Shown in pieces: positions 1 to 8,071 of a stretch of DNA of 8,071 bases. Source of the DNA: Candidatus Egaibacter danicus (GTDB lineage: Bacteria; Pseudomonadota; Gammaproteobacteria; Burkholderiales; Burkholderiaceae); NCBI GenBank assembly GCA_011391115.1, contig JAABRC010000076.1:1-8071 (forward strand), written 5' to 3'. The notes below the pieces were generated by a model that worked only from the letters and a program-made list of their open reading frames with translations, was not told the DNA's origin and did no database searches. The position numbers were made by a program, and so were the translations under genes. Position 1 is the first letter of the stretch. Each line of letters opens with the position of its first letter.

Positions 1-450
1 CTGGCCCCCTGCGGACGGCTCGACATCGACTCGGTGGGCCTGCTCGTGCTCACGCAAGACGGCCGCATCGCCCGCCAGCTCATTGGCGACAGCAGCGGCA
101 TTGAAAAGGAATATTTGGTGCGCGTGCACTACGCCCCCAACGGCCCACACGGCGCCGGCGTGGTCACGCAAAACGTGCAAGCGGTGTTCCCCGCCGCCCA
201 GCTCGCCCGGCTGCGCCACGGCCTCAGCCTAGACGACCATCCCCTAAAGCCCGCCCAAGTGGACTGGATGAACCCCGAGCAACTGCGCTTTGTGCTGGTG
301 GAAGGCAAAAAACGCCAAATCCGCCGCATGTGCGAACAAGTCGGCCTGCATGTGGTCGGCTTGAAGCGCATCCGCATCGGCAACGTGGTGCTGGGGAACC
401 TGCCGGTGGGGCAGTGGCGGTATTTGGGGGCGGGGGAGTCGTTTGCTTGA
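1..450 (+). CDS. rluF: 23S rRNA pseudouridine synthase, RluF-like, 5' end outside window
   Basis: Reads open from base 1 and ends at TGA 448-450, giving the last 149 residues of a protein whose start lies outside the window. The opening segment [11 protein letters not shown] is the RsuA/RluB/RluE/RluF family catalytic motif, and the Asp after Arg-Leu (visible residue 8) is the expected nucleophile for converting uridine to pseudouridine in rRNA. Further family landmarks are EKEYLV after the catalytic loop and [12 protein letters not shown] near the C-terminus. RQIRRMCE resembles RluF (which modifies the U2604 region of 23S rRNA in E. coli) more than RluB or RluE, so the subfamily is likely but not certain. 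The N-terminal S4-like RNA-binding domain would lie upstream. The protein ends soon after the catalytic domain (LPVGQWRYL), without the long basic tail of E. coli RluF. It is a normal housekeeping gene and marks the conserved left flank of the accessory region. Confidence 0.92.
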
Positions 451-463
451 GTGGGTGAACCCC

Positions 464-469
464 AAGGAG
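464..469 (+). promoter_or_regulatory. Ribosome binding site AAGGAG that fixes a TTG start
   Basis: AAGGAG lies 6 bases before TTG at 476. It is the strongest Shine-Dalgarno match in this part of the window and argues that the HigA-like gene begins at TTG 476, not at the earlier TTG 443 (inside the pseudouridine synthase stop region) or at ATG 509. Starting at 476 also gives the N-terminus typical of HigA antitoxins (a short stretch before the PGE motif). Confidence 0.6.
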
Positions 470-475
470 TCTTTC

Positions 476-730
476 TTGCGCAACGTAGCCCCTGTATCGC
501 CCGGCGAAATGCTGGACGAAGAATTCCTGAAGCCCCTGGGCCTTACCAAATACCGCCCTTGGTTCCAGCGGAAGGCAGCGTCTGCTGGTGCTGAAATCAT
601 TGAGTTTTCAGGCGATAAGGTCAAATTTGCCAATGACTTGGTTCCAACATTGGATCGGACACACTTTGAGGCATTCAAGCCAATTTTTGAGTTCATCAAA
701 TCCAAGTGTGTCGAAGTTACTCCCGCATGA
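476..730 (+). CDS. HigA/VapI-like antitoxin N-terminus joined to an unrecognised tail
   Basis: An 84-residue ORF from TTG 476 to TGA 728-730. Residues 1 to about 25 (RNVAPVSPGEMLDEEFLKPLGL) match the start of HigA/VapI-type antitoxins, where the PGE-x-L-xx-EFLxPLGL motif leads into an XRE helix-turn-helix. Here the helix-turn-helix does not follow: after LTKYR the sequence changes to WFQRKAASAGAEIIEF and ends with FKPIFEFIKSKCVEV, which I do not recognise. DNA binding through the usual HigA helix-turn-helix is therefore unlikely. Bases 601-720 count to 41% GC against 64% for 721-840, so the tail has a foreign composition. The stop overlaps the next start as ATGA (727-730), which suggests translational coupling to the AlbA_2 gene. 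It may be a fusion remnant of a toxin-antitoxin locus or a short functional protein. No HigB toxin is visible. Confidence 0.5.
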   Translation: MRNVAPVSPGEMLDEEFLKPLGLTKYRPWFQRKAASAGAEIIEFSGDKVKFANDLVPTLDRTHFEAFKPIFEFIKSKCVEVTPA

Positions 731-1044
731 GCACCAAACTCCCCATCAATCTCACCGACCTGCTGCGCCAGCGCACCGTCGAGGGGGAGCGCATCGAGTA
801 CAAGGCCGGGTGGAATCCCGACCCAATCATCCGCACCGTGTGCGCCTTCGCCAACGACTTTGAAAACCTTGGTGGCGGGTATGTGGTGATCGGGCAGGGC
901 TGCGATGCCAACGGCCAGCCTGTGTTTCCGCCTGTGGGTTTGGTCGACAACCAGCTCGACAAAATTCAACGGGAACTGCTGGCCCACTGCCAGTTGATTC
1001 AGCCGCCTTACTTACCGATACAACCAAGCGGCGCGGATGGATGA
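727..1044 (+). CDS. N-terminal fragment of AlbA_2/Schlafen-type regulator (split gene)
   Basis: A 105-residue ORF beginning at ATG 727, chosen over ATG 706 because 727 overlaps the preceding stop as ATGA and gives the usual family N-terminus. Residues about 17-80 are the first half of an AlbA_2 (Schlafen-like) domain: E-x-x-x-IEYK, then CAFAND, then GGGYVVIGQGCDANG. Proteins of this family (COG2865 type) continue with the second half of AlbA_2, then an ATP-binding domain and a winged helix, and are annotated as putative transcriptional regulators or nucleic-acid-binding proteins. Here the sequence follows the family to about QPPYLPI (near base 1020), then runs out of frame and stops at 1042-1044. 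The remainder is in the next ORF in another frame. I infer an internal deletion with frameshift, so this is probably part of a pseudogene, unless the two halves act as separate coupled proteins. Confidence 0.65.
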   Translation: MSTKLPINLTDLLRQRTVEGERIEYKAGWNPDPIIRTVCAFANDFENLGGGYVVIGQGCDANGQPVFPPVGLVDNQLDKIQRELLAHCQLIQPPYLPIQPSGADG

Positions 1045-2080
1045 TTTGTCCAAGCCCTTGATGCAGGCTTTTTTGCAGGAGGTGGGCAGCACGCTGGCAC
1101 AGGATGCGCCTGGGCTGTCGCTGGAGGCCTTGGCGCGGCAGATGAATGTGGCGGGCGGCCCCACCGAATCACCGTGGCCCAAGAACGTGGGCCTGTTGTT
1201 TTTCAATGAAACACCGGAGCGGTTCTTTCCCGCTGTGCAGATTGATGTGGTTTGGTTTCCTGAAGGTGCGGGCGGGGATCGTTTTGAGGAAAAGATTTTC
1301 AAGGGTCCGCTGGCGCGGATGACGCGCGAGGCACTGGGCTACATCCAGCGCAACTTTTTGCGCGAAACGGTCATCAAGCACCCCGACCGGGCTGAGGCCA
1401 CTCGGGTTTGGAACTTTCCTTACGCCGCCATCGAGGAGGCCTTGGTCAATGCGGTTTATCACCGGTCTTACGAGGAACGCGAACCGATTGAGGTGCGCAT
1501 CAGCCACGAAGAGCTGATCATCCTGAGCTTCCCTGGCCCTGATCGATCCATTCGGCTGGAAGCCTTTGCGGCTGGGCGTGCGGTCAGCCGCCGCTACCGC
1601 AACAGGCGCATCGGTGAATTTTTGAAGGAACTTGACCTGACGGAAGGCCGCTCGACGGGTATACCGAAAATTCTGAAGCAAATGGCTGCCAACGGCTCGC
1701 CCGCGCCGCTGTTTGAATCGGATGAGGATCGGCTTTCGTTCGCGATCCGCTTACCTGTGCATCCTCTGGCCATGGTTGAGACGACGGGTGCTGAGCAAGT
1801 CACAGGTGAAGTCACAGGTGAAGTCACAGGTGAAGTCACAGGTGAAGTCACAGGTGAAGTCGATCGGCTGCTGCGTGCTGTGGTGGGCGAGATGTCTCGA
1901 CAGCAAATCCAGGCAGCACTGGGGCTGAAGAGCGAAGCGCACTTTCGCACGGCCCACCTCAAGCCCGCCTTGCAAGCTGGTATGGTTGAAATGACGCTGC
2001 CCGACAAGCCCAACAGTCGCCTACAGCGCTACCGCCTCACCGCGCTGGGGCAGCGCCAGCTGAAGACACCCCGTTTATGA
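1037..2080 (+). CDS. ATP-binding and winged-helix part of AlbA_2/Schlafen-type regulator (split gene)
   Basis: A 347-residue ORF from ATG 1037, overlapping the previous ORF by 8 bases. The frame is open a little upstream (NQAARMDDLS), which looks like the family sequence between the AlbA_2 domain and the ATP-binding part. Residues 1-125 are the family's linker region. Residues about 128-240 form a GHKL-like ATPase domain (HATPase_c_4 type): an N-box EALVNAVYHRSYE (Glu134, Asn138) and a G-box-like NRRIGEFLKELDLTEGRSTGIPKI. Residues 255-274 are five VTGE repeats, and residues about 276-345 look like a winged helix (MSRQQIQAALGL, then LKPALQAGMVEMT). Full-length relatives are usually regulators or accessory defence-type proteins; the substrate is unknown. 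Missing here is the second half of the AlbA_2 domain. ATG 1037 is probably a fortuitous start in a broken gene, but coupled translation of two polypeptides cannot be excluded. Confidence 0.75.
   Translation: MDDLSKPLMQAFLQEVGSTLAQDAPGLSLEALARQMNVAGGPTESPWPKNVGLLFFNETPERFFPAVQIDVVWFPEGAGGDRFEEKIFKGPLARMTREALGYIQRNFLRETVIKHPDRAEATRVWNFPYAAIEEALVNAVYHRSYEEREPIEVRISHEELIILSFPGPDRSIRLEAFAAGRAVSRRYRNRRIGEFLKELDLTEGRSTGIPKILKQMAANGSPAPLFESDEDRLSFAIRLPVHPLAMVETTGAEQVTGEVTGEVTGEVTGEVTGEVDRLLRAVVGEMSRQQIQAALGLKSEAHFRTAHLKPALQAGMVEMTLPDKPNSRLQRYRLTALGQRQLKTPRL
1799..1858 (+). repeat. Five perfect tandem copies of a 12-bp unit
   Basis: The unit GTCACAGGTGAA occurs five times without a mismatch (1799, 1811, 1823, 1835, 1847), followed by a partial GTC. 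Because the unit is 12 bases, gain or loss of copies keeps the frame and changes the protein by four residues (VTGE) at a time. It lies in the linker between the ATPase domain and the winged helix. Related proteins often carry short Val-Thr repeats (for example QVTP-like) at the same place, so the position is a family trait, but the perfect identity suggests recent copy-number change. Confidence 0.97.
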
Positions 2081-2152
2081 CCCACGCTGAACGGCTCCAG
2101 AGTTCTCTTCGTGTGCTCGCTTGTCCATCGAACCGAGTGAGCTCCAATTTCT

Positions 2153-3406
2153 ATGACCACCCCCACCCCACCCAAGCCCCCCCGGCGCGCCGTGCTGCGC
2201 CACCTGCGCCCGTCTGACCTGCGCAGCGCGGCCCAGCTGGCCTCGCAGGCCACGCAGGGCGTGATCCACATCACCGAGGGCGTGCACCAGTCGGTGCTGC
2301 GGCGGCTGGGGTTTTCGGGTGGGGCGGTGCCCGAACAGGCCGGTGGCCTTACCGGGCAGATTTACCGGGGCATTCGCGGCGTGGCGCAGCTGGTGGGCCA
2401 TGGGCTGGACGGTGCTTTGGCTCTGCTGTTGCCGCTGGTGGACGACCCGGCCACGCACCCCGAGGCCTCGCCCGAGCGCGATGCGGTGCTGGCCGCGCTC
2501 AACGGCGTGTTGGGTGACCGGCTACAGCACTTTGGCAACCCGCTGGCCCAGGCCATGGAGCTGCGCCAGGGCGGGCGTGTGCTGCCGCTGGTGCCCGAAC
2601 AACTGCGGGCGCAACTGACCCCACCCAGCACCCACCTGGTGCTGTTGATTCACGGCCTGTGCATGAACGACACGCAATGGCGGCGCAGCGGACACGACCA
2701 CGGCGCATTTTTGGCGCAGGCGCTGGGCTGCACCCCGGTTTACCTGCGCTACAACAGCGGCTTGCACACGTCCACCAACGGCCAAGAACTGGCCTTGCAA
2801 CTGGAGCAGCTGGCGGCGGCCTGGCCGGTGCCGCTGCAGCGCATCACCCTTGTGGGCCACAGCATGGGTGGGCTGGTGGCGCGCTCGGCGGTGCAGGTGG
2901 CGCGCGCAGCCAGCCTGCGCTGGCCCGCGCTGCTGCGCGAGCTGGTATTTTTGGGCACACCGCACCACGGTGCCCCGCTGGAGCGTGCCGGCCACGGCGT
3001 GGACTTGCTGCTGGCTTCGTCGCCCCACACGCTGCCGTTTGCCCAGCTGGGCAAGCTGCGCAGCGCCGGCATTACCGACCTGCGCCACGGCCATGTGCTG
3101 GACGCCGACTGGCACGGCCGCGACCGCTTCGAATCGCCCCAAGACCACCGCACCCCGCTGCCCTTGCCCGAGGGCGTGGCCTGCTTTACCGTGGCCGCCA
3201 CGCTGGCACCCCAGCGCGGTCTGCTGGCCGACCGGCTCTTGGGCGACGGCCTGGTACCACTCAGCAGCGCCCTGGGCCAGCACGACGAACCGGCGCGCCG
3301 CCTGGTGTTTGCCAAGAGCAGCCAGCATGTGGCTTACCGCACCGGCCACCTGGATCTGCTTTCAAGCCCGACGGTGGCTGCGCAGCTGGTGCACTGGTTG
3401 CGTTGA
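2153..3406 (+). CDS. Alpha/beta hydrolase, lipase-like (GHSMGG)
   Basis: A 417-residue protein starting at ATG 2153 (weak ribosome binding site). After an N-terminal region of about 155 residues without a recognised motif, an alpha/beta hydrolase fold begins with strand and oxyanion loop VLLIHGLC (His167-Gly168). The nucleophile elbow is GHSMGG with Ser237, followed by FLGTPHHG typical of PGAP1/lipase-like esterases. The likely acid is Asp365 in LLGDGLVPLSSALG and the likely base is His399 in TGHLDLLSSP. All triad residues are present, so it is probably an active esterase or lipase; the substrate cannot be told. There is no clear signal peptide, so it is probably cytoplasmic or peripheral. 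Its last 78 coding bases are repeated at 7572-7649, where the reading frame continues to a different C-terminus (WLRPAPAPGP instead of WLR). The present stop at 3404-3406 thus appears to have been created by the junction with inserted DNA. Confidence 0.88.
   Translation: MTTPTPPKPPRRAVLRHLRPSDLRSAAQLASQATQGVIHITEGVHQSVLRRLGFSGGAVPEQAGGLTGQIYRGIRGVAQLVGHGLDGALALLLPLVDDPATHPEASPERDAVLAALNGVLGDRLQHFGNPLAQAMELRQGGRVLPLVPEQLRAQLTPPSTHLVLLIHGLCMNDTQWRRSGHDHGAFLAQALGCTPVYLRYNSGLHTSTNGQELALQLEQLAAAWPVPLQRITLVGHSMGGLVARSAVQVARAASLRWPALLRELVFLGTPHHGAPLERAGHGVDLLLASSPHTLPFAQLGKLRSAGITDLRHGHVLDADWHGRDRFESPQDHRTPLPLPEGVACFTVAATLAPQRGLLADRLLGDGLVPLSSALGQHDEPARRLVFAKSSQHVAYRTGHLDLLSSPTVAAQLVHWLR
3325..3402 (+). 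repeat. Upstream copy of a 78-bp direct repeat (hydrolase 3' end)
   Basis: Aligns with 7572-7649 at a fixed offset of 4247 bases. Only 3334, 3392 and 3398 differ (75/78 identical), and 3335-3391 is a perfect 57-base match. It covers the catalytic-His region and the C-terminus of the hydrolase. One difference (3392) changes His to Asp in the other copy. Confidence 0.95.
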
Positions 3407-3585
3407 TCACAGTTGCTCATTTCAAAATGCGCCCTACACGCACGCCATGGGGGCTTTATGCTGGCTACGGGGTACTGTGATGAGGAAACAGCAGCCGTTG
3501 AACAGTCGACTGCAGTCCGTGGGCCAGCGGCCCGACAATCTCAGTCCATACGCCCACGGGCGATTGCACTATCTGGAGCTTATGC
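3407..3585 (+). other. Gap between hydrolase and ATPase remnant, no gene recognised
   Basis: Of note is a reading frame from ATG 3447 to TGA 3594-3596, about 49 residues ending in YAHGRLHYLELMHAD, whose end overlaps the ATPase start. It has no recognised family and no clear ribosome binding site. It could be a short remnant of an upstream partner gene or noise. I see no convincing promoter or terminator here. Confidence 0.3.
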
Positions 3586-3834
3586 ATGCAGATTGAATCC
3601 ATCGAAATCAAAAACTACCGGCTCTTTCGCCACGCCAAGCTGTCGCACATTGCCCGGCTGTGTGTGTTGGTGGGAGCTAACGGCACGGGCAAGTCCACGC
3701 TGTTTGATGTGTTCTTGTTCCTCATGGACGCACTGGGGCTTTGCGGCCGAACCCATTGCGCTGACCTTGCAGTTTCGGCTGGAGATTACGGGCAAAGAGC
3801 GGCTGGTGACTTACCAGCTGCGGCTGGAGCCTGA
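3586..3834 (+). pseudogene. Remnant of AAA-family ATPase gene (N-terminal part only)
   Basis: ATG 3586 has a good ribosome binding site (GGAG at 3575-3578). Residues 1-50 are the start of a RecF/SMC-like AAA ATPase: MQIESIEIKNYRLFRH, then a Walker A motif GANGTGKST (residues 30-38) and LFDVFLFLMDAL. The family sequence then jumps to another frame near 3738-3750, where AEPIALTLQFRLEITG and KERLVTYQLRLEP are readable up to about 3834. Some 25-30 residues expected between these parts are missing, and everything after about 3834 (signature, Walker B and the remaining few hundred residues) is gone. The frame that keeps ATG 3586 ends at 3832-3834 after an unrelated tail. It cannot be an active ATPase. 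Relatives are often single-gene nucleases or DNA-repair or defence ATPases, but which type this was cannot be said. Confidence 0.7.
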
Positions 3835-3957
3835 CATATGTTTTGCACCTATGATGAATTGCCGTTCGTGTCGCGACTTCATCTCAGGCCTTATGCGGCC
3901 GCTTAGGCTATAGCGCAAACAGTCAATCCGCCTTGCTGGTTTTTTACTCGACTTACT

Positions 3958-6900
3958 ATGCTTTCTGTGTTGTTTGTTATTGGCTTCGCATGCCTTTTTG
4001 GACTTCTGTTTGCGTTGGAATCACAAAGTGGTTCTTCGCAATCGAGGCTAAGACCTGCGGGACTCATCTCGTGGCTGCTTGCTGGAAACTGGCCGGCCAA
4101 GGTTGGCGCAAGCCTGCTTATTCTCGGCGTTGGCGCGCTGATGCGCTATGCACTGCTGAACATTGATGTGCCGCCGGAGATCAAGCTGGGAAGTGGCTTT
4201 GTTGCCGCTGCGGCACTGGGCGCAGGGGCTCTGACCCTGAAGTCCCTTCCCGCGCGACGTGCTATTTATCTGGCGCTCAGCGGAACGGCGTTTGCCGTTG
4301 CCTACCTCACGGCTTACGCTGCGTACGACTTTTTTGGTTATCTCAATGAGGTCAACGCGTTGGCGCTGATGGTGCTGGTGTCTTTGGCGACGGGGTGGTT
4401 CGCGGTGTCCGCACGCGCCATGTCTGTGGCCGTTCTGGCCATGGCAGGCGCGTACCTCGCACCCAAATTTGCCATCAACATCCCGGGGCCGGCCGTGCTT
4501 TACGGCTACTACTTGGGTGCCAGCACCATGGTTTTTGCTATGGTGCGGCTGCGCGGCTGGCGACCCTTGATTCACCTGAGCTTTTTATTCACACTGGCCG
4601 GTAGCTTCTTCCTTGGATGGACCCATCAGCTCTACAGGACGGAGCATTACGTCATCATGCAACCAATGCTGTTGGCCCTGGTGGCGCTGCATCTCGCAAT
4701 GCCTTTGGCAGAGCACCGCAGCACGTCTTCGAGCTGGCTAGCCCGTTTTGACTTGGGCTATTTCATCTTGCTGCCGGTGGTAGCCTCGGGTCTGACGTTG
4801 AAGATAGCTCCTCAGGTTTTCCGCGAGGGAGCCATGGGGCTGGGCTTGCTGGCGCTGCTTTGGGCCGCAGCCGCAGTGTTGCTGGTTTTTCTCAAGAGAA
4901 AGCCGGAGGCGACCAAGCACGCATTCGTGGCCGCACTGCTGGTGATGGTCGCGGGCGCTTTGACCGCCACAGATGTTCCATGGCTGATGCTCGGCCTGGT
5001 ACTGTTCGTCATGGGCCTTGCTGTTGCCCCACGACTGGGCTGGCCATTGCGTGCGCAGGAGTTTCTTTGCGGCGCTGCAATGCTGGTTGGTGTCTTGCAT
5101 GTGGTGGCTTCAGTTTTCCAGTCGGTCACAGGTCAGCCGTTTGGCAATGAAGTTTTTGCGCAGCGCGCGTTGGCCAGTGCATTGATGGGGCTGGGCGCAT
5201 GGTTAGCGATCCGGTCGGGGGTGGCTTCAGGGCGCATGCTGGGCGTCATGGCGGCGGCCTGGGGTGGTCTTACGGTGGCGGCAGAGCTTTTGCGTCTGGA
5301 AGTGGACTTCCTGCCACAGTTGGTCTATGCCGCCTTGTTGGCCATTGCACTGGTGTCATCGTTTTCGCAGCGCATCTTGCACACGGCGCCGATCTGGTGC
5401 GCGCTGTTTCTGCTGGCTGTTACGGGAGTAGGGTTCTTTGTCGCCAACGATACGGCTTTCGAGATTGCCGTGGTGTTTGCTGCTGCTACCCCGCTGGTTT
5501 TCCTCTGGATCGGATCAAACGCCGAAGCTGGGCAAGATAATTCGGAAAGCATGGACGAGGATTTGGCTTTTTCGGCGCCATTGGGCTTGCTGCCGCTGGC
5601 ATGGGCCCCCTGGGTGTTTGCCTTGTCCCCGCATTTTCTGACGACTGGCAACTGGCCAGCGATGTCGTTGTTGATGGCCAGCGCTTTCGCTGTGGTGCTC
5701 GCTGCCAAGGCGTGGCGCCCGTCGGGCTCCGTCTGGTACAGCCAGATATGGCCGGCGCACTTTGGCGTGGTTGGTGCAGCCCTTCTTTTTGCTGTCCTGT
5801 TCCATATCGAACGCGGTATGTGGCCGGTTGTGTTTGAAGTGCTGGCGCTGGTTTACATGGCGACATTTGCTGGACTTCTCAAGAATTCGCCCTGGGTTGC
5901 GCTGGCACGGCTGGTGGTGATTGTTGCCGCGTTCCTGGTCGTTCAGGCCATGCTGCTGCGCGCGTTCGGACCGGACCGCATCATGAGTGTGGCAGATATA
6001 TTGGAAATGAAACTGCCCGTAGCCGTCTCATTGTTGTGGGCCAGCTTCGGCGCGCTCCTCGCGTGGTGGGGCTCACACATCAAATCGCGCGGTCAGTGGG
6101 GTGCCGGCGTTGCGCTGTTGGCGCTGACAGCATTCAAGCTGGTGTTCAGGGATTTTGGCGCTCTCGACCAGCTGGGTAACATCCTGGCGCTGATCGGCTC
6201 GGGGGTGTTGTTTCTGGTGGTTGCATGGTTTGCCCCTGTTCCTGCTGCGTCTGCGCAATCGCAACCGGAAGCTCGGCGGAAAGCTAACCCCGAAACGACT
6301 GACAGCGAAGCCCCGTCTCGGCCTTCCGACAAAGACTATGCGCACACACAACCGAGCCCGCTGAAGACCGGACCCGTGGTCGGGAATCGGTTTGACAACG
6401 CTTCGGTGATCACGGCCGCTTCTGCTTTTGGCGTTCCGGCCAATCCCGCCTCTGTGCTGACAGGGGCGTCCGGTGCGCAACGCACCGTTAGCCGGCCTGT
6501 GCCTAGACCCAAGGCGGTTGCACCGGAGGGCGGATTTAACTGGTTGCTGGTATTGTTGATTGGATTGCCTTTGTGTATGGCCATCCTCGGCCAGCAATGG
6601 CTGACTCACCGCCATAGTGATACGTCAGATCCTTCCGCCGTCGAGGCTGCTAGGGAGAAAGTGGCGCCGAAATACCTCAGTCCGCCAGTCATGGTTGCGG
6701 ATTCTGGCCCGCTGCCTGCTGTCAACCCGGGCAAGGTGACCGATGCCTGCACGGCGTTTTTAGCTCAGTTGCCGGCAGACTACATCCTCTACGCCGGTGG
6801 CGCATACAGCGGAAGCAAGCTGAACTTCCAGATCGACCAATCCGGCCAGCAGGCCACGCGCTTCGACGTCTTCGTGAATGAACCTGGCAAGAATGTGGTG

Positions 6901-7566
6901 CTGGCACTTGGCGCTTACGAGCCGTCGGTGTGGAATGTTCGCTGGTCGCCTGAAACTGTTGTGGCGGGTGTTTTTGTGTCGGGCTATCACCGGCAAGCCC
7001 TGGCAGGCCTGGGCAGCGAAGTACCGGTTCTCAACGCAAGCTACGACAACCCGTCGGGCTGCGGGTATTTCTACCTTGATCGAAATGATGTGGCCAAAGC
7101 CGACGCCATTGTGAGGAAGGTGTTTGGCCGGTCCGCACATACCTATTTCGTCGCTACGGGCGGTCAGGTCACATTTGGCGATCAGGCTGCTTCCTACACC
7201 CAAAGCGCGCGGCCAACCGTGGAAAGCCTCCGCGACCCGAATACGCCGCTGGCCGGGCAGGCCGGCATTGAGCAATTGCTTCGCGAGGGCAAACTGCGCA
7301 TCGCGACGCATCGCGACGTTTCTGAGTGGCAGGCCGCAGTCAGCAGGTCTCAAAACCTGCCCCAATTGAATGTGATCGGTGCGGGTTCGCAGAGATCTAT
7401 TGGGGACATATCGGCCGGCAATACGTATGTCGTCATCAAGCCCATGCGTTATCCTGCGGGGCTGTATGGTGCGCACTCAGTCACCTTTCTCGTGGAGGCG
7501 GGTGTGTCCAAGCCTGAGGGCAACCCGGGGCATTCGCGGGTGTATGACATGAATCAGTTTCGATAG
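3958..7566 (+). CDS. DUF2339-type polytopic membrane protein fused to a soluble C-terminal domain
   Basis: A 1202-residue protein. ATG 3958 is the first usable start after an in-frame TAG at 3904; no clear ribosome binding site is visible. Residues 2-20 form a membrane helix. Residues about 38-757 are a long series of hydrophobic helices with the DUF2339 (COG5373) pattern: WLLAGNWPAKVG, LMRYALLN, AYLTAYAAYDFFGYL, GYYLGASTMVFA and LIHLSFLFTLAGSF. The usual coiled-coil stretch between the first helix and WLLAGN is very short here (about 17 residues). Residues 758-858 are a Pro/Ser/Ala-rich, probably disordered linker. Residues about 860-880 are another membrane helix. Residues about 927-1190 form a soluble domain that I do not recognise, with the segment GAYEPSVWNVRW (985-996) followed by VSGYHRQALAGL. 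Its only two cysteines, 931 and 1035, could form a disulfide, which fits a periplasmic location. No function is established for DUF2339; a cell-envelope role is only a guess. The stop abuts the direct repeat. Confidence 0.85.
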   Translation: MLSVLFVIGFACLFGLLFALESQSGSSQSRLRPAGLISWLLAGNWPAKVGASLLILGVGALMRYALLNIDVPPEIKLGSGFVAAAALGAGALTLKSLPARRAIYLALSGTAFAVAYLTAYAAYDFFGYLNEVNALALMVLVSLATGWFAVSARAMSVAVLAMAGAYLAPKFAINIPGPAVLYGYYLGASTMVFAMVRLRGWRPLIHLSFLFTLAGSFFLGWTHQLYRTEHYVIMQPMLLALVALHLAMPLAEHRSTSSSWLARFDLGYFILLPVVASGLTLKIAPQVFREGAMGLGLLALLWAAAAVLLVFLKRKPEATKHAFVAALLVMVAGALTATDVPWLMLGLVLFVMGLAVAPRLGWPLRAQEFLCGAAMLVGVLHVVASVFQSVTGQPFGNEVFAQRALASALMGLGAWLAIRSGVASGRMLGVMAAAWGGLTVAAELLRLEVDFLPQLVYAALLAIALVSSFSQRILHTAPIWCALFLLAVTGVGFFVANDTAFEIAVVFAAATPLVFLWIGSNAEAGQDNSESMDEDLAFSAPLGLLPLAWAPWVFALSPHFLTTGNWPAMSLLMASAFAVVLAAKAWRPSGSVWYSQIWPAHFGVVGAALLFAVLFHIERGMWPVVFEVLALVYMATFAGLLKNSPWVALARLVVIVAAFLVVQAMLLRAFGPDRIMSVADILEMKLPVAVSLLWASFGALLAWWGSHIKSRGQWGAGVALLALTAFKLVFRDFGALDQLGNILALIGSGVLFLVVAWFAPVPAASAQSQPEARRKANPETTDSEAPSRPSDKDYAHTQPSPLKTGPVVGNRFDNASVITAASAFGVPANPASVLTGASGAQRTVSRPVPRPKAVAPEGGFNWLLVLLIGLPLCMAILGQQWLTHRHSDTSDPSAVEAAREKVAPKYLSPPVMVADSGPLPAVNPGKVTDACTAFLAQLPADYILYAGGAYSGSKLNFQIDQSGQQATRFDVFVNEPGKNVVLALGAYEPSVWNVRWSPETVVAGVFVSGYHRQALAGLGSEVPVLNASYDNPSGCGYFYLDRNDVAKADAIVRKVFGRSAHTYFVATGGQVTFGDQAASYTQSARPTVESLRDPNTPLAGQAGIEQLLREGKLRIATHRDVSEWQAAVSRSQNLPQLNVIGAGSQRSIGDISAGNTYVVIKPMRYPAGLYGAHSVTFLVEAGVSKPEGNPGHSRVYDMNQFR

Positions 7567-7571
7567 CCAAC

Positions 7572-7649
7572 GCATGTGGCCTACCGCACCGGCCACCTGG
7601 ATCTGCTTTCAAGCCCGACGGTGGCTGCGCAGCTGGTGGACTGGCTGCG
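7572..7649 (+). repeat. Downstream copy of the 78-bp direct repeat
   Basis: Matches 3325-3402 with three differences (7581, 7639, 7645). It begins 5 bases after the stop codon of the DUF2339 fusion gene. A few further bases (AGCCA) match just before it if a 2-base gap is allowed, so the left edge of the duplication may lie inside the last codons of the neighbouring gene. Confidence 0.95.
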
Positions 7650-7674
7650 CCCGGCGCCCGCCCCCGGGCCTTGA
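7572..7674 (+). pseudogene. Orphan C-terminal fragment of the alpha/beta hydrolase gene
   Basis: Read in the hydrolase frame, this stretch encodes HVAYRTGHLDLLSSPTVAAQ, then LVDWLRPAPAPGP and TGA at 7672-7674. It has no start codon or nucleophile region and cannot be a gene on its own. It reads as the original end of the hydrolase gene. Joining the upstream gene to this end would give a 424-residue protein, seven residues longer than the present one. Its stop codon overlaps the sigma-32-like -35 box of htpG, which supports the idea that this is the ancestral junction. Confidence 0.85.
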
Positions 7675-7697
7675 AAATCCCCGCGCCGTCCCTACCT
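7670..7697 (+). promoter_or_regulatory. Probable heat-shock (sigma-32) promoter of htpG
   Basis: CTTGAAA at 7670-7676 is a perfect match to the sigma-32 -35 consensus. After a 13-base spacer, CCCTACCT (7690-7697) matches the CCCCATTT -10 consensus at 5 of 8 positions. HtpG is a known heat-shock regulon member in proteobacteria, and the site lies about 65-90 bases before its start codon. The -10 box is weak, so the assignment rests mainly on the -35 box and the context. Confidence 0.5.
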
Positions 7698-7712
7698 CAC
7701 GCATTGCGTGAT

Positions 7713-7743
7713 CGCTCCCGCCGGAGCGCGCCTCTGTTTTTTT
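7713..7743 (+). other. Hairpin followed by a T-run upstream of htpG
   Basis: CGCTCC (7713-7718) pairs with GGAGCG (7723-7728) around a 4-base loop, and seven T follow at 7737-7743. The T-run begins 8 bases after the stem, too far for a standard intrinsic terminator. If the promoter above is real, the hairpin lies in the htpG 5' leader, so it may be a leader structure or a weak terminator for read-through from the hydrolase. Confidence 0.35.
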
Positions 7744-7759
7744 AAACCCCACAAGATCC

Positions 7760-8071
7760 ATGAGCAAACAAACCCTGTCCTTCCAGGCCGAAGTGTCGCA
7801 ACTGCTGCACCTCGTCACCCATTCGCTGTATTCCAACCCCGACATTTTTTTGCGCGAGCTGGTGTCCAACGCGTCGGACGCCTGCGACAAGCTGCGTTTT
7901 GAAGGCCTGAACAACGCCGCGCTGTTTGAAGACGCGCCCAATCTGGACGTGCGCGTGGCCTTTGACAAAGACGCCAAGACTCTCACCATCACCGACAACG
8001 GCATCGGCATGAGCTTGGCCGAGGCGGTGGAGCACTTGGGCACCATTGCCAAGAGCGGCACCAAAGACTTC
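7760..8071 (+). CDS. htpG: Molecular chaperone HtpG (Hsp90), 3' end outside window
   Basis: ATG 7760 opens a frame that runs without a stop to the end of the window, giving the first 104 residues of a protein normally about 630-650 long. It is the start of the GHKL ATPase domain of bacterial Hsp90: [19 protein letters not shown], then [18 protein letters not shown] with Glu33 (general base for ATP hydrolysis), Asn37 (magnesium) and Asp40, then ITDNGIGM with Asp79, which contacts the adenine, and [12 protein letters not shown], the start of the ATP lid. HtpG is a cytoplasmic ATP-dependent chaperone induced by heat. The ribosome binding site is weak. All key residues in the visible part are present, so the gene seems intact and marks the conserved right flank of the inserted segment. 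Confidence 0.97.

Follow-up and report, generated by a model that had tools for sequence, protein, structure and literature searches.

In the window, by which we mean the whole stretch of 8,071 nucleotides of Candidatus Egaibacter danicus DNA analysed here, an alpha/beta hydrolase gene is separated from htpG by a 4.2-kb foreign insert, which has the 3' end of the hydrolase gene on both of its sides. This arrangement appears to be a gene-transfer record of an ordinary kind, and it comes from one assembled contig only. The features concerned, together with the basis on which each of them was recognized, are the following.

2153 to 3406, forward strand: alpha/beta hydrolase gene, 417 aa, with its WLR-stop end in the upstream repeat copy (ORF; Pfam PGAP1 and DUF676)
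3325 to 3402, forward strand: upstream repeat copy, the functional hydrolase 3' end (repeat comparison)
3403 to 7571, forward strand: inserted segment (absent from the 34 short-gap loci of 52; lower GC)
3407 to 3585, forward strand: left flank of the segment, with no recognized gene (sequence search)
3586 to 3834, forward strand: N-terminal stump of an ATPase gene of the AAA_15 family (Pfam AAA_15; relatives of about 400 aa)
3958 to 7566, forward strand: DUF2339 membrane protein gene, intact, 1,202 aa, with a C-terminal domain (ORF; Pfam DUF2339; relatives)
7572 to 7649, forward strand: downstream repeat copy, the native hydrolase 3' end, now separated (repeat and frame of the joined flanks)
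7650 to 7674, forward strand: native hydrolase tail (RPAPAPGP) and stop (reading frame; relatives)
7675 to 7759, forward strand: native spacer preceding htpG (colinear with relatives)
7760 to 8071, forward strand: first 104 codons of htpG (ORF; a frame 77.9 to 99% identical stands behind the hydrolase in 44 of 52 loci)

The name htpG is our reading of a Pfam HATPase_c match and of the sequence, just as rsuA, used below for the gene whose end opens the window, is a reading of a PseudoU_synth_2 match and of the sequence.

A first-pass annotation of this DNA had described a direct repeat of 78 bp, with 75 identical positions and 57 perfect bases, and a repeat search over the whole window recovered it at 3325 to 3402 and 7572 to 7649 with 96% identity, the two copies being spaced 4247 apart. 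Since the mismatches between the copies sit only at repeat positions 10, 68 and 74, the perfect run measures 57 bp, a length far beyond chance expectation for 8 kb, and all three differences fall outside this core. The copies, alike at 75 of 78 positions, agree with the gene ends of the 50 aligned relatives at no more than 65 of 78. Moreover, conservation among relatives is fair in the interior of the repeat, where 25 bp agree at 88% on average in 50 of the 52 hydrolase loci examined.

The upstream copy has a stop as its next codon, and since it supplies a full 3' end, the hydrolase remained usable. Within the repeat is encoded the motif RTGHLDLLSS, common to most of the listed hydrolase relatives, the His of which we take, from alpha/beta hydrolases in general, to be probably the catalytic residue. 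An insertion that did not re-supply this His would cost the cell the enzyme, and selection would therefore keep the duplicated end. A shared hydrolase end with WLR as the conserved C terminus, which had been named as a circumstance speaking against insertion, was encountered to a limited extent: 8 of the 119 listed relatives naturally end in W-L-R or W-L-H, one of them being 88% identical to the window protein, yet the commonest C terminus (70 of the 119 listed) runs 8 residues past W-L.

The state of the site in relatives was derived from a scan of hydrolase loci with one genome per species, which gave 52 loci. The distance from the hydrolase stop to the htpG start is 78 to 200 bp in 34 of them, in agreement with the earlier idea that the segment was inserted; 0.6 to 5.5 kb of other DNA occupies the interval in 10 loci, and htpG lies outside the covered stretch of sequence in 8. 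No relatives of the ATPase stump or the DUF2339 protein are encoded in any of the 52 loci, and an ancestral ATPase-DUF2339 block, the other circumstance named against insertion, was likewise not found between hydrolase and htpG in any of them. In the close relatives L001, L002 and L007, the gaps amount to 83, 88 and 86 bp, respectively, and the hydrolases end WLRP..., as does the downstream copy of the window, which stays in the hydrolase frame up to the TGA at 7672 to 7674.

Joining the window flanks within the perfect core gave the 424-aa frame that had been anticipated for the restored hydrolase; of the six relatives that scored best in the protein search, five are of this length and one has 417 aa. 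When aligned with empty-site loci, the joined flanks proved colinear with L002, with 448 of 518 columns identical, and they were also aligned with L007 (433/516), L010 (422/515), L001 (416/515) and L009 (415/515). Furthermore, a 129-bp query composed of the downstream copy and the spacer aligned over nearly its full length, at one place each, in genomes G009, G007, G002, G010, G001 and G014. Given this colinearity and these single-place matches, the downstream copy is native and the segment an insertion, as the first-pass annotation had supposed in taking that copy for the original gene end. As judged from these alignments, the ancestral hydrolase-htpG junction is an empty one, and the native gene end is the downstream copy.

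The inserted segment is foreign in composition and content. The GC fraction, calculated in 400-base windows, drops from 0.68 to 0.73 in the hydrolase to 0.53 to 0.61 in the segment, the exact ends of which are uncertain, because the crossover may fall anywhere in the 57-bp core. The ATPase gene is broken, about three quarters of it being missing: with respect to relatives of about 400 aa, some 150 bp are kept at 75 to 81% identity, then 59 bp are absent, a deletion that shifts the frame, and past this point the stump matches over 47 to 86 bp, the homology being gone by about 3834. The best profile for the stump in the defence library is HEC-01B, and since the match spans 51 residues only, a defence role of the ATPase is a guess.

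The DUF2339 gene, on the other side of the stump, is intact. The first-pass annotation had called it a fusion gene; a large gene is indeed present, but the fusion does not stem from the insertion, given that six full-length relatives end alike. These relatives, among which Polaromonas sp. YR568 is the closest named one, measure 1,205 to 1,244 aa and align over 97 to 100% at 69 to 73% identity, with the same end point. The gene was not found in any of 17 Hydrogenophaga-genus genomes, namely, those behind the closest hydrolase loci (the genus of L002). With this query, matches at an E value of 0.001 or better were obtained in 61 of 399 family genomes, the identity never exceeding 59%; at the threshold of 1e-60, matches of 32 to 52% identity came from 5 of 399 order genomes. 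Around the loci of nine DUF2339 relatives, where the ORFs were judged by eye, no mobile genes were recognized. The C-terminal part of the protein (window about 6720 to 7566), for which the family search returned no Pfam name, also occurs as separate shorter proteins of about 330 to 440 aa in L053, L055, L056, L090, L091 and L092.

To account for this structure, we prefer general recombination in the hydrolase end combined with a non-homologous join behind DUF2339, an explanation to which we give slightly less than an even chance. Starting from an ancestor in which the hydrolase-htpG junction was empty, the incoming DNA would have derived from a related strain and would have carried a hydrolase 3' end (WLR-stop), the ATPase stump and the DUF2339 gene. 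On the left side, a homologous crossover would have occurred within the hydrolase end, whereas the right-hand join, immediately past DUF2339 and 78 bp ahead of the recipient's own gene end, would have been made without long homology, and it is for this reason that the gene end would now be twofold. No recombinase would be involved. Copies that are closer to each other than to relatives, with differences lying outside the core, are what one crossover between near-identical alleles would leave, an outcome to which either general recombination or a recombinase-dependent element could lead.

A homologous join on one side is represented by the perfect core and by the near identity of the copies as a whole. 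We also counted in favour of general recombination the variable cargo that other species carry between hydrolase and htpG without a duplicated end, the existence of WLR-ending hydrolases (8 of 119 listed), the finding of DUF2339 in none of the 17 genus genomes as against 61 of 399 family genomes, and the AGCCA shared at the right join, where the DUF2339 stop lies 5 bp ahead of the downstream repeat copy; this pentanucleotide is two bases out of register and short enough for chance. Among the 52 hydrolase loci, none was found in which a hydrolase end is followed by the ATPase and DUF2339 genes, as would be expected of a donor. Against general recombination stand the single contig and the left flank, unmatched in 349 family genomes in a search that had no positive control and so shows little, as well as the position of the repeat exactly at the gene 3' end, with the stop in the next codon, which is also what an attachment site would lead one to expect. 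Homology-facilitated illegitimate recombination after DNA uptake is on record in published cases from other bacteria. By that route, a homologous join paired with one of scant or absent homology would give the present structure without a recombinase; the difference lies in the published cases coming from elsewhere in the bacteria and in the donor, which was not found here. Tandem duplication via illegitimate recombination is described in passages of PMC11111574, which are not evidence for this case.

The main rival is a decayed recombinase-dependent island, that is, an element integrated by a tyrosine recombinase in the hydrolase 3' end, the attachment site of which brought a replacement gene end and the recombination genes of which were lost or supplied in trans; we consider it unlikely, albeit a serious contender. 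According to passages of PMC5704250, such elements reside in 3' ends of protein genes with repeats of 8 to 60 bp, a range within which the 57-bp core falls, and, as stated in part of PMC7563491, CIMEs (decayed ICEs or IMEs) retain attL and attR without recombination genes. What the segment shares with CIMEs, as portrayed in these passages of the two papers, is that direct repeats at the 3' end of a gene enclose cargo devoid of recombination genes, the target gene being whole; in addition, the stop directly follows the repeat. The copies are placed as attL and attR would be, with one of them completing the target gene, so that they make candidate att sites, and the fair conservation of the inner repeat part among relatives would also suit an attachment site. 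On the other hand, the ORFs scanned in the segment, from both strands, revealed no recombinase family, nor did they contain the integrase and relaxase genes of a complete IME or ICE. When 13 candidate gene-end matches were scored per genome in 67 genus genomes, with a strong match defined by an E value of 2.8e-7 or better, one strong match was present in 38, weaker ones only in 14 and none in 15, whereas two strong matches occurred in none. Likewise, no duplicated gene end was detected at 12 loci with a longer gap or in the self-comparison of the 52 loci, and these three sets gave no sign of an element with a recombinase using this site, from which the segment could descend. The case also differs from CIMEs in that neither a related complete element nor a second occupant of the site was found, and in a host gene that is neither a tRNA nor a ribosomal protein gene. 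Of the three origins put forward in the first-pass annotation, then, the integrative element agrees with the geometry, yet no recombinase family, second gene end in relatives or known counterpart was found for it; recombination involving an incoming hydrolase allele is at least as good a fit.

Since the evidence comes from one contig, an assembly or library chimera, in which the segment and the hydrolase-htpG flanks would derive from different places or strains, keeps a small probability. The window is the whole contig, the hydrolase cluster has one member, and the two members of the DUF2339 cluster are both on one contig; against this, no damage is seen in either flank or in the DUF2339 gene, and the few bases shared at the right join would be too little for an overlap-based false join. 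It is somewhat more improbable that the hydrolase 3' end serves as an attachment site for recombinase-less cargo blocks moved by a trans-acting enzyme, a situation in which DUF2339 and defence-gene cargo would circulate among near-identical Hydrogenophaga-like strains.

Still less probable is a long target-site duplication, in which captured DNA would have become enclosed in a staggered break of the hydrolase end, with fill-in on either side of it. It would need no donor hydrolase, and the cargo does have deletions of its own (the 59 bp in the ATPase gene), but the differences outside the core and the upstream stop at the next codon are better explained by a crossover with a second allele. Target duplications made by transposons are far shorter than 78 bp. 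The 40-nt ends of the segment share an inverted match of at most 5 bp, and neither the terminal inverted repeats (none of at least 16 nt at the ends) nor the short duplication of a DDE transposon was seen.

Other origins were discarded: the segment is unmatched in plasmids, the DUF2339 protein hitting one weak plasmid record (32.5% identity, 16% of the query); its left part is unmatched in phages, viral contigs yielded nothing for two junction patterns or for the DUF2339 protein, and the ATPase stump alone, of five proteins scanned, matched PHROGs; and no tRNA or structured RNA was found in the window as a target. The left flank, which by eye might be a remnant of a donor htpG promoter, was compared in 11 local alignments with 300 letter shuffles each; the score was attained by a fraction of 0.027 of the shuffles in the best case (L042) and of 0.36 for the window's own promoter, and the idea was dropped. 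The 192-bp spacers of L003 (11279 to 11470) and L006 (11258 to 11449), which by eye contain a short palindromic repeat, were rejected as kin of the insert: the L006 gene, like the upstream copy of the window, stops early at WLR, with TGATC following, but the remaining spacer differs.

The hydrolase-htpG interval is a variable spot without visible recombinases, and different genes occupy it in L004, L005, L008, L012, L014, L024, L029, L031, L035, L039 and L042. Nine proteins of the interval cargo were chosen for naming by Pfam: a TonB receptor and a sensor kinase in L004, a LysR regulator and a zinc-type dehydrogenase in L005, an HlyD-type secretion protein in L014, a sodium:alanine symporter in L029, an HDOD protein in L030, DHHA1 (sub-threshold) in L039 and DUF1328 in L047. 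In L012 and L014, very long secreted-type proteins adjoin HlyD-type genes.

Upstream of the hydrolase, the end of the rsuA-type pseudouridine synthase gene is followed by a 1.7-kb patch of broken defence-like genes (443 to 2080), a second acquired patch, located between rsuA and the hydrolase, an interval that measures 87 to 122 bp between matched ends in L001, L002 and L007. No repeat flanking this patch was found by the repeat search of the window. It comprises a HigA-antitoxin-like remnant (TIGR02607, E value of 3e-4, below the cut-off) and, in different frames, an AlbA_2 part (706 to 1044) and a HATPase_c_4/Fic-like C-terminal part (1037 to 2080), apparently belonging to one broken gene, inside which TGEV repeats are encoded by about five tandem copies of a 12-bp unit (1797 to 1861). 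A 31-residue piece 84% identical to the HigA-like remnant is present in the same interval of another Hydrogenophaga (L030, 9558 to 9650), and the remnant is therefore not unique to the window.

The insert is a readable acquisition scar, marked by a gene end in duplicate, by an intact gene of foreign origin and by relatives in which the site is empty. Should both joins hold in reads, it could show how cargo gets into an intergenic site of variable content with no recombinase at work. In addition, it places on record, in a Hydrogenophaga-like host whose genus lacked DUF2339 in all 17 genomes searched, a gene of the Polaromonas type, which resembles its six relatives in identity, length and C-terminal end and differs from them in sitting between hydrolase and htpG.
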